64,000 nt of DNA, from NCBI GenBank assembly GCA_902782665.1, contig CACZOA010000023.1, forward strand, positions 21,543 through 85,542. Reading direction: 5' to 3'. Below, piece by piece: positions 1 through 64,000 of this stretch (position 1 is its first letter; each line of letters starts with the position of its first letter). A model generated the notes under the pieces. The model saw only the letters and a list, made by a program, of their open reading frames with translations. It was not told where the DNA came from and did not search any database. This DNA comes from an uncultured Bacteroidales bacterium. GTDB taxonomy: Bacteria > Bacteroidota > Bacteroidia > Bacteroidales > Paludibacteraceae. A program made the translations under genes and the position numbers.

Positions 1-2
1 AC

Positions 3-1202
3 CGTATTGCTCCTATGTGTTCACACTATGGTGTTTGTGGTGGGTGCAAGTGGCAGGTGTTGCCATACGAGTTGCAGATCAAACATAAACAGAATCAGGT
101 GGAGAATGTGCTTCGTCGCATCGGAAAGGTTGAGCTTCCTGAAATAACTCCTATTCTTGGATCGAAGGAGACTACATATTATAGAAACAAACTTGAATTC
201 ACCTTCAGCAACAAACGTTGGCTTACTGATGACGAGGTGAAGGCTGGTGTGCAATATGACGATATGAATGCTCTTGGTTTCCACATTCCAAGTATGTTCG
301 ACAAGGTGCTGGATATTGAGAAGTGTTACCTTCAGCCGGAGATATCTAACCGTATCCGTACGGAAATCAAGCAGTATGCCAAGGCTCATGATTTGGCATT
401 CTTCGACCTTCGCAACCGTGACGGATTCTTGCGTAACATCATCATCCGTACTGCAGGTACGGGAGAGGTGATGCTTATTGTGGTGTTCTTTAAGGAGGAT
501 GAGGAGAAACGAGTGGCTTTGCTTGATCATTTGGTCGCCACATTCCCTGAAATCACAAGTTTGATTTATGTGATCAACGGTAAGGCGAACGACACTATTA
601 CAGATCAGCAGACTATCCTGTATAAAGGACGTGACTTTATCGAGGAAGAGATGGAAGGACTCCGATTCAAGGTCGGCCCTAAGAGTTTCTACCAGACAAA
701 TACACTCCAGGCATACGAATTATATAAGGTGGCTCGTGAGTTTGCGGATTTGAAACCAGAACAGACTCTTTATGATTTGTATACCGGAACGGGAACGATA
801 GCATGTTTCTGTGCCAATCGAGTGAAGAAAGTGGTTGGTATCGAGTATGTGCCAGAGGCTATTGAAGATGCAAAAATCAATGCTGCCAACAATAATATAG
901 ACAATGCGACATTCTTCGCTGGCGACATGAAGGATATCCTGACAGATGAATTCATTGCTCAGCATGGCCGTCCGGATGTTGTGATCACAGACCCTCCACG
1001 TGATGGTATGCATCAGGATGTGATCAAGGTGTTGCTGAATACCGCTCCTGAGAAGATCGTTTATGTCAGCTGCAATCCGGCCACTCAGGCTCGAGATTTG
1101 ACTCTTCTTGATGAAAAGTACAAGGTTGTGAAGGTGCGTCCGGTAGATATGTTCCCTCACACTCATCATGTGGAGAATGTTATACTTTTGGTAAAGAAGT
1201 AA
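3..1202 (+). CDS. rlmD: 23S rRNA (uracil-C5)-methyltransferase, RlmD/RumA type, 5' end cut by the window
   Basis: SAM-dependent enzyme that methylates C5 of a uracil in 23S rRNA. The frame is open to the left edge, and the family normally carries an N-terminal TRAM domain before the first motif seen here, so the ATG at 15 is probably internal. Counting from that ATG, Cys2, Cys8 and Cys11 (CSHYGVCGGC) plus a Cys near residue 104 match the [4Fe-4S] ligands of the RumA family. LYDLYTGTGTIA is the SAM-binding motif I, ITDPPRDGM is the catalytic DPPR motif, and Cys353 in YVSCNPATQ is the expected nucleophile. The end is intact and is followed by a GC-rich hairpin. RlmD, rather than another RumA paralogue, is the best guess from the Fe-S motif; the exact target uracil cannot be read from sequence. 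Confidence 0.93.
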   Translation, partial: RIAPMCSHYGVCGGCKWQVLPYELQIKHKQNQVENVLRRIGKVELPEITPILGSKETTYYRNKLEFTFSNKRWLTDDEVKAGVQYDDMNALGFHIPSMFDKVLDIEKCYLQPEISNRIRTEIKQYAKAHDLAFFDLRNRDGFLRNIIIRTAGTGEVMLIVVFFKEDEEKRVALLDHLVATFPEITSLIYVINGKANDTITDQQTILYKGRDFIEEEMEGLRFKVGPKSFYQTNTLQAYELYKVAREFADLKPEQTLYDLYTGTGTIACFCANRVKKVVGIEYVPEAIEDAKINAANNNIDNATFFAGDMKDILTDEFIAQHGRPDVVITDPPRDGMHQDVIKVLLNTAPEKIVYVSCNPATQARDLTLLDEKYKVVKVRPVDMFPHTHHVENVILLVKK

Positions 1203-1215
1203 TATAAATATGTAT

Positions 1216-1239
1216 GGGCGGGTTCTGAATCCGCCCTTT
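1216..1239 (+). terminator. Probable terminator after rlmD
   Basis: A 6-bp all-GC stem (1216-1221 with 1231-1236) with a 9-nt loop, followed only by a short T run (TTTG, then CTATTT). It sits 14 bases after the rlmD stop. The weak T tract makes this moderate evidence. Confidence 0.5.
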
Positions 1240-1259
1240 GCTATTTAGAATAGTTTTTT

Positions 1260-2405
1260 ATGTTGTTTGTTATTTTTTTGTTTGCCTTTGTAGCCGACCT
1301 TTATATTTTCTTTAGATATGTCTGGAGAAAATGTCAATGGCGTACAAGAATACAATATGCTGCGTTCTCGTCACTCTCTTATATGTTAGCGGCGTTGATA
1401 TTCAGAAAATATTTCCTGACAGATTCAGTGTCCGTATTATATGAGATAGGTGTTGTGATGGGTGTATTCCTGTCATTGTTTGTCAGCAAATCTGTGTTTT
1501 TTATAGTCGATGTCTGGACTCTTATATTCAAGACAAAAGTTTTGAAATGGATCGCAGTAGGATTGACCGCTTGGGGTTTCTTATCGTGTATGTATGGTAT
1601 GATGTTTGGAAGATTTAATATTTCCGCCAAACGAGTAGATGTTGAAAATAAGAGTTTGCCTCGTAATTTCGATGGTTATAAAATCCTGCAAATCTCAGAT
1701 CTTCATTTGTCAAGTTTTTATGGTGATGAGAAGATTGTGTCGGAGTGGGTGGATATGATGAATGCAGAGAATCCGGATATCATTTGTTTCACAGGAGATA
1801 TGGTATCTGTATTTGCGGATGAAATGCTTCCGTTTATGGATGCCTTGAAACGGTTGAAAGCAAAGGAAGGTAAATTCGCCATCCTTGGCAATCATGATTA
1901 TGGCGATTATCACAGCTGGAAATCAGCTGAGGAAAAAGAGTCTCACAATGAGAGGTTGAAATCATTGATCAGATCTGCGGGTTTTGATCTTTTGCTGGAT
2001 GAACACAGATTGTTGACAAAAGGAGGTGATACACTGGCTGTTGTTGGTTTGGAAGACATGGGAAGATTGCGGAATTGCCAGAAAAAAAATCTGGAGAAAG
2101 CGGAATTAGGGTTGACTGCCAAAACGAGAATACTTCTTTCTCATAAACCTGATTTTTGGGAGACATATCTTGATGGCAACACCGACTATTTCTTGACATT
2201 GGCTGGTCATACACATGCTATGCAGGCGGGGATAGAAATAGGAGATTGGGAATTCTCTTTGTCTTTTTTGAGATATCCATATTGGCATGGCCTTTATGAA
2301 AGAAACGGCAATCAGATTTTTGTCAGCAGAGGAATAGGGTGTAACGTTATACCTATAAGGTTTGGCATGACTCCTGAATATGTGGTCATCACATTGAAGA
2401 AATGA
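1260..2405 (+). CDS. Membrane metallophosphoesterase, copy 1
   Basis: Calcineurin-like phosphoesterase of the YkuE/YaeI type (381 aa), anchored in the inner membrane. Residues 1-115 hold about four hydrophobic segments (near 1-18, 33-48, 60-82, 95-115). The catalytic domain follows with the family metal ligands in order: ISDLH (Asp147, His149), FTGDMVS, ILGNHDYGDYH (about 209-218), LLSHKPD and LAGHTHAMQ. Related membrane phosphoesterases hydrolyse phospholipids such as UDP-2,3-diacylglucosamine or unknown phosphodiesters; the substrate here cannot be called. It is followed by a close paralogue of the same layout (2523-3677), so the pair is a tandem duplication. The start at 1260 is the first ATG of the frame and opens directly into a hydrophobic segment. 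Confidence 0.88.
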   Translation: MLFVIFLFAFVADLYIFFRYVWRKCQWRTRIQYAAFSSLSYMLAALIFRKYFLTDSVSVLYEIGVVMGVFLSLFVSKSVFFIVDVWTLIFKTKVLKWIAVGLTAWGFLSCMYGMMFGRFNISAKRVDVENKSLPRNFDGYKILQISDLHLSSFYGDEKIVSEWVDMMNAENPDIICFTGDMVSVFADEMLPFMDALKRLKAKEGKFAILGNHDYGDYHSWKSAEEKESHNERLKSLIRSAGFDLLLDEHRLLTKGGDTLAVVGLEDMGRLRNCQKKNLEKAELGLTAKTRILLSHKPDFWETYLDGNTDYFLTLAGHTHAMQAGIEIGDWEFSLSFLRYPYWHGLYERNGNQIFVSRGIGCNVIPIRFGMTPEYVVITLKK

Positions 2406-2522
2406 TGGATTTTCTCGAATTATTGGAATTTGACTGTGTCTTTTTTCTTGCCATTATCCGTAGATATTCAAAGATGGATAGTAAACACATAATTATATAA
2501 ACGAATTAAAATTACAAAATTT

Positions 2523-3677
2523 ATGTTAAGTCGATTTTTCTTCTTTTTTCTGATAGGTCTTTTCCCTGATGTATATATTTTCTTCCGTCATGTATGGAAG
2601 AAATGTCAGTGGCGGACGCAGGTGCTTTACACTGTGTTCTCGCTGTTGTGCTTTGTCTTGTTGGTGCTGATGTTTGGAGTTTACTCGTCATCTGAATCAG
2701 TTGCGACGCTGTATGAAACAAGTATGGTGATGAATGCGTTGATTGCCGTGTTTGTTGCGAAATTGTTTTTCAGTATTGTCGATGTCTGGACATTGGCATT
2801 TAAGTCGAGAATATTGCGACGTGTGGCAATTGGGGTGGCAGCGTTCGGATTTTTCACATACGCATACGGAATAATGTTGGGACGATTCAATATGTCAGCC
2901 AAATATCTCACTGTGGAGAATAAATCATTGCCACAGAATTTTGACGGCTATAAAATTCTCCATATTTCGGATTTCCATCTTGGTAGCCTTTACGGAGATG
3001 AGGAAATCGTGTCGAAATGGGTGGATATGATGAATGCGGAAAATCCGGATGTCATCTGTTTCACGGGAGATATGGTCTCTATTCTGGCCGACGAGATGGC
3101 GTCACACATGGATGCGTTGAAAAGATTGAAAGCCAAAGATGGAAAGTTTGCTATCATAGGCAACCATGATTATGGAGATTACCACAAGTGGTCGAGCATG
3201 GAGGCACGTGATGCCAATTTGGCAAAGACGGAGGAAAACATACGCCAGGCAGGATTTGATTTGTTGCTGAATGAAAACAGGACGATCTGCAGAAATGGAG
3301 ATACAATATCTGTAGTGGGAATTGAGAATTGGGGACGTCCTCCTTTCCCTCAGAATAGCGATTTGAAAAAGGCGGAGACAGGAGTAGCTTCGTCTACACG
3401 CATCCTTCTTTCGCATGATCCGGATTTTTGGGAGTACAAGCTAGAAGACAACACCGACTATTTCTTGACATTGTCCGGACATACCCACGCGATGCAGCTT
3501 GGAATAGAAATAGGGGATTGGGAAATATCTCCGTCTTCATTGAAATATACATACTGGCATGGATTGTATGAAAGAAATGGCATTCAAATTGTTGTGAGTC
3601 GTGGAATCGGATGCACAGCAATTCCTTTTAGAATAGGAATGTCGCCTGAATATGTGGTCATTACATTGAAAAAATAA
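2523..3677 (+). CDS. Membrane metallophosphoesterase, copy 2
   Basis: Tandem paralogue of the preceding gene (384 aa) with the same four-segment membrane domain and the same catalytic series: HISDFHLGSLYG, CFTGDMVS, IIGNHDYGDYHKW, LLSHDPDFWEY and LSGHTHAMQLG. The two proteins align along their whole length, and the catalytic half is nearly superimposable (for example VSKWVDMMNAENPD against VSEWVDMMNAENPD). The N-terminal membrane half and the loop after GNHDYGDYH differ most, which may mean a different substrate or partner. The stop lies 2 bp before the Nif3-like gene, so the two are probably cotranscribed. The 117-bp gap before the start holds no recognisable terminator. Confidence 0.88.
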   Translation: MLSRFFFFFLIGLFPDVYIFFRHVWKKCQWRTQVLYTVFSLLCFVLLVLMFGVYSSSESVATLYETSMVMNALIAVFVAKLFFSIVDVWTLAFKSRILRRVAIGVAAFGFFTYAYGIMLGRFNMSAKYLTVENKSLPQNFDGYKILHISDFHLGSLYGDEEIVSKWVDMMNAENPDVICFTGDMVSILADEMASHMDALKRLKAKDGKFAIIGNHDYGDYHKWSSMEARDANLAKTEENIRQAGFDLLLNENRTICRNGDTISVVGIENWGRPPFPQNSDLKKAETGVASSTRILLSHDPDFWEYKLEDNTDYFLTLSGHTHAMQLGIEIGDWEISPSSLKYTYWHGLYERNGIQIVVSRGIGCTAIPFRIGMSPEYVVITLKK

Positions 3678-3679
3678 AA

Positions 3680-4777
3680 ATGAGAGTATCGGAATTAGTC
3701 AAATATCTTGACAATGAGTTTCCATTGTCGCTTCAAGAGAGTTACGACAATTGTGGTTTGCAGGTAGGCGACGGGAATGTGGAAGTTTCTGGAGTGCTTC
3801 TGGCAATCGACGTTGTGGAAGCCACTTTGGATGAGGCTGTGGAGAAGGGGTGCAATTTCATATTGTGCCATCATCCGTTGATATTCAAAGGGGTAAAACG
3901 AATAGCAGGAAAAAATTACATTGAGCGGATCCTGCACAAGGCGATTAAATGTGATATCGCTATTTATGCCGCCCACACCAATGCGGATAAGATTATCGGT
4001 GGAGTGAGCTATAAGATGGCGGAAAAGCTATCATTGGTGAATGTTACACCGTTAGAGGCTGAAAATGAGCAGGTTTACAAGGTTGTTGTATATGTTCCGG
4101 TGGCCGATAAACAGAAAGTTTCGGATGCTGTTTATGCAAATGGTGGCGGCACAATCGGAGCGTATGACTGTTGCAGTTTTTCGGTAGACGGTGCCGGCAC
4201 ATTCAAAGCCAATGACGGATGTCATCCATACGTAGGCAATATCGGGGAGATACATGAGGAGAAAGAGAGCAGGGTGGAGTATGTTGTCAGCCGACACCAT
4301 TTGTCGAAGGTGTTGAATGCGATAGGTGAGGCTCATCCGTATGAGGAGCCAGCTATAGATGTGATTAAACTTGAGAACACCATCGTTGCAGCCGGAATGG
4401 GAGTTGTGGGAGATTTGGAAACTCCCGTCGCACCGATGGAATTTTTGAAACGGGTGAAAGAGACGTTCCGATGTGAAATGTTGAAATATACAGACATAGA
4501 CAAGACAGATGCAATACGACGAGTGGCACTGTGTGGTGGCTCAGGTTCGGATATGGTAGGTTTGGCAAAACGAAGTGGAGCGGATATTTTGGTGACCGGA
4601 GACGTGAAGTATCATCAATTTTTTGACAGCTATGACGGGCCAATTATTGCAGATATTGGACATTATGAGAGCGAACAATACACAAAAGAGATTTTTTTTA
4701 ATGTATTATCAAAAAATAATATTAAATTTGCGGTTCAGAATTCAACTATAAAGTCGAATCCTATAAATTATTTATAG
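3680..4777 (+). CDS. Nif3-like dinuclear metal centre protein (YbgI/YqfO family)
   Basis: Nif3 family protein of 365 aa, in databases often called GTP cyclohydrolase 1 type 2 homologue; its physiological role is poorly defined. Metal-binding motifs are visible: ILCHHPLIFKG and AAHTNAD in the N-terminal half, GDVKYHQFFDS and DIGHYESEQ in the C-terminal half. The length and the segment from about 125 to 230 (KVVVYVPVADKQ ... HHLSKVLNAIGEAHPYEEPA) fit the long YqfO form, which carries a PII/CutA-like insertion between the two Nif3 halves. It starts 2 bp after the second phosphoesterase and ends 3 bp before the zinc-ribbon gene, and Nif3/zinc-ribbon adjacency is common in Bacteroidota. Confidence 0.92.
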   Translation: MRVSELVKYLDNEFPLSLQESYDNCGLQVGDGNVEVSGVLLAIDVVEATLDEAVEKGCNFILCHHPLIFKGVKRIAGKNYIERILHKAIKCDIAIYAAHTNADKIIGGVSYKMAEKLSLVNVTPLEAENEQVYKVVVYVPVADKQKVSDAVYANGGGTIGAYDCCSFSVDGAGTFKANDGCHPYVGNIGEIHEEKESRVEYVVSRHHLSKVLNAIGEAHPYEEPAIDVIKLENTIVAAGMGVVGDLETPVAPMEFLKRVKETFRCEMLKYTDIDKTDAIRRVALCGGSGSDMVGLAKRSGADILVTGDVKYHQFFDSYDGPIIADIGHYESEQYTKEIFFNVLSKNNIKFAVQNSTIKSNPINYL

Positions 4778-4780
4778 ATT

Positions 4781-5545
4781 ATGGCAGAGGCTAAAGAGAT
4801 TACAGTAGAAGAGAAACTAAAGAAATTGTATGATTTGCAGAAGGTAATGTCGCAGATCGACAATCTACGTGCTGTGCGTGGTGAGCTACCACTAGAGGTA
4901 AAGGACCTAGAGGATGAAGTAGCTGGTTTGGAGACACGTATTGCTAATTTGGATAACGATATCAAAGATCTAAACTTCAAGATCAATCGTCACAAGAGCG
5001 ATATCGATTTGGCCAAAGGTCAGATGAAAAAGTACCAGGATCAGCAGAACACTGTTCGCAACAACAGAGAATACGATAATCTTGCAAAAGAAATTGAATA
5101 TCAAGGTCTTGAAATTCAGCTTTCTGAGAAGAGAATCAAGGAAGGAGAGAGAGACATTGAGAATAAGACTCAGGAATTGAAGTCGACAGAGGAGTATTTG
5201 CAGGGAAGAAAGCAGGATTTGGATCAGAAGAGAGAAGAGCTTACGTCAATCATCGCTGACACTCGTGCAGAGGAGGAGAAGTTGATGGAGAAGGCAGAGA
5301 AGCTTGAGAATAAGATCGACGAGAGACTTCTTTCAGCATTCAAGAGAATCAGAAAGAATGCGCGCAACGGATTGTCTGTTGTTACTGTTCAGAGAGACGC
5401 TTGTGGTGGTTGCTTCAACCGTATCCCACCTCAGAGAATCGCTGATATCCGCACTCGCAAGAGAGTTATCGTTTGTGAGTATTGTGGTAGAATCTTGGTT
5501 GACCCAGAAATCAACGAGAAAAAGAAAACTGCAGCTGCAGAATAA
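4781..5545 (+). CDS. Coiled-coil C4 zinc-ribbon protein
   Basis: 254 aa cytoplasmic protein of the bacterial zinc-ribbon family (DUF164 type). Residues 1-185 are a charged heptad-rich antiparallel coiled coil (VAGLETRIANLDNDIKDLNF and similar). The C-terminus carries CGGCFNRIP and CEYCGRIL, a four-cysteine zinc ribbon. A nucleic-acid or ribosome-related role has been proposed for relatives but none is established. It forms an operon with the Nif3-like gene 3 bp upstream and is closed by a strong terminator starting 10 bp after the stop. The sequence is rich in Lys, Glu and Arg and has no signal peptide. Confidence 0.88.
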   Translation: MAEAKEITVEEKLKKLYDLQKVMSQIDNLRAVRGELPLEVKDLEDEVAGLETRIANLDNDIKDLNFKINRHKSDIDLAKGQMKKYQDQQNTVRNNREYDNLAKEIEYQGLEIQLSEKRIKEGERDIENKTQELKSTEEYLQGRKQDLDQKREELTSIIADTRAEEEKLMEKAEKLENKIDERLLSAFKRIRKNARNGLSVVTVQRDACGGCFNRIPPQRIADIRTRKRVIVCEYCGRILVDPEINEKKKTAAAE

Positions 5546-5555
5546 TTAGATATAT

Positions 5556-5586
5556 AGAGACGCACTGATATGCGTCTCTTTTTTTT
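5556..5586 (+). terminator. Intrinsic terminator after the zinc-ribbon gene
   Basis: A perfect 9-bp stem AGAGACGCA/TGCGTCTCT (5556-5564 with 5571-5579), 6-nt loop and 7 T residues. The GAGACG core recurs in other terminators of this window. Confidence 0.93.
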
Positions 5587-5665
5587 CATCCCTTTATTTA
5601 ATAAAGGGATTTTTATTTCCAAATTCCTGTTTCTTCTATTTATGTTGTGATTTCTGTCTGTTGTT

Positions 5666-5698
5666 TTTGCGATATTTATGTTAAGATTAGTATCTTTG
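5666..5698 (+). promoter_or_regulatory. Bacteroidetes-type promoter for the gene at 5740
   Basis: TTTG at 5666-5669, 21-bp spacer, then TATCTTTG at 5691-5698, matching the TAnnTTTG -7 consensus. The leader to the ATG at 5740 would be about 35 nt. Confidence 0.7.
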
Positions 5699-5739
5699 TT
5701 CAAGTTAGACTATCTTGTTAGGGTATAAAAGGATATAAT

Positions 5740-6405
5740 ATGAGAATAAATATACTTTTTTTGTTTTTGTTTTTCACTGTTCCATTGTTTTCCCAGGAGA
5801 AAGTGCGTATTAAAGGATTCTATGAAGAGTCTTATAATCGTTTGGAGGTAGAGGACAGTTATAAAGATACTACGATATATCGCAAACTTGGGTTCAAGGA
5901 GGCATGGAAGAAGAAAAAGGTGTGGACTCCGTGGAGTAAGGTGGAGGTGAAGCGTAACAAAATCAACAATTATGATCAGTTGAGCCACAGATATATGCTC
6001 AACGTCTCGTACGACGACATTATTGCGGATAGTGTGTGGTGTACGAATCAAGCAGTAGTGACAACTGCATTCCCTCTTGATATACAGGTGTTGTTGGATC
6101 AGATGGGGGAGAAATTCACGTTTGATGGCATACGTAAAAAAGCGAAATTCTACACAAAGGAACATACAGATTTCTATCTCTACCGTCTTTATCAGTTTGA
6201 CGGTTTTGCGTTGAAATATTCCTACACTTGGGAAGAGATCAAATCGAGCAAACGTTTTGAAAACGAACAATCCAAAATCCTTTCTAATATTTGCGACGAG
6301 AATGAACCAATCGACGTCTACTACTTTTATAAAGCAGTGAATTTCGAACCGATAGATGTGCCGACAGATTATGTGATTCCTACAAAGAAGAAGAGGAAAA
6401 AATAG
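5740..6405 (+). CDS. Secreted protein of unknown function
   Basis: 221 aa, not recognised. The first 18 residues (MRINILFLFLFFTVPLFS) are a signal peptide with likely cleavage before QEKVRIKG, so the protein is exported to the periplasm or outer membrane. There is no lipobox. The mature part is rich in Lys, Tyr and Asp and ends in a strongly basic KKKRKK tail. It is a single-gene unit: a good promoter lies 42 bp upstream and a bidirectional terminator follows. A 238-codon open frame on the opposite strand is judged a shadow, because this frame has both the signal peptide and the promoter. Confidence 0.75.
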   Translation: MRINILFLFLFFTVPLFSQEKVRIKGFYEESYNRLEVEDSYKDTTIYRKLGFKEAWKKKKVWTPWSKVEVKRNKINNYDQLSHRYMLNVSYDDIIADSVWCTNQAVVTTAFPLDIQVLLDQMGEKFTFDGIRKKAKFYTKEHTDFYLYRLYQFDGFALKYSYTWEEIKSSKRFENEQSKILSNICDENEPIDVYYFYKAVNFEPIDVPTDYVIPTKKKRKK

Positions 6406-6424
6406 GTCAATCATAGTATACATC

Positions 6425-6460
6425 AAAAAAAGCCAACCGCTTCACTGCAGTTGGCTTTTT
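6425..6460. terminator. Bidirectional terminator between convergent genes
   Basis: AAAAAGCCAAC pairs with GTTGGCTTTTT (about 6427-6437 with 6450-6460) around a 12-nt loop. A and T runs on either side let it serve both the gene ending at 6405 and the one ending at 6507. Confidence 0.88.
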
Positions 6461-6506
6461 ACTTACGTTGATAATCACAACTAATTATCTCTATGTCCTT
6501 CTGTTG

Positions 6507-7613
6507 TTATTTTATTGCTTGATCTGGCACTTTCAACGGAGCTTTCACTGCCGACCATGCTGCAATCATTCCTGCTCCATTCTCCACGTTACAGTAGAGA
6601 ATATGTGGTGAAAGTGTACCATTGTAATCGTTGTCCTTTACCAATTGGTATGTGCGATAGTACATATACATCTCTTTGTTTATATGACGCAATTCAAAGT
6701 CGAGAGTGCTGAGGTCGATTCTGTTTACCCCTAAATAGCCTTTTGTGTATATGTTCATACTAAACCTGATCCTGGATGTTTGTCCATTGAACAGTTGGTC
6801 ATTGAAGATATTCTTTTCGTTCCATTCGTAATCATCAAATAAATTTCCTTCGGATTGGTTTTTATTCCAATTCATCACAGGATCATCTGTACGAAGAACT
6901 TCATGTGTAGATATTTCTTTGTATACCTTGGCCGAATCGATAACTTTATAAGTATAATTTTCGTATGGCTCTATCCATTCGTCTTCATACCAATGTCCGG
7001 GTACTGTATCTATTATAGTCTCATATTCGTACTCCATGACCATTGCGTAAAAGACTAATTGATAGTAATCTTCCGTATCTGGATCATCCTGCACGTTGAG
7101 TTCATAAGTCACTTTTGTATATGTCTCTGGCTCTAAATCGGTGACGTCTATTATTTCGTATGGTCCATAATAGCCGTTGTGAGTTTCTGTGATCTCTTCC
7201 ACGCTGATCACTCTGAAATCAGCTTTGGGCTTGTCCGGTATGGTGACTGTGGAGTATACGTCTTCCAAACCGTTGGCTTTGGCTTTTATTGTATAAGTCT
7301 CTCCTGCTTTGGCTATCAAACCTTTGGCTTCCATCATCGCACTGTCTGAAATGACTACATATTTGTAATCCGCATCTCCGTCGGTTGCTGTCACATTCGC
7401 GTCGGGAAGAAATACAATTGGAGTGATTTTGCCTTTGATTTGGTCGAAAATTATGTCGCTTCTCGACACCTGACACCATGGAGTCTCTCCATCGATAAAC
7501 CTACCGTTTACGACAATGATGTTTTTCACTCCCATGTCTTCATAATCCACCTCATCATAGCAAGAGGTAAATATGGAAATGAAAATATATAATAAAGCCG
7601 CTATCTTTTTCAT
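6507..7613 (-). CDS. DUF4249-type outer-membrane lipoprotein, partner of the TonB receptor
   Basis: 368 aa lipoprotein. The start was moved to the ATG at 7613 because it opens a lipoprotein signal peptide (MKKIAALLYIFISIFTSC, lipidated Cys about residue 18); an upstream in-frame ATG at 7703 would put 30 unrelated residues first and overlap the receptor. The mature N-terminus (KNIIVVNGRFIDGETPWCQV) has the form of DUF4249 proteins, which are encoded next to TonB-dependent receptors in Bacteroidota and are thought to assist substrate capture at the surface. It starts 11 bp after the receptor stop, in the same operon. The substrate is unknown. It ends before the bidirectional terminator at 6425-6460. 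Confidence 0.85.
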   Translation of the reverse strand: MKKIAALLYIFISIFTSCYDEVDYEDMGVKNIIVVNGRFIDGETPWCQVSRSDIIFDQIKGKITPIVFLPDANVTATDGDADYKYVVISDSAMMEAKGLIAKAGETYTIKAKANGLEDVYSTVTIPDKPKADFRVISVEEITETHNGYYGPYEIIDVTDLEPETYTKVTYELNVQDDPDTEDYYQLVFYAMVMEYEYETIIDTVPGHWYEDEWIEPYENYTYKVIDSAKVYKEISTHEVLRTDDPVMNWNKNQSEGNLFDDYEWNEKNIFNDQLFNGQTSRIRFSMNIYTKGYLGVNRIDLSTLDFELRHINKEMYMYYRTYQLVKDNDYNGTLSPHILYCNVENGAGMIAAWSAVKAPLKVPDQAIK

Positions 7614-7624
7614 CGTAATATATT

Positions 7625-9994
7625 TTAGAATTTTATAGAATATGAAACTGACGGAATTGTTGGGAAAATTGATGTTTTCATCAATTTTCTTGTTCCATCC
7701 CAATAATCTGTGTCTATATTATAAAAGAATGGATTATGTCTGTTGTAGACGTTGAAAATACTTACAGAAAGTTGACGCTTGATCTTGCTTCCTTCACTCT
7801 GACGGTGGAAGTTGACACCAAGGTCAAGTCTGTGATAATTCTCCATTCGGTAATTGTTTCGGCTCGCTGCATAATCGATTCTGTTATCACCACCATAATG
7901 ATTGATGTCATTTTGTTGCAAACTAGGGTCAACAAGGATCTGATGAGTCTGCATTGTGACAGGATATCCAGTTCCGAACACCCACGTCGCTCCAAGATCT
8001 ACTTTTTCAGAGAACTTATGATTGATCACGATGCTTATGTCGTGTGGTCTGTCGTAGTTGGATGGAAACCATTCGCCTTTGTTGATTTCGTTGAATTGAC
8101 GCTCTGCTTTCGACAGTGTATAGGCTATCCAACCGGTAGTTTTGCCTATCTCTTTTTTCAACATCAGCTCTATACCTTTCGCTCTTCCTTTTCCCATATC
8201 GACTTTCCCTTCCCAATTTGAGCTGGAAAACATAGATGCACCTTCTTTATACTCAATGACGTTGTCCATTGTCTTGTAGTATCCTTCTATTGAGAGGAGT
8301 AGATCATTAGGTAATCCGAATACGAATCCTATCGCTGTCTGGTGAGAATTCAGTGGCTTGATATTTTCTGTCACTGGCACCCAAAGGTCTGTTGGCAGTC
8401 CGATTGTTGAGTTGGACAATAGATGCAGATACTGTTGCATTTTGCTGTAAGCTGCCTTTATTGTGAATTTTTCTGTAGGATGGGCTGCGAAAGAAACACG
8501 TGGTTCTAAAGATGTGTATGTCTTATCGTTTACATTGAATAGCGACGCATGTAGACCCACATTCAGGTTTATTCTTTTTGTGATTTTGAACTCGTCCTCT
8601 ACGAAAAGGTTGCATTCCGTCGGTGTCGTTGTTTTCGAGTGGATTGTTGTATCAATTCCATAGTCATCGTAGGAATCGTCTTCATCATAGTATTTCTCGT
8701 ATACTCCTTGTTCTTCTGGTTTGAAGGTATGGAGTGTTACGGCTTCTCCAAATTTTATCTCATGTCTGTTGTTGGGTGTATACGTGAATGTGTTCTTTAA
8801 ACTCCAGTCTCTGATCATAGACTCATAGCTCATTTCATACTCATAATCTTTCTTCTTGGAGTTTTTTTCATACCCTACATTATTTATTTCCGTAAAGAAT
8901 TTGTATCTTGACAAAGCTACTGTCGTGTTCATAAACAGTTTGTTATGAATCAGAAAGTTCCATCTGATTGCTGATGAGATGTTTCCCCAACCCAATCCGA
9001 AATTCTGGTCACCGTACGCATCTTCATCTTCGAATCCAAGTTTGTCTCGTCCGGAGTATATGCTGAAATACAGACGGTGTCTGTCGTTGAATTTATGGTT
9101 CACTTTCGCATTCAAATCCCAGAAAAAGTAGCCGAATTGTTCATCTTTTTCCATGAATGGTTTGGCTAGGACATCAAAATATGTTCTTCTTGCTGATATG
9201 AAGAATGTTGTGCGTTCCTTTACAATCGGTCCTTCAAGACTGAATTTTGATGATAGCAGACCGATTTGGAAAGCTCCGTGAACCTCTTTGTCGTTTCCGT
9301 CTTTGGTGTGGATATCCAACACAGATGAAAGTCTTCCACCGAATCTTGCTGGGAAGCCTCCTTTATGCAGGTTGACGTTCTTGATCGCATCCGCATTGAA
9401 TACGGAGAAGAATCCAAACAAGTGTGTCACATTGTATAGTGGCACGTCGTCGAGCAGGATAAGGTTCTCGTCGGGTGATCCTCCACGCACATATAGTCCG
9501 GATGATCCTTCCATACCACTTTGCACACCAGGCAAAGTCTGCACCGTCTTCACAAGATCTGGCTCGCCAAGAATAGCGGGAAGCACATTAAGCAATTCCG
9601 GAGAGATGACCTCTTTGCTTATTACGGTCTCTTCCAGACGCTTGTCTCTTTTTATCTCTTTGGCAGTCACCACAAGCTCTTCCAACTGGTTGTCTGGTTC
9701 CAATTTTATTCTTACAGTAGTGTCTTTCTTTAGATTGAAGGATAATGTTTTTTCAGTATAGCTTACGTATGAAGCTATAATCTGGTTCTCACCTTCTGGC
9801 AATGTTAGGACAAAATAACCATACTGGTTGGTTTCGGTTCCTTTCTTTCCGTCTGGAGTCATAATATATGCTCCGATCAGAGTCTCTCCTGATGATGCGT
9901 CTGTCACGTATCCGGCGATTGTTTTGGTTTGAGCTGCGGTAGTGACAACTGTACCCATTGCTAATGAACACAGTAGGGATTTAACAAAATTCAT
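7625..9994 (-). CDS. TonB-dependent outer-membrane receptor with carboxypeptidase-like regulatory domain
   Basis: 789 aa. The ATG at 9994 was chosen because it opens a signal peptide (MNFVKSLLCSLAMGTVVTTAAQ); the longer frame from 10051 has no signal. Domains in order: a CarboxypepD_reg-like beta-sandwich (about 22-105, IAGYVTDASSGETLIGAYI), a plug domain (about 130-240, with GVQSGMEGSSGLYVRGGSPDE and LLDDVPLYNV), then a 22-strand-type barrel to the C-terminal aromatic strand ending in SIKF. Such receptors import large ligands across the outer membrane using TonB/ExbBD energy. No SusD gene is present; the DUF4249 lipoprotein takes the partner position. A -7 box lies at 10030-10037 on this strand. 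The ligand cannot be told. Confidence 0.95.
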   Translation of the reverse strand: MNFVKSLLCSLAMGTVVTTAAQTKTIAGYVTDASSGETLIGAYIMTPDGKKGTETNQYGYFVLTLPEGENQIIASYVSYTEKTLSFNLKKDTTVRIKLEPDNQLEELVVTAKEIKRDKRLEETVISKEVISPELLNVLPAILGEPDLVKTVQTLPGVQSGMEGSSGLYVRGGSPDENLILLDDVPLYNVTHLFGFFSVFNADAIKNVNLHKGGFPARFGGRLSSVLDIHTKDGNDKEVHGAFQIGLLSSKFSLEGPIVKERTTFFISARRTYFDVLAKPFMEKDEQFGYFFWDLNAKVNHKFNDRHRLYFSIYSGRDKLGFEDEDAYGDQNFGLGWGNISSAIRWNFLIHNKLFMNTTVALSRYKFFTEINNVGYEKNSKKKDYEYEMSYESMIRDWSLKNTFTYTPNNRHEIKFGEAVTLHTFKPEEQGVYEKYYDEDDSYDDYGIDTTIHSKTTTPTECNLFVEDEFKITKRINLNVGLHASLFNVNDKTYTSLEPRVSFAAHPTEKFTIKAAYSKMQQYLHLLSNSTIGLPTDLWVPVTENIKPLNSHQTAIGFVFGLPNDLLLSIEGYYKTMDNVIEYKEGASMFSSSNWEGKVDMGKGRAKGIELMLKKEIGKTTGWIAYTLSKAERQFNEINKGEWFPSNYDRPHDISIVINHKFSEKVDLGATWVFGTGYPVTMQTHQILVDPSLQQNDINHYGGDNRIDYAASRNNYRMENYHRLDLGVNFHRQSEGSKIKRQLSVSIFNVYNRHNPFFYNIDTDYWDGTRKLMKTSIFPTIPSVSYSIKF

Positions 9995-10029
9995 GATGTT
10001 TTTATCTCGCGTATTATTTTTTACGTTTG

Positions 10030-10037
10030 CAAAGTTA
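10030..10037 (-). promoter_or_regulatory. -7 box for the TonB receptor operon
   Basis: Reads TAACTTTG on the minus strand, 35 bp upstream of the ATG at 9994, an exact TAnnTTTG match. I see no clear TTTG at -33. Confidence 0.5.
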
Positions 10038-10357
10038 AGAAAACGATGCATTAATTAATGATTTTTTAATAAAATATAAGACTATTAATTGAAAAATCAT
10101 TGATGTTTTCATTCGGTCGCTAATAAAGAGGAATGTTAATGACGGAATGCCCATAACCCATTTATCGCCAATCCGAATGTGTGAGCGGAACTAATAGGTT
10201 CACTTGCTTATATCAAAAGCACTTAATAATTGATCAATCCATAATATAAAACGGTTAATTTAAGAATTTTCCTTAATTCATTTATAAAACGGATTTGTTG
10301 CTTTTTTATTGTTTAGGAAACTATTTTTTTATGTAGAATGAACGAATTATGTGTGTT

Positions 10358-10438
10358 GCATTGTTTTAGTGCAGGTTTAAGTTAAAATCGCATTATTTTA
10401 GTGCAGTTTTTGACAAAAATCGCATTATTTTAGTGCAG
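10358..10438 (+). repeat. Three direct repeats at exact 32-bp spacing upstream of the AAA ATPase
   Basis: The 17-mer GCATTATTTTAGTGCAG occurs at 10390-10406 and 10422-10438, with a one-base variant (GCATTGTTTTAGTGCAG) at 10358-10374. Starts are exactly 32 bp apart, close to three helical turns, so all copies face one side of the DNA. Each copy has GCA...TGC ends. The last copy ends 32 bp before the ATPase start. This looks like an operator array or iteron-like set; a partial TTATTTTAGC follows at 10444-10453 out of phase and could be the -7 region. Confidence 0.85.
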
Positions 10439-10470
10439 TTTTGTTATTTTAGCAAAAAAATAGATGGATT

Positions 10471-11643
10471 ATGGAACGTTTATATGAATTTTTCAATCGT
10501 AAATTAAGTGAAACTCCTAATAGTTTTGTTCGGTATAAGTATTCAGATATAAATTGGGAGGGAAGGGCATTTGGTCTTGTTGGTCCACGAGGTGTAGGCA
10601 AGTCGACATTATTACTTCAATACATTAAGCGTAATTTGAATACTACTGATACACTTTATGTCTCTGCTGATAATTTATATTTTTCTTCAAATTCATTGGT
10701 TGATTTAGCAGATAGGTTTGTTAAATTGGGAGGTAAACATCTTTTTGTTGATGAAATCCATAAATATGAAGGATGGTCTCGTGAATTGAAACAGATTTAT
10801 GATAGTTATAATGATCTTCAAATTGTTATTTCCGGATCTTCTATACTTGATATTTATCAGGGACTCTCTGATTTAAGTAGAAGAGTGCCAATATATGAGA
10901 TGCAGGGACTTTCGTTTAGGGAATATCTAAAGTTATTTCATGACATAGATGTGCCTGTATTTTCTTTGTCGGATATTATAAACAATAAGGCGACAATTCC
11001 AAATGTAAAGCATCCCCTTGTTTACTTTCAGGATTATTTAAGACGGGGATATTATCCATTCGGAAAAGATGAAAAGGAATATCAAATGGAGTTGTACCAG
11101 GTCATAAACCAAACAATAGAAGTGGATATTCCTCAATATGCTAAAATGAATGTCTCTGTATGTCGAAAACTGAAACATCTTCTGATGATCATATCCGAGA
11201 GTGTGCCGTTTAAGCCTGTGATGCAAAAATTGGCTGATTTGGTAGGCACAAGCAGAAATAATATCCCTGACTATCTTATTTATATGGAGAAAGCTGGATT
11301 AATTTCTCGGTTGCGTGATGAAACAGGTGGCATTAGAGGTTTGGGAAAAGTAGAGAAAATCTATTTAGATAATACAAATCTTATTTATACACTTACCCCA
11401 AACACAGCTAATATAGGAAATGTTAGAGAGACTTTTTTTATGAATCAAATGAGAGTCCGTCAGTCTGTGATTAGTTCGTCTGTTACAGATTTTTGTATAG
11501 ATGATATGTCTTTTGAAATTGGTGGTAAAAAGAAAGGACAAAAGCAGATTGAAACGGTTGCTAAGGGATTTGTAGTTAAGGATGATATTGAGTACGGATA
11601 TGCCAATGTCGTCCCTTTGTGGGCTTTGGGTCTGAACTATTAA
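10471..11643 (+). CDS. AAA ATPase of the AAA_14/DUF4143 type
   Basis: 390 aa ATPase. Walker A is GPRGVGKST (38-46), Walker B is HLFVDEIH (Asp94, Glu95), and a sensor-like VISGSS lies near 118-123. The C-terminal part (from about 200) fits the DUF4143 region that often has a degraded nuclease-like fold. These proteins are widespread, often horizontally mobile, and of unknown role; a toxin-antitoxin or defence link has been suggested but is unproven. It stands alone, with 32-bp-phased repeats before it and a palindromic intergenic repeat after it. Its codons are visibly more AT-rich than those of the neighbouring receptor and pepT, which suggests acquisition. The start at 10471 is the first ATG of the frame. 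Confidence 0.85.
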   Translation: MERLYEFFNRKLSETPNSFVRYKYSDINWEGRAFGLVGPRGVGKSTLLLQYIKRNLNTTDTLYVSADNLYFSSNSLVDLADRFVKLGGKHLFVDEIHKYEGWSRELKQIYDSYNDLQIVISGSSILDIYQGLSDLSRRVPIYEMQGLSFREYLKLFHDIDVPVFSLSDIINNKATIPNVKHPLVYFQDYLRRGYYPFGKDEKEYQMELYQVINQTIEVDIPQYAKMNVSVCRKLKHLLMIISESVPFKPVMQKLADLVGTSRNNIPDYLIYMEKAGLISRLRDETGGIRGLGKVEKIYLDNTNLIYTLTPNTANIGNVRETFFMNQMRVRQSVISSSVTDFCIDDMSFEIGGKKKGQKQIETVAKGFVVKDDIEYGYANVVPLWALGLNY

Positions 11644-11685
11644 AATGTAATTTGTATTAACTAGAATTCCCAATTTCTAATATAT

Positions 11686-11707
11686 GGGCGACCACAAGGG
11701 TTCGCCC
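11686..11707. repeat. REP-like palindromic intergenic repeat
   Basis: GGGCGA (11686-11691) pairs with TCGCCC (11702-11707) around a 10-nt loop. The short GC-rich palindrome in an AT-rich gap resembles dispersed GGGCGA-type intergenic repeats of many bacteria. It might also act as a weak terminator for the ATPase gene, but no T tract follows. Confidence 0.6.
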
Positions 11708-11733
11708 CTACTGTCAAAATTCAATGCTCAAGC

Positions 11734-11759
11734 AATTACGAATTATGCATTATGAATTA
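11734..11759. repeat. Heptad-phased AT repeat overlapping a stop codon
   Basis: AATTACG-AATTATG-CATTATG-AATTA: degenerate 7-bp units in strict phase. The stop codon of the minus-strand gene (11750-11752) lies inside it. Same style as 13474-13508, 24286-24327 and 63613-63647. Confidence 0.65.
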
Positions 11760-12229
11760 AATTTGATTTCCTCTATTTTGATATTGATGTCATCACTAGG
11801 ATTTTTTATGTTTTCGACGGCAATATTCAGTATGTCGACGGCAATCGGCTGCAGTTTAATGCCATCCCATGTCGTTGGTTTGTTTTCGTCGGAATGGATG
11901 AATTCCACGATTGGTTGATACTTGTCGTAGATGAAATGAAAACTGAATTGAAGCGTGTAGCATCTGATATACAGACATTTGTTTGCAATGTCGTATGACG
12001 CTTCATCTGCCAAAGTATGGTCTGCAACCCAAAGTGAAAAGAGATATGTGGCGTATCGTTTGATATCTTTGTATTTGGCTATCTCTTTGAATTCTTTCTT
12101 TTTTGCGGCCGCATTGAGAAGATTTACAGCCGCAAGATCCAATAAAAACTCATCTTTTTTTTGTGGATCTTTGCCGTGGATGATATCTAACGATTGTTCG
12201 ACAATTTCAAGTGTGATTTCAGACGGCAT
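11750..12229 (-). CDS. Small protein of unknown function downstream of pepT
   Basis: 159 aa, not recognised. It has no signal peptide or membrane segment. The N-terminal half is predicted helical and charged (IVEQSLDIIHGKDPQKKDEF), the middle has an aromatic stretch (YTLQFSFHFIYDKYQPIVEF), and the C-terminus is acidic. It starts 10 bp after the pepT stop on the same strand, so it is probably cotranscribed. The composition is compatible with a real cytoplasmic protein. The end falls in a heptad-phased AT repeat, so the last codons may be repeat-derived. Confidence 0.6.
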   Translation of the reverse strand: MPSEITLEIVEQSLDIIHGKDPQKKDEFLLDLAAVNLLNAAAKKKEFKEIAKYKDIKRYATYLFSLWVADHTLADEASYDIANKCLYIRCYTLQFSFHFIYDKYQPIVEFIHSDENKPTTWDGIKLQPIAVDILNIAVENIKNPSDDINIKIEEIKFNS

Positions 12230-12239
12230 AATGGTCAGA

Positions 12240-13466
12240 TCATTTGCATTTAGCTATCTCTATAATCACATCCATAGCTGCTTTCATCGACAACACTGGC
12301 ACATATTCTGTGTTGGAGTGGAAATTGTGGCCGCCGGCAAACAGGTTGGGGCAGGGTAGTCCCATGAATGATAGTCTAGCACCGTCAGTGCCTCCACGAA
12401 TTGGCACGACAACAGGTGTGATGTCCAACGTCTTCATGGCATTGATCGCTCTATCCACAACGTGTGGTACTTTCTCGATTTCCTGTTTCATATTGGCATA
12501 CTGGTCTTTGATCTCAAGCTCCACCTTGCCATTTTTATAATGTTTGTTCAGAGCATCAACAACTCGTTGCAAATACTCTTTTCTGTCTGTGAAACTTTTT
12601 TCGTCGAAGTCTCGTATGATAAGGTTGATCTCTCCCGATGTCACAGTCGATTTCATTTCTGTCACGTGGAAGAAACCTTTATATCCGTCTGTCATTTCAG
12701 GACACTCGTCTTCAGGAAGCATGTTGAGGAAGTCGGAGATGAGGCGGCTAGCGTTCACCATTTTGCCCAAAGCGTATCCTGGATGGATATTATGTCCTGT
12801 GAATCTGACTGTTGCGGCCGCAGCGTTGAAGTTCTCGAACTCGATTTCTCCAAGTCCTCCTCCGTCTACTGTGTATGCGAAATCAGCTCCGAATTTCTCT
12901 ACGTTGAAATGGTCGGCTCCTTCTCCGATCTCTTCGTCAGGAGTGAAGGCGACGCGGATCTTTCCATGCTTTATTTCTGGATGTTGTATTAAATACTCTG
13001 CTGCTGTCACGATTTCTGCGATTCCGGCTTTGTCGTCTGCACCGAGTAGGGTAGTTCCGTCAGAAGTGATTATCTCCTCTCCGACATAATGGGTAAGCTC
13101 TTTGTATTCTTTTGCATCAATTTTGATTCCAAGTTCATTGTTGATGACGAGAGTGTCTCCATCAAATTTCACCACATGAGGCTTGACATTTGCTCCGGAT
13201 GTTTCTGGACTTGTATCCATGTGAGCGATGAATCCGATTGTTGGAGCGTCGCATTCACAGTTTGCTGGTATTGTGGCAGTGACATAAGAGTGTCGGCTGA
13301 TATGGACATCCTTAAGTCCGATCTCTTCCAATTCGTTGGCAAGCATCTCTGCGAAATATCCTTGTGATGCTGTCGACGGTGTTGTATGCGTGTTCTCGTC
13401 GGACTGTGTGTTGATTTTGACGTAGTTGAAGAAGCGTTCAACTAATTTATTTAGATTGTTGTGCAT
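12240..13466 (-). CDS. pepT: Peptidase T (tripeptide aminopeptidase)
   Basis: M20 family zinc aminopeptidase, 408 aa, the usual PepT length, removing N-terminal residues from tripeptides in the cytoplasm. The start at 13466 (MHNNLNKLVERFF) matches the family N-terminus; an upstream ATG at 13520 would add 18 residues translated from a palindrome. Motifs in order: IAHMDTSPE (His and Asp metal ligand region), GADDKAG (bridging Asp), TPDEEIGEGADH (catalytic and ligand Glu), YTVDGGGLGE, PIRGGTDGARLS and FAGGHNFHS (His ligand). A TAATTTTG -7-like box on this strand at 13478-13485 lies within the heptad repeat just upstream. A small unknown gene follows after 10 bp. Confidence 0.97.
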   Translation of the reverse strand: MHNNLNKLVERFFNYVKINTQSDENTHTTPSTASQGYFAEMLANELEEIGLKDVHISRHSYVTATIPANCECDAPTIGFIAHMDTSPETSGANVKPHVVKFDGDTLVINNELGIKIDAKEYKELTHYVGEEIITSDGTTLLGADDKAGIAEIVTAAEYLIQHPEIKHGKIRVAFTPDEEIGEGADHFNVEKFGADFAYTVDGGGLGEIEFENFNAAAATVRFTGHNIHPGYALGKMVNASRLISDFLNMLPEDECPEMTDGYKGFFHVTEMKSTVTSGEINLIIRDFDEKSFTDRKEYLQRVVDALNKHYKNGKVELEIKDQYANMKQEIEKVPHVVDRAINAMKTLDITPVVVPIRGGTDGARLSFMGLPCPNLFAGGHNFHSNTEYVPVLSMKAAMDVIIEIAKCK

Positions 13467-13473
13467 AGTATCA

Positions 13474-13535
13474 AATTCAAAATTAGAAATGCGAAATGCT
13501 AAATGGAGAGAGTCCCACATTTAGCATTTCGCATT
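13474..13535. repeat. Heptad-phased repeat folded into an 18-bp perfect inverted repeat
   Basis: Units AATTCAA-AATTAGA-AATGCGA-AATGCTA-AATGGAG run in 7-bp phase from 13474. The arm 13488-13505 pairs perfectly over 18 bp with 13518-13535 around a 12-nt loop. It lies between the Bat operon end (13555) and pepT (13466). It could stop Bat operon transcripts, though no strong T tract follows on that strand. Confidence 0.8.
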
Positions 13536-13554
13536 ATTTACCATTTAATTGTAA

Positions 13555-14316
13555 TTAAATTTTTTCTGCGTCGCTGGTCTTGATCCAAGCACGGTGTCCA
13601 CCGCTTGTTTCGATCTCATACCAGTCTTTCACCTGCTGCTTTACCAACACTTTTGTTCCTTCATGTAGAACTAATGCATCTGTTGCAGTGTCCTTAGGTG
13701 AACTCTTCGCTGTCACAGAAGGTGTGAACACGATTGCATATTCGTGAGTTGTGATTTTCTCCTTGGCACTTTTTGCACAGAAGAAACTGACGATGCAGAT
13801 CAGGGAAGCTAGGATAGCTCCGACAAATCCGATTTTGCGTACAGCCATCACTTTGACGTATAGATAAAGTGACGCTCCTGCCAAAGTAAGAAGGAAAAAG
13901 ATGATTGACATTTTTGCCCAAGTGTTTGAACTGTAAAGGTTAACAAAACTTTGGGTCCATTCTGAGATGGCAAGCTGGTCTACAGCAGACTCGTCTTTGT
14001 CAACAGTCTGTAGTTTAGCCAACTCAAGATTGCTTTTGATATCATCATCGTTTGGATCCAACAGAATCGCTCTTTCGTAATTCAGGATTGCAGGTGCAAG
14101 TTTGCCAGATTTATAGTAGGCATTTCCTAAATTATAATAAAGAGCTGCACTCTCCTGCGTCTTCAATAAATCCTCATATTGGGAGATCGCTTCATCAAAC
14201 TTGTTGTTTGAGTATGCTGCGTTTCCGTTTATGATTCTGCTATCTGCTGCAGCCCATGCACTGAAAACAGATAGTGACAATATGATGGATAGAACTATAT
14301 TTTTCATTGTCTTCAT
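13555..14316 (-). CDS. batE: BatE: TPR and SH3-like domain protein of the Bat operon
   Basis: 253 aa. A signal peptide (about 1-22, ending FSAWAAA) is followed by TPR repeats (about 25-95, including ALYYNLGNAYYKSGKLAPAI), two hydrophobic segments (about 134-155 and 162-183), and a C-terminal SH3-like domain (VFTPSVTAKSSPKD ... HEGTKVLVKQQVKDWYEIE). This matches BatE of Bacteroides-type aerotolerance operons, placed at the end of the set as here. The ATG at 14316 overlaps the batD stop (ATGA), typical of translational coupling; a second ATG at 14307 is possible. The molecular role of BatE is not known. Confidence 0.88.
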   Translation of the reverse strand: MKTMKNIVLSIILSLSVFSAWAAADSRIINGNAAYSNNKFDEAISQYEDLLKTQESAALYYNLGNAYYKSGKLAPAILNYERAILLDPNDDDIKSNLELAKLQTVDKDESAVDQLAISEWTQSFVNLYSSNTWAKMSIIFFLLTLAGASLYLYVKVMAVRKIGFVGAILASLICIVSFFCAKSAKEKITTHEYAIVFTPSVTAKSSPKDTATDALVLHEGTKVLVKQQVKDWYEIETSGGHRAWIKTSDAEKI

Positions 14317-16154
14317 TTCTTTACCTCCTCTTCAATGCTGTTGATTAGTGCAATTGCGTTGTTGTAGATATCAGAAGGAGAATCCTTCACTGCTGTTGGT
14401 GCGAATCTTGCAAACTGACAAGTGTCTAGCATTGCAGAGAAGTTTGCGATAGTATCTTCCTTCAATCCCTTTTCCTTCAAAATCTCTTCCATAGCCTCTT
14501 TGTTTTGTTGAGCTAGTGGAATATTGAATTTGTCTCCAACGAATCCTGTGATGGCTTTGCTTGTCTCATCGTAGAATGACTTCAAGTCTTCCTGATCAAG
14601 GAATGATTTTGCTTTAGCCAATCTCTTCAATGCCTGTTTGTTAGCTTTCTTCTTTCTCACCAATACCATGTTGCTGTTTTCCTCTGCCAGTTTTCTTAGG
14701 AATAGGTAGGCGATGACGAATAGCACCAATGGAATGATAAACCATAGATAGAATGCCAACGAGCCGAACAAGTAGTCGTCCTTAGGATATGTTGTAAGAT
14801 CCTTTGTGTTGATGAAACGGATGTCGTTTGTTCCGATATACTTGATGCTCTCTTTGTTGGTGAAGTTTGAAACGACAGTCTGGTTGTCTGCAGTCTCAGC
14901 TCCTTTCTCTACATTGATCTTGTATTCTGGAGTTTTTAGAGTCTTATATGTCTTGCTCTTTATGTCAAAGTAGCTGAATTCAGCAGATGGAATGACATAT
15001 TCTCCAGGATAACGTGCGATTGCAAGATATTCAATCTCCTTGGTTCCGTTCAAACCAGCATCAGATGCTTTGATTTTTGATGTGACCTTAGGATCGTAGA
15101 GCTCGAAGTCAGTAGGGAAGGTGATGTTAGGATCCTTCGCATACTTAAGGTTTCCATTACCGTTGATCTTCACCTTGATAGTAATGGCATCGTTTGTCTT
15201 GTATCCATCTTCTGGAGTGATTGATGTGTTCATTGTGAATGAACCAACAGCACCGCTAAAATCAGCTGGCTTGCCATTCTTTGGCAATTCCTGTACGTTG
15301 ATCTTTATTCCAGGGATAGTAAGGTTTTTCTTTAACTCTCTATAAGAAGCGAACATGTCACCGAAGAATCCGCCGCCGCCACCTTGTACGCGCACTTGGA
15401 CAACTGCAGTGATATTTCCTTTCTCCAACTCTTGATTTCCACTCTTCTGTGGAATCAAAACACATTGTTTTAGAATGTATGTGTTGTAAACCTTTCCGTT
15501 TACATTCTCTTTGCTCTGACGTTTTGCTTCTGGCACTTCGATCTCCTGAGAGATGAACCCTTTGTATTCTGGCAATTTGTAATCGTCAAAGCCACGTAGA
15601 GCGACTCTGTAGTATACCTTTGTTGTGGCGATAAACTGCTCTTGCTCGTACATCTTTGTCTTTGACAATTCTGTGCGAATGAACAGGTCATCGTCGTTTA
15701 TTTTCATGCCATTGCTTGAACTTTGTGCTTGTTGCGCATTCTGGTTAGCGTTGGCTTCTCCTTTGATTACCTTGATTACCAGAGCGTTGGAACGAATGAT
15801 TTTGTCTCCGACAGTCGCCTTGGCAGAAGATATTGTGTATGAGCCCTCTTTCTTTGGCATCAAAACGTATGTGTACGTTGTAGCACTGTTTCTGGTCACC
15901 TGACCGTTGATGCTTTGGAAACTCTGGCTAGTTGACTGCTGAGGTCCATACAGAATTGTGAAGTCAGATAATGATTCAAGCGGTAACTGGACATTGTCTG
16001 ATTCTGCATTGTTAAGTGTGAATGTCAAATTGAACCTTTGTCCTACAGCCACAACATTATCTGCTTTCGCTACGAACGAAACATCTCCTGCTGCGAAAAC
16101 TGACATTACACTAAAATAAGTTAAAGTCAGTAGTATGGCTAATATCTTTTTCAT
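14313..16154 (-). CDS. batD: BatD: large periplasmic membrane-anchored protein
   Basis: 613 aa BatD/oxygen-tolerance family protein. Signal peptide 1-22 (MKKILAILLTLTYFSVMSVFA), a long periplasmic region of beta-sandwich type (about 23-460, starting GDVSFVAKADNVVAVGQRFN), a membrane segment around 468-488 (FYLWFIIPLVLFVIAYLFL), and a cytoplasmic helical tail of about 120 residues. It overlaps batE by 4 bp and lies 49 bp after batC. In Bacteroides fragilis the bat genes aid aerotolerance; in other bacteria the MoxR-linked set is thought to assemble or protect envelope complexes. Confidence 0.92.
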   Translation of the reverse strand: MKKILAILLTLTYFSVMSVFAAGDVSFVAKADNVVAVGQRFNLTFTLNNAESDNVQLPLESLSDFTILYGPQQSTSQSFQSINGQVTRNSATTYTYVLMPKKEGSYTISSAKATVGDKIIRSNALVIKVIKGEANANQNAQQAQSSSNGMKINDDDLFIRTELSKTKMYEQEQFIATTKVYYRVALRGFDDYKLPEYKGFISQEIEVPEAKRQSKENVNGKVYNTYILKQCVLIPQKSGNQELEKGNITAVVQVRVQGGGGGFFGDMFASYRELKKNLTIPGIKINVQELPKNGKPADFSGAVGSFTMNTSITPEDGYKTNDAITIKVKINGNGNLKYAKDPNITFPTDFELYDPKVTSKIKASDAGLNGTKEIEYLAIARYPGEYVIPSAEFSYFDIKSKTYKTLKTPEYKINVEKGAETADNQTVVSNFTNKESIKYIGTNDIRFINTKDLTTYPKDDYLFGSLAFYLWFIIPLVLFVIAYLFLRKLAEENSNMVLVRKKKANKQALKRLAKAKSFLDQEDLKSFYDETSKAITGFVGDKFNIPLAQQNKEAMEEILKEKGLKEDTIANFSAMLDTCQFARFAPTAVKDSPSDIYNNAIALINSIEEEVKK

Positions 16155-16203
16155 TTTTCCTTTTTCTTATTAATGCAAAAATAATCAAATTTCTGGTATT
16201 TTA

Positions 16204-16911
16204 TTACCAGTCTTTCTCTATTCTTTTCTTTTTTGCATTCTTTATTTGTTCCTTCATTCTCTCGTCCTGCTTGTCCTTTTCATCTCTTTCAAGGGCTTCT
16301 AGCAGTTGACGGGCAGAATTTTCGTCCATGTGGTGTTCTCCCTCACGAGCATCGTCTTTCTGATCGTGATTCTCTTGCTCTTTTCCATCTTTAGGAGGCT
16401 CCTGCTGTTGGTCTTGCTGTTGTTGCTGCTGTTGTTGTTGCTGATTCTGCTGCTGTTGTTGAATCTGCAACATTCTCTTGGCATACGCAAGGTTGTAGCG
16501 AGTCTCTTCGTCGTCTGGATTGAGCTTAAGGCTTTTCTTGTAGGCATCGATACTCTCCTCATACTTTTTGTTTTTGAGGTATGTGTTGCCTATGTTGTGC
16601 ATGATGGCAGCGTTTTCTTTGTCGCTGTTCTTCTCACTTATCGCCTGCTTGTAGTTCTCTAATGCGGAATCATATTCGTCTCTACGGTAATAGGTGTTGC
16701 CCATATTGTAGTTTGCGATTTTTGATCCTACATTCTTGTCCAATGCTTTTCTATATTCGTCTTCAGCTCCTTTGTAGTCTTTGGCTTCATATTTGTCGTT
16801 TCCCTTACGGATGAACTCATCCTCTGGGTTTGATGCAAATGAAGGAAGACTGAAAAGGGTAACTATTGTAGTCGCTAACAATTTATTTGTCATAGTCTTG
16901 TTCATGGTCAA
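16204..16911 (-). CDS. batC: BatC: TPR protein with polyglutamine tract
   Basis: 235 aa. Signal peptide (to about SLPSFAS), then TPR units (about 30-145: KYEAKDYKGAEDEYRKAL, ANYNMGNTYYRRDEYDSALE, MHNIGNTYLKNKKYEESIDA), a glutamine-rich stretch (about 149-170, near-continuous Gln in mixed CAA and CAG codons), and a charged Lys/Glu/Asp-rich tail. Position between BatB and BatD and the TPR content fit BatC. Three in-frame ATGs (residues 1, 3, 7) could start it; the third (16893) gives the most typical signal peptide. The Gln run is a candidate for length variation by slippage. Confidence 0.88.
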   Translation of the reverse strand: MTMNKTMTNKLLATTIVTLFSLPSFASNPEDEFIRKGNDKYEAKDYKGAEDEYRKALDKNVGSKIANYNMGNTYYRRDEYDSALENYKQAISEKNSDKENAAIMHNIGNTYLKNKKYEESIDAYKKSLKLNPDDEETRYNLAYAKRMLQIQQQQQNQQQQQQQQQQDQQQEPPKDGKEQENHDQKDDAREGEHHMDENSARQLLEALERDEKDKQDERMKEQIKNAKKKRIEKDW

Positions 16912-16927
16912 TGTTAATTAGACTGTC

Positions 16928-17941
16928 CTAAAATAGTTTGAATTTAGAAAGGAACTTGTTCTTTCTCTCTCTGATGAATATTTCAAGAATAAGAATCACA
17001 AGCACTATCCATGCGATTGTTTGGAACTGCTCGTCGAAATCTGTGTAGACTTTGCTTTCCACGTCTCCTTTTGCAGACTTGTCTAGCTCCGACTGAATGT
17101 ATTTCAACGCATTGTTCGTGTTGTCCGCTCTGACGTACAAACCTCCACCTGCAGCGGCAATTTCTGCGGCCATCTGTTCGTTGAGCTTAGTGATGACAGT
17201 CTGTCCGTCTATATCTTTTCTGAAGCTTCCGTGTCCGTCTGGTATTGGAGCTCCTTCGGGTTTACCGATACCTATCACATGCACCTGTATGCCGCTTTCG
17301 TATGCTGCTTTAGCCTGCTCGACAGCGTCGTCTTCATGGTTCTCACCATCTGTGATCACTATGATGGCTTTTCCTATGTTAGTCTTGCTGCTGAATCCAT
17401 TGACAGCCATTTTGATAGCGGCTCCGATTGCTGTACCCTGTGTCGGAATCACACCAGTGCTTATATTGGATGCATACATTTTAGCTGCACTGTAGTCGCT
17501 TGTCATCGGCAACTGTGTGAATGCCTGGCCTGCAAAGACAATGAGTCCGAGTTTGTCGTTCTCCATTCCGTCTACAAACTTATAGATCATCTGTTTTGAT
17601 TTCTGCAGACGGCTTGGTTTGATATCCTCACAAAGCATTGAGTTGGATACGTCCATCGCAATCATTACCTCAACACCTTTTCTCTTCACCATCTCAAGTT
17701 TGGATCCGAACTGTGGGCGTGCTGCAACGAATATGGCTCCTGCAAGCGCAATCATAAACAGTGCACACTTGAAGTAGTATCTCCAAGTTGTGTAGCCTGG
17801 CATAAATTGCTTTAGAATCTGATAGTTTCCGTATTTCTTCAGATTTCTGCTTCTGCGATACATTGCATAACCGAAAATCGCGGCCATCGGTATCAATGCG
17901 AAAAGCAGATAAAGATATTCTGAATTTGCAAATCTAAACAT
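16928..17941 (-). CDS. batB: BatB: membrane von Willebrand A-domain protein
   Basis: 337 aa. Two N-terminal membrane segments (about 8-28 and 57-75), a VWA domain (about 90-290) with an intact MIDAS motif (MDVSNSM; Asp97, Ser99, Ser101), downstream TQGTAIG and VITDGENHED, and a C-terminal membrane segment (about 309-325, TIAWIVLVILILEIF). The domain faces the cytoplasm or periplasm depending on topology; the family model is a metal-dependent protein interaction platform. It lies 10 bp after batA and 16 bp before batC. Confidence 0.93.
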   Translation of the reverse strand: MFRFANSEYLYLLFALIPMAAIFGYAMYRRSRNLKKYGNYQILKQFMPGYTTWRYYFKCALFMIALAGAIFVAARPQFGSKLEMVKRKGVEVMIAMDVSNSMLCEDIKPSRLQKSKQMIYKFVDGMENDKLGLIVFAGQAFTQLPMTSDYSAAKMYASNISTGVIPTQGTAIGAAIKMAVNGFSSKTNIGKAIIVITDGENHEDDAVEQAKAAYESGIQVHVIGIGKPEGAPIPDGHGSFRKDIDGQTVITKLNEQMAAEIAAAGGGLYVRADNTNNALKYIQSELDKSAKGDVESKVYTDFDEQFQTIAWIVLVILILEIFIRERKNKFLSKFKLF

Positions 17942-17951
17942 ACTCTTACTC

Positions 17952-18941
17952 TTATGGGTTGTGGCGCACTACTAAATAGCGCACTAAAAATTCAAGAAGC
18001 ATGATACCAAGCAACGCAATTGCGAATGGCAGATACTCCTCGTTCTTTTTGCTGTATTCTTGAACACTGATTTTTGTCTTTTCAAGTTGGTCAATCTCTT
18101 CGTAGATTGCTTTCAAAGATTTGTTGTCAGTAGCACGGAAATATTTTCCATCAGTGTTGCCGGAAATCGATTTAAGTGTGCTTTCATCAATATCAACTGG
18201 CACCATCTGGCGCTGGATTCCGAATGCAGTCTGGAAAGGGTAGGGCGCCATACCTTTTGTTCCCACTCCAATAGTGTAGACGCGGATTCCGAATGTCTTG
18301 GCTAGATCACTCGCCATCATCGGGTCGATTTCACCTGTGTTGTTCGAACCATCGGTTAGCAGGATGATGACTTTTGATTTTGCCTGGCTGTCTTTCAGTC
18401 TGTTTACAGCTGATGCCAAACCAAGTCCGATTGCAGTACCGTTTGCCTGGATCATCTGTTCGTTGATCACGCCAAAAAGTTGTGAAAGGGCAGCTTTGTC
18501 TGTTGTAAGCGGACACTGAGTGAAACTCTCTCCTGAGAATACTACAAGTCCGATATTGTCGTTTGGACGGCTGTTGACGAATTCAGAACTGATGGTTTTG
18601 GCTGCCTCAAGTCTGTTTGGCTTCAAGTCTTCCGCCAACATTGATCCTGAGATATCTATTGCCATCATGATGTCTATACCCTCAACATTCTGGTCGGACC
18701 ATGTCTCTGAACTCTGAGGTCGAGCAAGGATGACGCATAATAATGCTAATGATATCATTCTCAACGCGAAAGGCAAATGGAGAATGTAGTATCTCAAACT
18801 TTTAGGCGCTCCTTTGAATGGACTGATTGTCGAAACCTGCAGATTTGCGGTCTGTTTGTTTCGTCTCCATATATACCATGCCGTAATAGGGATGATAAGC
18901 AGTGCCAGATATAAATATTGTGGTGATTCAAATGTAAACAT
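17952..18941 (-). CDS. batA: BatA: membrane von Willebrand A-domain protein
   Basis: 329 aa paralogue of BatB. It has two N-terminal hydrophobic segments (about 9-25 and 53-73), a VWA domain with MIDAS AIDISGS (Asp96, Ser98, Ser100), ANGTAIGLG and LLTDGSNNTGE, and a C-terminal membrane segment (about 305-322). Placed first of the two VWA genes, as in other Bacteroidota. It starts 6 bp after the upstream membrane protein gene. BatA and BatB are expected to form hetero-complexes; that is inference from the family. Confidence 0.93.
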   Translation of the reverse strand: MFTFESPQYLYLALLIIPITAWYIWRRNKQTANLQVSTISPFKGAPKSLRYYILHLPFALRMISLALLCVILARPQSSETWSDQNVEGIDIMMAIDISGSMLAEDLKPNRLEAAKTISSEFVNSRPNDNIGLVVFSGESFTQCPLTTDKAALSQLFGVINEQMIQANGTAIGLGLASAVNRLKDSQAKSKVIILLTDGSNNTGEIDPMMASDLAKTFGIRVYTIGVGTKGMAPYPFQTAFGIQRQMVPVDIDESTLKSISGNTDGKYFRATDNKSLKAIYEEIDQLEKTKISVQEYSKKNEEYLPFAIALLGIMLLEFLVRYLVVRHNP

Positions 18942-18947
18942 AAGTCG

Positions 18948-19976
18948 TTATGCTAAATTATTTGAATTGCTGTTTATTGCCAATGGGGCCTCTTCCTTTT
19001 TTGATTTCTTGTCTTTTGCAGGCTCTGTATATACAGGCTTTGTTCTGCTTACGATAAGGTAAGCGTTGGCAAGACTCATTTCGCAATCCTCTTCTGTAGG
19101 AATTGCTTTTGCGAATTTGGCCATATCGGCTTTGCTGAGGATACTCTTCAATTCTGGGATAATCGGCATTGCGTCGGTGTTGTATCTTAGCTCGTCAAGA
19201 ATCTCATCTGATGTCATCTCCATCGCACTGATGTTGAATCTGCTGCAGAAATACTCTCTAAGAGTTTCTGTGACGTCAGTATAATATTCTTTGATTCGAG
19301 TTGAATCCTTCCAAATGCGTTTTGCTTTTATCTCATCAAGCTTGTTTATTGCCACTACATCGATTGGCAAAACAATCTCAGGTTCATCAGAAACAATGCC
19401 TTCTCCCTGTTTCTTTGCTAACTTCTTCTGGATATATGGCCATCCATATTTCCAACCTAAGAATCCGAGCACTGCTATAAGCAGAATGATAAGAAGGATT
19501 GTGAAGAATTTTCCCCAATCGAAACCAAGTGTCATGATGTCTTTGATGTCCTTGACACTTGTTGAGTCAGGTTGTCCAGCTTCATCAAGTTTGATTTCAA
19601 TGTCGTTGTTTACTTCCAATGCCAATGGCTCGGATGTAAGAGTCTCTCCAGTTTTGATATTGATATATTTGAATGGAGGAACGACGCAACTTCCTGAATC
19701 AAACGATGTTATGATCACATCCTGCTTGATTTCAAGCGAGCCTCCCATTTCCGTAGTGTCGGCCTGTTTTAGCTTTACCACATCAATCTTACCAGTGGTG
19801 TCTTTTTCCACCTGTAACTCGAAGTCCTGATCCTTTGGTTGGGTCAAAGTCAAGTGGACAGCTGTCTGACGGCCTATTCCGATATGGGCTGAATCCATCT
19901 TTGCAGTAAGACCTGCGGCACTAGCTACAAGACTATTGCATAAGAAAAAAACTATGGCTATACTGTGAAATTTCAT
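18948..19976 (-). CDS. Single-pass membrane protein of the Bat operon (DUF4381-like position)
   Basis: 342 aa. Signal peptide (MKFHSIAIVFFLCNSLVASAA), a periplasmic beta-rich domain (about 22-165; AKMDSAHIGIGRQTAVHLT, then CVVPPFKYINIKTGE), a membrane segment (about 178-197, FTILLIILLIAVLGFLGW), and a cytoplasmic helical domain (about 220-320; RIWKDSTRIKEYYTDVTETLREYF). The layout resembles BatD in miniature and the DUF4381-type gene often found between DUF58 and BatA. It starts 13 bp after the DUF58 gene. It has no bat letter that I can assign with confidence. Confidence 0.8.
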   Translation of the reverse strand: MKFHSIAIVFFLCNSLVASAAGLTAKMDSAHIGIGRQTAVHLTLTQPKDQDFELQVEKDTTGKIDVVKLKQADTTEMGGSLEIKQDVIITSFDSGSCVVPPFKYINIKTGETLTSEPLALEVNNDIEIKLDEAGQPDSTSVKDIKDIMTLGFDWGKFFTILLIILLIAVLGFLGWKYGWPYIQKKLAKKQGEGIVSDEPEIVLPIDVVAINKLDEIKAKRIWKDSTRIKEYYTDVTETLREYFCSRFNISAMEMTSDEILDELRYNTDAMPIIPELKSILSKADMAKFAKAIPTEEDCEMSLANAYLIVSRTKPVYTEPAKDKKSKKEEAPLAINSNSNNLA

Positions 19977-19989
19977 GAATTACAATGTT

Positions 19990-20877
19990 TTATGCTCTTT
20001 TCTTGAAGAGTTTCATCAGCGACTTCACATAGTCGTCTGTTGTGGCGATAGAGATATAATCCACACCACTTTTTGCAAACCCTTGTGCGAGCAATTCGTC
20101 TCTCTCCTTTACATACTGTTCGTACACTCTTCGCGTAGAGGCACTGGATGTGTCGACCCACATGTCTTCATTGGTCTCCGCATCCTTCATTTTGATTAGT
20201 CCGGCATCAGGCAACTCTTTTTCTCTAGGGTCAAAGATCTGCAATGCAGCCAAATCATGTTTCTTGCTTGCGATAAGAAGTGAATCAGAATAGTTGCTAT
20301 CATCTATAAAGTCTGAAATCAAGAATGCCGAACAACGCTTCTTTACCATGTTGGTGAAGTATTTGAGCGCAAAATCGATATTTGTCTTCCTACTTGTAGG
20401 TTGGAAACTTAGTAATTCTCTGATAATATAGAGGATATGTTTCTTTCCTTTCTGAGGCGGAATATATTTTTCGATTTTGTCAGAAAAGAAGATGACGCCG
20501 ATTTTATCGTTGTTTGTCGCTGCGGAGAAGGCGATTGTTGCCGCCACCTCAGTCAGATACTCTCTCTTTGTCTGCTCGGCTGTTCCGAAGTCATCACTGC
20601 CTGATACGTCGACAAGGAGCATCAGTGTCATTTCTCGTTCCTCTTCAAACACTTTGATAAATGGCTTTGAATAGCGTGCGGTGACATTCCAGTCGATGCT
20701 TCTCACATCGTCTCCAGGCATGTATTCGCGAACTTCCGCGAACTGCATACCACGACCTTTGAACGCAGTGTGGTACTCTCCAGCAAAGATGTTGTTGGAG
20801 AGTCCTCGCGTCTTTATCTCTATTTTGCAGACTTTCTTTAAAAGTTCGCTAGTGTCTACCTTTTTGTTGTCTTCCAT
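19990..20877 (-). CDS. DUF58 domain protein (VWA-like) of the Bat operon
   Basis: 295 aa from the ATG at 20877 (MEDNKKVD); a start at 20883 adds two residues. DUF58 signature: GRGMQFAEVREYMPGDDVRSIDWN (seen as GMQFAEVREYMPGDD and VRSIDWNVTARY), then a VWA-like core with MLLVDVSGSDDFG and FLISDFIDD. No membrane segment, so probably cytoplasmic. DUF58 proteins accompany MoxR ATPases almost everywhere and are assumed to be their adaptors. It lies 32 bp after the moxR-type gene stop. Confidence 0.93.
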   Translation of the reverse strand: MEDNKKVDTSELLKKVCKIEIKTRGLSNNIFAGEYHTAFKGRGMQFAEVREYMPGDDVRSIDWNVTARYSKPFIKVFEEEREMTLMLLVDVSGSDDFGTAEQTKREYLTEVAATIAFSAATNNDKIGVIFFSDKIEKYIPPQKGKKHILYIIRELLSFQPTSRKTNIDFALKYFTNMVKKRCSAFLISDFIDDSNYSDSLLIASKKHDLAALQIFDPREKELPDAGLIKMKDAETNEDMWVDTSSASTRRVYEQYVKERDELLAQGFAKSGVDYISIATTDDYVKSLMKLFKKRA

Positions 20878-20909
20878 CACCAAATATCTTTAATCGGTAA
20901 ATTGGTAAA

Positions 20910-21920
20910 TTAAGGCACCTCTACTGCATTGATGATCTCGTTGATGATGTCATCAGTGTTCATGTTGTTTGCCTCTGCCTCGTAAGTCAAACCGATACGG
21001 TGGCGAAGAATGTCGTGGGCAACTGCTCTCACGTCTTCTGGCAAAACATATCCTCTGCGCTTTACGAATGCGTAAGCTCTTGATGCCTTTGCAAGTGAGA
21101 TTGATGCACGTGGAGAACCTCCGAATGCGATCATGTCCTTCAAATTGTTAAGTCCATATTCTTCTGGGAATCGAGTAGCAAACACAATCTCGGTGATATA
21201 TTTCTGGATCTTCTCATCCATATATACGTCATGCACAACTTTTCTTGCCTCGATGATATCCTCTGGCTTAAGAAGTGCAGTGACAGTCTTTGGCTCACGC
21301 TTTAGCTGTGCCTGGATGATACGCATTTCCTCTTCTCTCTTTGGATATGTGATGATAACCTTGAACATGAAACGGTCCATCTGCGCTTCTGGCAATGGGT
21401 ATGTACCTTCCTGCTCAACTGGGTTTTGTGTAGCCATAACCAAGAATGGAGATGGCAACTTGAATGTTGTCTCACCGATTGTCACCTGACGCTCCTGCAT
21501 TCCCTCAAGCAATGCACTCTGTACTTTAGCTGGAGCACGGTTGATCTCATCCGCCAATACGAAGTTTGCAAAGATAGGTCCTTTCTTGATTGTGAATTCC
21601 TCGTTCTTCTGGCTATAGATCTGTGTACCCAACACGTCGGCTGGCAACAAGTCTGGTGTGAACTGGATTCTGCTGTATTTAGCTGAAATTAATTGGGCTA
21701 GAGTAGTGATTGATGCTGTCTTAGCCAATCCTGGAACACCTTCAAGCAACACATGTCCGTCTGCCAAAAGGGCTATGATCAAAATTTCCTTTAGATGCTT
21801 CTGTCCTTCAATGATTGTGTCCATTCCAGAAAGAAGGTTGTCAACGAAAGCACTCTGTCTTTCAATTCTTTCATTCAAACGGCTGAAATCTGGATTACCG
21901 CTTCCTATTACTTCACTCAT
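20910..21920 (-). CDS. moxR: MoxR-family AAA+ ATPase
   Basis: 336 aa AAA+ chaperone-like ATPase leading the eight-gene Bat operon. Walker A GVPGLAKT (61-68), Walker B FVLADEINRAPAK with the following ALLEGMQERQVTIG, MATQNPVEQEGTYPLPEAQMDRF region of the MoxR family (seen as MATQNPVEQEG and PEAQMDRFMF), and SPRAS sensor 2. MoxR proteins remodel or insert cofactors into partner complexes together with VWA proteins. A well-spaced Bacteroidetes promoter lies 36-69 bp upstream of the ATG at 21920. Confidence 0.96.
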   Translation of the reverse strand: MSEVIGSGNPDFSRLNERIERQSAFVDNLLSGMDTIIEGQKHLKEILIIALLADGHVLLEGVPGLAKTASITTLAQLISAKYSRIQFTPDLLPADVLGTQIYSQKNEEFTIKKGPIFANFVLADEINRAPAKVQSALLEGMQERQVTIGETTFKLPSPFLVMATQNPVEQEGTYPLPEAQMDRFMFKVIITYPKREEEMRIIQAQLKREPKTVTALLKPEDIIEARKVVHDVYMDEKIQKYITEIVFATRFPEEYGLNNLKDMIAFGGSPRASISLAKASRAYAFVKRRGYVLPEDVRAVAHDILRHRIGLTYEAEANNMNTDDIINEIINAVEVP

Positions 21921-21956
21921 TGTATCTTTTGTTTTTTGTTTTCTTTAATTCCGTTG

Positions 21957-21989
21957 CAAGTATATACCATATAACGATAGAATGTCAAA
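21957..21989 (-). promoter_or_regulatory. Promoter of the moxR-bat operon
   Basis: On the minus strand: TTTG (21986-21989), 21-bp spacer, TATACTTG (21957-21964), one base off the TAnnTTTG consensus. Confidence 0.65.
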
Positions 21990-22052
21990 ATTATTGTGCT
22001 CCTTTTGTTAAAAATGTTAAAATACCTGCACTGTTGTCTATGTTAATATTCC

Positions 22053-22080
22053 AAAAGGAGACGCTTATTATTGCGTCTCC
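22053..22080 (-). terminator. Terminator after the HU-LysM gene
   Basis: Perfect 8-bp stem GGAGACGC/GCGTCTCC (22057-22064 with 22073-22080), 8-nt loop, then TTTT on the minus strand. It uses the GAGACG core. Confidence 0.85.
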
Positions 22081-22086
22081 AATGGT

Positions 22087-23739
22087 TTATTTTACGAATT
22101 CGTGCTGTATCTCTTTGGCTGTTAGGATACTATGCTCTGAATCTGGATTCACAAGTTTCGTGTTGTCTAGCATTGGCACTTTGATCTTCGTTCCGGCCTT
22201 GATGTGGTTTGGATTTTTGATCACATCTTTGTTGTAAAGATAAATGTAAACCCAAAAGTCTTTTGCACCGTAGTGTCGAAGAGATACGAGTGTCAGACGA
22301 CTATTATTACCTAACTTTTCTTCTATCGGATCTCCCTGGTCTGTGATGTCCATTTCTGGATGTTTTTTCTTCATATAGTTGATGAAGTCATCCTTGAAGT
22401 TTGTGTATTTCTGGACATTTTGTTTGACTGCAGGTTTTTCTTCCGTCTTCTCTGCTGTGTCTTGAGTTGTAGCTTCAGCAATCGAGTCAATCGCTTCTGC
22501 ATTCTCTTCTGTCTTTTCAGCAATGATCTGTTCCTCAAAGTCCTTGGTCTCCTCATATTCAGAAGAATCAACCATGGCTTCTGTCTTCGCAGGTTCGTTT
22601 CCTGTTAGTTTATAACGTATTTTGCTGACAATGTTAGGGTCAGACATCCAAGCTACTAAACCGACAACGAACAGAATACAAAGGAACAATATGATTGCGA
22701 TTCCTAGTTTCTTTCCGTGTGAGTTTTTGTCATTATTCTCATCATCATCTTCTTTTTCTTTTGGCAAATCATGACGTTTGAATGTAGACGCGTAAGTGAT
22801 TGTCTCTTCTGTTTTTGCATCAGATTTTTTATCATCATCTGCTTTAGAATCTTCCTTAGTCTCCTCCTCAGGCTTTTCTGCTTCAATCTTATCAGTAGAA
22901 GATGTATTGGAGTTTTCTGTTGTTGTCTCCTCTGTATGTGTATCTTCGTTGATTGTGACAGTTGCAGTTGCTTCTGTTGTTGACTCTTCTGTATTTTCCT
23001 CTTCGCTGATAGTAGACGATGAGTTGGAAGTTCCTATATTTTCATTTGTTGTAGAAGACACTGTTGTATTAACCTCTTCGTTGACGATAGAAGAAGTTGT
23101 TGTGTTTTCTGCCTCTGCAATATTTTCAACCTCAACACTCTGCTCTTCACTAATGATGTTAGGAATTTGCTGAGTTTCAGTGCTTTGACTTTCAGTGGTG
23201 TTTTCTGTAATTGGAGTCTCTACAGTTACCGTCTCCTCTGTTTTTTCATTTGTCTCTTGGTTGACAACCTCTGTATTTAGATTGCTTATTGTTGCGACAA
23301 CAGGTTCAACGATAGTGCTTTCAACTGTTTGTACAGGTTCCTCTGTTTCAGTCTTTGCATTATTTACTTCTATATCATCATCTTCTGGCTCTGGAGCGTC
23401 CACCTCTCCTTCTGGAGCAAGCACGTAGCTTGGTTCGAAGTGAGCATAAGGCTTGTTTAAGGTTTCCGCCAAAGAAGAATCTGGTGTGAAAGAAATCTTA
23501 TTGTGAGCTGGAATAATTGTGTTGGCTCCTGTATTTACATCTTTACTCTTTCTCGCATCAACTTTGACAACTTTGAATGTGCCAAGACCTTTGATCTTGA
23601 CATTTCCTTCTGTTTGGAGGCCTTCGCTTATTTGAGCAAAGAATAAACGTAGAAAGTCTTCCCAACCTTTTTTGTTGATCAGGCTTACGTTTGTGCTCAA
23701 TAGCTGGGATAGTTCAGAAATAGTGATTTTTTTATTCAT
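22087..23739 (-). CDS. HU-like DNA-binding domain fused to a transmembrane segment and LysM-like domain
   Basis: 550 aa with an unusual layout. Residues 1-95 are a HU/IHF-like DNA-binding fold (ITISELSQLLSTNVSLINKK, VKIKGLGTFKVVKVDARKS, NKISFTPDSSLAETLN). Residues 100-335 are a low-complexity acidic linker rich in Thr, Ser and Glu. Residues 345-365 are one membrane segment (LGIAIILFLCILFVVGLVAW), preceded by KK, which predicts N-inside. After another acidic linker, residues 475-525 resemble LysM (LTLVSLRHYGAKDFWVYIYL, NPNHIKAGTKIKVP). It would therefore bind DNA in the cytoplasm and peptidoglycan in the periplasm. The start overlaps the upstream 95-aa HU gene by 8 bp, suggesting coupled translation. 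The LysM call is by eye and lacks a clear GDT motif. Confidence 0.85.
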   Translation of the reverse strand: MNKKITISELSQLLSTNVSLINKKGWEDFLRLFFAQISEGLQTEGNVKIKGLGTFKVVKVDARKSKDVNTGANTIIPAHNKISFTPDSSLAETLNKPYAHFEPSYVLAPEGEVDAPEPEDDDIEVNNAKTETEEPVQTVESTIVEPVVATISNLNTEVVNQETNEKTEETVTVETPITENTTESQSTETQQIPNIISEEQSVEVENIAEAENTTTSSIVNEEVNTTVSSTTNENIGTSNSSSTISEEENTEESTTEATATVTINEDTHTEETTTENSNTSSTDKIEAEKPEEETKEDSKADDDKKSDAKTEETITYASTFKRHDLPKEKEDDDENNDKNSHGKKLGIAIILFLCILFVVGLVAWMSDPNIVSKIRYKLTGNEPAKTEAMVDSSEYEETKDFEEQIIAEKTEENAEAIDSIAEATTQDTAEKTEEKPAVKQNVQKYTNFKDDFINYMKKKHPEMDITDQGDPIEEKLGNNSRLTLVSLRHYGAKDFWVYIYLYNKDVIKNPNHIKAGTKIKVPMLDNTKLVNPDSEHSILTAKEIQHEFVK

Positions 23740-24019
23740 TGTAGTCCTTCTGTATTGAATCCTTCAAAATATCACTTGGCTTGAATCCGCAGACCAATTT
23801 TGGTGCTGTCATGATTCGCTGTTTAGTAGTGGGGTTGTAGGAAATTCTTCCATCTTTTTTGCGTAGGTCGAATGAGCCGAAACCAGAAATCATGATTGTG
23901 TCGTTGCTCTCCAATACTTTTGCCATAGTGGCAACAGTATCGTCAATCATACTTTCAATCTGTTGTGCCTTCATTCCGGTTTTTTCAGATAGAGCGGCTA
24001 CCAAATCTTTGTGTTTCAT
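23732..24019 (-). CDS. Small HU-family DNA-binding protein
   Basis: 95 aa, the normal HU size. MKHKDLVAALSEKTG, the dimer core IMISGFGSFDLRKKDGRISY and the arm region NPTTKQRIMTAPKLVCGFKPS match the HU/IHF family, with the usual RNP-like arm replaced by NPTT. Nucleoid-associated, bends or wraps DNA. It overlaps the following HU-LysM gene by 8 bp, so the two are probably made together and might form mixed dimers that tether DNA to the envelope (inference). A TATATTTG -7 box lies 35 bp upstream. Confidence 0.93.
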   Translation of the reverse strand: MKHKDLVAALSEKTGMKAQQIESMIDDTVATMAKVLESNDTIMISGFGSFDLRKKDGRISYNPTTKQRIMTAPKLVCGFKPSDILKDSIQKDYNE

Positions 24020-24053
24020 AGTTGTCTTGCATAAGTGGCTTTATTACCATTTG

Positions 24054-24061
24054 CAAATATA
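24054..24061 (-). promoter_or_regulatory. -7 box for the HU operon
   Basis: TATATTTG on the minus strand, an exact TAnnTTTG match, 35 bp before the ATG at 24019. No well-placed -33 TTTG. Confidence 0.5.
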
Positions 24062-24250
24062 TCAAAATAATTTGTAATGAAAAACTACAAATATTAAAAT
24101 ATTGATTTTGATTGAAGATTGATTTTTTTCGATGGAATGGGGGCGTTTCAAGTTTCTTTTTTCATGTCATAAAGATGTGGAATGCAGAGCCCCCCAATTT
24201 ATATGTGATATGGAATATCATTATAAGAGTACAATCCTTGAGCATATTGA

Positions 24251-24282
24251 AAAAAATAGAGACGCGGCATCTCCACGTCTCC
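24251..24282 (-). terminator. Terminator after ftsK
   Basis: GAGACG (24259-24264) pairs with CGTCTC (24276-24281); the minus strand continues into TCTATTTTTTT. An 11-nt loop makes it slightly weaker than the other GAGACG terminators. Confidence 0.75.
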
Positions 24283-24285
24283 AAT

Positions 24286-24327
24286 CTTTTCTCTCTAACT
24301 TTTAATCTCTAACCTTTTCTCTCTTAT
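24286..24327. repeat. Heptad-phased repeat at the ftsK 3' end
   Basis: CTTTTCT-CTCTAAC-TTTTAAT-CTCTAAC-CTTTTCT-CTCTTAT: six 7-bp units in exact phase, with CTCTAAC and CTTTTCT each used twice in mirror order. The ftsK stop codon (24324-24326) lies in the last unit. Confidence 0.7.
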
Positions 24328-26906
24328 CTCGGATTATTGTTGTTTATATTCTGCAAAATCATTTCAAGAGTGTCAAGGTCGTTGATATATACTTCTCTTG
24401 GTTTGCTTCCTACTTGTGGGCCTACGATTCCAGCAACTTCCAACTGGTCCATCAATCGTCCAGAACGGTTGTAACCCAAACTGAATTTTCGTTGCAACAT
24501 TGATGTTGATCCTTGTCCGGAACCGACAATCAAACGTGCTGCCTCTTCAAAGAACGGATCTCTGTTGCGTAAGTCGATGCCTTTATCTTCTGCTGATTCA
24601 ACATTTGGATCCACATATTCTGGCAATTCATATGGCTCGAGATATCCTTCCTGTGCTTGGATAAAGTCGTTGATGGCCTCTACCTCTGGAGTGTCTACAA
24701 ATGCACATTGCACACGTTCAAGGTTTCCGTTAGACAGGATAAGCATGTCACCTCGTCCGATAAGTGTTTCTGCTCCTGTGCAGTCGAGGATGGTTTTTGA
24801 GTCGATGGCCTGTGCTGTCTTACATGCGAAACGTACAGGGAAGTTTGATTTGATCAAACCTGTGATGACGTTGACTGACGGACGTTGTGTCGCAAGTATG
24901 ACATGGATTCCAATCGCACGTGCTTTTTGTGCCAGTCGTGCCACAGGTGTCTCGATGTCTTTTCCTACTTGCATGATAAGGTCGGCAAACTCATCAATGA
25001 TCACTACGATATATGGCAAGAAGTGATGTCCGTTTTCTGGGTTCAGACGGCGTTCTTTATATTTATCGTTGTATTCTATAATGTTTCTGACCTTTGCTTT
25101 CTTCAACAGTTCGTAGCGGTTTTCCATCTCTACACAAAGACTGTTCATTGCGGCTACCACCTTGGTTACGTCGGTGATGATCGCTTCGTCTTCTCCTGGC
25201 ATTTTTGCAAGATAGTGCTTTAGCAGTGGAGCGTACATTGAAAACTCTACTGTCTTTGGATCGACTAGCACGAGCTTTAGTTCCGACGGGTGTTTCTTAT
25301 ACAATAGTGACATCAGCACTGCGTTCAACGCTACAGACTTTCCTTGTCCTGTGGCTCCGGCACAGATGACATGCGGACATTTCGCAAGGTCGATCATGTA
25401 GTTGTTGTTGGTGATGGTTTTTCCAAGGATGATTGGCAACTCCATCGTGTTGGTCTGGTACTTTTTGCTTGCCACCATATCATGCATCGGCACGATAAGT
25501 TTCTTCTGGTTGGGCACTTCTATACCTATAGTTCCTTTGCCTGGGATAGGGGCGATGATTCGCACACCTTCGGCTTTAAGGCTCATAGCGATATCCTTGT
25601 TCAGACTCTGCACTTTGGAAATACGGATTCCTGGAGCCAACGTGATTTCATATAGTGTGACTGTAGGTCCAAGTTGGGCTTCGATGCTTGTCACCTGTAC
25701 TCCGTATGTTTCGAGTGCTGAAATGATTCGTTGCTGATTGTCTTTGAGCTCCTCCTCGTTTGCTTCAATCTTATTGTTAGGATATTCCTTCAAAAGTTCA
25801 ATTGGAGGGAACTGGTAGTGAGGTAAATCCTCTCTTGGATTTATTGGCTCAAGCTGTACGGAATTTTCTTCTTCAAATACCGAAACTGGCATCTCTTGTT
25901 CTGCAGGAGTAAGAGTTTGCTCGTTTGCTGACGCTGCGTCTTTAACTGCATTTGGTTCGTGGTCGAATGGAAGATCATCGTCGTCGTCATTTATTTTGAC
26001 TTTGAATCCTCCATCTATATTCTCCGCTGGCTTCTCTACTGTTTTTTCAGTTGGCTCTTCTTTAACCTCAGTCTCGACTACGGTTTTTTCTTCTTGTTTT
26101 TCTTCTTTTATGTCGTTATTATTCTCTTCAATTTCTTCTTCATCCTCTTCTACAGTCGATTTAGTATCAGGCGTAGTTGTTTCCTCGTTCGAAGATGTGG
26201 TAGTCGACTCTCTGTTTTGCTCATTCGCAGTGTTGTTGTCGATCTTTTCCTCTCCCTCTGTAGAAGACTCAATTTCTTTTTTTGCAAAGTAGTTTTTGAC
26301 TTTTTCTACGACGTTAGGATACATAAGAATCATGAATATCATAAGTGTAGTGAGAAGCACGAGTGAGGTTCCGAACTCTCCAATATATGTGTTCAGTGTA
26401 GTGGCTGTGTCCTGTCCGTGAAGTCCACCCCAATATATTGAACTGTTGTCTGAGAATGGAGTGCAGATAAGTCCGAGCAAAAGAGATATCCATAGCATCC
26501 AAAACAGACAATTGCCAATTATTCGACCGATTTGCAGTTTGAAAGATGTCAATATCTTCATTCCGATACACCAAAGAATTATGATGATGCAGAACGATGA
26601 AACTCCGAATGTTTTGTTGACCATGAAGTCGGCGATTACAGCACCGGAAAAACCAGATGCGTTAAGTGCACCGTCTTCCGCAATTTGTGTAGGAGATACT
26701 CCTGTCTCGATCAGACTTGCATCGGTAGAACTTGTGAAAAAGAAATTGATATAAGCCACTGTTACGTATAGGCATACCACTAGCAGTAAAATACCAACAC
26801 AAATCTTTGTGTTGCTATTGGTCACACTGTTCTTGATGCGTGTCTTTAGTTTGGAGAAGAAGTTTTCTTTCTTTTCTCCTTCTACAGGTTCATTCTTGCT
26901 CGTCAT
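24324..26906 (-). CDS. ftsK: FtsK/SpoIIIE DNA translocase
   Basis: 860 aa septal DNA pump that segregates chromosome ends during division. Four N-terminal membrane segments (about 35-55, 100-120, 130-150, 180-196), a long acidic Glu/Thr-rich linker (about 205-360), then the motor: Walker A GATGQGKS (517-524), Walker B VVIIDEFADLI, ILATQRPSVNVITGLIKSNFP (seen as ATQRPSVNVITG), and the C-terminal winged-helix gamma domain (SMLQRKFSLGYNRSGRLMDQLE) that reads orientation sequences on DNA. A TAATTTTG -7 box lies at 26936-26943 on this strand. Its neighbours are the HU genes, so chromosome-organisation genes are grouped here. Confidence 0.97.
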   Translation of the reverse strand: MTSKNEPVEGEKKENFFSKLKTRIKNSVTNSNTKICVGILLLVVCLYVTVAYINFFFTSSTDASLIETGVSPTQIAEDGALNASGFSGAVIADFMVNKTFGVSSFCIIIILWCIGMKILTSFKLQIGRIIGNCLFWMLWISLLLGLICTPFSDNSSIYWGGLHGQDTATTLNTYIGEFGTSLVLLTTLMIFMILMYPNVVEKVKNYFAKKEIESSTEGEEKIDNNTANEQNRESTTTSSNEETTTPDTKSTVEEDEEEIEENNNDIKEEKQEEKTVVETEVKEEPTEKTVEKPAENIDGGFKVKINDDDDDLPFDHEPNAVKDAASANEQTLTPAEQEMPVSVFEEENSVQLEPINPREDLPHYQFPPIELLKEYPNNKIEANEEELKDNQQRIISALETYGVQVTSIEAQLGPTVTLYEITLAPGIRISKVQSLNKDIAMSLKAEGVRIIAPIPGKGTIGIEVPNQKKLIVPMHDMVASKKYQTNTMELPIILGKTITNNNYMIDLAKCPHVICAGATGQGKSVALNAVLMSLLYKKHPSELKLVLVDPKTVEFSMYAPLLKHYLAKMPGEDEAIITDVTKVVAAMNSLCVEMENRYELLKKAKVRNIIEYNDKYKERRLNPENGHHFLPYIVVIIDEFADLIMQVGKDIETPVARLAQKARAIGIHVILATQRPSVNVITGLIKSNFPVRFACKTAQAIDSKTILDCTGAETLIGRGDMLILSNGNLERVQCAFVDTPEVEAINDFIQAQEGYLEPYELPEYVDPNVESAEDKGIDLRNRDPFFEEAARLIVGSGQGSTSMLQRKFSLGYNRSGRLMDQLEVAGIVGPQVGSKPREVYINDLDTLEMILQNINNNNPR

Positions 26907-26935
26907 GTTAAAATAAGTCTCTTTGATAAGTTCTA

Positions 26936-26943
26936 CAAAATTA
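26936..26943 (-). promoter_or_regulatory. -7 box for ftsK
   Basis: TAATTTTG on the minus strand, 30 bp before the ATG at 26906. The nearest TTTG is only 15 bp further up, shorter than usual. Confidence 0.4.
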
Positions 26944-27071
26944 GAAAAAAATCAACAACAAACAACGTCATTGATTTTATTTCGGCTCAGATTTTTCCCT
27001 TTTCGATTTTGCTTGGGTACAAAGAAGACGTAATGGATTGTAACTGCGTCAGTTAAAGGTTGTGTGTGCTT

Positions 27072-27698
27072 TTAATCCTTGAAATTTGGAGATTTAATTT
27101 CTGGGTTTTTGAATGTTATATTCAGATGTTGTTTGAATCCTGCGTTTACAAGAATAGGTTGGAGCACATTTTCGGTGTTGCTTTTGGCTATGTTGTTGAT
27201 TTCTATGTATGAAGTGCTTTTTTTGACATCTTCAATGCCATGCTTGATGACATACTCACGCTCTTGCTCTGTAAAGTTTGATCTGAACCAAGATACATAC
27301 TCACGTGATTTGTCGTGGTCGATTTTTGTACTTGTGATTTCAAGTGTAGGAGAGGGGAGGGTTATGTCTATTGTAGAGTCGTTTACTGATATGTCATTGG
27401 TAGTGACGAAGTTAAGGTCTACAATGATTTTCATTTTGACCTCAATTGGGACCATCAGTCTTTTTTCTCCTGGCAGAGGTGTGCTGTATCCAAATATTTT
27501 TAGTTGGCTGTCGTCGTCAAACGATACGGTCTTGAGCACTGTATATTCAGCAACCTCCAATTTAGAACAATGGTGTACTCTTTCCCAGAGTACACCAATT
27601 GTATCAATTTTATTTGTCTGACTGTCGACGCTTGGATTTTCATTGCCACTGCATGCGAATAGCAGAAGTGCGAGCAACGTCGACAGAAATAATCTCAT
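27072..27698 (-). CDS. DUF4230-type lipoprotein
   Basis: 208 aa. Lipoprotein signal peptide with lipobox LFAC (Cys16). The mature part fits the DUF4230 family: CSKLEVAEYTVLKTVSFDD near the start, VEVKMKIIVDLNF-like strands (seen as VPIEVKMKIIVDLNF), and ITLPSPTLEITSTKIDHD. The family has no known function. It starts 4 bp after the dapA stop on the same strand, so the two are cotranscribed, though no functional link is evident. Confidence 0.8.
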   Translation of the reverse strand: MRLFLSTLLALLLFACSGNENPSVDSQTNKIDTIGVLWERVHHCSKLEVAEYTVLKTVSFDDDSQLKIFGYSTPLPGEKRLMVPIEVKMKIIVDLNFVTTNDISVNDSTIDITLPSPTLEITSTKIDHDKSREYVSWFRSNFTEQEREYVIKHGIEDVKKSTSYIEINNIAKSNTENVLQPILVNAGFKQHLNITFKNPEIKSPNFKD

Positions 27699-27702
27699 AT
27701 TA

Positions 27703-28596
27703 TTATTTGATTAGATCCAATTTCTTCATTTCTGCAAGAAGCAATGCTTTGTTCTCGTCAGTCATCTTGCAAAGAGGAAGACGGTACTCTTCCTTCATCA
27801 TACCCATTGCTGCCAAAGCTGCTTTCACTGGGATTGGATTGCTCTCAACGAACAGAAGGTCCATCAAATGACGGTATTTATAGTGGATCTCACGTGCCTC
27901 TGCAGCCTTACCTGCGATAGACAACTCCATCATTTTTGCAAATTCTTTAGGGAATATGTTGCAGGCCACTGAAATACATCCGTCTGCACCTAACAGGTTG
28001 GAAACCATAGATGTACCGTCGTCGCCAGAATAAATCTTGAATCCTTTCTTTCTTCCCTCTACAAGAGTCTCGATGATACCGATGTTTCCACTTGCTTCCT
28101 TGATTCCGACGATGTTCTCGAAATCGTTGGCAAGACGGAATACAGTCGCAGGTTTGATTGCTGAACCTGTACGTCCTGGCACATTATATAGGATGATAGG
28201 AAGATTCACATTGTTCGCTAGTTCCGCAAAGTGAAGGTACATTCCCTCTGCTGTAGGTTTGTTGTAGTATGGCCCAACCACTAGGACGGCATCAACACCT
28301 GATGAAGCTGCGTTCTTTGTGTAGCTGATGCATGAGGCTGTGCTGTTGCTGCCTGTTCCGGCGATCACAGTCATCTTGCCACCGATACGTTTCATTGTGT
28401 GCTCGAACATCTGAGCGTCTTCTTTCTCGCTCAAAGTAGGAGTTTCTCCTGTTGTTCCACACACTACGACACCTGATGTGCCATTCTCCAAATGAAAGTC
28501 CAAAAGTGCGTCATACGATGCGTAATCGATTGATCCGTCGCTATTAAACGGTGTGACCAATGCTGCAATTGAACCCTGTAACGTAAATGTATCCAT
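27703..28596 (-). CDS. dapA: 4-hydroxy-tetrahydrodipicolinate synthase
   Basis: 297 aa, the usual length. Condenses pyruvate with aspartate semialdehyde in the diaminopimelate/lysine pathway, which also feeds peptidoglycan. Motifs: GTTGE (47-51), YNVPGRTG (Tyr137), and the Schiff-base lysine in GIKEASG (Lys166). A TAATTTTG -7 box lies 33 bp upstream. It is followed after 4 bp by the DUF4230 lipoprotein gene. Confidence 0.98.
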   Translation of the reverse strand: MDTFTLQGSIAALVTPFNSDGSIDYASYDALLDFHLENGTSGVVVCGTTGETPTLSEKEDAQMFEHTMKRIGGKMTVIAGTGSNSTASCISYTKNAASSGVDAVLVVGPYYNKPTAEGMYLHFAELANNVNLPIILYNVPGRTGSAIKPATVFRLANDFENIVGIKEASGNIGIIETLVEGRKKGFKIYSGDDGTSMVSNLLGADGCISVACNIFPKEFAKMMELSIAGKAAEAREIHYKYRHLMDLLFVESNPIPVKAALAAMGMMKEEYRLPLCKMTDENKALLLAEMKKLDLIK

Positions 28597-28628
28597 TGTA
28601 TCTTATTTTCTTCAAAGTAGTAATGATG

Positions 28629-28636
28629 CAAAATTA
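28629..28636 (-). promoter_or_regulatory. -7 box for dapA
   Basis: TAATTTTG on the minus strand, 33 bp before the dapA ATG at 28596. No TTTG at the expected -33 distance. Confidence 0.45.
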
Positions 28637-28662
28637 ATAAACTTTTAGGAATGATTTTGCAT

Positions 28663-29193
28663 TTAATAATAGAAATATCCGAAGATTCCGCTCATTATAA
28701 TCAGATATATCGGATTGACCTTGAAAAAGAATGTGGCTATGAAAACTATCGCGCATATTATCACGCTTTCAAAACCGATGAAATTCTCTTTGTTCATCAT
28801 GAGCACTCCGGCTGAAAAAATCAATCCGACGACGATTGGTTTGAGCGACGCCAGCAATGCCTTGACATAGTGGTTCTCTTCGTTCTTGAATAGCCAGGTG
28901 ATCACCGCTACCATCAGGAGCACAGTAGGCAAACATAATGCGAATGTTGTGAATATGGCTCCAATAACGCCTCCTTGATTATAGCCGATATATGTGGCAC
29001 AGTTTATGGAGATTGGTCCGGGAGTCATTTGGGATAATGCGAGAATGTCGGCAAACTCGCTGTTGGTCATCCATCCGTTTTTGTCCACGACGTCGAATTG
29101 GATCATTGAGATCATTCCGTATCCACCACCAAAACCGAACAATCCGATTTTGAAGAAACTCCAGAATAGTTTCAAATACATTATTATATCCAT
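28663..29193 (-). CDS. Chromate-type transporter subunit (short ChrA half)
   Basis: 176 aa membrane protein, one half of a two-gene CHR-family transporter. The N-terminus has the family signature FKIGLFGFGGGYGMISMIQ, followed by QMTPGPISINCATYIGY and about five hydrophobic segments. CHR proteins were found as chromate exporters, but short paired forms are common in gut bacteria and their substrate is usually untested. It lies 18 bp after the partner gene. Confidence 0.9.
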   Translation of the reverse strand: MDIIMYLKLFWSFFKIGLFGFGGGYGMISMIQFDVVDKNGWMTNSEFADILALSQMTPGPISINCATYIGYNQGGVIGAIFTTFALCLPTVLLMVAVITWLFKNEENHYVKALLASLKPIVVGLIFSAGVLMMNKENFIGFESVIICAIVFIATFFFKVNPIYLIIMSGIFGYFYY

Positions 29194-29211
29194 TTCTTCA
29201 GTTTCTTGGTT

Positions 29212-29853
29212 TTAGTCGTTTTCTTTTTTTGTTGAAATGAACTCCACGTTTTTCTCATCATCTTCTTCTGAATCATCATGATTGTCTGTGTCGTTGTCGG
29301 ATTTTTTCTTGTCTATATCCTTGATTTTCCGATATTCCCAGCATAATGTGCAGATGATCGCTGCCATTATGATGTAGACGGGAGATATTTTCAGAAATAC
29401 TACCACTGCCGCCACCAAAATAGGGATTGGCAGGAATTTCCATGATAATTCTGATTTGATGAACATTTTGACTGACGGAGCTAGAATAAGAGCCACTACG
29501 CATGGACGTATGCCGTCAAATATTTTCATCACAGTTTCGTTTTCTCTAAACTCTTGGAAACATGTGCTTATGGCTCCTATGATCAACAATGATGGAAGAA
29601 CAGCTCCAAGGAATGAAACTGCAGCTCCACATTTTCCAGCGATCCTGTAGCCTACATAAAGGGCTGTGTTGACGGCAAACACTCCGGGCAATGACTGCAC
29701 AATGGTGATCATTTTCCAGAACTCTTTTTCGTCAATCCATTTTTTTTGTCTGACAACAGCCTGCTCGACGAGGGCTAGCATTGCGTATCCGCCACCGAGA
29801 GTGAAACTTCCAATTTTCAGGAATGTGGTGAGTAGGTCGAAATATAGTCTCAA
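29212..29853 (-). CDS. Chromate-type transporter subunit with acidic C-terminal tail
   Basis: 213 aa, the second half of the CHR pair. Signature LKIGSFTLGGGYAMLALVE and VQSLPGVFAVNTALYVGYR, five to six hydrophobic segments to about residue 170, then a hydrophilic tail of about 40 residues very rich in Asp, Glu and Lys (DNDTDNHDDSEEDDEK). The tail is not part of the usual short CHR protein and might bind cations or a partner. Cotranscribed with the thioesterase gene 20 bp upstream. Confidence 0.88.
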   Translation of the reverse strand: MRLYFDLLTTFLKIGSFTLGGGYAMLALVEQAVVRQKKWIDEKEFWKMITIVQSLPGVFAVNTALYVGYRIAGKCGAAVSFLGAVLPSLLIIGAISTCFQEFRENETVMKIFDGIRPCVVALILAPSVKMFIKSELSWKFLPIPILVAAVVVFLKISPVYIIMAAIICTLCWEYRKIKDIDKKKSDNDTDNHDDSEEDDEKNVEFISTKKEND

Positions 29854-29873
29854 TGTTAAATGATTTCTATGAT

Positions 29874-30284
29874 TTATTTTTCCAAAAGCACATCAAGTTC
29901 TGGACATGATGCTGCCAATTTGCCATTGACTACGCATGCTGATTCAACTTTTGCCCTTGCACATAATGCTTCGTCAGACAAGCGGTAGATGTCTTGAAAA
30001 AATACGTATCTGATTCCCTCTTTTTCCACGTACAGACGGCATGCAAATTCATCTCCGCTCTTTAGGGATTTCTTGTATTCAATTGTGATTTTTGTCACCA
30101 CTGCGTCTATTCCTCTGTTGTGCAGGTCGGCAAAACTGATGCCTCGTGATAGAAGAAACTCGTGACGTGCATGTTCTGTATAGTGCTGGTAATTAGCGTT
30201 GTTGACGATGCCCTGTAGGTCACACTCGTAATCACGCACTTTGAACTTTTCCTCAAATATGTAATCTTTTTTTACAATTGCCAT
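29874..30284 (-). CDS. Hotdog-fold acyl-CoA thioesterase, copy 1
   Basis: 136 aa, single hotdog domain of the YbgC/4-hydroxybenzoyl-CoA thioesterase type, hydrolysing acyl-CoA. The family N-terminal motif is clear: RDYECDLQGIVNNANYQHY with the active-site Asp in the DLQGIVNNANY segment and TEHARHEFL. It is followed by ITIEYKKSLKSGD. It is a near-copy of the next gene upstream (30347-30754), most positions being identical, so this is a recent tandem duplication. It lies 20 bp before the ChrA gene. Confidence 0.93.
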   Translation of the reverse strand: MAIVKKDYIFEEKFKVRDYECDLQGIVNNANYQHYTEHARHEFLLSRGISFADLHNRGIDAVVTKITIEYKKSLKSGDEFACRLYVEKEGIRYVFFQDIYRLSDEALCARAKVESACVVNGKLAASCPELDVLLEK

Positions 30285-30346
30285 GTCTGTATGTTTTTAA
30301 TTTAATAATAATCTTTTTAGGAGTGTTGGTGTAAATCCATTCCGTC

Positions 30347-30754
30347 TTATTTTAATAGCTCGTCTAATTCTGGGCAAGAGGCTGCCAGTTTGCCATCGAC
30401 AACGCATACTGTTTCTGTTTTTGTTTTTGCACACAAAGCGTTGTCTGCCAATCGGTAGATATCCTGATAGTACACGTATCTGATGCCCTCTTTTTCCATA
30501 TATAGACGGCAAACGAAATCATCCCCACTTTTCAGCGATTTCTTGTATTCAATGGTGATCTTAGATACAACGAGATCAATTCCCTTGTCGTGTAGATCGG
30601 CGAAACTGACACCGCGTGAAAGGAAAAACTCATGGCATGCATGTTCTGTATAATGCTGGTAATTAGCATTGTTGACGATGCCCTGCAGGTCGCATTCGTA
30701 GTCGCGTACCTTGAACTTCTCTTCAAATATGTATTCTTTTTTTGCTATTGCCAT
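30347..30754 (-). CDS. Hotdog-fold acyl-CoA thioesterase, copy 2
   Basis: 135 aa. The start at 30754 (MAIAKKEYIF) matches the paralogue's N-terminus; an in-frame ATG at 30778 would add 8 residues and overlap trkH. Same RDYECDLQGIVNNANYQHY motif and ITIEYKKSLKSGD. It differs from copy 1 mainly in the second half (for example DLVVSKI against DAVVTKI and CAKTKTETV against CARAKVESA). The two copies are separated by 62 bp. Confidence 0.93.
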   Translation of the reverse strand: MAIAKKEYIFEEKFKVRDYECDLQGIVNNANYQHYTEHACHEFFLSRGVSFADLHDKGIDLVVSKITIEYKKSLKSGDDFVCRLYMEKEGIRYVYYQDIYRLADNALCAKTKTETVCVVDGKLAASCPELDELLK

Positions 30755-30774
30755 GATTGTGTGTTTATTGTTAA

Positions 30775-32256
30775 TCAACTCTTTTTCCAGAACACTGGAG
30801 TAAGGATGAACAACACGGTGAATATTTCAAGTCGGCCGATGAGCATAAGTAGGCCCATAAACCATTTTATGACGTCGTCCTGTAGGGCGAATATTCCATT
30901 TGTCTGTGAAGCCAATCCCGGTCCGACGTTGCTCAAACATGAGATTGCCATACCTGCGGATTCAGTGAACTCGTTGCCAAACAGCATGAATATGATGATG
31001 CTTATCATACATATTCCGGCAAAAATCACCACGTATGCAAGAATGTTGGTGATGATTTTTTCTGTCACTACTCTTTTGTTCAGCTTCACTGGTATGATGG
31101 CCTGTGGATGCAGCAGACGTTTGAATTCCAAGTAACTGTTTTTCACTAACAGTAGGACTCTCATTATCTTTATACCTCCACTGGCACTACCTGCGCTACC
31201 TCCGATAATCATACAGATGAACAGGATTCCCCAGATGAATGGGTGCCATTGGCTGATATCCGTGTAGACGAAACCTGTTCCTGAGACCAATGCCGTCGAC
31301 TCAAAAAGGGCAGTTCGGAATGTGTCCTCCGTATCTATCATTGTGTTTCGGTTTGTGTAGAGTAGACCTCCGAACACCAATAATGTCATCACGATGTTGA
31401 GAATCATATAGATGTTGAACTCTTCACTGTTTCTGGCTCTTGAGAAATCTCCTTTCAAAAGTGTGAATGTCACCATGAAGTTAACACCTGCCAGCACCAT
31501 ATAGAAGCATACGAAATATTCCAAAAGCGGAGAGTGCCAAAATAGTATTCCGTCGTTTTTGGTGGAGAATCCTCCTGTTGAAATAGTGGTCATGGCATGG
31601 CAGACTGAATCGAAAAATCCCATGCCTCCTATACAGAATAGTATGACTTCCGACACTGTGATGGCGATATATGCTCCATACAGCATTTGCGCTGTCTGCA
31701 TCACTCGTGGAGTCAGTTTGTCTTTGGTCGGACCTGTCACTTCCGCTATGTAAAGCTGCATGCCTCCGACTCCTAAGAAAGGAAGGATGGCTAGAGACAA
31801 TACGATGATTCCCATTCCACCTACCCACTGAGTGGAAGAACGCCACAGTGCTATTCCGTGTGGTAGGTTTTCCACATTGGTGAAAATAGTGGCTCCTGTG
31901 GTTGAGAATCCTGAGATTGTCTCAAAATATGCGTCGGTGAACGACTCTGTATAGTCACCGATGTAGTATGGCAGAGCTCCGAACAAAGAGAATACTACCC
32001 ATACGAGAGAAACGATAAGGTAACCCTCGCGTCTTCCCAATTTGACATCTGACTCTCCTCTTTTTTTGCGTGTGACGGAGATGCTGTAGATACCGATCGC
32101 AGCGGTGATTGCCGTTGTGATAGCAAGAGGAAAGATGTCACTTTCACCGTAGCATATAGACACTATCAGACATATTAGCAGGAAGAAAGCTTCGAATGCC
32201 AATAATGAACCGAGAGTCAGTGCTACCGCTTTTTTGTCGATCAGTGATTTCTTCAT
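30775..32256 (-). CDS. trkH: TrkH potassium-translocating membrane subunit
   Basis: 493 aa inner-membrane K+ channel subunit of the Trk/Ktr superfamily. Four pore-loop selectivity regions are visible in order: TISGFSTTGATIF, TISTGGFSTKNDG, STALVSGTGFVYTD and SCLSNVGPGLAS, each with the conserved Gly. About ten membrane segments surround them. It starts 1 bp after the trkA stop, so the two subunits are tightly coupled, and works with TrkA gating by NAD(H). Confidence 0.97.
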   Translation of the reverse strand: MKKSLIDKKAVALTLGSLLAFEAFFLLICLIVSICYGESDIFPLAITTAITAAIGIYSISVTRKKRGESDVKLGRREGYLIVSLVWVVFSLFGALPYYIGDYTESFTDAYFETISGFSTTGATIFTNVENLPHGIALWRSSTQWVGGMGIIVLSLAILPFLGVGGMQLYIAEVTGPTKDKLTPRVMQTAQMLYGAYIAITVSEVILFCIGGMGFFDSVCHAMTTISTGGFSTKNDGILFWHSPLLEYFVCFYMVLAGVNFMVTFTLLKGDFSRARNSEEFNIYMILNIVMTLLVFGGLLYTNRNTMIDTEDTFRTALFESTALVSGTGFVYTDISQWHPFIWGILFICMIIGGSAGSASGGIKIMRVLLLVKNSYLEFKRLLHPQAIIPVKLNKRVVTEKIITNILAYVVIFAGICMISIIIFMLFGNEFTESAGMAISCLSNVGPGLASQTNGIFALQDDVIKWFMGLLMLIGRLEIFTVLFILTPVFWKKS

Positions 32257-32257
32257 T

Positions 32258-33589
32258 TTAGTTGAATAGTTCGCTCAAACGTTTGATGCTTGATTTCAAA
32301 CAGAATACCACCACTTTGTCGCCGGCGAAAATCTCAGACATACCATTCACGATGAAACTTTCTCCGTTTCTGATCACTCCACCGATGAACATGTTCAGTG
32401 GCAGATTAAGGTCTTTCACGAATCCTTTGGTGATCTTTGATCCCTCTTTTGCCGTCAATTCCACAATTTCTGCGTCGGCGTAACTCATTCGTTTTACCTT
32501 ACGTATATCTGAACTTAGAGAAAGACGGTAGATGTATGTGGCGGCGATTTCCATTTTGTTGATGATCACGCCGATATCCATTCGTTCCGCCAATGGAATA
32601 TAGTCCACATTCTCCACTTCCGCCACAATTTTCTGCACTCCATGACGGCGTGCGGCAAGGCAGGCAAGAATATTGGCTTCTGAATTATCTGTCAAAGCTA
32701 CGAAAGCATCAGCGTCATCGATATTCTCTTCTTTAAGTAGCTCGATATCAGTAGCGTCTCCCTGCAAAACAAGGGCATTTCCAATCTCTTGCTCCACAAG
32801 TTTTCTGACTTTCTTTTCGTCTTTTTCAAACATTTTTATGTTGACGCCGCTAAGTTCCTTAACTGTCTTGACTGCGATTTTGCCTCCACCCATGACGATC
32901 ATATCTTTCACAGTGTAAAGTTTTTTTCCTGCTTGTTTGCGGACGTCGTCGATATAGTCTGGTGTTGTGATGAAATAGACAACGTCGCCGGCGAGTATTT
33001 CAGTATGACCACCTGGGATGATTGTCTCCTCTTCACGTTTGATTGTTACAATACGGTAGTTTTGGCTGCCTTTCAGATCCATCAATCGTTTGTTGACGAT
33101 TGGTGCGTTGTCTCTCACTTTTACGGCAAGCACAAGAAGTTTGCCTCCGTTGAAGTCGATCCACTGTCTCACCCAACTTTGTCGGATAGACTGTGCGATT
33201 TCTTCTGCGGCCAACAGTTCTGGATAGATTAGTTTTTCAACTCCGAGTTTTGCGAGCAGAGCTCTGTTTTCGTGCTCCATCAAGTCCTCGCTGTCTACAC
33301 GGGCTACTGTCTTTTTGGCTCCAAGTTCGTGGGCTAGGATGCAGGCGTTTATATTTTGGCTTTCATTTTTTGTGACTCCGACAAATAGGTCGGCTTCACT
33401 CACACCTGCATTGCGAAGGATTGTAAGAGAGGTCGCTGAACCTTCAAGTACACTCAAATCGTAGGAGTTCTCCAAACTCCTTAATCTTGTTGAATCGTCA
33501 TCGATAAGTGTGATGTCGTGGTTTTCTCTTGACAACAGTTTTGCCAAATGACCTCCCACTGCACCTGCACCTGCAATTACAATTTTCAT
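32258..33589 (-). CDS. trkA: TrkA cytoplasmic gating subunit
   Basis: 443 aa with two tandem RCK units. The first nucleotide-binding site is VIAGAGAVGGHLAKLL at the N-terminus, the second is VMGGGKIAVKTVKEL near 228; each is followed by a TrkA-C domain (about 140-220 and 360-443). It forms the ring that gates TrkH. A TAACTTTG -7 box lies 26 bp upstream on this strand. It leads a likely operon trkA-trkH-two thioesterases-chrA pair. Confidence 0.97.
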   Translation of the reverse strand: MKIVIAGAGAVGGHLAKLLSRENHDITLIDDDSTRLRSLENSYDLSVLEGSATSLTILRNAGVSEADLFVGVTKNESQNINACILAHELGAKKTVARVDSEDLMEHENRALLAKLGVEKLIYPELLAAEEIAQSIRQSWVRQWIDFNGGKLLVLAVKVRDNAPIVNKRLMDLKGSQNYRIVTIKREEETIIPGGHTEILAGDVVYFITTPDYIDDVRKQAGKKLYTVKDMIVMGGGKIAVKTVKELSGVNIKMFEKDEKKVRKLVEQEIGNALVLQGDATDIELLKEENIDDADAFVALTDNSEANILACLAARRHGVQKIVAEVENVDYIPLAERMDIGVIINKMEIAATYIYRLSLSSDIRKVKRMSYADAEIVELTAKEGSKITKGFVKDLNLPLNMFIGGVIRNGESFIVNGMSEIFAGDKVVVFCLKSSIKRLSELFN

Positions 33590-33614
33590 TTCCGTTTGTT
33601 AAGTTAACTGTCTG

Positions 33615-33622
33615 CAAAGTTA
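33615..33622 (-). promoter_or_regulatory. -7 box for the trkA operon
   Basis: TAACTTTG on the minus strand, 26 bp before the trkA ATG. No clear -33 TTTG. Confidence 0.5.
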
Positions 33623-33640
33623 ATACTTTTTATGATTAAA

Positions 33641-33682
33641 AGCAGAAAAAAAGAGCAAAGACGTATGGATTTGCGCCTTTGC
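33641..33682 (-). terminator. Terminator after the DUF4403 gene
   Basis: GCAAAGACG (33655-33663) pairs with CGCCTTTGC (33674-33682) with one G-U pair in the RNA, 10-nt loop, then a T-rich run (TCTTTTTTTCTGCTTTT) on the minus strand. Confidence 0.85.
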
Positions 33683-33711
33683 TATAAGTTTCTATAATGT
33701 ATAAGAATGTT

Positions 33712-35163
33712 TTAATCAATTGATAATCTTAGTTTTCCATTTATGTCAAGACTTACTTTCAGTCCGACTGGAGTGATTTGGATCCTGTCAACATCAATGT
33801 CGTCAAGTCTTCCGTTGATTTTGATGTCTGGGAATATTTCTGTGTCGAAGATGGAGTTTCGTCCAAATTCTTTGATCATCTCAAATTCTGTTCGAAGAGG
33901 CAGTTCGAATTCGGATTCTAGCTTCTCTTTCAGTTTCTTTTTATAGAACAGATTGACGATTTTTGCCAAAACATTCCTTGTATCTAGTTTATAGTCAACG
34001 TCTTTGATTTTTATAGAAACATTTTCTTTGTCGAAGTAAGGCACGCTTTCAAGATATATCTTTCCGTTGATGAATCCGGAAACGCCGAGGCCTATGACAA
34101 GTTTGTCTTTATTTCCGTAGAAGAAGATCGTATCCACCGAAATAGAGTGGCGTCCTTCTCCGAATGTTGTTCCTTTTAGCAGATCCATTGCCACAGAGTC
34201 CATTAGCTCATATGGTAGGTCTGTCAGCACACCTATATCAATGGTATCAATACAGTTGGAATACATTTTTAATGGCGGAAGTCCAGTTTTTCGTCTTGAT
34301 CCGGGATTTTGGTTTCCGACGAACAGATCAAGTTTTGTTTTGATTCCAAGAGTGGTTGTCAGTTTGCCGAGGTCTCCGAGTAGAGGAGTGCAGTATATGT
34401 TTTCTGGCGACGCTACAATCCAAATTTGGTAGCCGGATGCATTAGTTGAGATCGGCTCTTGTAATGACATCCATATTTCCGCCATATAGTCGGCAAGAGG
34501 AATCTGTTCGTTGAGAGCTTTGTCTATCTCTTTGTTGAAGTCGTTTCTGTAACTGGCTATCAGTTGGTCGGCAAGGAAAGAAATAGACATGTTCATTCCA
34601 AGGATCTTGATTGTTGGTTTCGACAGCCATCTGTAGTCAAGAATTGTGGTGTGAGTCAAAAGTTTCCAGTCTTTTGAAAAATTGATCGTGGTCTGGAAAT
34701 CAATCTCTATTTCTGCGTTGAGCTCTTTGTCTGTAGTTGTTATTCCGAGATCGAAACGCTTTTCCGCCCAAATCTTTACGGGGATAGTATAGAATAATGT
34801 ATCAGCCTGGTATTTTAATTTTATGTTTCTGTTTTTCCATGCTTTTAGTCTTAACCCGTCGTCTTCAATTATAGAGTCGTTATATATGAGTCCATTGAAA
34901 GTCTCATTTAAGCGGCGTTCAATCAATGGAATGTTGATTGACATGGGGATGTGGATTGTTGAAGTACGAGGAATGTAGTAGAATTTGTCGTAGACCTCCT
35001 CAGGAGCCTCAATTGTAGTAGAGTCAATTTCAAGACTATCCACTTTTACCGAAAGGAGTGTGTCAAGGGGAAGGTCGTTTATGTCATCAACAACCTCTTT
35101 CCTCGCATACGTGGATTGCAGTATGCAGAATGATAGAATGATAATCGATAAAAGTTTTTGCAT
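33712..35163 (-). CDS. DUF4403 family envelope protein
   Basis: 483 aa. Signal peptide (MQKLLSIIILSFCILQSTYA) and no lipobox. The mature part starts with TSTIHIPMSINIPLIERRLNE, the typical opening of DUF4403, and continues as a beta-rich protein with paired repeats such as LKYQADTLFYTIPVKIWAE and FFYGNKDKLVIGLGVSGFING. DUF4403 resembles lipid-binding BPI/TULIP-like folds, so a role in lipid handling at the outer membrane is possible but unproven. It begins 2 bp after the mazG stop and ends the GT2-DUF2007-mazG-DUF4403 operon. Confidence 0.82.
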   Translation of the reverse strand: MQKLLSIIILSFCILQSTYARKEVVDDINDLPLDTLLSVKVDSLEIDSTTIEAPEEVYDKFYYIPRTSTIHIPMSINIPLIERRLNETFNGLIYNDSIIEDDGLRLKAWKNRNIKLKYQADTLFYTIPVKIWAEKRFDLGITTTDKELNAEIEIDFQTTINFSKDWKLLTHTTILDYRWLSKPTIKILGMNMSISFLADQLIASYRNDFNKEIDKALNEQIPLADYMAEIWMSLQEPISTNASGYQIWIVASPENIYCTPLLGDLGKLTTTLGIKTKLDLFVGNQNPGSRRKTGLPPLKMYSNCIDTIDIGVLTDLPYELMDSVAMDLLKGTTFGEGRHSISVDTIFFYGNKDKLVIGLGVSGFINGKIYLESVPYFDKENVSIKIKDVDYKLDTRNVLAKIVNLFYKKKLKEKLESEFELPLRTEFEMIKEFGRNSIFDTEIFPDIKINGRLDDIDVDRIQITPVGLKVSLDINGKLRLSID

Positions 35164-35165
35164 GT

Positions 35166-35966
35166 CTACTTTAATTTTCCTTCTTTTTCAAGTTGTTTCG
35201 CCTCATTCCAGATGGCACTCATATCGTCGAGTGACATAGACTTTAGATCAATGCCTTTTTTGATTGTTTTTTCTTCCAGATAGTTGAATCGACGTATGAA
35301 TTTTGCATTTGTGCTTTCCAATGCATTGTCTGGGTTGATTTTATAGAGGCGTGCGGCGTTGATCAGAGAGAAGAGAAGGTCTCCGAATTCCTCCTCCTGT
35401 TTTTGGGGATCCATATTTTTGATTTCAACCATCAGCTCCTCAAACTCCTCTTTGACTTTTTCCCACACCTGCTCGCGTTCTTCCCAGTCGAAGCCTACGT
35501 TTCTTGCTTTGTCTTGGATTCTGTAAGCTTTTATTAGCGACGGTAGGGCAGACGGCACACCTGACAATACACTTTTGTTGCCATCTTTCTCCTTCATTTT
35601 GATCCTTTCCCAGTTTGTCTCAACTTGACCTGCGTTTTCTGCATTCACGTCGCCAAACACATGGGGATGACGGAATATCAGTTTGTCGCACAATGTGTTG
35701 CACACATCTGCGATGTCAAAATCATTGGTTTCAGATCCGATTTTTGAATAGAAAACGATGTGAAGCAACACGTCTCCAAGCTCTTTCTTGATATTTGGAA
35801 GATCGTTTTTTGCAAGAGCGTCACACAATTCGTATGTCTCCTCGATCGTGTTGGGACGGATGCTTTGGAATGTCTGTTTGCTATCCCACGGACATTTTGC
35901 TCTCAGTTCATCCATGACGTCAAGCAGACGCTCAAATGCTGCAAGTTGTGCTTTTCTATCGTTCAT
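35166..35966 (-). CDS. mazG: Nucleoside triphosphate pyrophosphohydrolase MazG
   Basis: 266 aa, the two-domain MazG length. Hydrolyses NTPs to NMP and pyrophosphate, cleaning damaged nucleotides and affecting ppGpp levels in E. coli. The first domain has CPWDSKQTF, IEETYELCDAL and KKELGDVLLHIVFYSKI (the EExxE/ExxD metal site); the second repeats it with EEFEELMVEI and EEEFGDLLFSLINAARL. Located 15 bp after the DUF2007 gene. Confidence 0.96.
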   Translation of the reverse strand: MNDRKAQLAAFERLLDVMDELRAKCPWDSKQTFQSIRPNTIEETYELCDALAKNDLPNIKKELGDVLLHIVFYSKIGSETNDFDIADVCNTLCDKLIFRHPHVFGDVNAENAGQVETNWERIKMKEKDGNKSVLSGVPSALPSLIKAYRIQDKARNVGFDWEEREQVWEKVKEEFEELMVEIKNMDPQKQEEEFGDLLFSLINAARLYKINPDNALESTNAKFIRRFNYLEEKTIKKGIDLKSMSLDDMSAIWNEAKQLEKEGKLK

Positions 35967-35981
35967 GTTATCAAATCGTTA

Positions 35982-36236
35982 TCATTCAGTTAAACTGTTG
36001 TCGTTGACGTTTGTTGCGTCGACAATTTCTTGTGCTTTGGCTAAGTCTTTTTCCAAAACCATCAAAGCGACTCCGCTCATAGAATTGAACATAGGCAACA
36101 GTACGGTCGTATGTTCATTTTTTATCATAGACGGGATATCGTTCGACGCAAGTAGTTCCTTCACTACATTAGCCTCGAAAACAGAGTCGTAGGTGCGGAA
36201 CACCACAACCTTTTCGTTATTGTTTACACTTTCCAT
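35982..36236 (-). CDS. DUF2007-type small protein
   Basis: 84 aa. VVVFRTYDSVFEANVVKELL and the later MLPMF/GVALMVLEKDLAKAQEIV-type strand-helix pattern match DUF2007, a small ferredoxin-like fold sometimes called putative signal-transducing protein. Its start overlaps the end of the upstream GT2 gene by 13 bp, a sign of translational coupling. Function unknown. Confidence 0.85.
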   Translation of the reverse strand: MESVNNNEKVVVFRTYDSVFEANVVKELLASNDIPSMIKNEHTTVLLPMFNSMSGVALMVLEKDLAKAQEIVDATNVNDNSLTE

Positions 36237-37453
36237 AATTCCAATTTCCTTTTACCTATTTGTCCCACCGTCGACACATACATTGTCGTCAGCGGAATTA
36301 TTAATTCAAAGATAGTGAAGAGGAATGCTGAGCCTTTCATTCCAAGAGCGTGTGCTCCTTTTATAAATGTGTAGCATTGTACACCATAACGGATAAGACC
36401 CATTATTCCGCATACGCTGGTCACGAAGTATTCCTCCGATACTATTCCGTAGATAATTCCTGTGATGAAGATTAGGAAGAACAGATATCTTGTTGTGACT
36501 TCAGTATTGATCCTTAATTTGACATTGTTTGGATAGTATTCACTGTTTTCCAAATCAGTTTCTTTCTTTTCGATGAAGCTCTTGAGTGTCACCTCTTTAT
36601 TAATGGAAGTGCTAGAGTTTGGACTTGTCTCTACCGCGATGTTAGTTCCGTTTGAAACCTCTGTTATGAAGATATCGTCTTCACCACCTTCTATGTTAAG
36701 GTTGGATGCGAAACCTCTGTTTTCAAAGAATTTCTCTTTACGGTATGCCATATTTTTAATAGTTCCGCTATAAGCCAATCCCCTCATCGCATAAGACATA
36801 TACTTTATTGTAGAGAATACGTTGTCGAAGTTGACAAATTTCTGCCATAATGTGTCGCAATTGTCAGTGGCCTTGTTGTGGTTGAATCCAAGGACAAGGT
36901 CAGTCTCTTCGTTGAAATTACGCATGATTTCAGTCAGCCAATCTTTAGTGTCGGCCACGCAGTCGGAATCAGTGAATACCAAGTAGTCGTAGAAAGCGGC
37001 TTTGATACCTACTGTCATACACATCTTTTTACGGCTCATGTATTTAGCGTCTTCAGGAAGATATGTAGTGCGAAGATTAGAGTACTTCTTTTTTAGGTTG
37101 TCGAGTAGGATAGTGGTGTCATTTGTCGTTCCGTCGTTCACTACTACTACTTCGTAATTAGGATAACTTTGTTCTAGTATGGACGGAAGACATTTAGCCA
37201 GATTTTCACTATCATACCTTGAAACAACAATGATACTTACTGGAGGACGTTTTATGACATGTTTGACGTTTCCATTCTTCAAAGCGTTGCCGTTGCGGGC
37301 GACAGAAGCGTAGTAGTAAAGATAGAAAAATAGCTGTATTGATAAGCAGATTCCAAGTGTCACCAATATTCCGATTGCTATCTCTGATAGTTCAAGGTTT
37401 GCAAAATAATTTGCCACCAAGTCCCCAAAATCTATAAAATCCTGTATGCTCAT
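36224..37453 (-). CDS. Membrane GT2 glycosyltransferase
   Basis: 409 aa. One N-terminal membrane segment (about 22-45), a cytoplasmic GT-A domain (about 70-300) with VSIIVVSRYDSENLAKCL, VVVVNDGTTNDTT and the metal-binding FTDSDC, then a GEDDIFI acceptor-site motif and two to three C-terminal membrane segments (about 318-395). Such enzymes transfer a sugar from a nucleotide donor to a membrane acceptor; donor and acceptor are unknown. A TATATTTG -7 box lies 20 bp upstream on this strand. It heads the operon ending with DUF4403. Confidence 0.9.
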   Translation of the reverse strand: MSIQDFIDFGDLVANYFANLELSEIAIGILVTLGICLSIQLFFYLYYYASVARNGNALKNGNVKHVIKRPPVSIIVVSRYDSENLAKCLPSILEQSYPNYEVVVVNDGTTNDTTILLDNLKKKYSNLRTTYLPEDAKYMSRKKMCMTVGIKAAFYDYLVFTDSDCVADTKDWLTEIMRNFNEETDLVLGFNHNKATDNCDTLWQKFVNFDNVFSTIKYMSYAMRGLAYSGTIKNMAYRKEKFFENRGFASNLNIEGGEDDIFITEVSNGTNIAVETSPNSSTSINKEVTLKSFIEKKETDLENSEYYPNNVKLRINTEVTTRYLFFLIFITGIIYGIVSEEYFVTSVCGIMGLIRYGVQCYTFIKGAHALGMKGSAFLFTIFELIIPLTTMYVSTVGQIGKRKLELWKV

Positions 37454-37472
37454 AAAAATTCCGTTTGTACCG

Positions 37473-37480
37473 CAAATATA
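37473..37480 (-). promoter_or_regulatory. -7 box for the GT2-mazG-DUF4403 operon
   Basis: TATATTTG on the minus strand, 20 bp before the ATG at 37453. The -33 region is not evident. Confidence 0.5.
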
Positions 37481-37540
37481 CGGTTTTCTTAAATAATATT
37501 TCGAATTTATTCAGTTTTTGTGGAAAATAATAGAATATAT

Positions 37541-37571
37541 TTTGTATGTAAGATTTTTATGATTATTTTTG
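37541..37571 (+). promoter_or_regulatory. Promoter for the beta-barrel gene at 37660
   Basis: TTTG (37541-37544), 19-bp spacer, TATTTTTG (37564-37571): both elements at consensus spacing. The leader would be about 80 nt. Confidence 0.7.
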
Positions 37572-37659
37572 TGGTTGATAAGTGCTGATGCGAATATGGC
37601 GTTTTTTCAGTGTTCGTAAGGTATTGAAAAATAATTTAAGGATTTTTATATATTTAAAA

Positions 37660-38322
37660 ATGAGAAAAATTTTAGTAGCCATTGTGGCTTTAATGACAAG
37701 TCTATCTGCCTTCGCTGCGGACATCGATCTTTTTCTTAAGGGTGGTGTAAGCATTAGTAAATTTAATGTAGATGAGTCTGAAAACAGAATGGGCGTAGCT
37801 GCTGGACTCGGAGGTAAGTTCTATATCAGCAATAGCCGTTTCTTTATTATGCCTGAACTTATGTATGCACAAAAAGGACAGGAAAATGAAGTAGTGATTG
37901 TTGAAAAAAATAAGGCTTTGTCTCCAGTAATGTTTCACATGATAGAGATGCCTGTTTTGTTCGGTGGAAAGATTGATTTACCTGTTGGTGATATGCATTT
38001 GAATGTAGGTGCTGGTCCATATATTGGATATGATTTCAGATTCCATGAGTATGCTGAAAATATGAAGTATTTAAGAAATACAAAGGATTCTAGAAATGTA
38101 ATGAAAACAATCAGCCATGGAGATCTAGGTGTAGCTTTCACTTTGGAGTTCCACTACAAGAGATTGTTTGTTTTCTATGATTACGATCTTGGTTTGAGAG
38201 ATTTGACTCAAAATACTTCTGTTATTGGTCAGACACTTAATCATAGAAGTATGAGAATTGGTGCAGGTTATACGTTCCCTACTTTGAGCGTCACTAAGCA
38301 GAGAAAGAAACCTCAAATGTAA
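37660..38322 (+). CDS. Small outer-membrane beta-barrel protein
   Basis: 220 aa. The start at 37660 opens a clean signal peptide (MRKILVAIVALMTSLSAFA); the longer frame from 37582 starts inside the promoter leader. The mature part alternates in beta-strand fashion (DIDLFLKGGVSISKFNVD, GVAAGLGGKFYISNSRFFI, LNVGAGPYIGYDFRFHEY) as in the outer membrane beta-barrel families of Bacteroidota (porin family / OMP_b-brl_2 type). Function unknown. It is followed immediately by a terminator. Confidence 0.82.
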   Translation: MRKILVAIVALMTSLSAFAADIDLFLKGGVSISKFNVDESENRMGVAAGLGGKFYISNSRFFIMPELMYAQKGQENEVVIVEKNKALSPVMFHMIEMPVLFGGKIDLPVGDMHLNVGAGPYIGYDFRFHEYAENMKYLRNTKDSRNVMKTISHGDLGVAFTLEFHYKRLFVFYDYDLGLRDLTQNTSVIGQTLNHRSMRIGAGYTFPTLSVTKQRKKPQM

Positions 38323-38345
38323 TTTGATTTGAGTTATATATAATT

Positions 38346-38373
38346 AAAAGCGAGTTGAAAAACTCGCTTTTTT
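38346..38373 (+). terminator. Terminator after the beta-barrel gene
   Basis: GCGAGTT (38350-38356) pairs with AACTCGC (38361-38367) around a GAAA tetraloop, followed by six T. The next gene starts only 24 bp later. Confidence 0.9.
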
Positions 38374-38396
38374 GTTTTCATTTTAGCACTTTTGAT

Positions 38397-39206
38397 ATGA
38401 AGAATTTTTTTAGATTTCTTTTGGTGTTAGTGGGTGTGATTTTACTTTATATCTACAACAATCCAGATGTTATTGATAAGTATAAAACTACTGATGGTTC
38501 GACAGAAAAGGATTCGACTCAGTGTCCTAACACTTCAACTCCAGATTCACAAAATGTAAATGTTCGTGCTGTTGATTCAACAAATGTTAACGCTATAGTC
38601 TCAGATTCTATAGTGGCAGATACAGTGAAACCGCGTGTCAACTTGGATACTTTTGTTTATTCATCTAAATTGGCAAAAACATGTGTAGGTCGTGTTGATT
38701 CGTCTGTAAAGAAAACATTGACACCTTATTTTAAGATTGAGAACAACAATGGTATTGATTGGTATTATGCTAAGACAGCTCCGATTTGTTGTAGTACAAA
38801 AATGGTCCGTTGTGATCATGATGCTTTCTTTACAAAGTTTGGAGTGGAAAACGGAAATGTTTGTTCCTCTTTATATCTTCATGTAAGCATTACAAGAAAA
38901 GAGGGCCCTTTTGTTATAAGTAAAATCTTTGTTGTGGTGGATGATCATAAGTTTGATATTACTTCAGAACTTTCGCGTCAAGAAAAAAATATGTTTTTTC
39001 ATTATGTAAATTATAATATAGCGTTGGATTCTGATAAATATAATTCTTTGGCTTGGGCTTTGTATAATGCAAAAGAGGCGAAGATACTTTATGTAGATAA
39101 TGGCAATCCAGAAGAGATGAAAATTTCCAAAGAAGAGTTGGACTATGTTCGCCACGGTATTAATATGTATATAGCATGTGGTCAGTGTTGTGGTTCTAAA
39201 TTATGA
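38397..39206 (+). CDS. Single-pass, cysteine-rich envelope protein of unknown function
   Basis: 269 aa from the ATG at 38397, which opens an N-terminal membrane anchor (FFRFLLVLVGVILLYIY). An upstream ATG at 38355 lies inside the preceding terminator and is rejected. Residues about 25-85 are a polar Asp/Ser/Thr linker; the rest is an unrecognised domain with clustered Cys: APICCSTKMVRC, then IACGQCCGSKL at the very end. The cysteines could form disulphides or bind metal in the periplasm. Ends before a bidirectional terminator. Confidence 0.72.
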   Translation: MKNFFRFLLVLVGVILLYIYNNPDVIDKYKTTDGSTEKDSTQCPNTSTPDSQNVNVRAVDSTNVNAIVSDSIVADTVKPRVNLDTFVYSSKLAKTCVGRVDSSVKKTLTPYFKIENNNGIDWYYAKTAPICCSTKMVRCDHDAFFTKFGVENGNVCSSLYLHVSITRKEGPFVISKIFVVVDDHKFDITSELSRQEKNMFFHYVNYNIALDSDKYNSLAWALYNAKEAKILYVDNGNPEEMKISKEELDYVRHGINMYIACGQCCGSKL

Positions 39207-39218
39207 CATTACGATCGC

Positions 39219-39262
39219 AAAAAAAAGCCGCAATCTTTTGATGAAGATTGCGGCTTTTTTTT
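39219..39262. terminator. Strong bidirectional terminator
   Basis: Perfect 11-bp stem GCCGCAATCTT/AAGATTGCGGC (39227-39237 with 39244-39254), 6-nt loop, A run before and T run after. It serves both convergent genes. Confidence 0.95.
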
Positions 39263-39272
39263 GCTTGTCTTT

Positions 39273-40112
39273 TTATTTCTTTCTACTTGCTCTGTATTCC
39301 CACGGAGCTATGCTGGTTGGATCGCTCCATAATCCAATTTTTGCTTTTTTTGCATCTTCTTCAGCTTGGATATATTTACCGGATTGGTCAAAACGAGGTT
39401 CACGCCAAGCAAGTCCATTTTTTACCATTTCAAGATTGACATCAATTCCGTCAACAAAAACTTCCATTGCTATTCTTTTATGGTTGCCAGAACCTGTTCG
39501 TAGCATTGTGATCTTACCAGATCTGAGCAGTAATGATAGCTTCTCTTTGGCTTTGTTGGCAAACGGTTGCCCTTTTTCCGGTGTGTCGATTCCTGCCATG
39601 CGTACTGTATGAATTACTCCATTGCAATCAATGTAATCGAAGGTGTCTCCATCTTTCACTTTAAGAATTTTCTGCACACATGTCACATCCTTATTCTGAG
39701 GAAGGTTTGCAAAAGAGTTTGAAGACGGTAGTATTTTGCATTCTTTTTTGCCTTTAACATCTCTTGCTATTCTGCTTTGTCCTTTCTTTACAATCAGATA
39801 TAGGCCGACGGTGATGTTGTTCTTGTTTGCGTCACCAACATAGGTGTAGTCGCTTTTGCTAATATATGCTTTCTTTGGTATATTTTTGTCTATAATTCCG
39901 TTTTTAAGTTCTGCATAGTATTTTTGTTTCAAATCACCTTTCTTGCTGATATAATCTTCTGTCAGCAACTGAAGTATGTCATGATTGGTGATGCAGAATG
40001 TATCTGCAATTGCTTTAGTGTTTGTTCTTGTGTCGTTAGCTGCGGTAATGTTGATTGATGAGAGTAATACGGTCATCAATAATATGAAAATTCTCTTTAT
40101 TATTTTATCCAT
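39273..40112 (-). CDS. Secreted staphylococcal-nuclease-type thermonuclease
   Basis: 279 aa. Signal peptide (MDKIIKRIFILLMTVLLSS...TAA), an N-terminal region of about 115 residues of unknown fold (including a possible SH3-like part near 75-110), and a C-terminal SNase domain (about 140-275). The catalytic and calcium residues are present: VKDGDTF, VRMAGIDTPEKG (Arg, Asp, Thr, Glu) and HKRIAMEVFVDG (second Arg). It probably degrades DNA or RNA outside the cytoplasm. Expressed as a single gene toward a bidirectional terminator. Confidence 0.92.
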   Translation of the reverse strand: MDKIIKRIFILLMTVLLSSINITAANDTRTNTKAIADTFCITNHDILQLLTEDYISKKGDLKQKYYAELKNGIIDKNIPKKAYISKSDYTYVGDANKNNITVGLYLIVKKGQSRIARDVKGKKECKILPSSNSFANLPQNKDVTCVQKILKVKDGDTFDYIDCNGVIHTVRMAGIDTPEKGQPFANKAKEKLSLLLRSGKITMLRTGSGNHKRIAMEVFVDGIDVNLEMVKNGLAWREPRFDQSGKYIQAEEDAKKAKIGLWSDPTSIAPWEYRASRKK

Positions 40113-40202
40113 TTGTTGATTTATTAGTTTGGGGTTAAATCTGAATTTAGTGTGATTATTGAGGAGTGTGGAAAAAGTGTTGTAGTTTGTCCAGATAAAA
40201 AT

Positions 40203-40229
40203 AAAGGGAGCGTTGTTGGCGCTCCCTTT
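40203..40229 (-). terminator. Terminator after the nucleotidyltransferase gene
   Basis: AAAGGGAGCG/CGCTCCCTTT (40203-40212 with 40220-40229), 7-nt loop, then TATTTTTATC on the minus strand. Confidence 0.88.
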
Positions 40230-40247
40230 TGATCAGATATTGTTTGA

Positions 40248-41153
40248 TCAGAACAATTTCTTTGGATAAACGCCTGCTGCTACAAGCGATTCGATTTTTG
40301 ATACTACCATTGGACGGTCTTCTTTGTAAGTTACACCGAACCATTTGCATGGAGTGTCAAGAACTTTGATTGTAGCAGTTTTTGTCTGGATAAGTTTGTT
40401 TACCATTGTAGGGATTCCATACTCAGCCTTCAAATTACCATTGCATCCATCAAGGAATACCTTGAAGTCAGACTCTGAATGAACGAAATAGTCAGGAGTG
40501 AATCCCCACATGTTCATTGATACTGGCAAGTTCTCGTCAATAGAGTTGAACTCTCCTGTTGTCTGGTTCTTAAAGATGACCTGGCCATCTTTTCTGTGGA
40601 TCTCATAGTGCTCTTCAACTGTTGAAAGGCATCCATTGTTGTCTGTGTGGCAAACACCTCTAGATACAGTACCGCTCTCAGAAAGAGTGTTGCCAAGACG
40701 GTAACCTACCATACAGTAGTCATTCTTCTTGCCTTCAAGAGAAATCAAAGCTTTTGCAAGGATCTCAAAACTTTCCTTGCCGTAGAAGTCATCTGCGTTG
40801 ATCACTGCGAATGGAGTGTTGACAGCATCCTTGGCAACCAAGATTGCGTGGTTTGTACCCCATGGCTTTTCACGTCCTTCAGGAACGCTGTAGCCTGCTG
40901 GAAGACAATCCAAAGACTGGAATACAGTCGCTACATCTACTACACCTTTGTATTTAGATAGAATCTTCTCGTTGAAGTTTTTCTCAAAATCACGACGGAT
41001 CACAAATACAACTTTGCCAAATCCTGCTCTAACTGCGTCATAGATTGAATAATCCATGATTGTTTCTCCGCTTGGACCAACTCCGTCGAGCTGTTTCAAT
41101 GTGCCGTAACGACTACCCATTCCGGCTGCCAAAACTAATAATGTTGGTTTCAT
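40248..41153 (-). CDS. Sugar-phosphate nucleotidyltransferase
   Basis: 301 aa, GT-A-fold NTP-transferase. Signature LAAGMGSRYGTLKQLDGVGP with the pyrophosphorylase Gly-rich loop, IMDYSIYDA, the substrate strand FAVINADDFYG, and MNMWGF. Related enzymes make NDP-sugars from sugar-1-phosphates. The sugar is not identifiable. The gene lies 9 bp after recQ and is probably read from the recQ promoter, an odd functional pairing. It might supply the glycan genes elsewhere in the window; that is inference. Confidence 0.88.
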   Translation of the reverse strand: MKPTLLVLAAGMGSRYGTLKQLDGVGPSGETIMDYSIYDAVRAGFGKVVFVIRRDFEKNFNEKILSKYKGVVDVATVFQSLDCLPAGYSVPEGREKPWGTNHAILVAKDAVNTPFAVINADDFYGKESFEILAKALISLEGKKNDYCMVGYRLGNTLSESGTVSRGVCHTDNNGCLSTVEEHYEIHRKDGQVIFKNQTTGEFNSIDENLPVSMNMWGFTPDYFVHSESDFKVFLDGCNGNLKAEYGIPTMVNKLIQTKTATIKVLDTPCKWFGVTYKEDRPMVVSKIESLVAAGVYPKKLF

Positions 41154-41162
41154 TTTTCTTAA

Positions 41163-43370
41163 TTAACTACCTAATTCTGTCAAAAATTTTATTCTTACAA
41201 GGCGTACTTCCTCTTCAGTATAGTCGCCTCCTAAGTTCTCAATTGCTGAGTCTATATCGTCTGATTCTGCTTCGTCTTTGAAGTAATCATAGATTTCTTC
41301 CACTCTGTCTTCATCCATCACCTGCTCAATAAAGTAGCTGATGTCAGGAGGTGTGTCAGGACCAGAGTTCACAATAGATTCGATTTCTGTAAGCAAATCG
41401 TCAAATTCAATGCCTCTTCCTGCAGCCCACTCGTCAAGTGGCTTCTTTAGGTCGATAGCATTAAGAATCTCCACTTTTATCTTTGACTTGCTTGGTGCTG
41501 TACGGATTCGGAAGTCTTCTGGACGTTGAATCTCATTCTCCTCCACATGTCGGCGGATAACGTCGACGAATTCTTTACCGAACTTTTTAGCTTTTCCTTG
41601 TCCTACACCAGGGATGTTTGCCAACTCATCCAAGTTGATTGGATAAGTAGTAGCCATAGCTTCCAACGCTGGATCCTGGAAGATTACAAATGGAGGAATC
41701 TCCATTTGGTTTGCCATCTTCTTTCTCAAATCCTTAAGCATTGAGAATAACTCAGGGTCTACAGCACATGAGTCTGCATCTCCTGTCTGAGGAATGTTTT
41801 CTAGGTCGATGTCGTCTACATCATCCTCGTCTATGATGTTGACTTTAAAGCTCTTTGGCTTCGACAAGAACTTCTTTCCTTCTGGAGTTATTTTCAAGTT
41901 GCCATAGCTTTCAACATCTTTTTTTAGATATCCAACGACGATGGCTTCCTGAATTACAGCCTGCCATGTTGATTCTGGCTCGGATTTTCCCTCGCCAAAA
42001 GTGTCAATCTCCTCATGTTGATTCAATTCAACAATCATAGGAGTCTCTCTACCCAAGATGATGTCAATGACATAATCAATTTTCTCCTGCTCTCCTAAAG
42101 CTACAACGGTTTCCAATACCGTGCTTAGTAACTCTTTTGCCTCCACTGTTTTCTTTGGATTTAAACAATTATCGCAATTTCCACAATTATCTTCTACATA
42201 CTCTTCACCGAAATAGTGAAGTAATACTTTTCTTCGACACATTGTTGTTGTGGCGTACATCTGTGTCTCTGCCAGCAACTGTTTGCCGATTTCTTTTTCT
42301 GAACCATTCTTACTTTGAGTGAATTTCTCAAGCTTCTTAAGGTCTTCCTCGCAGTAGTAAGCTATACATTTGCCTTCACCTCCGTCTCTGCCCGCACGTC
42401 CGGTTTCTTGATAGTAACCTTCCAGACTCTTTGGAATGTCGTAATGTATTACGTATCTGACATCCGGTTTGTCAATTCCCATTCCGAATGCGATTGTCGC
42501 TACAATCACGTCTACTTTTTCCAAAAGGAAATCATCTTGGTTGGCACTTCTCACTGTCGCATCCATACCAGCATGGTAGGCTCTGGCTTTGATTCCGTTG
42601 AGATTCAATGTTTCTGCAAGGTCTTCCACTTGTTTGCGGCTCAGACAATAAATGATTCCGCTTTTCCCGTGGTTGGCACGGATAAACTTGATCAGATCTT
42701 TGTCGACATCCTTTGTCTTTGGTTTAACCTCATAATAAAGGTTAGAACGGTTGAATGAAGATTTGAATACTTTCGCATCTTTCATTCCAAGACTTTTCTG
42801 TATGTCATGCTGTACCTTTGGTGTCGCAGTCGCAGTAAGTGCAATCACACCCACTTTCTGTCCGATACGGTCGATGATAGGGCGGATGTTGCGGTACTCC
42901 TGACGGAAGTCGTGACCCCACTCGGAAATACAGTGCGCTTCGTCGACGGCATAGAATGAGATTTTAACATTCTGCAAAAACTCGATATACTCATCTTTTG
43001 TCAGCGATTCTGGCGCAACATATAGTAGTTTGGTTCTTTTTTCTAATATATCAGTCTTGACACTGTCGACTTCTGCTTTCGACAATGACGAATTCAGAAA
43101 ATGGGCGATTCCGCGTTCTTCACTGAAATTTCGCATAGCATCGACCTGATTCTTCATCAGTGCTATCAATGGAGATATAACAATGGCTGTGCCATCCATT
43201 ATTAGTGATGGCAATTGGTAACACAACGATTTGCCGCCACCTGTTGGCATCAACACAAAAGTGTCATTACCGGCAAGTACGTTCATTATGATATCCTCTT
43301 GGTTGCCCTTGAACGAGTCGAACCCAAAATGATATTTTAGCTCCTTATGTAATTCTTCCTTTGTCATCAT
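41163..43370 (-). CDS. recQ: ATP-dependent DNA helicase RecQ
   Basis: 735 aa, 3'-5' superfamily 2 helicase for recombination and fork repair. Walker A MPTGGGKSLCYQLP, DEAH motif VDEAHCISEWGHDFR, ATIAFGMGIDKPDVRYVIH motif V (seen as AFGMGIDKPDVR), QETGRAGRDGG motif VI, a RecQ zinc site (MCRRKVLLHYFGE ... CGNCDNC), winged helix, and an HRDC domain (about 530-610, FSMLKDLRKKMANQ). The C-terminal 120 residues are extra. The start is at 43370 or the next codon 43367. Its promoter places the -7 box only about 5 bp from the start, so the mRNA may be nearly leaderless. Confidence 0.97.
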   Translation of the reverse strand: MMTKEELHKELKYHFGFDSFKGNQEDIIMNVLAGNDTFVLMPTGGGKSLCYQLPSLIMDGTAIVISPLIALMKNQVDAMRNFSEERGIAHFLNSSLSKAEVDSVKTDILEKRTKLLYVAPESLTKDEYIEFLQNVKISFYAVDEAHCISEWGHDFRQEYRNIRPIIDRIGQKVGVIALTATATPKVQHDIQKSLGMKDAKVFKSSFNRSNLYYEVKPKTKDVDKDLIKFIRANHGKSGIIYCLSRKQVEDLAETLNLNGIKARAYHAGMDATVRSANQDDFLLEKVDVIVATIAFGMGIDKPDVRYVIHYDIPKSLEGYYQETGRAGRDGGEGKCIAYYCEEDLKKLEKFTQSKNGSEKEIGKQLLAETQMYATTTMCRRKVLLHYFGEEYVEDNCGNCDNCLNPKKTVEAKELLSTVLETVVALGEQEKIDYVIDIILGRETPMIVELNQHEEIDTFGEGKSEPESTWQAVIQEAIVVGYLKKDVESYGNLKITPEGKKFLSKPKSFKVNIIDEDDVDDIDLENIPQTGDADSCAVDPELFSMLKDLRKKMANQMEIPPFVIFQDPALEAMATTYPINLDELANIPGVGQGKAKKFGKEFVDVIRRHVEENEIQRPEDFRIRTAPSKSKIKVEILNAIDLKKPLDEWAAGRGIEFDDLLTEIESIVNSGPDTPPDISYFIEQVMDEDRVEEIYDYFKDEAESDDIDSAIENLGGDYTEEEVRLVRIKFLTELGS

Positions 43371-43375
43371 ATCTC

Positions 43376-43406
43376 CAAATTTAATGCTAAATTACACAAA
43401 CGCAAA
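43376..43406 (-). promoter_or_regulatory. Promoter abutting recQ
   Basis: Minus strand: TTTG (43403-43406), 19-bp spacer, TAAATTTG (43376-43383). Good spacing, but only 5 bp to the annotated recQ start. Confidence 0.5.
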
Positions 43407-43442
43407 ATCTTTCATTATCATTTTCGTATTTTCAAATGATAT

Positions 43443-44678
43443 TTAGGATTCTGCTCTTAAACTTAGATTCTCAAGCTTCTTAAGCGCAAAATCTTTTGTG
43501 ATTTCAACGCTCTTGACTTTGTTTGATGGCGTCTCAAACATTACATCTGTCATGATCATTTCTACGATCGATCTCAAACCTCTTGCTCCAAGTTTGCATT
43601 CCACTGTCTTCTCAACAATCAAGTCAAGTGTGTCGTCAGTGAATGTGAGTTCCACTCCATCCATCTCCATCAATTTGACATACTGTTTGATGATGGAATT
43701 CTTGGGTTCAACAAGGATTCTTCGTAATGCTGCAGAATCAAGTTTGTCGAGGTGAGTGAGCAACGGAAGACGGCCGATAATCTCTGGAATTAGTCCGAAC
43801 GACTTCAAATCGTGTGGTGACACGTATTGGATGATGTCGTCTAACGAGATCTGTGCGTTCTTTCCTCTTGCAACACTATATCCCACTGCTTTTGTGTTCA
43901 TTCTCATGGCAATCTTTCTTTCAATGCCGTCGAATGCTCCTCCACAAATGAATAGGATATTCTTTGTGTCAACCTGGATCATCTTCTGGTCAGGATGTTT
44001 TCTTCCTCCCTGAGGCGGAACGTTTACAATCGAACCTTCCAACAGTTTAAGCAATCCCTGCTGTACACCTTCTCCGCTCACATCACGTGTGATTGACGGG
44101 TTGTCTCCTTTTCTTGCAATCTTGTCAATTTCGTCGATGAAGACGATACCTCGCTGGGCTGCCTCTACGTCGTAGTCTGATACTTGAAGTAGACGTGTCA
44201 GAATGCTTTCTATATCCTCACCTACATAACCTGCTTCTGTGAACACTGTTGCGTCTACGATGGTGAACGGCACATTGAGTAACCTTGCTATAGTACGGGC
44301 AAGCAATGTCTTACCTGTACCAGTAGGTCCGACCATTATGATGTTGGATTTTTCAATCTCCACACCGTCGTCGACAATATCCTGCTTCAAACGCTTGTAG
44401 TGGTTGTATACAGCCACCGACAAAACTTTTTTTGCAGTGTCCTGACCGATTACGTATTGATCCATATATTCGACGATTTCCTTTGGTGTAGGAAGCTTCT
44501 CGTCGAATCCGGTTTTTCCATTTTTGCCTTTTTTTTCTGCGGTTAGATTCGGCAACATAGTGTATGCTTGTTGTACGCATACGTCGCAAATCTTTCCGCT
44601 CAATCCTTCAAGTAGCACGTTGCACTCTTTGGATGTGCGGCCACAGAAACTACATCTATCAGTGCTATGTCCTGCCAT
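43443..44678 (-). CDS. clpX: ClpX ATPase subunit of the ClpXP protease
   Basis: 411 aa AAA+ unfoldase that feeds ClpP. N-terminal C4 zinc-binding domain (Cys9, Cys12, Cys31, Cys34), Walker [11 protein letters not shown] (near 115-124), Walker [12 protein letters not shown], the ClpX pore region (GYVGEDIE), sensor motif [11 protein letters not shown] and sensor 2 GARGLRS. It starts 3 bp after the clpP stop; the order tig-clpP-clpX-recQ is common in this phylum. Confidence 0.99.
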
Positions 44679-44681
44679 ATT

Positions 44682-45353
44682 TTATTTCATCTTCACTAAC
44701 ACTTCATCTATCATACCATATTCCTTGGCTTCTTCTGCTGTCATCCAGCAGTCGCGGTCGGAATCAGCCCAAACCTTGTCGAATGTCTGGCCTGAGTGGT
44801 CTGCGATGATTGTGTATAGCTCCTGCTTCAATTTCAAGATTTCGCGAGCTGTGATTTCAATATCGGATGCCTGACCGTGAGCTTGGCCAAGAGGCTGGTG
44901 GATCATCACTCGTGAATGCTTCAACGCATATCTTTTGCCTTTAGCTCCAGATACAAGCAACACTGATGCCATTGATGCTGCGAGACCTGTACAGATTGTA
45001 GACACGTCTGAAGATATGAACTGCATTGTGTCGTATATTCCCAATCCGTCGTATACTGAACCACCAGGAGAGTTCAGATAAATTGAGATGTCTTTGCCTG
45101 GGTTTGCCGACTCAAGATATAGAAGCTGAGCCTGAACAACATTGGCAGTATATGAGTCTATCTGGTCACCCAAAAAGATGATTCTGTCCATCATAAGGCG
45201 TGAGAACACATCCATCTGAGTCACATTAAGCTGACGCTCCTCCAAAATGCTTGGGGATATATAGCTATTTGAAATTTGGGATGTGTATTGGTCCAAAGCA
45301 AGACCATTCATGCCTAAATGTCCAACTGCGAATTTTCTGAAATCGTTATTCAT
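44682..45353 (-). CDS. clpP: ClpP protease subunit
   Basis: 223 aa from the ATG at 45353 (MNNDFRKFAVGHLG); a longer frame from 45380 would begin inside the promoter. Serine protease: catalytic Ser127 (GLAASMASV), His152 (MIHQPLG) and a downstream Asp. NSPGGSVYDGLGIYD is the substrate-binding strand. It forms the proteolytic chamber used by ClpX. A TAAGTTTG -7 box lies 25 bp upstream. Confidence 0.99.
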   Translation of the reverse strand: MNNDFRKFAVGHLGMNGLALDQYTSQISNSYISPSILEERQLNVTQMDVFSRLMMDRIIFLGDQIDSYTANVVQAQLLYLESANPGKDISIYLNSPGGSVYDGLGIYDTMQFISSDVSTICTGLAASMASVLLVSGAKGKRYALKHSRVMIHQPLGQAHGQASDIEITAREILKLKQELYTIIADHSGQTFDKVWADSDRDCWMTAEEAKEYGMIDEVLVKMK

Positions 45354-45377
45354 TTTTATTTCGTTTTTCCTTATATG

Positions 45378-45385
45378 CAAACTTA
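45378..45385 (-). promoter_or_regulatory. -7 box for clpP-clpX
   Basis: TAAGTTTG on the minus strand, 24 bp before the clpP ATG. The -33 element is not clear. Confidence 0.45.
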
Positions 45386-45541
45386 AAGAAATAATACATC
45401 AATATCCAATAAAAACGACCATTTTTTTTGCGTGAAATCAAAAAAATTGCAAAAAGAGGCTTTTTTGCCTTAAAAACTGATTAAAACCAGCTCCACAACG
45501 TATGAGCTTGGCCGGATTTGATGCGGTTTTGTGCTTTATGA

Positions 45542-45577
45542 CATAAAAAAAGAGACGTCGTTGCTACGACGTCCCTT
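45542..45577 (-). terminator. Terminator after tig
   Basis: GACGTCGT/ACGACGTC (45554-45561 with 45566-45573), TGCT loop, flanking A/T pairs, then TTTTTTTATG on the minus strand. It separates tig from clpP transcripts. Confidence 0.88.
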
Positions 45578-45601
45578 ATAATGATCGAATCTAATCTAAG
45601 A

Positions 45602-46969
45602 TTACTGGTTCTGGAACATTTTGCTGAAATCATCCAAAGAAATTGCCTTCTTCTCCAAAGTGATATTAGATTTTGCAATTTCGATGAACTTCTCATTCTT
45701 GATGTTCTCGACGATCTGCTGGCTCTGCTGTGAGTTCTTCATCATCTCACGTGCGTAGTTCTCCAAAACATCGTTTGGAACAGCAACCATACCGTATTGA
45801 GCGAACTGAGCTTTAGCCACCTTCTTGCAGAATGACATTACGTCTGCCTGCTCGATCTTTACCTTGTTCTCTACAAGAATTGCATCCTTGTAAAGCATCC
45901 ATTTCATTTCGTCGATCTCGTTAGCGTACGACTTGTCGAAGTCCTCATCAGACAACTTCTCAGCCTGCTCCTTGTTGTTAAGCTTCAAGAATCTCTTGAA
46001 GATAGCATCTGGGAATTTCTGATCTTTGATCTTAGCAAGGATAGCCTCTCTAACGTCTAGACCAAGTTTGTAGTCGCTGTCAGCAGTTAGTGAACCCTGA
46101 AGCTCTTCTTTGATCTTAGCTCTAAACTCAGCCTCGTTCTTTACAGCTCCTTCACCAAGAGCCTTGTCGAACAACTCCTGATTTACTTCAGCCTCTGTGT
46201 AATGAGAGATAGAAGTGATCTCAAGTGAAAGCTCGTCGTTTACGTTAGCAACGTCTTCTTTTTTGATCTTCAAGAATGAAGCGATCTCTGCCTCATTTCC
46301 ATCCATAGCTGCCTTCAAAGAGATATTAAGCTTAGCACCTTTCTTAGCACCTAGGAATAGCTTCTTCTGATTCTCGTCTTTCAAGTATTTTGGAGAAAGG
46401 ATAGCCTCTTCTACCTTAACGCCACCTTCCTTCTCTTTGCCGTTCTCAAGCTCAACAACTGTTGCTTTAACGATATCGTTCTCTTTTACTTCCTCACCCT
46501 CTGAGTAAGAACCATAGCGTGAAGCGTAAGACTTGATTGTATCGTCAATCATCTTGTCGTCAACAGTGATCTCGTACTGAGGAACATTGATGTTCTTGTC
46601 AAGTGCAACCTTGTATTCTGGAATCAATGCTACGTCGAAAGTAAGAGTGTAGTTTACATCCTTTTCAAAATCTAGCAACTCCTGACCCTCAGCTAGGATT
46701 GGCTCGCCAAGTACGCGAAGTTTGTTTTCGTTGATGTAGTTAGATAGCATTTCAGGAACCATCTTGTTAACCTCTTCTGCCATTGCACTCTTGCGGTACA
46801 TCTTGTCAATCAACGACGCTGGAGCTTTACCAGGACGGAAACCTGGGATGCTAGCCTTCTGACGGTATGAACGAAGAGCATTGTCAACTCTTCCCTTGTA
46901 ATCCTCCTCATTGATGCTAAGTGTTAGCTGCAAGCTCACTTCATCAATTACTTTCTTTTCGATATTCAT
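45602..46969 (-). CDS. tig: Trigger factor
   Basis: 455 aa ribosome-associated chaperone and peptidyl-prolyl isomerase. The N-terminal ribosome-binding domain has the signature PGFRPGKAPASLI (about 40-52); a degenerate FKBP-type domain follows (about 150-245), then the helical chaperone arms. The FKBP part is divergent as is usual in Bacteroidota. Adjacent to clpP and clpX, as in many bacteria. A TATATTTG -7 box lies at 47041-47048 on this strand, leaving a leader of about 70 nt. Confidence 0.95.
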   Translation of the reverse strand: MNIEKKVIDEVSLQLTLSINEEDYKGRVDNALRSYRQKASIPGFRPGKAPASLIDKMYRKSAMAEEVNKMVPEMLSNYINENKLRVLGEPILAEGQELLDFEKDVNYTLTFDVALIPEYKVALDKNINVPQYEITVDDKMIDDTIKSYASRYGSYSEGEEVKENDIVKATVVELENGKEKEGGVKVEEAILSPKYLKDENQKKLFLGAKKGAKLNISLKAAMDGNEAEIASFLKIKKEDVANVNDELSLEITSISHYTEAEVNQELFDKALGEGAVKNEAEFRAKIKEELQGSLTADSDYKLGLDVREAILAKIKDQKFPDAIFKRFLKLNNKEQAEKLSDEDFDKSYANEIDEMKWMLYKDAILVENKVKIEQADVMSFCKKVAKAQFAQYGMVAVPNDVLENYAREMMKNSQQSQQIVENIKNEKFIEIAKSNITLEKKAISLDDFSKMFQNQ

Positions 46970-47040
46970 ATTAAATATTATTACTTGCTGTTAACTCGCT
47001 TTTTGTTAGAAATTTTGTATGCCTATGCAAAAAGCGAATG

Positions 47041-47048
47041 CAAATATA
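47041..47048 (-). promoter_or_regulatory. -7 box for tig
   Basis: TATATTTG on the minus strand, 72 bp before the tig ATG; exact consensus, no clear -33. Confidence 0.45.
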
Positions 47049-47279
47049 TAAAATTATGAAATATGAAAGGCTCTTTTTGTAAAAAACTAACTCAAAATAC
47101 TCCTCTTTTGTCAAAAAAATGATGACTGTTGTGCTGTTTTTCTATTAAAAATGATGACAATAGGCTAAAAACATAGTTTTCATCTATGATGTTTTTTAGT
47201 GAGTGCGAATTTGTCAAAACGTATTATATTATGTATAAAATGGTTAAAATCCCATAAATGAAATGTTTTTTAACATTAT

Positions 47280-47314
47280 TTTGCGATAGTAAACACAAAA
47301 ATGTTGTACATTTG
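47280..47314 (+). promoter_or_regulatory. Promoter for the exported protein at 47345
   Basis: TTTG (47280-47283), 23-bp spacer, TACATTTG (47307-47314). The leader ends in AAAGGAAAAAGGAA, a purine-rich run just before the ATG. Confidence 0.6.
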
Positions 47315-47344
47315 CCAAAAATTAATCATTAAAGGAAAAAGGAA

Positions 47345-47944
47345 ATGAAAAAAGTTTTTGCTTTTGTTCTTGCTGCTATGACTTTTTTGTCGGCAAATGC
47401 TGGAAATCAGCGTGCTACTGGTATGACAATGGTTGATGGATTCAAGTTGGGTCTTGGTATTGGTGTTCCTGGTTGGGAAGACGACAATGCAGTTATGCCT
47501 ATGATCACAATTGATGGTGCGGCTGGTCTTGCTAGTGGCTTTATCAATACAAAGAACTTTGGTAACAATGGTGGTATCGATCTAGGTTTCCAGTATGGAA
47601 TCTGTGGTTATGATCATGATATGTGGCACCCAGATCATGGCAATAGAGATCTTGGCCTTATGGAGCATTTGATTCTCCTTCGTTCTGCATTCCACTTCCA
47701 GTTCTTGAAGAAACTTGATACTTATGCTGGTTTCAATGGTGGTGTCGCTCTTTCTATCCCAACTGGTGATTGGACAGAGGCTGAGAAGGATGCTTGGGAT
47801 CACGTTAATGGTGTTTTCGGTATGTATTCTGGCGGTACTTGGTATTTCAACGATGCTATCGGCGCTGGTATTGAGTTCGAGAGCGATTGGATGAAAAGCC
47901 ATGCTACTCCAAATATCTCTGCTAAGTTCCAGTTCAGATTCTAA
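47345..47944 (+). CDS. Exported outer-membrane-type protein of unknown function
   Basis: 199 aa. Signal peptide MKKVFAFVLAAMTFLSANA, then a Gly- and aromatic-rich mature part with alternating strands (FKLGLGIGVPGWEDD, GGIDLGFQYGICGYDHD, FQFLKKLDTYAGFNGGVALS) ending in the barrel-type C-terminal Phe (SAKFQFRF). It is likely a small beta-barrel in the outer membrane. Single-gene unit with its own promoter and terminator, and the strong codon bias suggests high expression. Confidence 0.8.
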   Translation: MKKVFAFVLAAMTFLSANAGNQRATGMTMVDGFKLGLGIGVPGWEDDNAVMPMITIDGAAGLASGFINTKNFGNNGGIDLGFQYGICGYDHDMWHPDHGNRDLGLMEHLILLRSAFHFQFLKKLDTYAGFNGGVALSIPTGDWTEAEKDAWDHVNGVFGMYSGGTWYFNDAIGAGIEFESDWMKSHATPNISAKFQFRF

Positions 47945-47964
47945 TAAATATCTGATATGATATC

Positions 47965-47992
47965 AAAGACGGTCATTATGGCCGTCTTTTTT
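47965..47992 (+). terminator. Terminator after the 47345 gene
   Basis: AAAGACGG/CCGTCTTT (47965-47972 with 47982-47989), 9-nt loop, then TTTTG. Confidence 0.88.
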
Positions 47993-48054
47993 TGTTTTTT
48001 ATCACTGTTGTTTCCAAACTTCTTAAATTGTTCATAACATTAATTGAAAGAAAT

Positions 48055-48085
48055 TTTGCAGAAAAGGAAAATATAAATACATTTG
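48055..48085 (+). promoter_or_regulatory. Promoter for the porin-like gene at 48112
   Basis: TTTG (48055-48058), 19-bp spacer, TACATTTG (48078-48085); ideal spacing, leader about 20 nt. Confidence 0.75.
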
Positions 48086-48111
48086 CACTAATAAGTATCA
48101 ATTTGTTAAGG

Positions 48112-48861
48112 ATGAAAAGGATTTTAATCTCGATCGTGATGCTGGTTTCAGCATTGAATATATTTGCAGAGCCTGATGTAAAAGTGCGAATGGGTTTGCA
48201 GGCTGGTTATAACATGTCTAGCTGGAATGGCGATTTCAAAGAAGCTTATGGAGGTCGTTTCAAACATGGTTTCAATGCGGGTGTCGTTGCTGAAATCCAG
48301 CTTAACTCAAAATGGAGCATCCAACCTGGTTTGTTGTTCTGCTCTGAAGGTGCAAAACTAGATTCTCTGCCATTCACAAACTTTTCTGTTAAAGGACCTT
48401 TGACTGCTGCTCCAGAAGTAGAATTTTCAGGTGTGGAAAAGGATGTTAAGGTAGGATCTATGGGTCTTAAACTTCCAGTTGACATCATGTATTCTATTTA
48501 TAATGTAGGTCCGGGTAGACTTGTTCCAAGCCTTGGTTTGTACGTTACTGGATACATAGGTGGTAAGACTTTGGATGTAGGTACTTATGCCCAGGAGTCT
48601 GTCTTTAAATGTAATTGGGAGGCTGACAAAGAGCAAAGTAAGGATTTGATTCCAGATGAGTTCGACTATGGTTTGTCATTCAAAATCATGTACGAGTTGA
48701 TGAAGGAGGAAGTTAATGGCATGTATTGGCAGGTCGGTGTATCAAGAGGTTTTACATCATGCCAGAATATGGTGATTATGGCTTCTTTCGGTTATAAGTT
48801 CCAGTATTTGAAGGGCTTACGTTCTCGTTATAATACAGGTATTTTGGAATATAATCCATAA
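48112..48861 (+). CDS. Outer-membrane beta-barrel (porin-like) protein
   Basis: 249 aa. The start at 48112 opens the signal peptide MKRILISIVMLVSALNIFA and lies just after the promoter; the longer frame from 47992 runs through the promoter. Mature strands such as VRMGLQAGYNMSSWNGDF, HGFNAGVVAEIQLNSKWSIQ and PGLLFCSEGAKL are typical of the porin-family beta-barrels of this phylum. Function unknown. The radical SAM gene starts 10 bp after the stop, so all three genes to 50047 may form one transcript. Confidence 0.82.
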   Translation: MKRILISIVMLVSALNIFAEPDVKVRMGLQAGYNMSSWNGDFKEAYGGRFKHGFNAGVVAEIQLNSKWSIQPGLLFCSEGAKLDSLPFTNFSVKGPLTAAPEVEFSGVEKDVKVGSMGLKLPVDIMYSIYNVGPGRLVPSLGLYVTGYIGGKTLDVGTYAQESVFKCNWEADKEQSKDLIPDEFDYGLSFKIMYELMKEEVNGMYWQVGVSRGFTSCQNMVIMASFGYKFQYLKGLRSRYNTGILEYNP

Positions 48862-48871
48862 TAGAAAAGAG

Positions 48872-49699
48872 TTGAGATTCAAAAAAATCTATATAGAGCT
48901 GACGAATGTCTGCAACTTCAGATGCAGTTTTTGTCAGTCGTCTAAGAGAAAGAAAAAGTTTATGTCGCCGGAAGAATTTTCGGCGATACTTTTTTATATC
49001 CGCCCCTATACTGAATATATCTATCTTCATGTGCTTGGTGAACCTACTCTTCATCCTCAGTTTTGTGATTTGGTGAAGATGGCCGTAGACAATGGCTTCC
49101 ATGTCAATCTGACTACAAATGGTTCGATGCTTGATAAGGTGGAGCAGGTGTTTGCGGATAAACTTGTTAGGCAGTGCAATGTATCGGTTCACGCTTATGC
49201 GGAGAATATTCCGTCGGAGCAATGGAAGGAGAAGATGGATGGCGTTTTCTCTTTTGCCAAAAGATATTCAGAAAATACATATTTCAGTTTCCGACTTTGG
49301 AACAACGGCGCGGAGGGAGCGTCTGATTTCAATGAGTATTGCAGGAATGCGGTAAATTCATTTTTTTCTACGCAGATTGAAGACACAATATCTCGTAACG
49401 TGAAGATTCAGGATCATATTTTTTTGCAGAATGCCGCTCGTTTTTCATGGCCTGGACAAAAAAAGTTGGATCTGGCTCACAAGAAATGTTATGCGTTGCG
49501 TGATCATATAGCTATTCTGTGCGACGGTAGTGTTGTGCCGTGTTGTCTGGATGCTAACGGAGATATGGTATTGGGCAATGTTTTCACGACACCTCTCGAT
49601 GAAATAATCAATTGCAAGGAAGCTGTGGAGATGAAGCAGGCTTTCGCAAGAAATGAGATTGTGAATCCAATCTGCAAGGATTGCGGATTTATTTTGTAG
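48872..49699 (+). CDS. Radical SAM/SPASM-type protein with TTG start
   Basis: 275 aa. The N-terminus carries the [4Fe-4S] motif CNFRCSFC (Cys14, Cys18, Cys21), then the HVLGEPTLHP glycine-rich strand of the radical SAM barrel and LTTNG. A SPASM-like auxiliary cluster is suggested by Cys residues near the end (HKKCYALRD, ILCDGSVVPCCLDANGD, NPICKDCGF). The only start that keeps the motif is TTG at 48872, preceded by AGAAAAGAG. Similar proteins are widespread in gut bacteria and unassigned; some relatives modify peptides. It is 6 bp before a small HExxH membrane protein. Confidence 0.88.
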   Translation: MRFKKIYIELTNVCNFRCSFCQSSKRKKKFMSPEEFSAILFYIRPYTEYIYLHVLGEPTLHPQFCDLVKMAVDNGFHVNLTTNGSMLDKVEQVFADKLVRQCNVSVHAYAENIPSEQWKEKMDGVFSFAKRYSENTYFSFRLWNNGAEGASDFNEYCRNAVNSFFSTQIEDTISRNVKIQDHIFLQNAARFSWPGQKKLDLAHKKCYALRDHIAILCDGSVVPCCLDANGDMVLGNVFTTPLDEIINCKEAVEMKQAFARNEIVNPICKDCGFIL

Positions 49700-49705
49700 G
49701 CGTGT

Positions 49706-50047
49706 ATGTTGATAATAAAAAACAGTATTCTTCCGACCAAAGGTTTTGCAGCCATCAACCTTTTTACTCTGCTTTTTGTGCGTAAGGAGGCTACGGTTAA
49801 TACTGTGCTTATCAACCACGAGTCGATACATTCCGCACAGATGAAAGAGATGCTTTTCATACCGTTTTATCTGTGGTATGTGATAGAATGGCTTGTGTGG
49901 CTGGTTAAATTCCGGAATTCACATTTGGCCTACCGTCGCATCTCATTTGAACGTGAGGCTTATTGCCACCAATATAATCCCCATTATCTGAAGAAACGCA
50001 AGCTCTGGGCCTGGTGGGGATTCTTGACAATGAAAAGAAAAAAATAG
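49706..50047 (+). CDS. Small membrane protein with HExxH zinc-protease motif
   Basis: 113 aa. HESIH (His38, Glu39, His42) fits the HExxH zinc motif, and Glu82 or Glu84 in ISFEREAY could be the third ligand, the spacing seen in small Bacteroidota membrane zincins. A hydrophobic segment follows (about 49-68, MLFIPFYLWYVIEWLVWLV). It is a candidate minimal metallopeptidase, but no family is established. Cotranscribed with the radical SAM gene 6 bp upstream. Its stop codon (50045-50047) lies within the terminator stem. Confidence 0.75.
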   Translation: MLIIKNSILPTKGFAAINLFTLLFVRKEATVNTVLINHESIHSAQMKEMLFIPFYLWYVIEWLVWLVKFRNSHLAYRRISFEREAYCHQYNPHYLKKRKLWAWWGFLTMKRKK

Positions 50048-50076
50048 AGACGCTGAATTTTGCGTCTCTATTTTTT
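50041..50076. terminator. Bidirectional terminator that contains a stop codon
   Basis: AAAATAGAGACGC/GCGTCTCTATTTT (50041-50053 with 50062-50074), 8-nt loop, T run. It ends both convergent genes and uses the GAGACG core; the upstream gene's TAG is part of the stem. Confidence 0.92.
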
Positions 50077-50078
50077 AT

Positions 50079-51590
50079 TTATCTGTCACATTTAATTCTG
50101 TTGATGCTGAAGATGCGACGTTTGCCGTCGTCATCTTTTATTTTTAGCAAACCAGATGATAAGAATGTGTTATCATACCAATATTCGGTGTCTAAACCAC
50201 TGTACCTTTTTAGTTTTACGTCATCTTCCACGTATGTCACTTCTTCTTTCAATAATTCCTCTCCGCCATAACTGTATGAAACATGGTTCATATGACCGAA
50301 TGATGGATAGAACACCTCCAATGCCTGAGCCTTCTTGTTGATTGACAAGTGACGTCTAGGAACCCAGCTCTTCAACACTTCCAATGGTGCCGAGTTGCTC
50401 CATCCCATTTTTCCATTTTTGTCAAATTCCATCACGAAATAGTGAGTGTAGAAATATCCATCGAATTCTCGTTTATATGTAGTGGTTGTGTACGTTCCGC
50501 CTTGAGCGTTTGTCTTTACTTGAGTGACTGGAACTGTAATATAGGTAGGATAGTAAGCTTCTCCAACCAGCAGGTATTTGCCGTTTTCTTCTATGATCTT
50601 ATATGGCAACATATTGTAGTTGATAGTGTATTCGTCGCCTTTCTCTTCTTTTCTGGCTTTCTTTTTCTCAATTTTCTTCTGTCTTCTCTCTGTCATGTAT
50701 GAAGTGAAATTCTTTAGATCAAGATAGTTGATGTAAGTAGAGTAGGATGTTTTGCCATTCTCAACCTTTTTCAAAAACACACCGATTGATCTAACTGTGC
50801 CTTTTGTATCCTTGTCGGAGTATGTGCCAGAGATTATATAGCTGCCGTCGCTCATTTTGGAAGCAAACGCTGTTGCCGGATATTTATCTTCGGCATCAGG
50901 TGCCATTGTCATTTCGTTTTTAAGGTCACCGTCTGCAAACACATATAGCTTCATCACATAACCTTTATCTTGCTTTTCTTTGATGAATAGATGTGCTTCA
51001 TTCTGGTTGTCGTCTGTCTCGAACGACATGATGCTGAATTTCTTTTTGCTTGGCACAGTCAGGTTTGTCATCTTGCCAGCACCTGTCTTAGCATTCAAAG
51101 CGTACACGAATGGAAGCCCTTTCTGTGTTCCTGCCATGTATACGTAGTCTCCCATAACCTGGTTGTATGAAATGACTATTCTCTTGCCTATATCACCAGT
51201 CGACAATATTGGCTTCATTTTTTCACCGTCAATAAACAGCAATTCGAACTCTCCGTTTTTCTCCATAGAGAGTCTGTAGAGGTCATTTCCTTTCGTGATC
51301 TGATCAATGTTGTCTTTACGGGAAAATTCCGCATCCACACTCGTCACTTTGTTCAGCAATGTGTCGTATTTTGTGAACGTAAGTCTGTTATGGCCTTTTT
51401 GTGTGTTTTTTTGATTGTCATCATCTTTTGTGGTCAGAATCAATCCTTGCTTGCCAATGGCATCGCAACTTAAAAACTCGACTGATTTCTCTTTATCGAT
51501 CTCAATACGTTTGACATCTAGATTTTCAGCTTCCATACAAAGTGGTGAAGCAATTAATGTCATCAAAAATCCGAATTTTGTTAATCTCAT
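50079..51590 (-). CDS. Exported protein of unknown function, beta-propeller-like
   Basis: 503 aa, family not recognised. Signal peptide about 1-21 (MRLTKFGFLMTLIASPLCMEA). The mature part is a chain of short beta strands with recurring patterns (YVYMAGTQKGLPFVYAL, SYIISGTYSDKD, KYLLVGEAYYPTY), which suggests a propeller or similar all-beta fold. A Lys/Glu-rich stretch (about 307-325, RRQKKIEKKKARKEEK) interrupts it. Ends at the bidirectional terminator; the region upstream separates it from the esterase operon by a 15-bp palindrome. Confidence 0.78.
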   Translation of the reverse strand: MRLTKFGFLMTLIASPLCMEAENLDVKRIEIDKEKSVEFLSCDAIGKQGLILTTKDDDNQKNTQKGHNRLTFTKYDTLLNKVTSVDAEFSRKDNIDQITKGNDLYRLSMEKNGEFELLFIDGEKMKPILSTGDIGKRIVISYNQVMGDYVYMAGTQKGLPFVYALNAKTGAGKMTNLTVPSKKKFSIMSFETDDNQNEAHLFIKEKQDKGYVMKLYVFADGDLKNEMTMAPDAEDKYPATAFASKMSDGSYIISGTYSDKDTKGTVRSIGVFLKKVENGKTSYSTYINYLDLKNFTSYMTERRQKKIEKKKARKEEKGDEYTINYNMLPYKIIEENGKYLLVGEAYYPTYITVPVTQVKTNAQGGTYTTTTYKREFDGYFYTHYFVMEFDKNGKMGWSNSAPLEVLKSWVPRRHLSINKKAQALEVFYPSFGHMNHVSYSYGGEELLKEEVTYVEDDVKLKRYSGLDTEYWYDNTFLSSGLLKIKDDDGKRRIFSINRIKCDR

Positions 51591-51684
51591 GTTTAGTCCT
51601 TTTTTACGTAAAACTTAAAAATCATTTTCACCAAACCAACAAATGTTGAACGTAAAAATGTAATGACTTTCCAAATGTAATGGA

Positions 51685-51739
51685 TTATTTTTAAAAATAA
51701 CATATGAATTAATTTTGATTTTAGAAATTAATTCATATG
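51685..51739 (-). terminator. Long palindrome, likely terminator of the glycan operon
   Basis: Perfect 15-bp stem (51701-51715 with 51725-51739; CATATGAATTAATTT and its complement), 9-nt loop, followed on the minus strand by a T-rich self-complementary run (51685-51700). The stem is AT-rich, so termination is likely but not certain. Confidence 0.6.
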
Positions 51740-51776
51740 CTATTTGTGAGAGATCGGCATGTTGACGAGAAAAAAG

Positions 51777-52904
51777 TTATTTTACAATCTCATGCTTCTC
51801 CATAAATTCCATCAGTTCTCTTGTCATATCGTTCTGCTTTTCTGCACTCGGATGCCAGTCTGTGCCGTAACCGAATTTGCCATCATCAGGAGTGAAATTG
51901 AATCGGTAAACTTTGTCGTCTCCATCTTTTGCCATCTGGAATGCTATTTCGTCAAGTGTCATCATCACATCCGACAGTGCTTTGTCGTGCATCATCGGAC
52001 CTGTCATCAATACAAGTTTGCTTCCTGGATTTGTGGCTCTGATCTTTGCAACGAAGTTTTTTGCTGCCGACTTGAATTTCTCGATATCGTAGTTGTCTTC
52101 ACTAGTGTCGTTGGTGCCGAGGTTGAGGAACACGACGTCTGCTTTGAAACTGTTGTGATCCCACTTGTATGTGGTGTCGCAGAATAGGGTATAGTCGTAT
52201 AGTGTGCTCATGTTGACGGAACTTCCTTCTTTCACGTCGCCATAATTACGGTATATTCCATAACCTGATTTAGCAAACACTATATATTCGGCGTCATATT
52301 TCTCTGATATCTGATATGCGAAGGTTTTGGTGAAATCCTCAGTCTCATAGTTGAATGTCTGCGATCTGTCACCGTCCACACCATATCCGCATGTGATGGA
52401 GTTGCCGATAAAATAGAATTTGTTTTTCTTTTCTGTCTCATCTTTTATCAAATCTCCATCTGTCTTGAATCCGTGAAATTCCGGTTGCAGCTCGTGTCCT
52501 TCGTCGCAATAAACAACCTTGACGCTATGAATCTGATTTTTGTCAAGACTGTCCGCTAAAACAATCCTGTCTTCATAACTTGTTTCTGTGAATCCGATTT
52601 TCTTTCGATCTTTCCCGTCTACCTCTACCATGAAGTATCCACTGTGTGGCTTGGCAAGCATGGTGATTTTAGAGCCTATGAATTTTGTGGATATTGTCAC
52701 TCCAGGGTATGACCATTTAGCCATTGTCTCTTTTCGAGTAAAATCTCCGTGATGTCTATCATATGTTTCATACACTACACGTCCGGAAATTTTGATTCTT
52801 TCGTCACTGGCATCGATTAAAGAATGGTCGTATCCGCATCCTGTTGATAGAATCGCTGTTGATGTGATCATGGCCGCTGAAAATAAATGAGATAACTTTA
52901 TCAT
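51777..52904 (-). CDS. SGNH-hydrolase (CE2-like) esterase lipoprotein
   Basis: 375 aa. Lipoprotein signal with lipobox STGC (Cys23). An N-terminal beta-sandwich (about 35-150) precedes an SGNH domain: nucleophile Ser169 in FIGNSITCGYG, SGYGI, LGTND and the Asp349/His351 pair in DWHPS. This two-domain layout is that of carbohydrate esterase family 2, which removes acetyl groups from glycans. Last gene of the operon starting with the amidase; 23 bp after DUF4922. It is expected on the periplasmic side of the outer membrane or at the surface. Confidence 0.88.
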   Translation of the reverse strand: MIKLSHLFSAAMITSTAILSTGCGYDHSLIDASDERIKISGRVVYETYDRHHGDFTRKETMAKWSYPGVTISTKFIGSKITMLAKPHSGYFMVEVDGKDRKKIGFTETSYEDRIVLADSLDKNQIHSVKVVYCDEGHELQPEFHGFKTDGDLIKDETEKKNKFYFIGNSITCGYGVDGDRSQTFNYETEDFTKTFAYQISEKYDAEYIVFAKSGYGIYRNYGDVKEGSSVNMSTLYDYTLFCDTTYKWDHNSFKADVVFLNLGTNDTSEDNYDIEKFKSAAKNFVAKIRATNPGSKLVLMTGPMMHDKALSDVMMTLDEIAFQMAKDGDDKVYRFNFTPDDGKFGYGTDWHPSAEKQNDMTRELMEFMEKHEIVK

Positions 52905-52927
52905 AATATGTCTCGATTTTATAGCTT

Positions 52928-53758
52928 TTATATTGAAACTTCTTTATATATCTGGCGAATCATTGCTTCATCCACATCTTCAAAATCATCTGGTTTTGGG
53001 AAAACCAATATTCCAGCCATGTCTATCACGCCTGGACTGATCATTCTTCCTTGATCATAGTATGACGGACGGTGCTTTTCTCTTGGAAATACCCATACAT
53101 TCCATGTCTGTGTGGATGTGATGAAGTGTGCCACCACATTCATTCGTGGTTCCCATTCGTCTTCCTTGATTGTCAGTTTGTTGTATAAAGATGAATATTG
53201 TTTGCAGATAGACTCTTTGTCCGAACTTTCAAACACGAAACATTTTCTGCCGAAGTCGCGGATCTCACCGTCTGCGATATCAAATTCTGATATGGCTTTT
53301 TCATCAAGTGGCATCAACCCGGTCTGCACGGCTTGGAAATGCATGTGGTCTGGGGCTGAAGCTCCGCATTTAGGGCCGTTGTAGAGTAGGGTGAAGTCTG
53401 GCAGATCTTTGCTCAAATCAAGCATTGTGGCGAAATGAGGAAGGATCTCTTGACGTTCGTGACGCATAAGAGGAATAGTGAGATGCTTTTTCAAAATCGG
53501 GAAAGGATTTTTGAGTATCTCAAAATTGTCGTTGTATATCACGCTTGGCTGGTCAGCTGGACGGTTTTCTTTACAAAGAAAGCATTTGCGTTTTGCGATT
53601 GTAGCCTTGTCGAGTTTGGCTCCAGACGACACCGCTCTCGCAGGATTGTGTTGAGCCACAACCTTATAACCGTCGACTAAGAAAACCTTTGTCAAAACAT
53701 CAAGATTCTCATTCGCCGGGATAAGTGTATCGTAAACTTTCTTCTGTATTTCGCTCAT
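52928..53758 (-). CDS. DUF4922 protein, HIT/GalT-like nucleotidyltransferase or phosphorylase
   Basis: 276 aa cytoplasmic protein. GASAPDHMHFQ (His138, His140) is the HxH active-site form of GalT, Ap4A phosphorylase and GDP-glucose phosphorylase enzymes, and CFLC (Cys59, Cys62) sits where such proteins bind zinc. A second half-domain, NVWVFPREKHRPSYY, matches the FPRxHRP repeat. It therefore probably phosphorolyses or transfers nucleotides on an NDP-sugar. DUF4922 has no published activity that I know of. Placed between a GT2/unknown pair and an esterase lipoprotein. Confidence 0.85.
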   Translation of the reverse strand: MSEIQKKVYDTLIPANENLDVLTKVFLVDGYKVVAQHNPARAVSSGAKLDKATIAKRKCFLCKENRPADQPSVIYNDNFEILKNPFPILKKHLTIPLMRHERQEILPHFATMLDLSKDLPDFTLLYNGPKCGASAPDHMHFQAVQTGLMPLDEKAISEFDIADGEIRDFGRKCFVFESSDKESICKQYSSLYNKLTIKEDEWEPRMNVVAHFITSTQTWNVWVFPREKHRPSYYDQGRMISPGVIDMAGILVFPKPDDFEDVDEAMIRQIYKEVSI

Positions 53759-53806
53759 AGTTTAATAGTTTTAAATAGAAAACTGTATCTCCAGCCGCTA
53801 TTGTCT

Positions 53807-55327
53807 CTATTTCGCAAGCAGTTGACGGTGGAACATTTCCCTCTCAAGCAGAGCAGCCTCTTCTGTGTCACGTTTGAATTGCAGTTCCGCTGTGTGGATG
53901 AAATTAAGTTTATCTACCAGTTTAGAGTTGCTCTCAGATGAGATATATTTCTGTAGCACGACAGTCTTATATTTCTGAGCCATGCTTAGGAAGTTCTCGT
54001 AGCGAGGCATAGCTGAAGTAAGACGCAGTCTGGAGTCCATGAATGCGGTTGATGCGAAAGCTCTGTCTACGAATCTGTACAGACCGCTCAGACAACACTG
54101 TGGCATAGCTTCGCCGAGATGCATTGCGTCGGCTTTAGAGAAAAGATCCATATCTGGATGGATGGAAAGCACCATTCCCGCTTTTGTCTCCGCCATACGT
54201 TTCACGATATATCGGATGTCAGCGGCTTTGATCAGCGTGTTGTATTGGATTTCGATCACGATGTCTGCGATCTGCACCAAGTCGATAGGAAGATTGTATT
54301 CAGTTTCGTAAGCAGGGTAGCCGGTATAAAGGAAATGTGGTTCCTTTAATCTCACGTCTACGGAATCATCTCCATAATATCTCTTCAATTCAACAGCGAT
54401 CTTGGTTTTTTGCTCGTATCTGTGTATGTTCAGTTCATCGTCATCCTTAGTGCACTCGTCGCCAAGCAAAAGGACGAGCACTTTGGGCTTTTCTTCTTTC
54501 TCGACGATTTTTGCGATGCTTTCATTTTCTTTGATCTGGTCAAACGGAATGTTTGCCTTCAGACGCATCATGTCGAAGTGGAGATCCATTGCGAAGTTGG
54601 CGAGATCGGATGATGTGCCTCTCTCGTTGTTTATGATATTTTCGTATCCTGGCAAATAGACTTCATCGTAGAGAGCGTCGCAGATATGGACTATTTCTCC
54701 ACGTTTGTTGAATGAGTTGTTGAAGATCATTCTGTCTAGTTGCATGAATCCGTTATCTTTCTGATAGACGTCGTATTTCTCGCAGTTTATTCCGAAGACG
54801 GTGCCGAAATCTCTGTCGTAGACGGACATTCCAGTCGTCGGGTTGGCAAGACGCATTCTGATTCTGCGGCCGTTCACCAATTTGTTGTAGTCGGAGTAGG
54901 TGATCATTGCGTCGGTCTCCACCATCACACGGACCAATTCCGACAATTCGCTTGGGTGTATATTGTAGTCAACAAGACGGCTGAAGAAGATCGCATAATG
55001 TCTGTTCTCTGGTTTTGAGCTTTTCACATATTCAGCTTCTGGTGAACCGAGGACAGCATCGATCAGACTGCCATTCATTTTCTCGTTGGCGTTGCAGTCA
55101 CGGTCTACATAGATGATGTTGTTCTTCCTTTTTCTGTCAGAGTTGAAATTAGGGAAGTCAAGTTTTATGATTGTGGATGTGAAATTGGCATTATACAGTT
55201 TGCCGCCAATCATCACGTCGGAAGACAGGTTCACATCCTTGATCAGTTCCTGGAATTTGTCTTCACACGCCTGATTGCGGAATGCAGCGTAGAATATTAG
55301 CGATATGTTGATGTTTTCGATTTCCAT
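53807..55327 (-). CDS. Unknown protein in the envelope-glycan operon
   Basis: 506 aa, not recognised. It has no signal peptide or membrane segment, so it is cytoplasmic. It opens with short alternating strands (INISLIFYAAFRNQACE) and has a central Rossmann-like pattern (KPKVLVLLLGDECTKDDDEL, VQIADIVIEIQYNTLIKAADI). It lies 11 bp after the GT2 gene and 48 bp before DUF4922. A link to glycan synthesis follows only from its position. Confidence 0.7.
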   Translation of the reverse strand: MEIENINISLIFYAAFRNQACEDKFQELIKDVNLSSDVMIGGKLYNANFTSTIIKLDFPNFNSDRKRKNNIIYVDRDCNANEKMNGSLIDAVLGSPEAEYVKSSKPENRHYAIFFSRLVDYNIHPSELSELVRVMVETDAMITYSDYNKLVNGRRIRMRLANPTTGMSVYDRDFGTVFGINCEKYDVYQKDNGFMQLDRMIFNNSFNKRGEIVHICDALYDEVYLPGYENIINNERGTSSDLANFAMDLHFDMMRLKANIPFDQIKENESIAKIVEKEEKPKVLVLLLGDECTKDDDELNIHRYEQKTKIAVELKRYYGDDSVDVRLKEPHFLYTGYPAYETEYNLPIDLVQIADIVIEIQYNTLIKAADIRYIVKRMAETKAGMVLSIHPDMDLFSKADAMHLGEAMPQCCLSGLYRFVDRAFASTAFMDSRLRLTSAMPRYENFLSMAQKYKTVVLQKYISSESNSKLVDKLNFIHTAELQFKRDTEEAALLEREMFHRQLLAK

Positions 55328-55338
55328 TACCTGATTGT

Positions 55339-56787
55339 TTATTTGTTAAAACCTCTTGACAACATCTCTATTGTGCGGATAGAATCCTTGTAGTTGTTGT
55401 TTGCGTTTATTTTCTCAACAGAAAGAGAAGAATCGGAGTTGCCTCCCCATCTGCGGCAGCAGTACAGACTGTCGTAGATTCTTCCGATCTTGTATTTCTT
55501 CGACATCTGCAATCCTACAGCGTAATCCTCGCCATAACTTGCGTTAGGGATAGGTATCTCCACAAGTACAGGAGTGAAGAATGCTCGTGGTGCTCCCAAA
55601 CCGTTGATTCTGACAGCGTTGTTAGGACCCTCTTTGTCTGTCCACTCTTTGTGGGCGATCAATCCCGGTGGGATAGGGTTGAGGTCGAAGTCTGTAAGTG
55701 AGTATGATCCAATCACCATCGCGCATTTGTTCTGTTCAAATGCATCGACTATCTTCTGCAAAGTGTTTTCGTCCTGATAGACGTCATCGCTGTCGAGCTG
55801 GACACAGTATAGTCCACAAGCCTCATGGCGTACAGCCTCCATCCAGCATCCTCCGATTCCGAGGTCTGTGCGAGATGGGAATATATGGTAGAGACGGTTG
55901 TTCTCGTTGGCAAGTTTGATAAGCTTGTCAGTTGTTTTGTCTGTGGAGAAATTGTCGACTACGATCACATTCACTTTTCCGTCTTTCAGTTTTTGGCTGA
56001 GTGCGGATTTCACAGCGTCTTCAATAGTTTTCTCACGGTTTCTCACAGGAATGATCACCGAGACTTTGAATTTGTAGTTCTCGGCATAGTCCGTGGTCTC
56101 TATTTTGATTCTGTTTGTCTGAGTGTAATCGATATATGTCCCTGCTATTTTAGAATACTCAAGATATGCTCTTTGCATCTCGAGTTGTTTAAGTTCATTG
56201 TTAGGGTTGACATAGTCAAACTGTTTGTCTTCGGCGCTACGGCTGTCGAATTCGCTTTCCTGATACAGAGTCTGGCGGATATGGTATGTGTCGCCATTCT
56301 GGCAAAGCATCAGACGCATGAAATAGTAGGCTGCGTAGTCATAGTCGTCGGCCATCTTCTCGCTCGCCTTGACCCATTCCGATGCTTTGTAGAGCACGAT
56401 GCTTCCCATGTTGAAGTCTTCTCTCACGCTGCCTATCTGTGGCGCTATCACAGGAGTGTCGTGAGCCTCTCCTTCGGAAATGGTGATGTAATTCGAGTAG
56501 ACGCATGTGCGTCCTGTGTAAGCGGCTGCAAACGCAAATTCACTTTCACCTCCGTTGATGAGTTTGCAATCCACATTGTGTGTGATGAGCATCAAATAGT
56601 CGTCTGGGCAGAAGTTGGCTTTTTTCAAAGCTTGGGATACCTGCCACACCGAACGACTGCTTCCTAAAATATGTTCGGCATCATCCACTTTGTCAAGCAG
56701 AATGTAGTCTGCCTCTGCAGTCTTTTTCCCATTGAATCTGTTTCCGACGCTCTCGTCTACAAATTCAGTATATACATATATTTTCAT
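55339..56787 (-). CDS. Two-part GT2 glycosyltransferase
   Basis: 482 aa. The C-terminal part (about 235-480) is a GT2 domain: FKVSVIIPVRNREKTIEDAV, VIVVDNFSTDKTTD, metal-binding VQLDSDDVY and the acceptor-site ASYGEDYAVG. The N-terminal 230 residues look like a second, degenerate glycosyltransferase-like domain (MKIYVYTEFVDES; GSIVLYKASEWVKAS). No membrane segment. It starts 36 bp after the amidase gene; likely cytoplasmic, acting on a lipid-linked or peptidoglycan precursor acceptor (inference). Confidence 0.85.
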   Translation of the reverse strand: MKIYVYTEFVDESVGNRFNGKKTAEADYILLDKVDDAEHILGSSRSVWQVSQALKKANFCPDDYLMLITHNVDCKLINGGESEFAFAAAYTGRTCVYSNYITISEGEAHDTPVIAPQIGSVREDFNMGSIVLYKASEWVKASEKMADDYDYAAYYFMRLMLCQNGDTYHIRQTLYQESEFDSRSAEDKQFDYVNPNNELKQLEMQRAYLEYSKIAGTYIDYTQTNRIKIETTDYAENYKFKVSVIIPVRNREKTIEDAVKSALSQKLKDGKVNVIVVDNFSTDKTTDKLIKLANENNRLYHIFPSRTDLGIGGCWMEAVRHEACGLYCVQLDSDDVYQDENTLQKIVDAFEQNKCAMVIGSYSLTDFDLNPIPPGLIAHKEWTDKEGPNNAVRINGLGAPRAFFTPVLVEIPIPNASYGEDYAVGLQMSKKYKIGRIYDSLYCCRRWGGNSDSSLSVEKINANNNYKDSIRTIEMLSRGFNK

Positions 56788-56823
56788 TTTCCTACTTTGT
56801 CGTTTTCTTTGGTGTTGTTTTCT

Positions 56824-59800
56824 TTACAACTGTTTTTTTCTTTGCTGTTGCTGTCTTTTGGCGGCATTCTTCGATTTTGACGCTTTGTTTTTGTTTCCTG
56901 TCAAACCGAAAAATGTGACAAGCTCTTTCATGAATTGGTCTTGTTCATCTTCATCTATGCTTTCAAACGGAACCGCGCTGATGAGAGTGTTCAGTTTGCC
57001 TTTCTGTCCGACAGCTGCAGGCTCGCCATTCTCAAGGTATCTGAACACGACAAATGCGTTTGGATTGCCTTTGTCGAGAATGTTAGGCGACGCTACTGTG
57101 TATTGGCGTTCACTTGGCCTGTTGTTGAACTTATAGCTACGTTTGAAGTCATTCTTGATGCTGAATGAACTTTGTATCTGACTAAGTTGGATATCACTTT
57201 TTGGTAGTGGAGTCAGATACTCGATAGCATGAGTTTTACACCATAGAATGTCAGCTGTTGCCGCTTTTAGTTTGACACCCAAAACCTCATTGGCGAATTT
57301 CGCTACGGAAGGGTATTCCGCTTTTGTCTCTTCAATCTCCGACATGATGTATGCTCCAGACATGAAGAGGTTTCCTCCCGACAACAGATATTTCGTCAAT
57401 CTTTTTCGTGTGGCATAATTCAGCACGTTGTAACGCTTTTGCATTCCACATTTTGTCTCTTTCTCCATTCCAAGGATGTAGTCCACCAAACAGAAATGGT
57501 TTTTGTCGACGTTGGTATGCGTCTCAAATGCTTCGTCGCTCATGGAAACAAAACTGAATCCTAGTGAGTGCAGTGCTTTCCCATGTACGTATGGATAGTT
57601 GAATGTGTTTCCTGCGATGATTTGGCCTTCCAGATTTTTCTCACAAGCTCCGAATCCCGGTTGGTCGTTGGAAATGTATGGGTTACTCTTGATAAAATCT
57701 GTTTGACTGCCAGTTTTAGATATGTCTCTTATATATGGCACTCCTGGATCTTTGTTGTCTACAAATCCACCTGACAGAGAGTCTTCAAAGAATTCTGGTC
57801 CTGACACACGGTTGAATCCATTCACGATCAGCACTCTTCCTTTTTCTTTGGAAGCGATGCTTGCTGACAAAATCTCAGTAGGGAAGCTCTCTCCTCCTCT
57901 GTTGACCGCTGTCACTTTGAACCTGTAGATGGAATCTTTGTGCAGCTCCATTGAGTATTTGTTGTTTTCCAAATAGATTCCGTTGTTGAATCCGTTGTCA
58001 CCGATTGCGGTGTAGAGGATGTATCCGTCTGTTGTGACTGATGGTTCGAGACTGTCTTTTGTCGGTCTCCAAGATAAATTTATTTTGTCTCCGTTGAAAT
58101 CGATGGCGAAGTGAGACGGTGCGAGCGGAGTGAACTCATAATCTTCTACCTTGTTGATGCTGGCTATGAATTTTATGACAGCCTTATAGATAGAGCGTGC
58201 GACGGTAAATTTGAACTCTGGGTCGAGCGCGTACTTCATGTCTTCAAAATTTTGATGTGACAGAAGTTCAAGCAACATAGTAGGGACCTCAGGCACTCTT
58301 GCCTCGTAATAAGCCTCGTCTCTCAAACCACGGTTGTGCCAGTCTGGACAATATACTTTCTTGATGTCCTCGACCACCTGTGATTCCACCATGTCCGCGA
58401 AATCACGTGATGCCATGCGGGAAAGACCGGTAGGGTATTCCGTTTTTCCCATATCACTTGTCAGGAATATTGCCAGTGAGCCGACAGTAGACGTGTCGAT
58501 GCCGGCATCAGTATGTAGGGCAAGAGCCAAATCGATAGGCACGCCGATACCTTTTGTCTTTTTGTTGAGACGCGAGCCTCCCGACAGAGCGTTCACCCAA
58601 ATTGCGCGGCTCATGTAGTCTGTTTTGTATTCGTTGTTTTGGCCGCAGTAGACACTGTCGGAGAATCCGGCCATCTGTAGCCAGTAGCGTGCACATTCCA
58701 GATATTTTGGCTTTTCACTTGTGAAAAAGAAAGGATCTGGAGCACCAGGGATAGGAGCGATGCTTCTCTCCACACATCCGACACCTCCTCCGAATTTTAC
58801 AGCGTCAGCGGTGATATGATTGCCTTTTTCTTCGCTTTGGTTAGTCAGACGCACCTTGCCCATTTCCGGATGTGATCCGGCTTTGAATTTGAATTTGCCA
58901 AGGTAAATCCATGTGCCGCCACCTTTAGTCTGGTCTACTACAAACTCCGTTTCTCCACCAGTATGGTAGACAGTGTAGTGGGCATCTTCAGTGCTTTTGG
59001 AAACAGTCTTATATGACACATAAACCGCATATTCTCCATCTTCAGGAATCTCAGGAATCCAGTCAGTGTAGGCTGAACCGTTAGGATGTGAACGGATTAC
59101 TCGATAAGAACCGTCAGCAAAAGGATTGTCGCCATGACGATATATCTTTTTCTTTTGAGCGTATCCTGTCGTGTCGACTCTATCAGGGTTTGGATTGTGC
59201 CATTTGGCACGACGGGCGTTTTCTTCCACGTATTCAGTGGTCTTCGCAGATTCAAAATCTACGATCACCTCATTTTTCTGGACATCCCTTTCTCTTGGAT
59301 AAAAAACGTTAGCTCCAGCGTTTTCCAACATCGGAATCAGATAAGGCAAAACGACCGAAGGGGTATAAGTGTCTTCGGAGATTCCCCAGAAGCGAGGACG
59401 TTGCAGGATCCATAGGTTTTGTGACGGTTCGAAATAGTAGCCGTGACTTGCCCATAGAGCGATATGTCGACCCTGTAGACCAGCGGAAGGAGAACATGGA
59501 GCACCAACCTTAGTGACCACATTCTTTAAATCATCTTTGTCTCTGTTTCTGAGATTAAGTATTCGAGACTTGTCTTTTTTTGTCTCTTTACGCATCTCAT
59601 TGGGGACATAGTCATAAATATTTTTAGAAGAGATGTATAGCTCAACATCGAAATTTGTATATGGGGCAGGAAGATTTTTGCTGATGCTGTCTTTCAACGC
59701 TTTTATCGCGTCTTCTCTGAAGTTGACATTTTTGAAAGGTTTGCTGAGAGATATTTGAATTAGAGAGTCGCTCTGATTTGTGCTGTAATTGTCAACTTTT

Positions 59801-59952
59801 AGGTTTCCGTATCTCAATGTCGGATAGTTTGCCTCCCTGAACCACGTAAAGACACTGTCAAGCGAACTGTTGATTGAACCGTCCGTTTTTTGTGCCGCTA
59901 TGCTGGTGCAAATAGCTAAGAATAAAAAAATACCGTATAATCGTCGTGTCAC
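56824..59952 (-). CDS. Large exported amidase_3 protein with inserted golvesin domain
   Basis: 1042 aa. Signal peptide 1-20. Amidase_3 zinc hydrolase parts are split: WASHGYYF (His170) and RERD before a golvesin-C-like module (about 265-390; SHPNGSAYTDWIPEIPEDGE, ITADAVKFGGGVG), then LALHTDAG (His480) and the catalytic MLLELLSHQNFED (Glu562). An Fn3-like domain follows (about 605-695), and a C-terminal region (about 700-1000) with VLIVNGFNRVSGPEF. Such proteins are often misnamed xanthan lyase. It would cut the amide bond in peptidoglycan, but the insertion suggests a special substrate. First gene of the operon; good promoter at 59976-60007. Confidence 0.85.
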   Translation of the reverse strand: MTRRLYGIFLFLAICTSIAAQKTDGSINSSLDSVFTWFREANYPTLRYGNLKVDNYSTNQSDSLIQISLSKPFKNVNFREDAIKALKDSISKNLPAPYTNFDVELYISSKNIYDYVPNEMRKETKKDKSRILNLRNRDKDDLKNVVTKVGAPCSPSAGLQGRHIALWASHGYYFEPSQNLWILQRPRFWGISEDTYTPSVVLPYLIPMLENAGANVFYPRERDVQKNEVIVDFESAKTTEYVEENARRAKWHNPNPDRVDTTGYAQKKKIYRHGDNPFADGSYRVIRSHPNGSAYTDWIPEIPEDGEYAVYVSYKTVSKSTEDAHYTVYHTGGETEFVVDQTKGGGTWIYLGKFKFKAGSHPEMGKVRLTNQSEEKGNHITADAVKFGGGVGCVERSIAPIPGAPDPFFFTSEKPKYLECARYWLQMAGFSDSVYCGQNNEYKTDYMSRAIWVNALSGGSRLNKKTKGIGVPIDLALALHTDAGIDTSTVGSLAIFLTSDMGKTEYPTGLSRMASRDFADMVESQVVEDIKKVYCPDWHNRGLRDEAYYEARVPEVPTMLLELLSHQNFEDMKYALDPEFKFTVARSIYKAVIKFIASINKVEDYEFTPLAPSHFAIDFNGDKINLSWRPTKDSLEPSVTTDGYILYTAIGDNGFNNGIYLENNKYSMELHKDSIYRFKVTAVNRGGESFPTEILSASIASKEKGRVLIVNGFNRVSGPEFFEDSLSGGFVDNKDPGVPYIRDISKTGSQTDFIKSNPYISNDQPGFGACEKNLEGQIIAGNTFNYPYVHGKALHSLGFSFVSMSDEAFETHTNVDKNHFCLVDYILGMEKETKCGMQKRYNVLNYATRKRLTKYLLSGGNLFMSGAYIMSEIEETKAEYPSVAKFANEVLGVKLKAATADILWCKTHAIEYLTPLPKSDIQLSQIQSSFSIKNDFKRSYKFNNRPSERQYTVASPNILDKGNPNAFVVFRYLENGEPAAVGQKGKLNTLISAVPFESIDEDEQDQFMKELVTFFGLTGNKNKASKSKNAAKRQQQQRKKQL

Positions 59953-59975
59953 GTCTTAGATTCTTAATATGTGTG

Positions 59976-60007
59976 CAAATATAGCATAAAATCAATTTTT
60001 ATACAAA
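59976..60007 (-). promoter_or_regulatory. Promoter of the amidase-esterase operon
   Basis: Minus strand: TTTG (60004-60007), 20-bp spacer, TATATTTG (59976-59983), 24 bp before the ATG at 59952. Confidence 0.75.
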
Positions 60008-60045
60008 AATCTTGAATGTCGAATTAAAATAATGCTTATATTCGC

Positions 60046-60145
60046 ACCGTCTTTTATAAGACAAGATTAAGTAGTAATATTTCAGTTCGTTTTATGTGAT
60101 TAATTATCCAAGCATTTCTATGGGAATAGAGGTGCTTGTTTTTTT
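60046..60145 (+). ncRNA. Candidate small RNA of about 100 nt
   Basis: A -7-like TATATTCG (60037-60044) with CTTG about 22 bp upstream is followed by a short hairpin GTCTT-TTAT-AAGAC (60049-60062) and ends in a strong terminator: 12-bp stem 60110-60121/60126-60137 (two U-G pairs), GGGA loop, GTTTTTTT. No gene precedes that terminator on this strand, so a separate short transcript is the simplest reading. Start and length are estimates. Confidence 0.55.
60110..60145 (+). terminator. Strong intrinsic terminator with no upstream gene
   Basis: AAGCATTTCTAT/ATAGAGGTGCTT forms 12 pairs with two U-G wobbles, tetraloop GGGA, then G and seven T. Orientation is +. Confidence 0.85.
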
Positions 60146-60154
60146 GTATAATGC

Positions 60155-60233
60155 TATGGAGTTCAAAGCACGATAAAATGAAGATTGTCAAGGACGGAAC
60201 TCCCTAACCGTCCCCTCTGCAGTGCGATCCATA
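60155..60233 (+). other. Nested three-helix intergenic element with an alternative helix
   Basis: TATGGA pairs with TCCATA (60155-60160, 60228-60233), GCAC with GTGC (60068-60071 counted as 60168-60171, 60222-60225), and GGACGG with CCGTCC (60192-60197, 60208-60213). GGAGTTC (60158-60164) can instead pair with GAACTCC (60197-60203), which excludes the outer helix. It has no T tract. It may be part of a leader RNA or a DNA element; strand is a guess. Confidence 0.45.
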
Positions 60234-60381
60234 GACGAGCATTTTTTAAATTTCGCATGAAGACTTCATGAATATTAAACCTGCATGAAAACTGAATAAA
60301 TTTAAATTAAAAAATGTTAAAAGTTGTTGAGTAGCATAGTTTATTTGTCTTTGAAAACTTTTTTATTATCTTTTTCTCTTA

Positions 60382-60389
60382 TAACTTTG
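60382..60389 (+). promoter_or_regulatory. -7 box for the DUF4301 gene
   Basis: TAACTTTG, exact consensus, 62 bp before the ATG at 60452. The nearest upstream TTTG is 28 bp away, longer than usual. Confidence 0.5.
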
Positions 60390-60451
60390 CATTGTTCGTG
60401 AAATAGGTTTAATTTTAGGACAAAGATTTAGGATACGCAAATTTTTAGGAT

Positions 60452-61966
60452 ATGACACAGGATGATTTGGATTTGCTGAAGCAGATGGGAATTTCAGAAG
60501 AAAAACTTTCGGAACAATTGGATTGTTTCAAAAACGGTTTTCCTTTTTTGAAGGTTGTGTGTGCAGCCACTGTAGAGGATGGAATTTTACATTTGTCTGA
60601 CAAAAGCAAAGATAAATATATCTCATTATGGAGAGAATATTTGGCTGCAGGTCATGATGTGTTGAAATTTACACCTGCATCTGGAGCAGCAAGCCGTATG
60701 TTCAAGGATTTGTTTGCTTTCAGAGATAGAGGAGGGGAGCCTCAAACAGACTTTGAGCAGAAGTTTATTAGCGAAATCCAGAAGTTTGCTTTTTATGAGC
60801 AGCTTAATAAAGTATGCTTGAAGAACGATGGAAAGAATGTTATGCGTCTTATCACAGAGAAGCGTTACACTAACGTTCTGGATGCGTTGCTTGAACAGAA
60901 TGGATTGAACTACAGATTCTTGCCAAAGGGTTTGATACAATTCCATAAAAATGATAAGGGTGTTCGCACTGCTTTTGAGGAACATTTGGCAGAAGGTGCG
61001 ATGTACGCGAAAAACAAAAATGGTATAGTTCGTTTGCATTTCACTGTGTCTGAGGATCACCTTACATATTTCAACAGATTGTTGTCTGAAAAGGTTGCTG
61101 AATACGAATATAATTTCGGAGTCCAATACGACGTCACTTTCTCTGTGCAGCGTCATAGCACAGATACTGTTGCTGTCGACGAGAATAATGAACCTTTCCG
61201 TTCCAGCAATGGAAAGATGGTCTTCCGCCCAGGTGGCCATGGAGCGTTGATTCAGAATCTTAATGATATCGACGCTGAAATTATCTTTATCAAGAATATC
61301 GACAATGTTGTGCCGGATGCTTTGAAACAGCCTACTGTTGAATATAAGGCTATGTTGGCTGGTGTCCTTGTCGAATATCAGGAGAAGATGTTCAAGTATT
61401 TGAGAAAGCTCAACAACGCTTCTGTCAGCGACAAGGAGTTGGATGAGATAGAGAAATTCGTAATTGAGAAGCTTCATGTAGACGCTGCTGATTGCCCTCT
61501 TCACCTGGCAAATAAGATTGAATACTTGAAGAAGAAGTTGGATCGTCCTATCCGCGTCTGCGGTATGGTCAAGAATGAGGGTGAGCCCGGTGGTGGACCT
61601 TACGTCGCAGTTAATCCTGACGGTAGCCATTCTCTTCAGATTCTTGAAAGCGCTCAGTTCGACAAGAATGATCCTGAGCAGATGACTATATTCAAGGAGG
61701 CTACTCATTTCAACCCTGTTGATCTCGTATGTGGAGTGAAAGACTATAAGGGCGACAAATATGATTTGACTAAGTTCGTCGATCCAAATACTGGTTTCAT
61801 CTCAAGCAAGAGCAAGGATGGCAAGGCATTGAAGGCACTTGAGCTTCCTGGTTTGTGGAACGGTGCGATGAGCGACTGGAACACAATCTTCGTGGAGGTG
61901 CCTATCGACACATTCAATCCAGTGAAGACAGTGAACGATCTTTTGAGAAAAGAGCATCAGATGTGA
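60452..61966 (+). CDS. DUF4301 family protein, GT-A-like
   Basis: 504 aa cytoplasmic protein of a family largely confined to Bacteroidota, no known function. The opening (MTQDDLDLLKQMGISEEKL) is typical. TPASGAASRMFK resembles the nucleotide loop of sugar-nucleotide pyrophosphorylases, and RPGGHGALIQNLNDIDAEII with FIKNIDNV resembles their substrate region, so a nucleotidyltransferase-like activity is plausible (inference). Divergent from the amidase-DUF4922 operon. A terminator follows at 61994-62040. Confidence 0.85.
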   Translation: MTQDDLDLLKQMGISEEKLSEQLDCFKNGFPFLKVVCAATVEDGILHLSDKSKDKYISLWREYLAAGHDVLKFTPASGAASRMFKDLFAFRDRGGEPQTDFEQKFISEIQKFAFYEQLNKVCLKNDGKNVMRLITEKRYTNVLDALLEQNGLNYRFLPKGLIQFHKNDKGVRTAFEEHLAEGAMYAKNKNGIVRLHFTVSEDHLTYFNRLLSEKVAEYEYNFGVQYDVTFSVQRHSTDTVAVDENNEPFRSSNGKMVFRPGGHGALIQNLNDIDAEIIFIKNIDNVVPDALKQPTVEYKAMLAGVLVEYQEKMFKYLRKLNNASVSDKELDEIEKFVIEKLHVDAADCPLHLANKIEYLKKKLDRPIRVCGMVKNEGEPGGGPYVAVNPDGSHSLQILESAQFDKNDPEQMTIFKEATHFNPVDLVCGVKDYKGDKYDLTKFVDPNTGFISSKSKDGKALKALELPGLWNGAMSDWNTIFVEVPIDTFNPVKTVNDLLRKEHQM

Positions 61967-61993
61967 TTTGAATTCACGTCGTGAGATATAAAA

Positions 61994-62040
61994 GAGGGTA
62001 TATCAAAATTGAATAATGGCGATATATCCTCCTTTTTTTT
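61994..62040 (+). terminator. Terminator after DUF4301
   Basis: GAGGGTATATC/GATATATCCTC (61994-62004 with 62021-62031; one G-U pair), 16-nt loop, then CTTTTTTTT. Confidence 0.85.
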
Positions 62041-62072
62041 ATCTTTTTTCAAACCTACACCATGATTTGGCG

Positions 62073-62080
62073 TACCTTTG
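62073..62080 (+). promoter_or_regulatory. -7 box for the WYL-exonuclease genes
   Basis: TACCTTTG, exact consensus, 29 bp before the ATG at 62110. Confidence 0.5.
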
Positions 62081-62109
62081 GCACATCTTTGTAGAAAAAA
62101 TCAAAGAAT

Positions 62110-63039
62110 ATGAAGAACAACGATAGAGGACAAAGTTTGATTAACAAGTATGTTTGGGTGATAGAGACCATTTATCGCAGACATAAGATATCATACAATG
62201 ATCTGAATGAACTATGGGTCAAAGATACTGATATCAGCAGAGGTAAGGATCTTCCCAAACGAACCTTTGACAATTGGCGTGTAGTCATAGGAGACATGTT
62301 TGGCATCGACATCTCCAATGAGAATTCCGGCAGATACCGCTATTATATCGAGAATGAGGAAGACATCAACGAGAATGGAATACGGTCGTGGCTCTACAAT
62401 GCCTTCTCTGTCAGCAATGCTCTGGCTAACAGTCAGAGTATAAAAGATCGTATTCTGTTGGAATATATCCCGTCGGGACAAGAATATCTGCATCCTATCA
62501 TCTCAGCCATGAAGGAGAACCGTGTGCTCAACATCACTTACCACAGCTATTGGAAAGATGTGGAAAGCAATTTCGATGTCCAGCCATATTGTGTGAAACT
62601 GTTCAGACAGAGATGGTATATGGTGGCAAAAAGCACCTATTATGACGAAGGTCCGAGGATATATTCATTAGACCGAATCCGTGAACTTAACACGAAAGAT
62701 GAGACTTTTGTCATGCCGAATGATTGGAATGCGGAGGATTATTTCAACGGATGTTTTGGCATCATAGCCGACCAGAGCGTAGAGAAGCAGATGGTCAAAT
62801 TGAAGGCGACGGCAATACAAGCCAAATATATTCGTGATCTGAAGATACATGAGTCGCAGAAAGAGATAGAACGCAATGAAGAGTACAGCATCTTCACATT
62901 CAACATCCGACCTCAGTTTGATTTCCAGCAGGAGATTTTGAAGAACGGGGAAGAGGTGGAAGTGCTGGAGCCGCAGTGGCTCAGAGAAGAGATTGCAGGA
63001 AAGATAAAAAGAATGTCAGACAGCTATAAGGAGGATTGA
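62110..63039 (+). CDS. WYL-domain transcriptional regulator
   Basis: 309 aa. An N-terminal helical region (about 1-85; possible winged helix, LPKRTFDNWRVVIGDMFGID) is followed by a WYL domain (about 135-205: ILNITYHSYW, VQPYCVKLFRQRWYMVAKS, RIYSLDRIREL) and a C-terminal WCX-like part (about 230-305, NAEDYFNGCFGI). WYL regulators sense ligands such as nucleic acids and often control defence and DNA-repair genes. It is 3 bp before the exonuclease gene and probably coregulated with it. Confidence 0.9.
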   Translation: MKNNDRGQSLINKYVWVIETIYRRHKISYNDLNELWVKDTDISRGKDLPKRTFDNWRVVIGDMFGIDISNENSGRYRYYIENEEDINENGIRSWLYNAFSVSNALANSQSIKDRILLEYIPSGQEYLHPIISAMKENRVLNITYHSYWKDVESNFDVQPYCVKLFRQRWYMVAKSTYYDEGPRIYSLDRIRELNTKDETFVMPNDWNAEDYFNGCFGIIADQSVEKQMVKLKATAIQAKYIRDLKIHESQKEIERNEEYSIFTFNIRPQFDFQQEILKNGEEVEVLEPQWLREEIAGKIKRMSDSYKED

Positions 63040-63042
63040 ATT

Positions 63043-63609
63043 ATGAAAGATATGAATAACAGATGGTATAAGGGACGACGTCACAACGCATCCGAACCGA
63101 AAGATTATCGAGTTGGACTAAGTGATTTTGCGGCGATCGATTTTGAGACAGCCAATTATGAACGCTCCTCAGTTTGCTCTGTTGGAATTGTGATTGTGAG
63201 AGACGGGGAGATTGTCGACCAGTTTTACTCGCTCATTCAGCCCGAGCCAAACTACTATAATTACCGTTGCAGCCAGGTGCATGGATTATGTTGTGAGGAT
63301 ACGGACGACGCGCCTGTGTTTCCCAAAGTGTGGGAGCAGGTAGAGCCACTGATAGAAGGACTCCCCCTCGTCGCCCACAACAAAAATTTTGATGAGAGCT
63401 GTTTGAAAGCCGTGTTCCAAGTTTACCAGATGGACTATCCTGATTATGAATTCTACGACACGTTATGGGCTGCCCGTCGAGCATTCCCATATCTGGAGAA
63501 CCATCAGCTTCACACCGTAGCGGCAGAGTGTGGCTACATCCTAGAAAACCATCATCACGCCCTTGCCGACGCTGAGGCTTGCGCATGGATAGCGAGGGAG
63601 ATACTGTGA
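63043..63609 (+). CDS. DEDDh 3'-5' exonuclease (DnaQ-like)
   Basis: 188 aa, single exonuclease domain. AIDFETANYE (Asp, Glu), VAHNKNFDESCL (Asp) and HHALADAEACAW (His, Asp) complete the DEDDh set. An N-terminal 25-residue basic stretch precedes it. Such stand-alone exonucleases serve in DNA repair or defence. Cotranscribed with the WYL regulator. A decayed copy of its last codons lies 200 bp downstream. Confidence 0.93.
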   Translation: MKDMNNRWYKGRRHNASEPKDYRVGLSDFAAIDFETANYERSSVCSVGIVIVRDGEIVDQFYSLIQPEPNYYNYRCSQVHGLCCEDTDDAPVFPKVWEQVEPLIEGLPLVAHNKNFDESCLKAVFQVYQMDYPDYEFYDTLWAARRAFPYLENHQLHTVAAECGYILENHHHALADAEACAWIAREIL

Positions 63610-63612
63610 GGA

Positions 63613-63647
63613 AATTATGAATTATAAATTATAAATTAAAAATTGGG
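63613..63647. repeat. Heptad-phased AT repeat after the exonuclease
   Basis: AATTATG-AATTATA-AATTATA-AATTAAA-AATTGGG: five 7-bp units in strict phase, beginning 3 bp after the stop codon. Same style as the three other heptad loci. Confidence 0.7.
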
Positions 63648-63806
63648 GTAAGTTGATAATTCTTAGTGGGTCAATTGTTCCATGCGATGGCAAATGACGC
63701 TTGAAAAAGTTGATGCTATGTGAAAATAGTTGGCTTTAGGTTGTGAAAATTGATTGTTTTGGATATATTTGAGGATATAAATATACAATGATCCGTATCT
63801 ATGGCT

Positions 63807-63860
63807 TATGTTCTTGCCGATGTTTAAGCTTGTGCATGGATTGCAAGGGAAATATTATAA
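63807..63860 (+). pseudogene. Decayed duplicate of the exonuclease 3' end
   Basis: Reading in frame from 63807: Y V L A D V stop A C A W I A R E I L stop, against ALADAEACAWIAREIL at the end of the intact exonuclease. The peptide ACAWIAREIL is identical, with synonymous DNA changes and one internal stop (63825-63827). The final stop (63858-63860) directly abuts the next ATG. The rest of this copy is missing. Confidence 0.85.
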
Positions 63861-64000
63861 ATGTATTATTATATGGAAATTATTGAATCACTATCCAATC
63901 GAGTAAAGGATGAAATAAATAGGACTACAATAAGTCTTCGAGAATACATAGGACTTCTTCATAATGAAGGAAGTTTTGTTATACCTGATTATCAGCGTGG
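63861..64000 (+). CDS. DUF262 (GmrSD-like) protein, 3' end outside the window
   Basis: Only the first 46 codons are visible, from ATG 63861 or the in-frame ATG 63873 (MEIIESLSNRVKDEINR). The segment SFVIPDYQRG is the hallmark N-terminal motif of DUF262 (ParB/GmrS-like NTPase-nuclease), found in type IV restriction and other phage-defence proteins. Its start follows directly on the stop of the exonuclease remnant. Length and downstream domains cannot be seen. Confidence 0.8.
   Translation, partial: MYYYMEIIESLSNRVKDEINRTTISLREYIGLLHNEGSFVIPDYQR

Follow-up and report, generated by a model that had tools for sequence, protein, structure and literature searches.

A small HU gene coupled to a gene for a membrane-spanning HU-LysM protein in Bacteroidales: a candidate tether between DNA and peptidoglycan

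In a window of 64,000 nucleotides (the whole stretch of DNA that was analysed) from an uncultured bacterium of the Paludibacteraceae, order Bacteroidales, a gene for an ordinary small HU protein leads directly into a gene for a 550-residue protein in which an HU domain, a linker, a single transmembrane helix and a LysM domain follow one another, and this HU + transmembrane + LysM layout is real. The domains, their order, the single helix, the recurrent pairing of the two genes and the fusions between them in some relatives all come directly out of the computations. On balance, we favour the view that the small HU and the membrane HU-LysM protein make up an HU/IHF-type heterodimer that would tether DNA through the membrane to peptidoglycan. 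The features on which the argument turns are these:

20910 to 21920, minus strand: MoxR AAA+ ATPase (AAA_3, 8.8e-66), first gene of a downstream moxR-DUF58-bat block
22087 to 23739, minus strand: membrane HU-LysM protein, 550 residues (HU, linker, transmembrane helix, LysM)
22093 to 22137, minus strand: helix at the C-terminus, following LysM, residues 535-549 (AlphaFold)
22177 to 22326, minus strand: LysM domain, residues 472-521, beta-alpha-alpha-beta, Kbp/YgaU-like (profile against PDB, model, Foldseek)
22327 to 22641, minus strand: predicted periplasmic spacer, residues 367-471 (AlphaFold model)
22642 to 22716, minus strand: single transmembrane helix, residues 342-366 (hydropathy, AlphaFold helix, one such helix in 51 of 51 relatives)
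22717 to 23445, minus strand: acidic disordered linker, residues 99-341, predicted to be cytoplasmic (pLDDT and charge)
23446 to 23739, minus strand: HU/IHF domain, residues 1-98 (PF00216, AlphaFold, Foldseek), with arm DVNTG, which lacks the usual NP proline
23732 to 23739, minus strand: overlap of the reading frames of the small HU and membrane HU genes, 8 bp
23732 to 24019, minus strand: small HU subunit, 95 residues (PF00216, 1.4e-22), with the proline-containing arm motif YNPTT
24054 to 24061, minus strand: TATATTTG, candidate -7 promoter element, 34 bases from the ATG of the small HU gene
24324 to 26906, minus strand: FtsK (FtsK domains in Pfam), a lineage-specific neighbour outside the unit

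The start of the longer gene falls within the 3' end of the 95-residue HU gene, both being on the minus strand, and the open reading frames agree with the 8-bp overlap reported in an earlier reading made from the sequence alone (the sequence-only reading). Upstream of the small HU gene, TATATTTG agrees with TAnnTTTG, which we take to be the Bacteroidota -7 promoter consensus; the agreement is suggestive only, as it comes without a chance estimate. The window's nearest named relatives are titled Bacteroidales, Paludibacteraceae and Candidatus Scybalocola.

Both window proteins score well over the PF00216 cut-off of 22.4 bits (61.8 and 80.1 bits), the match in the long protein covering residues 6-95 (7.7e-17). 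The sequence-only reading had placed an HU fold at residues 1-95 of the latter and had named structure prediction as a check, and it is borne out both by this match and by the AlphaFold model, in which residues 1-98 take up an HU fold with a helical base and a beta arm (means of pLDDT over 10-residue blocks, 78-91). The best Foldseek match of this domain of the membrane protein was chain C of 9f0y (5.1e-7), an entry that contains IHF alpha. The model of the whole 550-residue protein was made from an 18-row alignment and has an overall pTM of 0.28, so the relative placement of its domains is meaningless.

The LysM call is too weak if made from the window protein by itself, which falls below the gathering score for Pfam LysM (PF01476: E = 0.16, 12.4 vs 20.9 bits) and gives a weak fragment match to TIGR02899 (0.59), but it is clear from a 15-member profile of the C-terminal region taken together with the predicted structure. 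Searched against PDB, the profile found Kbp-based chains at 3e-9 and Kbp itself at 6e-9; eight of its 15 members match Pfam LysM weakly in their own right (best 0.0025), and a relative with the same layout as the window protein (L126) passes the Pfam cut-off (22.6 vs 20.9 bits). The AlphaFold model has, with pLDDT of 89-95, strands at residues 472-475 and 518-521 enclosing helices at 482-490 and 493-502, which is the beta-alpha-alpha-beta order of LysM, and a model of the isolated C-terminal domain (mean pLDDT 90.7) superposes on Kbp at 1.2 A over 53 columns; the best Foldseek E value for this domain was 3.1e-3, to a Kbp-based sensor, with none better than 0.001. The LysM-like fold that had been read from the sequence at about residues 475-525 is therefore upheld by profile and structure prediction alike. 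Since the nearest solved LysM domain is that of Kbp, solved with bound potassium, the fold does not of itself imply wall binding.

The C-terminal profile was found at 1e-6 in 107 of the 120 genomes of the window's family (75 of the 79 of good quality), so the LysM region of the window protein is not a product of chance, and at E <= 0.001 in 86 of 295 genomes of the order; these counts take in any protein with the domain, including short LysM and OmpA-LysM proteins. The layout itself was surveyed in 60 Bacteroidales loci (L065-L124, from 57 genomes), which were chosen non-randomly from the matches, usually with one or a few taken from each genus or family, and were scanned with HU and LysM profiles built from relatives that include some of these loci. 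They contain 61 LysM frames, 51 of which also encode an HU domain, and each of the 51 has exactly one transmembrane helix (predicted by our own script, from Kyte-Doolittle hydropathy only), sited between HU and LysM; this identical layout rules out a chance open reading frame or an artificial fusion. A small HU frame lies directly upstream in 48 of the 51 loci, ending anywhere from 169 bases inside to 34 bases before the open frame of the membrane HU (distances measured from open-frame ends, not start codons), and the coupling to a small HU gene, for which the sequence-only reading had proposed such a survey, is thus a feature of Bacteroidales well beyond the window. The three loci with no separate small HU are L111, L118 and L099, the last of these being a fusion. 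In L118, the HU-TM-LysM gene (7539-8953, plus strand) is directly followed by a second, small gene for a TM-LysM protein. A set of named Bacteroidales loci (L142-L177), which overlap partly with other loci and were kept out of the counts, brings in two cultured relatives, Dysgonomonas hofstadii DSM 104969 (L176) and Muribaculum caecicola (L174).

Within the class, the C-terminal profile was found in 27 of 295 genomes, 21 of them outside the order, and none of the 14 of these 21 that were read (L128-L141) has an HU domain in the LysM frame. Across the phylum, it was found at 1e-6 in 77 of 247 genomes; among the phylum-level loci outside the order, HU was present in the LysM frame in L256, and in none of the nine others (L255, L257-L264). 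Thirteen of 14 loci chosen from another class have the pair of small HU and membrane HU-LysM protein, with one transmembrane helix each, and one of these positives is the genome of L256; as the loci were picked by their long open frame, mostly from one family, and all 13 positives belong to that family (f199), the figure is no estimate of frequency. LysM domains outside the phylum were rejected as a sign of wider spread, LysM and HU sharing a frame in none of 31 loci titled as outside Bacteroidota or unnamed (L178-L186, L188-L209).

What surrounds the pair is variable. On the same strand, the upstream neighbours in the 51 loci include RimO (27), FtsY (21) and L28 (14), and the downstream ones MoxR (25), DUF58 (24), a 342-residue protein of the bat block with no Pfam match (26) and VWA proteins (27), MoxR being present anywhere in the stretch in 28; some of these loci end early at contig ends, and each neighbour name rests on one example. 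The sequence-only reading had linked the pair to ftsK, and here it did not survive the survey that it had called for: ftsK is near in just two of the 51 loci (L065 and L092), and an FtsK-linked segregation module was rejected for this reason. Among the 36 named Bacteroidales loci, which span only about 3 kb upstream and are partly shorter, it turned up just in L143-L147, which are closely related to the window. In the 13 loci of the other class, stretches of 5.5-6 kb contained none of the other genes that neighbour the pair in the window. With neighbours that vary, and none shared with the other class, the constant unit is the HU pair itself. Upstream in the window, a DUF4230 protein (27072-27698, minus strand) is encoded between ftsK and dapA, and two adjacent chromate-transporter genes (28663-29853, minus strand) lie near dapA, upstream of ftsK.

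The two HU domains are of different types, and in three lineages (L099, L104 and L127) a single chain joins a small-type HU to a membrane-type HU behind it, as a fusion. L099 has two PF00216 stretches, the first scoring 44.5 bits with a model of small HUs and 14.7 with one of membrane HUs, the second 10.6 and 48.1, respectively; the corresponding scores in the very divergent L104, the fused domains of which are below the PF00216 cut-off, are 21.2 and 9.5 for the first domain and 6.3 and 12.8 for the second. L127 also has two PF00216 stretches, small-type and then membrane-type, and its family has the two as separate genes in the two other genomes read (G177 and G282). L122, considered as a further fusion, was ambiguous. 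A tree of 99 HU domains over 100 columns (with good support for 21 of its 96 branches, and with the fused domains on long ones; L097_m and L103_m, which have missing columns, and L127 were left out) is split at 100/96 into a membrane side, holding the membrane HUs with the second domains of L099 and L104, and a small side, holding the small HUs with the first domains of L099 and L104 and one canonical HU. The fusion of otherwise separate neighbours is classic evidence for a physical complex, and from its occurrence in these three lineages, which include a very divergent one, we argue that small HU and membrane HU would dimerize with each other.

The linker had been read as acidic, and so it is: its net charge in the window protein is -50 over residues 96-343, and D+E exceeds K+R in 50 of the 51 relatives, whose linkers range from 41 to 444 residues (median 141). 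In the window protein it is predicted to be mostly disordered (residues 120-340 largely have pLDDT below 50), and a search of it for tandem repeats found none. Two relatives have genes interrupted in the linker region, by an in-frame stop within a repeated stretch in L074 (7575-8903, minus strand) and by a frame change in L114 (7893-8947, minus strand); assembly error, decay or switching may be responsible. The one transmembrane helix of the sequence-only reading stands, there being one hydrophobic stretch and an AlphaFold helix in this place, whereas its limits have moved from residues 345-365 to nearer 342-366. In the spacer that follows, the model has helices at 370-379, 395-418 and 450-459 and low confidence at 381-396 and 413-443.

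Which end of the protein is inside? As had been predicted for the window protein, the likely topology for the family, judging from charges in the sequence, has the HU domain inside and LysM outside: among the 51 relatives, the HU side has more K+R close to the helix than the LysM side in 36, as much in six and less in nine. The window protein itself is neutral in this respect (3 vs 3), so it is the family-wide bias that makes the N-inside topology likely. A periplasmic position for LysM is supported, short of proof, by other proteins with the same variant of the domain, namely OmpA-domain proteins identified by Pfam (L119, L121 and L246), further OmpA-type proteins identified by eye (L248, L251, L252 and L254), and small proteins with signal-peptide-like starts (L249 and L250, by eye), together with a Wzc-like protein. 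The last of these (L247, 1-2187, plus strand) has an AAA_31/Wzc-like ATPase domain followed by a transmembrane stretch and a window-type LysM (AAA_31 by Pfam, the rest by eye), and is apparently a case of another cytoplasmic domain leashed to the wall side by a LysM foot of this kind. The OmpA-type proteins just listed thus carry two putative wall-binding domains each.

How might such a pair work? We suggest that each of the two genes would supply a subunit of a single HU/IHF-type heterodimer, with a proline-tipped, DNA-bending arm on the small HU and the second half of the DNA clamp provided by the membrane HU domain. From the clamp, a long, acidic and flexible leash would run to the inner-membrane helix and, beyond it, a periplasmic spacer would lead to a LysM domain holding peptidoglycan. 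In this way the complex would attach chromosomal DNA both to the inner membrane and to the wall, acting as a passive tether with a length that can adjust; the cell might use it to position or segregate its nucleoid. Of this scheme, we infer that the two HUs form a heterodimer, that they bind DNA, that the N-terminus is inside and that LysM binds the wall, as well as the role in the cell. Doubt attaches to the tether because the membrane HU lacks the proline and is near-neutral on average, while the LysM domain is Kbp-like; because the positive-inside rule is neutral for the window protein and points the other way in nine of 51 relatives; and because L111 and L118 have no separate small HU, L104 is very divergent and L122 ambiguous.

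The arm-tip proline of HU/IHF proteins intercalates into DNA. It is kept in 46 of 48 Bacteroidales small HUs, whereas the 48 membrane HUs have V or I at this position in 42 cases, P in three and E in one, with the position missing in two. The mean net charge over the 48 pairs is +5.2 for the small HU and +0.2 for the membrane HU domain, means that do not describe the window pair, in which the order is reversed (+4 for residues 1-95 of the membrane protein, +2 for the small HU). With the proline absent from most of them, Bacteroidales membrane HUs could, to judge from their sequences, have a weak affinity for DNA or now serve to bind proteins. In the latter case the membrane HU domain, having ceased to bind DNA, would dock instead with a protein located at the envelope or at the site of division, and the HU dimer would be an adaptor, as is said to have been proposed for eukaryotic CCDC81. 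We think this improbable, however, since R63, K64, S65 and G71 of the membrane HU are invariant in 18 aligned sequences (the window's included), as would be expected of a retained DNA-contact surface, and since the partner small HU almost always keeps its proline. Moreover, in the family from another class the NP motif is present in 13 of 13 membrane HUs and (by a simple pattern search) in 11 of 13 small HUs, so that the loss of proline from the membrane HUs of Bacteroidales looks derived.

The pair might instead act in regulation. CadC and ToxR are membrane-bound regulators, and a protein of their style would share the succession of DNA-binding domain, transmembrane helix and periplasmic domain seen here; LysM would sense the wall and the HU dimer would alter DNA architecture at specific promoters, such as that of the adjacent moxR-bat genes, which come next on the same strand in roughly half of the loci (MoxR in 25 of 51, DUF58 in 24 of 51). 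This is, in our opinion, unlikely: roughly every second locus lacks MoxR (some of these loci end early downstream), none of the 13 other-class loci has it within 5.5-6 kb, and a long, variable, acidic leash fits a tether better than it fits the transmission of a signal. HU/IHF dimers are, in addition, architectural as a rule rather than promoter-specific. It is even possible to imagine the LysM-like domain as an ion or osmotic sensor, coupling osmotic state to chromosome compaction, as its best matches in both sequence and structure are Kbp and Kbp-based sensors and Kbp was solved with potassium. We regard this as very unlikely indeed, because the partner of LysM in Kbp is a BON domain, which was not found in the window protein (Pfam, E up to 1), and because this variant of LysM adjoins OmpA domains and follows signal-peptide-like starts in other proteins.

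To our knowledge, the question of how Bacteroidota hold and position their chromosome relative to the envelope is largely open. An HU pair that is present in numerous Bacteroidales families, as well as in one that belongs to another class, offers a directly testable candidate, with cultured relatives to hand. More tentatively, it may be that an obligate HU heterodimer, continuous with a transmembrane helix and a peptidoglycan-binding domain, provides Bacteroidota with a conserved line from chromosome to wall, with a second tether, HU-TM-SPOR, running parallel to it in the same cell. That a single genome has two distinct HU-TM-wall-domain proteins would suggest that DNA is quite generally anchored to the wall in this phylum. 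By analogy, the HU-LysM tether might be seen as a bacterial counterpart, in logic and not in homology, of the eukaryotic complexes by which the nucleus is joined to the cytoskeleton.

Parts of the pair have parallels in known systems. OmpA-type outer-membrane proteins share the C-terminal LysM variant, but no HU domain was found in them, and they combine LysM with a barrel or PD40 repeats and an OmpA domain. Kbp (YgaU) shares the LysM sequence and fold, and the LysM region of L127 matches the Kbp/YgaU-type NCBIfam model PRK11198, below its cut-off; Kbp consists of LysM and BON domains, and is without HU or a transmembrane helix. IHF, like the window pair, has two HU-fold subunits of different type (alpha and beta), and is among the best matches of the HU domain. 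It is, however, soluble, with neither a transmembrane helix nor LysM, and an identification of the window HUs as IHF was rejected, their scores of 36.5 and 68.3 bits being below the NCBIfam IHF alpha equivalog cut-off of 111.

The HU-CCDC81_bac-SPOR clade of Bacteroidota has reportedly been treated by Burroughs and colleagues, who are said to argue for a role in chromosome partitioning. These HU-CCDC81_bac (PF18174/PF18175)-TM-SPOR proteins resemble the window pair in having two HU domains, a linker, a transmembrane helix and a C-terminus of a wall-binding family. They differ from it in ending in SPOR, to which the LysM-ending window protein has no Pfam match, and in having both HU domains in one chain (in 20 chosen loci) rather than in two genes. 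Unlike theirs, the HU domains of the window match PF00216 and do not reach the cut-offs of PF18174 and PF18175, so their assignment to CCDC81_bac was rejected (the long protein scores 12.4 with PF18175 against a cut-off of 35; the small HU scores 25 against the same cut-off, and 12.2 with PF18174 against 26). Another contig of the window's genome encodes a tandem HU-CCDC81_bac protein (L031, 1324-2184, plus strand; PF18174, 2.9e-19; PF18175, 2.8e-10), with one hydrophobic stretch and an end that is SPOR-like by eye, SPOR not being reported by Pfam. All of 20 further copies, inspected by eye, have tandem HU domains, a transmembrane helix and a SPOR-like C-terminus, two of them having an additional hydrophobic stretch ahead of the probable start; a Pfam scan of two copies found both HU domains in one chain in each, and SPOR above cut-off in L240 and below it in L226. 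PF18175 was above cut-off in 115 of 149 Bacteroidales genomes and reached E <= 0.001 in 142 of them, the latter count including weak matches to ordinary HUs; six of 14 control genomes gave a match, one of them above cut-off.

The title of Burroughs et al. 2017 (Cell Cycle 16:1093), a paper that reportedly deals with this clade, names chromosome partitioning. For the HU-TM-LysM arrangement, a limited literature search, mostly without subscription papers, found no function. The sequence-only reading had known of no described function either, which still holds for the LysM version as far as that search goes, and not for the layout more broadly, since HU, transmembrane helix and wall domain have a precedent in the CCDC81-SPOR clade. 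Judged by sequence, then, the HU-TM-wall-domain layout would be known already from the CCDC81-SPOR proteins, and what appears to be new is a LysM version of it, split over two genes.
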